This document shows, one piece after another, positions 1 to 10,018 of a DNA stretch of 10,018 nt. Made by a program: the position numbers and the translations under genes. The DNA is taken from NCBI GenBank assembly GCA_946480635.1, contig CAMLKV010000050.1:1-10018 (forward strand), given 5' to 3'. The stretch's first letter is position 1. Each line of letters starts with the position of its first letter. Source of the stretch: an uncultured Flavobacterium sp. Lineage in GTDB: Bacteria; Bacteroidota; Bacteroidia; Flavobacteriales; Flavobacteriaceae. The notes under the pieces are model-generated. The model was not told the origin of the DNA. It saw only the letters and a list, made by a program, of their open reading frames with translations, and did not search any database.

Positions 1-360
1 TTTTGGATTGACATTTGAAACCAATTCAACTCTTTTTGTAGCATCAGATGAATCTCCGCCAAAATGAGCTGTTGCTTTTAAGTATTGATATCCTAGTTTT
101 TGATCTTTTAATTCAAATTTGAATTTTTCAGAACCTTTCGTGCTTCCGACTTTTTTGTCGTTTACAAAGTAGGCAATGCTGTCAATTTCTTTCGATTTTG
201 GGTTTAAAACAGTAATAGAAACTACTTCCTGAGGCAGAAAATGTGCTGGAAAAGCAGAATCGTCTATAGTAAATAAAGAATTTTCACCTTTATTTTTATC
301 TCCGCATCCAATTAATGTGATTCCTAATAAAATGGCAGTTAGGAAGTTATGTGTTTTCAT
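1..360 (-). CDS. N-terminal part of a lipoprotein, probably glutaminyl-peptide cyclotransferase (3' end cut by the window)
   Basis: The minus-strand frame opens with ATG at 360 and runs without a stop to the window edge, giving about 120 residues. The N-terminus is a type II signal peptide: MKTHNF, a hydrophobic stretch, then lipobox L16-I17-G18-C19, so the protein should be lipidated and sit in the outer or inner membrane facing the periplasm. What follows (about residues 25-120) looks like a beta-rich domain, with motifs such as NPKSKEIDSI and VNDKKVGSTKG. I recall this layout as the N-terminal domain of flavobacterial glutaminyl-peptide cyclotransferases, which turn N-terminal Gln into pyroglutamate; the catalytic beta-propeller would lie outside the window. 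The lipoprotein call is secure; the enzyme call is from recalled similarity only. The gene diverges from the SRP RNA gene, sharing a roughly 90 bp promoter region. Confidence 0.6.
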   Translation of the reverse strand, partial: MKTHNFLTAILLGITLIGCGDKNKGENSLFTIDDSAFPAHFLPQEVVSITVLNPKSKEIDSIAYFVNDKKVGSTKGSEKFKFELKDQKLGYQYLKATAHFGGDSSDATKRVELVSNVNPK

Positions 361-379
361 AGTTTAAAATTTGAATAGT

Positions 380-407
380 CCAATATACAACGATATTTTT
401 ATAGCAA
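380..407 (-). promoter_or_regulatory. Probable sigma-A promoter of the lipoprotein gene
   Basis: On the minus strand, TTG (407-405) is followed after 17 nt by TATATTGG (387-380), one mismatch from the Bacteroidota -7 consensus TAnnTTTG. A start about 7 nt further on would leave a leader of roughly 13 nt before the ATG at 360. A second TTG at 410-408 gives 20 nt spacing. Support is by consensus match only. Confidence 0.4.
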
Positions 408-415
408 CAAAGCTC

Positions 416-445
416 TTGCAAAAATATAAAAAGATTGTATATTTG
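416..445 (+). promoter_or_regulatory. Promoter of the SRP RNA gene
   Basis: TTG at 416-418 is followed after 19 nt by TATATTTG at 438-445, an exact match to the Bacteroidota TTG-(N about 19)-TAnnTTTG promoter. The predicted start, 5-7 nt downstream, coincides with the first paired base of the SRP RNA terminal helix (G450). The agreement between promoter and RNA end supports both calls. Confidence 0.75.
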
Positions 446-449
446 CACC

Positions 450-543
450 GGCAAGTCCTACACGACCAGCTCCTGCAGACTCCTCCAGGGTGGGAACACA
501 GCAAAGGTATGCGGTTGTAGCGGTGCGATGTAGGTCGCTTGCC
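450..543 (+). ncRNA. ffs: Small signal recognition particle RNA (4.5S / SRP RNA)
   Basis: This is the RNA scaffold of the signal recognition particle, which binds Ffh and FtsY to target membrane and secreted proteins co-translationally. The conserved domain IV hallmark is visible: GTG (490-492) and CAC (497-499) close a GGAA tetraloop (493-496). Immediately outside is the symmetric loop CAGG (486-489) opposite AGCA (500-503), the Ffh M-domain binding site also found in E. coli 4.5S RNA. The ends pair as GGCAAG (450-455) with CTTGCC (538-543), followed inward by CCTAC (457-461) with GTAGG (530-534). The length, about 94 nt, fits the small bacterial class without an Alu domain. A T6 run at 545-550 directly follows the closing helix and could terminate transcription. 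G+C is clearly higher than in the surrounding DNA, as expected for a structured RNA. Confidence 0.93.
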
Positions 544-575
544 ATTTTTTATTGAATTTAATTTGATTTTTGTGG

Positions 576-604
576 TCCCGATTGTTCGGGATTTTTTATT
601 TTTA
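576..604 (+). terminator. Rho-independent terminator downstream of the SRP RNA
   Basis: TCCCGA (576-581) pairs with TCGGGA (586-591) around a 4-nt loop, followed by a T-rich tract to 603. It sits between the SRP RNA and the ATG at 622 and probably backs up the T6 stop at 545-550. The next gene therefore needs read-through or its own promoter; the only candidate seen is TATTTTTA at 597-604, one base off TAnnTTTG and inside the T tract. Confidence 0.75.
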
Positions 605-621
605 GACCAAATTATTCCAAA

Positions 622-1617
622 ATGCAACTTGCTTGGCAAAAGGTCAAACTTCCTCTTAAAGAAACTTTTTCTATATCCTATGGTGATTATTCCTTTAGGG
701 AAGCATTAATTGTCACCTTATCATACAAAGGTTTTTCGGGTTATGGAGAGTGTACAGTTATAGATTACTATGGGATAAACTTGGATGATTTGGTTAATCA
801 ATTAATATCAAGCAAAACTTTAATTGAAAATCAACAAATAGTTGTTCCTCAAATATTTTATTCTTTTTTAAAAAGTTTACATTTAAGTTCATTTATTACT
901 TCAGCACTAGATTGTGCGTATTGGGATTTATTTGGAAAACTTGAAAATAAAAGCTTTTTAGAAATTAATTCAATTGATTTAAAAGCAATTCCTGAATCTT
1001 CTATAACCATAAGTATTGATGACATTGAAAGTCAAATAAAGAAAATTGAAAATTCAGAATGGAATAAGTTTAAAGTAAAGTGTAAAGGGCTTAATAAAGA
1101 ATCTTTTACAAGATTAGCCGCTTTAAACAGAGATATAGCACTCGATTCGAATGCAAGTTTCACTATTGAAGATTGTCATTGGATTGAAAATAATGAATTA
1201 GCATCAAAATTTATTTATTTGGAACAGCCAATGCAAGTGAAAAACTTTACTAATTTGTCAAGAGATAAATATGCTAATTGGATGGCCGATGAAGATTTTC
1301 AAAACAATAATAATTTAGTTTCTTTGCTCTCACATTACAAAAGCTTAAATATTAAATTGGTTAAGTGTGGTGGTTTAACGCCAGCTTTAGAGATTATAAA
1401 AGAAGCTAGACAATTAAATTACAAAATAATGATTGGTTGTATGACCGAATCTACTGTAGGCATTTCTGCTGGGGCTGTTTTAGCACCATTAGTGGATTAT
1501 TGTGATTTGGATGGAGCCAATTTAATAGCTAAAGATATTGCCACAGGTAGTAAAATAATAAATGGAAAAATTCAATTATCAAACAAATCGGGTTTGGGAA
1601 TTGAATTAATTAAATAA
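622..1617 (+). CDS. Dipeptide epimerase (L-Ala-D/L-Glu epimerase type, enolase superfamily)
   Basis: A 331-residue enolase-superfamily protein of the muconate-lactonizing subgroup. Enzymes of this type epimerise the second residue of dipeptides such as L-Ala-D-Glu, typically in cell-wall peptide recycling, using Mg2+ in the cytoplasm. The capping domain is residues 1 to about 120. The barrel carries the expected residues: catalytic KxK (K151-V-K153), metal ligands D175 (LDSN), E201 (YLEQP) and D223 (MADE), second catalytic lysine K248 (VKCGG), and the DxD motif D295-L-D297. That DxD after barrel strand 8 is typical of dipeptide epimerases, not of o-succinylbenzoate synthase or muconate cycloisomerase. 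Substrate preference (Ala-Glu or another dipeptide) cannot be read from sequence. Length is normal for the family and no catalytic residue is missing. It lies 11 nt upstream of an SDR gene and is likely co-transcribed with it. Confidence 0.88.
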   Translation: MQLAWQKVKLPLKETFSISYGDYSFREALIVTLSYKGFSGYGECTVIDYYGINLDDLVNQLISSKTLIENQQIVVPQIFYSFLKSLHLSSFITSALDCAYWDLFGKLENKSFLEINSIDLKAIPESSITISIDDIESQIKKIENSEWNKFKVKCKGLNKESFTRLAALNRDIALDSNASFTIEDCHWIENNELASKFIYLEQPMQVKNFTNLSRDKYANWMADEDFQNNNNLVSLLSHYKSLNIKLVKCGGLTPALEIIKEARQLNYKIMIGCMTESTVGISAGAVLAPLVDYCDLDGANLIAKDIATGSKIINGKIQLSNKSGLGIELIK

Positions 1618-1628
1618 ACGAATTAATA

Positions 1629-2432
1629 ATGAATAAAGTTGTAATAATAACTGGTGGTTCATCAGGAATTGGAAAATCAATAGGAGAGTTCTTGCAAGAT
1701 AAAGGCTATACAGTTTATGGTACAAGCCGTAATCCTGAAAAGGTTCAAAATTCTAAAATTCCATTAGTAGCATTGGATGTTAGAGATAGCGAATCTATTT
1801 ATAAAGCAATTGGAGAAGTTATTGCAAAATCAGGAAGAATTGATGTTTTAATCAATAATGCTGGAGTTGGTATTACTGGACCAATTGAAGAAATACCAAC
1901 TGATGAAATGCGTAATAATTTTGAAACAAATTTCTTTGGACCAATTGAAGTAATTAAAGCAGTTTTGCCTCAAATGAGAAGTCAAAAATCAGGTTTAATC
2001 ATCAATATTACATCAATTGCGGGTTATATGGGATTGCCTTACCGAGGTATTTATTCAGCTTCAAAAGGAGCTTTAGAATTAGTAACTGAAGCGCTTCGAA
2101 TGGAAACAAAACAATTTGGTATCGAAATTACAAACATTGCTCCTGGCGACTTTGCTACTAATATTGCTGCAGGTCGTTATCATGCACCAGTAATAAAAGG
2201 ATCTGCTTATGAAAAAGTGTATGGAAACACATTGGCAGAAATGAATACACATGTTGATTCAGGCAGTAATCCTATAGAAATGGCACAAGCAGTTTATGTA
2301 ATAATCAATACTCCAAAACCAAAAATTCATTATAAAGTAGGTGCATTTATGCAAAAATTCTCAGTTGTTTTAAAAAGAGCTTTACCAGATAAAGTATATG
2401 AAAAAATGCTAATGAATCATTATAAATTGTAA
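1629..2432 (+). CDS. Short-chain dehydrogenase/reductase (classical SDR family)
   Basis: A 267-residue classical SDR: a cytoplasmic NAD(P)-dependent oxidoreductase with one Rossmann domain. The cofactor motif TGGSSGIG is at residues 8-15, the NNAG motif at 76-79, and the catalytic triad S129, Y142, K146 (YSASK) with the usual Ser-to-Tyr spacing of 13. A basic residue in the stretch after strand 2 (TSRNPEKV) favours NADPH, which is inference. The C-terminal 60 residues resemble SDRs acting on hydrophobic or steroid-like carbonyl substrates, but the true substrate cannot be determined. It follows the epimerase gene by 11 nt with no terminator or promoter between, so both are probably on one mRNA. 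Whether the two enzymes share a pathway is unknown; this SDR type is common and generic. Confidence 0.87.
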   Translation: MNKVVIITGGSSGIGKSIGEFLQDKGYTVYGTSRNPEKVQNSKIPLVALDVRDSESIYKAIGEVIAKSGRIDVLINNAGVGITGPIEEIPTDEMRNNFETNFFGPIEVIKAVLPQMRSQKSGLIINITSIAGYMGLPYRGIYSASKGALELVTEALRMETKQFGIEITNIAPGDFATNIAAGRYHAPVIKGSAYEKVYGNTLAEMNTHVDSGSNPIEMAQAVYVIINTPKPKIHYKVGAFMQKFSVVLKRALPDKVYEKMLMNHYKL

Positions 2433-2437
2433 TTTTG
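2430..2437 (+). promoter_or_regulatory. Possible -7 box for the transaldolase gene
   Basis: TAATTTTG at 2430-2437 matches TAnnTTTG exactly and overlaps the SDR stop codon. It would start transcription near 2444, giving a leader of about 68 nt. No good TTG lies at the usual distance upstream, so this may be chance in A+T-rich DNA. The 79-bp gap before the gene does suggest separate control. Confidence 0.35.
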
Positions 2438-2511
2438 CACTTTCTTCTTATAAGAAAAATCAACCAAGTTAATCGTATAACCTTAAACACAACTATTTTA
2501 AATACATACAA

Positions 2512-3168
2512 ATGAAATTTTTTATTGACACAGCCAATTTAGAGCAAATTAAAGAAGCACAAGCTTTGGGAATCCTTGATGGAGTAACAACAAACCCATC
2601 ATTAATGGCAAAAGAAGGAATTACAGGAACCAACAATATTTTAAAACATTATGTTGATATCTGTAATATCGTTGAAGGAGATGTAAGTGCTGAAGTAAAT
2701 GCGCTTGACTTTGAAGGAATGGTAAAAGAAGGTGAGGAGTTGGCTGAATTACACGAGCAAATCGTTGTTAAATTACCAATGACTAAAGAAGGTGTAAAAG
2801 CTTGTAAATACTTTTCTGACAGAGGAATTAAAACAAACGTAACTTTAGTATTTTCGGCTGGACAAGCTTTGTTAGCTGCTAAAGCAGGAGCTACTTATGT
2901 TTCTCCTTTCTTAGGTCGTTTAGATGATGTTTCTACAGATGGTTTAAATTTAATTCAAGAAATTCGTGATATTTATGATAACTACGGTTTCGAAACTCAA
3001 ATCTTAGCAGCTTCTGTTCGTCACACTATGCATATTGTAAATTGTGCAAAAATTGGCGCTGATGTAATGACTGGGCCTTTATCAGCAATTACTGGATTGT
3101 TAAAACATCCATTAACTGATATTGGAATTGCACAGTTCGTTGCTGATTTCGAAAAAGGAAATAAATAG
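2512..3168 (+). CDS. tal: Transaldolase, small TalC/MipB-type (often annotated as fructose-6-phosphate aldolase)
   Basis: A 218-residue class I aldolase of the compact transaldolase subfamily, a cytoplasmic enzyme of the non-oxidative pentose phosphate pathway that moves a dihydroxyacetone unit between sedoheptulose-7-P and fructose-6-P. It starts [13 protein letters not shown] and has the family's GVTTNPSL motif near residue 24. The Schiff-base lysine is K87 (VVKLPMT). Two discriminating positions point to transaldolase rather than fructose-6-phosphate aldolase: E61 (SAEV), where E. coli FsaA has Gln59, and F133 (SPFLGR), where FsaA has Tyr131; R170 (SVRH) is also transaldolase-like. Residue equivalences are from memory of the E. 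coli enzymes. Length is normal, and codon use looks more regular than in the neighbours, as for a well expressed gene. It is followed by a strong terminator and faces the next gene tail to tail. Confidence 0.9.
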
Positions 3169-3188
3169 TCTTAAACTATATAAAATTG

Positions 3189-3222
3189 AAAAAGCGGTTT
3201 CAAATTATTGAGACCGCTTTTT
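3189..3222. terminator. Bidirectional terminator between the convergent transaldolase and thioredoxin-like genes
   Basis: AAAAAGCGGTTTCA (3189-3202) pairs with TGAGACCGCTTTTT (3209-3222) around a 6-nt loop, with one G-T type mismatch. A5 on one side and T5 on the other make it work on both strands, fitting its place between stop codons at 3168 (plus) and 3243 (minus). Confidence 0.88.
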
Positions 3223-3242
3223 CGTTTGGTTTGAGGATTAGT

Positions 3243-4637
3243 TTATTTTAAATATTCTTCGAAGTTTGCATCAAAAATACTAACGAAACCATTCTTAATA
3301 GTTCCATCTGCATTTAGAAGCATTGTTCTATGAATTTTGGTAATTACCCATTTGTCTTTTATTGAGCTAAAGTTTGTAGAATGAAGCTCAGTAATATTTT
3401 TAAAATTATACTTATTTAAATTCTCTTTCCAATTTTCAGCAGAATCATCAATGTTCACTGCTATAAAGTCCCAATCTGGATGTTTTTGTTGAAGTTCTGC
3501 AGCACGCTTGTGAACCAATTCCATATGTGATTTAGCTTCAGAAGTCCAAAAGAAAAGAACTGTTTTTTTCTTAACAAGCTTATTAATGGTAACTGGGTTT
3601 GAGTTCGCATCAACTAGCTCAACATCTTCAAGTCTTTTTTTCTGTGATAGATTTTGAATTGCATCACCAATTTTCTTGATTTCTTTTTGACGTTCTTTAT
3701 CAGTTGAAAGTTTTAAATATTCCCCTAAAAACTTTTTATTGTTTTCAATGTTTTGATCTTCCAATAAATACATAAATGCAATGTTGTTCAAAACAGCATT
3801 TTTTATTTTTTGATTTTTGAAAATTGAATCTGCTACTTTTAGTTTATGGATGTTATTTTCAATAGATTTTCCTGTGACGTCTTTTCTACAAGTTATGTTG
3901 CTCAACATTGATGTTAAATAACGAACAAAAGGAGCAAAGTTGGTTAACTTTTCGTTATTGAAATCGATATCATTTCTGTAATCGTAATAACCTTTAGGAA
4001 GAATTGAGCAAACATCTTGGTTTGTTCTAAATTTATGAGCTAAATGATACATTTCTTTTTTTGCAAGATGAGGCATTTCTAACATAGATTTTGCATAAAT
4101 ATCAAAATCCTCATTCCAAGCAATGTCTTTTTTCCTTCTTTCATAAAAAGCATTCTTGATTTTAAAATCGGAATCTATTTTCTCATCAAACTTATTTAAA
4201 TCGTAATCATAAATATCAAAAGAAGCATTCTTGTCATCCTCATTCTTTAAAAATAATTCTATTAAGAAATTATTTTTTTCATCGCCGCGTCCACAAAAAG
4301 TGAGTGAGTTGTCAAATTCGTTAGTGTTTAAACGAATCATCAAACTGTCATTTTTATCAAAATAAATGTATTGATATTCGGGATCATGCTTAAAAGTATA
4401 CATTCCAGGAGCAAGTGAATCATATTTAGTAAAAAACCTATTGTTTTTGTCTAACTGAATAGTATCAATAACTTCATTGTTTTTACATAGGTAGACAACC
4501 CTGGAGTTAGGGTTTATTATCTCACCTCCAAAATATGCAGAATAATCATCTTCTTTAAATCCTTTTTCACAAGAACTTAAAGCAATAACATTCACTAATA
4601 GAGTTAAAAATTGTAGTTTTTTGAAATAGGCAAACAT
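3243..4637 (-). CDS. Lipoprotein with DUF4369-like N-terminal part and a degenerate TlpA/thioredoxin-like domain lacking CxxC
   Basis: A 464-residue protein with a type II signal peptide: hydrophobic residues 8-20, then L20-S21-S22-C23, so a lipid-anchored periplasmic or surface protein. Residues about 30-135 form a beta-rich segment (VIDTIQLDKNNRFF, LAPGMYTF, DSLMIRLN) like the DUF4369-type domain that precedes TlpA-like thioredoxin folds in Bacteroidota. Residues 136-340 are charged and probably helical. The last 110 residues show a thioredoxin fold: strand TVLFFW, helix, strand DFIAVNID, and a C-terminal hairpin. The active-site WCxxC is replaced by W364-T-S-E-A368, and the position before the usual cis-Pro site (Pro-Thr) reads R437-T438. 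It therefore should not do thiol-disulfide exchange. A binding or structural role is inferred; the real function is unknown. It has its own likely promoter and is monocistronic. Confidence 0.78.
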   Translation of the reverse strand: MFAYFKKLQFLTLLVNVIALSSCEKGFKEDDYSAYFGGEIINPNSRVVYLCKNNEVIDTIQLDKNNRFFTKYDSLAPGMYTFKHDPEYQYIYFDKNDSLMIRLNTNEFDNSLTFCGRGDEKNNFLIELFLKNEDDKNASFDIYDYDLNKFDEKIDSDFKIKNAFYERRKKDIAWNEDFDIYAKSMLEMPHLAKKEMYHLAHKFRTNQDVCSILPKGYYDYRNDIDFNNEKLTNFAPFVRYLTSMLSNITCRKDVTGKSIENNIHKLKVADSIFKNQKIKNAVLNNIAFMYLLEDQNIENNKKFLGEYLKLSTDKERQKEIKKIGDAIQNLSQKKRLEDVELVDANSNPVTINKLVKKKTVLFFWTSEAKSHMELVHKRAAELQQKHPDWDFIAVNIDDSAENWKENLNKYNFKNITELHSTNFSSIKDKWVITKIHRTMLLNADGTIKNGFVSIFDANFEEYLK

Positions 4638-4658
4638 TCTAACTTATTTATGATAAAG

Positions 4659-4684
4659 CAAATATATTTTTATAAACAATACAA
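4659..4684 (-). promoter_or_regulatory. Probable promoter of the thioredoxin-like lipoprotein gene
   Basis: On the minus strand TATATTTG (4666-4659) matches TAnnTTTG exactly, with TTG at 4684-4682 upstream at 15 nt, somewhat short of the usual 19. Transcription from about 4653 would give a leader near 15 nt. The position, between two same-strand genes, fits separate transcription. Confidence 0.5.
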
Positions 4685-4710
4685 GGTTGTTAATGTACAG
4701 TTAAAACTGA

Positions 4711-4905
4711 TTAATTGCCAAAAAATATGAGTCCAAAACAAGAACCAAGGCCAATTATAAATGTTATTACTGAGTATATTATCATTTTTGTAGCTATTTT
4801 TTTCGTTTCTTCAGTCTTATAGCTGATGAGCATAATTAGACCAACAATAAAAACAACAACACTTATTAAAAGTATAAATGAAATGATAAAAAATAAATTA
4901 TCCAT
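4711..4905 (-). CDS. Small two-helix membrane protein, paralogue of the preceding gene
   Basis: A 64-residue protein with two predicted membrane helices, about residues 4-28 and 40-62, joined by a short basic loop with KTEETKKIATK. Nearly all the rest is Ile, Val, Leu and Phe. It shares a clear pattern with the 66-residue protein encoded just upstream: VGLIM, then KT in the loop, A-x-KM-x-I-x-SVI, and IG-x-G-x-C near the end. The two genes look like an old tandem duplication. It is the last gene of the Lgt-like / radical SAM block, 12 nt after its paralogue. I do not recognise a named family. It could be a scaffold, an accessory or a substrate of the upstream enzymes. The start ATG at 4905 is the only sensible one. 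Confidence 0.7.
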   Translation of the reverse strand: MDNLFFIISFILLISVVVFIVGLIMLISYKTEETKKIATKMIIYSVITFIIGLGSCFGLIFFGN

Positions 4906-4917
4906 AAAATTAAAGTA

Positions 4918-5118
4918 TTAGTGCATTGAGCCTAAAGATAAGTTAGTTAAACAAGTTCCAAAACCAATTGCAAAAGCTATTACAGAAATAATCATCATTT
5001 TCACAGCTGTTTTTCTATTTGTTTTAGAAACAATTGCCATAATTAATCCAACTAAAAATACTATTGGAGCTATACAAGCTATAATTGCTCCTATACTTGC
5101 TAAAGTATCTGAATCCAT
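4918..5118 (-). CDS. Small two-helix membrane protein following the radical SAM gene
   Basis: A 66-residue protein with two predicted membrane helices, about residues 7-30 and 40-58, linked by a basic loop (SKTNRKTAVK, residues 31-40). By the positive-inside rule the loop is likely cytoplasmic and both ends outside. The second helix ends in GFGTC (C56), matching GLGSC in the paralogue downstream. The start codon lies only 4 nt after the stop of the radical SAM gene, so translation is probably coupled and the product functionally linked to it. There is no signal peptide cleavage site and no known domain I can name. The reality of the gene is supported by the tight spacing and by the conserved paralogue next to it. 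Confidence 0.72.
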   Translation of the reverse strand: MDSDTLASIGAIIACIAPIVFLVGLIMAIVSKTNRKTAVKMMIISVIAFAIGFGTCLTNLSLGSMH

Positions 5119-5122
5119 AGTG

Positions 5123-6364
5123 TTAATTTAAAACTTTTCTAATTTCTTCGATTGTGTTATCTCTGTAAAATAAATTCATTGTCTCAAAAGGAACCATTTT
5201 TCCTCTTTTATCTACAATATGAACACAAGATTTTTTCACTGCTCTAACATCAAAATCATGTGCATCCATGAAATTCATTATGATAATTCGGAATAAATTT
5301 TCATAATGCAAAGAATCCGATTTTACTCTTGGTAAACAACACATTAATTCACCAAATTCTTCTTCGGCACAATCTACAGAAATCCCAGTACTGAATAAAT
5401 TCAGCATATGATCTTTCAATTTTTCATCGTTTTCAAATACTATGGTGTTTTTTGAATTATTCAATAAATCTTCAGGATTAATCAAATGGGTCATTGGTAA
5501 TACTTCACCATCAATTTTTAATGCGTAAGCCATACATAATGCATCTGGATTACATGGTACCGGAATTAAATCCTGTGGCGTAAAAACAGGGTATTGTTCG
5601 TATATCTTTCTGCGTACTTCTGTCAATGTGATGCGACCAGCATTATCGTCATAATTTTCATTTCGTCCTGCGACTTGTGTTGGTTGAAATGTTACGCCAC
5701 GAACACACTTTTGTTGTAAAGCATATTCTAAAATTTTACCTATTTCATCATCGTTTTCACCTTTTTGTAAAGTGATAACTAGCGTAGTAGATAAGTTGAA
5801 TTTATTTAAATTTTCAATGGCTTTTTTTCGTACTTCAGTTAAATCCTCTCCTCTTAATTTTTCTAAAACTTCGGGTTTAAAACTGTCAAATTGTAAGTAA
5901 ATCTCAAAATCGGGCATATAGGATGCTAATTTTTCAACAAAATTCACGTCTTTGGCAATACGAATACCATTGGTGTTTAACATCAAATGTCTGATGGGTT
6001 TACTTTTAGCGATATCCAAAATCTCAAAAAACTGCGGATGTACTGTAGGTTCTCCACCTGATATTTGCACCACATCTGGTTCTCCTTCATTGGCAACAAT
6101 TACATCAAACATTTTTTCTATTTCTTCCAAAGTTCTGTGATTACCATAATTAGGACCTGAACTCGCATAACAAGTCGGACAAGCTAAATTACATCTATCA
6201 GTTACTTCAACTATTGAAAGACAAGAATGTTGCTCGTGATCTGTACACAATCCACAATCATAAGGACAGCCATAATGTACTTTGGTATTGAATTTTAATG
6301 GAATTTCAGATTGTTTGTTATAATTTCTTATTTGACGGTAATATTCTACATCATCAGCAATCAT
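5123..6364 (-). CDS. Radical SAM protein, COG1964 / tetraether-lipid-synthase-like (main body; N-terminus lost to a frameshift)
   Basis: 413 residues as it stands. The radical SAM cluster motif CX3CX2C is C58-C62-C65 (CNLACPTC), and SAM-binding GGEP is at 103-106. Upstream is another cysteine group, C33-X3-C37-X2-C40 with C48 (GCPYDCGLC, then HSC). Further cysteines lie in the C-terminal part (PCNPDALC, and C-A-E-E-E-F-G-E-L-M-C-C). Extra clusters flanking the core are typical of the COG1964 group, which includes archaeal tetraether synthase Tes and Methanocaldococcus MJ0619, enzymes that act on unactivated carbon. The actual substrate here is unknown. The first ATG of this frame (6364) is probably not the native start: an N-terminal piece lies in another frame at 6397-6504 (see that entry). 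The gene follows an Lgt-like gene and precedes two small membrane proteins, suggesting a membrane or lipid substrate. Confidence 0.82.
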   Translation of the reverse strand: MIADDVEYYRQIRNYNKQSEIPLKFNTKVHYGCPYDCGLCTDHEQHSCLSIVEVTDRCNLACPTCYASSGPNYGNHRTLEEIEKMFDVIVANEGEPDVVQISGGEPTVHPQFFEILDIAKSKPIRHLMLNTNGIRIAKDVNFVEKLASYMPDFEIYLQFDSFKPEVLEKLRGEDLTEVRKKAIENLNKFNLSTTLVITLQKGENDDEIGKILEYALQQKCVRGVTFQPTQVAGRNENYDDNAGRITLTEVRRKIYEQYPVFTPQDLIPVPCNPDALCMAYALKIDGEVLPMTHLINPEDLLNNSKNTIVFENDEKLKDHMLNLFSTGISVDCAEEEFGELMCCLPRVKSDSLHYENLFRIIIMNFMDAHDFDVRAVKKSCVHIVDKRGKMVPFETMNLFYRDNTIEEIRKVLN

Positions 6365-6396
6365 AACTTTCGAATCACCATGAGTTTTGCAATGCT

Positions 6397-6504
6397 TTAG
6401 CAGACTTTTTCATCTTGAAAAATAATTTTAGCATCTACTAAATGTAAACATTCAGGACACAAACTTTTTGTATAATCGTAATAAATATAATCTCTGTTAG
6501 GCAT
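6397..6504 (-). pseudogene. Displaced N-terminus of the radical SAM protein (35 residues, ended by a -1 nt frameshift)
   Basis: ATG at 6504 opens a 35-residue frame (MPNRDYIYYDYTKSLCPEC and on) ending at TAA 6399-6397. It overlaps the stop of the Lgt-like gene by 8 nt (ATGCCTAA), a typical coupled start. It carries C16-x-x-C19. The partner half of this metal site, H-C-K-T-H-G, is in the frame of the radical SAM body just upstream of its ATG at 6364. Adding one A to the A5 run (plus-strand T5 at 6406-6410) joins the two into one 460-residue protein reading DEKSLLKHCKTHG, with C16, C19, C39 and H42 as a likely zinc or iron knuckle. A 4-nt deletion is an alternative. It may be a sequencing error or a true mutation; I cannot tell which. 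Confidence 0.8.
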
Positions 6505-7228
6505 TTAGTGGCATTGCTTTTAAAATTCTAAAGTAAAATTTGTAATAATAAATAAATATAAAGATAGAAATCCAATGGATAATACTCATTCCTAAAAATA
6601 AAGGGTGATATGGCTTAATAAATTCCACTGTGAACCGATATAAAAAATAACTAATCATAAACAGTTTAAAACGGTCACCATTTTGTAACTCTTTGTTCTT
6701 AATAGGCATAAATAGAAAGATAAGTAGCAACATTGTCATTATTTCATAAAGTGCTACTGGATGCCTTAGTTTGCCATCTCCTAAATTCATTCCAGTAAAA
6801 AAAGATGTTTCAATGCCATAAGTTGGTTCTAAAATACCCATTCCGAAACATCCAATACGTCCGATAATAATTGCTGTTAAAATAGGTATTACATAAATAT
6901 CTCCCGATGCTATTTTTATTCCAATTATTTTTTTGCATAACTCCACTCCAAACAACCCTCCAAAAAAACCTCCAGCGATTGTTTTATTTTGATAGAATGT
7001 AAGCCAAGTTTGATTTACTATTTCATTAGGATTTTCGAACAAAGCAATAACTCTAGAACCAAGTAAAGCACCAAGCATAGCAGATAATAAAATCCAGAGT
7101 CTATTCATGTCAGAAATAGGATCTTGAATCCCTTTTCTTAAAAAATAATAGAGTCTAATGCCTATAAAAAAGGCAAGAGTTTCCATTATTAAGTGAATAG
7201 TTGGCGCATTATCGAAAGGTAATATCAT
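6497..7228 (-). CDS. Lgt-family membrane protein (prolipoprotein diacylglyceryl transferase paralogue)
   Basis: An integral membrane protein with about seven helices. The frame also contains an upstream GTG at 7258 (253 residues); I prefer ATG at 7228 (243 residues, MILPFDNAPT), since GTG starts are uncommon here and the A-rich leader fits. In 253-residue numbering: GGFFGGLFG at 96-104, GRIGCFGMG at 133-141, RHPVALYE at 165-172, and YRFTVEF at 207-213. These match the Lgt landmarks FHGGL, GRxGN, HPxQLYE and the R..E pair near the end. But the His of FHGGL is Phe99 and the Asn of GRxGN is Cys137, both thought important in E. coli Lgt. It is therefore probably a divergent paralogue acting on another lipid or protein substrate, not the housekeeping Lgt. 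Its stop overlaps the radical SAM start by 8 nt. Confidence 0.78.
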   Translation of the reverse strand: MILPFDNAPTIHLIMETLAFFIGIRLYYFLRKGIQDPISDMNRLWILLSAMLGALLGSRVIALFENPNEIVNQTWLTFYQNKTIAGGFFGGLFGVELCKKIIGIKIASGDIYVIPILTAIIIGRIGCFGMGILEPTYGIETSFFTGMNLGDGKLRHPVALYEIMTMLLLIFLFMPIKNKELQNGDRFKLFMISYFLYRFTVEFIKPYHPLFLGMSIIHWISIFIFIYYYKFYFRILKAMPLNA

Positions 7229-7267
7229 TTTGATTATTTGATTAAGGTAAAACTCCACTATTTTTAC

Positions 7268-7275
7268 TACTTTTG
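7268..7275 (+). promoter_or_regulatory. Probable -7 box of the ABC-F gene
   Basis: TACTTTTG matches TAnnTTTG exactly, 25 nt before the ATG at 7301; transcription from about 7282 would leave a short A-rich leader. The nearest upstream TTG (7238-7240) is 27 nt away, longer than usual, so the -33 element is weak or absent. Confidence 0.45.
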
Positions 7276-7300
7276 CAACACTTTTAAAAAAAATAAATAA

Positions 7301-8917
<1,617 letters not shown>

Positions 8918-8923
8918 AATATT

Positions 8924-8949
8924 AATCCCGCTTAGAGCGGGATTTTTTT
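8924..8949 (+). terminator. Rho-independent terminator of the ABC-F gene
   Basis: AATCCCGCT (8924-8932) pairs with AGCGGGATT (8935-8943) around a 3-nt loop, followed by seven T. It lies 6 nt after the stop of the ABC-F gene, and its T tract reaches the stop codon of the convergent DinB-family gene. The minus-strand side has no T run, so it serves mainly the plus strand. Confidence 0.9.
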
Positions 8950-9469
8950 ATTTAAGAATTGGAAGATACTCAATCCAAGGACCAACTTCCTCCTTATACT
9001 GTTTGGCCATAACCCTTGAAATTTGTGATAAATGATTTAAATCATGAACTACCCAGGTTGATAGTAAATTGACTAATGTTGCTTCACCTAAAGATGGATG
9101 AATTCCTTTATTTTCAAAATCAGCAATTGTGATATTTTTAGATTTTAATACCTTAAGGTTGGAGTTACGATTTTTTTTAAATTCAGTCAAAAGTTGCTTT
9201 ATCGTTTTCCCTTTGCTTTCTTCAAATTGTGCAAACCGGTCAAAAGGTTCAAAAGTTTTATTACCTTCTTTGCTAAGAATAATTTCTAAACGGTTAATCC
9301 AGTCTGTTTTTTCACCATGAATTAAATGACCAACTATATCATAAGGACTCCATGTTTCTTCACCTTCATTGCTCATGGTCCAGTCATTAGAAAGGTCTTT
9401 TAATAAGGCTTCTAGTAAAAGTGGTGTGCGTTCTAAAACTTCAATGGCTTTATCTAAATCAAATTTCAT
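8948..9469 (-). CDS. DinB-family (DinB_2) putative metal-dependent protein
   Basis: A 173-residue, all-helical protein of the DinB/YfiT-like four-helix-bundle superfamily, cytoplasmic. The metal-binding triad is visible: a histidine in VGHLIHGE (H48, or H51) and the pair H142 and H146 in VVHDLNHLSQ. Family members include thiol transferases using bacillithiol or similar cofactors, and many with unknown roles, so no specific reaction can be assigned. The N-terminal helix (LDKAIEVLERTPLLLEALL) and the WSPYDIVGHL segment are typical of the DinB_2 subgroup. It is the last gene of a three-gene minus-strand run: pirin, OsmC-like, DinB-like. The gap from the OsmC gene is 6 nt. The partners suggest a role in stress or detoxification, which is inference. 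It meets the ABC-F gene tail to tail. Confidence 0.83.
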   Translation of the reverse strand: MKFDLDKAIEVLERTPLLLEALLKDLSNDWTMSNEGEETWSPYDIVGHLIHGEKTDWINRLEIILSKEGNKTFEPFDRFAQFEESKGKTIKQLLTEFKKNRNSNLKVLKSKNITIADFENKGIHPSLGEATLVNLLSTWVVHDLNHLSQISRVMAKQYKEEVGPWIEYLPILK

Positions 9470-9475
9470 AATAAG

Positions 9476-9868
9476 TTATTCTAAAATCGTACTAATTTCT
9501 ATAGGATTCGATAATATTTTATGTATCGGACATGAATTGGCAATTACCAATAATCTTGCTTTCTGTTCTTCATCTAAATCACCAATCAGTTCAACTTTCC
9601 GTTCCATAACCGATTTCAAATTTTCTTTGTCCCACCGGAATTCAACATCAACCTTGGCTTCTTCTAAATTCCAGCCTTTTCTTTCAGCATACATTTTTAA
9701 AGTAATGGCCGTACAGGCACCTAATGAAGAAACCAATAATTCTTTTGGTGCAAATCCCAGTCCCTGACCGCCAACTTCCTTGGGTTCGTCAGCGATTAAG
9801 ATATTGGTTTCGGTCGTGATTTCAGTTTTATAGTTCTGATGTCCTATGGTTGCAGTTATTCTTGGCAT
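9476..9868 (-). CDS. OsmC-family peroxiredoxin-like protein
   Basis: A 130-residue OsmC/Ohr-fold protein, cytoplasmic, expected to reduce organic hydroperoxides with a pair of cysteines. The two active cysteines are present: C52 in SSLGACTAITLKMYAE and C113 in ANSCPIHKIL, with E43 in the helix before C52. Residues 27-42 (DEPKEVGGQGLGFAPK) form the usual loop ahead of that helix. The short length and C-terminal SCPIHK motif fit the YhfA/OsmC-like subgroup more than classic Ohr. It starts 5 nt after the pirin stop and ends 6 nt before the DinB-family ATG, so all three are one operon. Promoter and regulator lie beyond the window. The family call is solid; the natural substrate is not known. Confidence 0.88.
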   Translation of the reverse strand: MPRITATIGHQNYKTEITTETNILIADEPKEVGGQGLGFAPKELLVSSLGACTAITLKMYAERKGWNLEEAKVDVEFRWDKENLKSVMERKVELIGDLDEEQKARLLVIANSCPIHKILSNPIEISTILE

Positions 9869-9873
9869 GCTTC

Positions 9874-10018
9874 TTAAAATTTAATGGGTGCGGGAAGTGG
9901 TACAAATTCGGTTTCGCCTGGAACTTTGTCAAAAGTTTGGTTCGTCCAGTCGGTTTTAGCCTTTTCAATTCGGTCTTTACTTGAAGAAACAAAGTTCCAA
10001 AATATGAAACGCTCTTCA
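9874..10018 (-). CDS. Pirin family protein, C-terminal end (start lies beyond the window)
   Basis: Reading the minus strand from the right edge gives 47 residues in frame (from 10017) ending at TAA 9876-9874: [20 protein letters not shown], then W, a short stretch, [11 protein letters not shown] and APIKF. The WNFVSSS segment with the following IExAKxDW and the VPGExEFVPLP tail are characteristic of the C-terminus of bacterial pirins. Those are Fe-binding cupin proteins; some act as quercetin 2,3-dioxygenases, others may have regulatory roles. The metal site is in the missing N-terminal domain, so activity cannot be judged. It is the first visible gene of the operon with the OsmC-like and DinB-like genes, 5 nt from the former. 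Pirin and OsmC genes side by side are, as I recall, common in flavobacteria. Confidence 0.8.

Follow-up and report, generated by a model that had tools for sequence, protein, structure and literature searches.

What could bring a paralogue of the diacylglyceryl transferase Lgt together with a radical SAM protein resembling the tetraether lipid synthase Tes and with two tiny membrane proteins, in a single compact locus of an uncultured Flavobacterium? The initial annotation had proposed a cassette modifying a lipid or the small proteins themselves. As a whole, its observation was partly confirmed and its interpretation partly supported by the analysis below.

Gene organization of the locus

The window (the whole stretch of DNA analysed, 10,018 nucleotides) encodes the four genes as follows:

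6497..7258, minus strand: Lgt-like gene, 253 aa from a GTG start (PF01790, predicted Lgt fold)
5123..6504, minus strand: Tes-like radical SAM gene (PF04055, E 1e-30), split into 6397-6504 and a second piece in a different frame, the ORF 5123-6364
4918..5118, minus strand: membrane protein of 66 aa with two helices; tail cysteine Cys56 (codon 4951-4953) within IGFGTC
4711..4905, minus strand: membrane protein of 64 aa with two helices; tail cysteine Cys56 (codon 4738-4740) within IGLGSC

All four genes were tightly packed on the same strand, as claimed: the Lgt-like gene and the start of the radical SAM gene (6504) overlapped by 8 nt, the radical SAM gene and the 66-aa gene were separated by 4 nt, and the two small genes by 12 nt. 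An in-frame ATG at 7226-7228 gives an alternative 243-aa form of the Lgt-like protein, a length also found in several relatives. The 66-aa protein ends in LTNLSLGSMH, and the 64-aa protein is its paralogue (44% identity), in agreement with the earlier description of both as tiny paralogous membrane proteins. A sigma-70 scan returned 19 sites against 17.3 in shuffles, with a model that is uninformative for Bacteroidota.

The radical SAM gene, previously treated as an intact frame, is interrupted in the window: after 35 codons the frame meets a stop (6397-6399), and the remainder lies in a different frame. Because the 98% identical homologue P0002 is intact (461 aa) and 77 of the 80 named radical SAM relatives had open frames of 455 aa or more (shorter in L069, L074 and L075), the break was attributed to a local mutation or to a mistake in sequencing or assembly, and not to the family as a whole. 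The TGA within the G379 radical SAM match was rejected as a frame break, as it sits at the very end of the match and is an ordinary stop.

Distribution of the cassette across genomes

The cassette is more than a chance neighbourhood. Among 395 Bacteroidota genomes, with presence of the radical SAM gene called at E<1e-100, the Lgt-like gene was found in 31 of the 31 genomes harboring the radical SAM gene, against 1 of the 364 genomes lacking it. Both genes lay within 350 nt of each other in 26 of the 31, and the cassette idea thereby stood up to the check on their adjacency. Of 30 testable Bacteroidota loci, 29 encoded a small membrane protein whose last helix has a Cys at its end, as did 79 of the 80 named loci (exception L077), with one to four copies per named locus. 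The triad of Lgt-like gene, radical SAM gene and small protein was also present in at least three actinobacteria (three records from the plasmid collection), and three deep cassettes carried an ICMT-type membrane methyltransferase.

Some genomes departed from this organization. Linkage of the Lgt-like and radical SAM genes was absent in G043 and G281, and G043 displayed no small protein beside either gene. G026 possessed the Lgt-like gene without the radical SAM gene, and no Lgt-like gene was found within 8 kb upstream in L065. Gene order was compared from gene places and open reading frames only. A shared function of the cassette genes is well supported, while the chemistry itself is what we infer below. 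No description of the triad was found in open-licence PMC among the matches listed, PMC7641849 lying outside the comparison. Likewise, no single paper combining tetraether, diacylglyceryl transferase and radical SAM was found in open-licence PMC among the matches listed.

The two enzymes compared with Lgt and Tes

The cassette Lgt-like protein matched the Lgt family by profile (PF01790, E 9.5e-18, 64.8 bits against a cut-off of 24.9), and its predicted model (pLDDT 89) pointed to an Lgt fold, with E. coli Lgt (5azb) as the top structure match. Its low score on the NCBIfam equivalog NF000778 (44.4 bits, below the cut-off of 334) and the replacement of Y26, H103 and N146 distinguish it from Lgt itself (PF01790; 5azb/5azc). 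Six residues, Y26, H103, R143, N146, G154 and R239, are absolutely needed by E. coli Lgt (PMC13251419). In the alignment, Y26 became H22, H103 became F99 and N146 became C137, while R143, G154 and R239 were retained as R134, G148 and R208. The earlier view of an Lgt paralogue without key Lgt residues therefore holds for three of the six and fails for the other three. In 14 of 14 aligned cassette members, R134 and R208 were retained, the H103 position lacked His and the N146 position was Cys. In E. coli Lgt, R143 and R239 are critical and the active site opens toward the periplasm (PMC4728403), and H103 and N146 are variable in some distant Lgt proteins (PMC13251419).

A second, higher-scoring Lgt was present in all nine cassette genomes tested, the G002 copy having a stop inside the match. 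The replacements Y26H and N146C, as in the Lgt-like protein, have been reported for MSMEG_5408, the second Lgt of M. smegmatis (PMC13251419), which is no more than a possible member of a cassette of this kind.

The radical SAM protein was closest in solved structure to 7tol, the tetraether lipid synthase MJ0619, with homology spanning nearly the full length (E 1.3e-74). This match speaks against a grouping with methylases of soluble cofactors, a second check that the cassette idea withstood. Tes and MJ0619, named separately in the initial annotation, are one protein (PMC9433317). By alignment, the four metal-site motifs of Tes appear to be retained: a rubredoxin motif C-x2-C-x20-C-x2-H with Tes spacing (C16/C19/C40/H43), an N-terminal cluster motif C-x3-C-x2-C with a His (C81/C85/C88/H91), the radical SAM motif C-x3-C-x2-C (C106/C110/C113) and M411, equivalent to the labile Met439 of Tes in the alignment with the 7tol chain sequence (offset 20), the C-terminal cluster being judged by this Met alone. 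All of these were invariant in 33 relatives. An AlphaFold model of the protein (mean pLDDT 60) was set aside. The archaeal tetraether synthase binds lipids, and its reaction passes via a lipid S-C bond (PMC9433317).

Differences from Tes were also clear. In place of Tyr459, a residue shared by all of 1000 archaeal Tes, the cassette protein has Ile431 (invariant in the 33 relatives), although Tyr459 variants of archaeal Tes remain active; where the archaeal enzyme has PFCTYN, the cassette protein reads PFETMN, with Glu for the Cys; and, unlike Tes, the cassette protein sits with membrane partners. The seven cassette proteins scanned all missed the cut-offs for Tes (NF045702, 137-285 bits against 450) and for TrsS (NF045646, 189-328 bits against 490). 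For the window protein, TrsS was the top-scoring NCBIfam model (279 bits, followed by Tes with 237 and the peptide maturase WgkB with 71), and P0002 reached 325.3 bits with TrsS. In the TrsS-like loci L137, L140 and L142, the adjoining gene is a methyltransferase gene and not an Lgt-like one; two of them were scanned and also fell below 490 bits. A methyltransferase neighbour is a trait of these three loci and not a curated TrsS criterion, and none was found beside the window cassette in the ORF, Pfam and NCBIfam scans of the window.

Small cysteine-tail proteins and the predicted lipid modification

Only G52 and C56 were invariant among 23 aligned small proteins, whereas mean column identity of the enzymes was 65% and 84% in sets similar to the small-protein set. 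Such invariance amid a variable rest, next to conserved enzymes, is what a substrate carrying one recognised site should look like. The tail Cys singled out by the initial annotation is the residue retained across cassettes; the Cys that it noted near the end of helix 2 is Cys56 in both proteins, and the 66-aa protein has another, Cys15. Cys presence alone was rejected as a weak test, since 101 of 203 random hydrophobic ORFs also had a Cys near the end. The tail Cys usually occurred in a G-x-G-x-C context, unlike the classical lipobox in which the Cys of Lgt lipoprotein substrates is found.

No Pfam family passed its cut-off for the 66-aa and 64-aa proteins. A likeness to T4SS_pilin in 3 of the 23 small proteins (best E 0.00026; 20.7 for the 64-aa protein, below the gathering score of 26.6) was taken as the chance resemblance of short hydrophobic proteins. 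Profile A3, too narrow for divergent small proteins, gave four matches in 198 genomes: those of G001 and G147 were in the cassette, and those of G105 and G124 were weak and inside longer frames elsewhere. A positively charged loop precedes the last helix: its K/R content was 3.0, against 0.2 at the N-terminus (first 8 residues) and 0.25 for the tail.

The favored reading, to which a probability of about 0.4 is given, is that the cassette attaches a lipid to the tail Cys and then alters this lipid by radical chemistry. The chemistry and target molecule that we infer for both enzymes are these. By the positive-inside rule, the loop of the small proteins would be cytoplasmic, which would place the tail Cys at the periplasmic face, where the active site of Lgt opens. 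The Lgt-like enzyme, with both critical arginines, could transfer a diacylglyceryl or similar group to this Cys. The radical SAM enzyme would abstract hydrogen from an inert carbon of the Cys-bound or donor lipid and link that carbon to another carbon or to sulfur. On this view, each small protein would serve as a dedicated substrate rather than as a general lipoprotein, and the location of 20 of 21 profile matches from 12 genomes in the cassette agrees with this. A rather unlikely elaboration, which would amount to a new type of bacterial protein lipidation close to the C-terminus, is that the Lgt paralogue makes a thioether lipid on the Cys at the outer end of the tail helix and that the Tes-type enzyme welds the lipid tail to another tail or to a sulfur, yielding a membrane-spanning or lipid-stapled small protein.

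Several points count against lipidation. Y26, H103 and N146, required in Lgt, are replaced in the aligned protein, and the Cys context does not look like a lipobox. The radical SAM enzyme is presumably cytosolic and the tail Cys is predicted outside, so that the two must meet via the lipid. The Ile aligned with Tes Tyr459 weighs in the same direction, although the Tyr459 variants are active. The exceptions G043, G281, G026, L065 and L077 count against it as well.

Both enzymes could instead act on free membrane lipids, for example by joining or thiolating acyl tails. In a lipid-modifying complex of this kind, the small proteins would play a structural part beside the Lgt-like protein, and their Gly-rich Cys motif would serve helix packing or a redox function. 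This is a tenable explanation, held with less than even confidence. Free lipids, through their phytanyl tails, are the substrate of Tes (PMC9433317), and Zeng et al. propose membrane-spanning lipids from bacterial Tes homologues (PMC8941075). The Gly spacing of the small proteins fits helix packing, and their confinement to the cassette (20 of 21 profile matches in 12 genomes) is subunit-like. Left unexplained are the Cys retained where the last helix ends, amid near-total variation elsewhere, and the varying number of small-protein copies, from one to four per locus.

Variable small proteins with an invariant G...C motif beside a radical SAM gene also resemble precursor peptides, in which case the radical SAM enzyme would cross-link the small protein (e.g., Cys sulfur to a nearby carbon) and the Lgt-like protein would serve as membrane partner or exporter. 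This is improbable, as the motif is located in a membrane helix and the radical SAM protein is nearest to a lipid enzyme, scoring far lower with WgkB than with TrsS and Tes. Least credible of all is a soluble pterin methylase with membrane genes as bystanders, which is echoed in the naming of a few homologues as 7,8-dihydro-6-hydroxymethylpterin dimethyltransferase and of PF23545 as HMPTM zinc ribbon. The tetraether lipid synthase is the very protein, MJ0619, that was initially described as a pterin methylase, and the authors of the tetraether synthase work were unable to corroborate its activity on pterin (PMC9433317). The pterin annotation was rejected on this reassignment and on the co-occurrence of the membrane genes, too tight for bystanders.

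Under the favored reading of Cys lipidation followed by radical chemistry, protein lipidation would be tied to radical lipid-tail chemistry. Judged from sequence, the triad would likely make a previously undescribed lipid modification. In bacteria that can be cultured, the cassette offers a genetic way into the function of bacterial Tes homologues beyond brGDGT producers, a question that Zeng et al. left unanswered (PMC8941075). It also hints at a function for those Lgt paralogues in which N146 is replaced by Cys. Among homologues, these paralogues are mostly named prolipoprotein diacylglyceryl transferase.

Co-occurrence and gene order

In a survey of 395 genomes spread evenly over the phylum of Flavobacterium buctense (genome G001, locus L002), the radical SAM profile matched 34 genomes with an E value of at most 1e-40. 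The value was below 1e-100 in 31 genomes but not in G075, G105 and G311. The Lgt-like profile (E 1e-20 or better) matched 32 genomes, namely these 31 and G026. The Lgt-like gene was found in 31/31 genomes with a radical SAM match below 1e-100 versus 1/364 others (Fisher p 3e-45, only nominal because genomes share ancestry). Adjacency of the two enzyme genes, on which the cassette proposed in the initial annotation depended, held across Bacteroidota: by match coordinates, the Lgt-like gene lay upstream, on the same strand and within 350 nt of the radical SAM gene in 26/31 genomes. It lay about 1.1-1.2 kb downstream in G130, G165 and G379, and on a separate contig in G043 and G281. A small Cys-tail protein (a tiny membrane protein with a conserved Cys near the end of its last helix) adjoined one of the two enzyme genes in 29 of the 31; none was found near either enzyme gene in G043, and the G221 contig stopped right after the radical SAM gene.

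Gene order varied. The small gene stood between the Lgt-like and radical SAM genes in G021, G104, G105, G219, G274 and G317, G105 being a distant member that carried all three gene types. Genomes G130, G165 and G379 displayed the order radical SAM, ICMT-type membrane methyltransferase, DUF4395 protein, Lgt-like, small Cys-tail; the two inserted genes were called with PF04140 and PF14340 in G130 and G165, and by eye in G379. The loci of this deep variant were:

L122, 4784-6941: ICMT-type methyltransferase and DUF4395 genes between radical SAM and Lgt-like genes
L123, 5883-8088: same arrangement
L161, 6444-8617: same arrangement

The Lgt-like family gene of G026 (L126, 6653-7498) encoded Gln instead of the family His; no radical SAM match was obtained genome-wide, and no Cys-tail gene was seen near it. 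The radical SAM proteins of G075 (L133, 6864-8321; 493.8 bits, over the curated Tes cut-off of 450) and G311 (L160, 5107-6582; 441.9 bits, just below it) are Tes-like as judged from sequence, and the 13 kb around each lacked an Lgt-like gene.

Close relatives and the window

The genome-contig scan returned 339 relatives, of which the best 80 (74-93% identical) were kept, originating from Flavobacterium, Pedobacter, Nubsella, Cloacibacterium, other Bacteroidota bins and one record titled Limnohabitans MAG (L001). Cassette and flanks of the latter were Flavobacterium-like, so this contig is probably misbinned. Among these best 80 of 339, the Lgt-like gene was present in 76 loci and ended at most 150 nt from the radical SAM start in 71/76 (wider spacing in L011, L014, L022, L077 and L078). 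It was absent from L013, L069 and L075, whose records stop near the radical SAM gene, and from the 8 kb upstream in L065. In Flavobacterium davisii (L014, 7286-7958) it was broken into pieces that lie in different frames. None of the remaining genes around the cassette in the window (ABC-F, fsa, mle, thioredoxin-like) had a match in the Pedobacter loci, and the cassette was therefore conserved without them.

Re-reading the window confirmed the gene order and spacing initially described for its four-gene cassette. Its radical SAM gene carried a frameshift leading to a stop at 6397-6399; an intact homologue 98% identical to this broken gene exists, and open frames of at least 455 aa were found in 77/80 named relatives (best 80 of 339). 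Named radical SAM homologues among the matches listed were from Flavobacterium (89-92% identical), and the window is Flavobacterium-like in sequence. It also harbored:

442-548 (+): Bacteroidales small SRP RNA, 100.6 bits (cut-off 55.2)
1629-2432 (+): short-chain dehydrogenase; top NCBIfam model 3-ketodihydrosphingosine reductase, 265 bits, below the cut-off of 400

The two enzymes

Both cassette enzymes fall in known superfamilies, and by curated test neither fits its named neighbours: the Lgt-like protein did not pass for Lgt, nor the radical SAM protein for Tes or TrsS. All nine cassette genomes tested (9/9) encoded an additional PF01790 gene (E 4e-32 or better). The Lgt-like protein is predicted to have the Lgt fold (AlphaFold model, pLDDT 89, pTM 0.84). 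In an alignment of 14 cassette-type members and five ordinary Lgt proteins from the same phylum (E. coli numbering), R143, G154 and R239 were kept in 14/14 and E243 in 13/14 (Asp in G021). Position N146 was Cys in 14/14, position H103 was never His (Phe, Leu, Ile or Ala in 14/14), and position Y26 was His in 11/14, Tyr in G130 and G165, and Gln in G026.

The radical SAM protein could be aligned to the archaeal tetraether synthase GDGT-MAS over nearly its whole length and kept its four metal-site motifs. The N-terminal cluster motif was absent from three actinobacterial forms and G105, and the rubredoxin motif was not found by pattern search in G240. In a tree of 23 rows, one branch split 18 cassette enzymes from five others. 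A single origin of the cassette enzymes is possible but not firm, because support was only 80/80 and 78% of bootstrap trees, with long-branch warnings.

Small Cys-tail proteins and their possible role

A small Cys-tail ORF followed the radical SAM gene within 2.5 kb in 79/80 loci (exception L077), with one copy in 19, two in 51, three in 7 and four in 2, a few ORFs looking spurious. Among 145 distinct sequences, selected with a pattern demanding G or A at most 4 residues before the Cys, position -4 was G in 143 sequences and position -2 in 131, and 4-13 residues lay beyond the Cys. In a pattern-free check (one of the 80 loci not evaluated), 76 loci had a hydrophobic ATG ORF starting just past the radical SAM stop, and 75/76 had a Cys located 2-18 residues before the C-terminus (exception L011), against 101/203 hydrophobic control ORFs elsewhere, most of them probably not genes; no such ORF was found just after the stop in L073, L077 and L078. 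The motif occurred in all 120 profile hits listed of 166, a result favoured by the profile itself containing it. These 120 showed no precomputed Pfam domain, and no Pfam family covers the small proteins. Median dN/dS was 0.125 over 643 unsaturated of 1086 non-independent pairs (maximum 5.2), which supports the small ORFs as real genes under constraint. In 12 cassette genomes, 20/21 small-protein profile hits fell inside the cassette, the remaining one being weak and inside a long frame.

Positive charges suggest that the loop of the small proteins lies inside and the tail Cys outside; Lgt acts at the outer side, according to PMC4728403. The Lgt-like enzyme would be the natural candidate to modify the tail Cys, and the Tes-like enzyme the candidate for a reaction on a lipid tail; the GDGT-MAS reaction goes via a sulfur-carbon bond, as PMC9433317 describes. 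In the main alternative, the small proteins would instead be subunits of a complex that modifies lipids. Among the matches listed in open-licence PMC literature, none described the triad.

The plasmid collection yielded 10 matching records, seven of which were examined (H4, H6 and H7 left out). Mycobacterium branderi and M. avium displayed the order Lgt-like, two small membrane proteins, radical SAM. Nonomuraea, a chromosome-sized record without gene table and read from ORFs, displayed small, Lgt-like, radical SAM, its small protein having a long proline-rich front. All actinobacterial small proteins (5/5) had a last helix with Cys, then TG[LI]NP. The Persicobacter record harbored the Bacteroidota form, while M. 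vanbaalenii, Halorarius and Salinirubellus had a methyltransferase gene after radical SAM instead of the triad arrangement.
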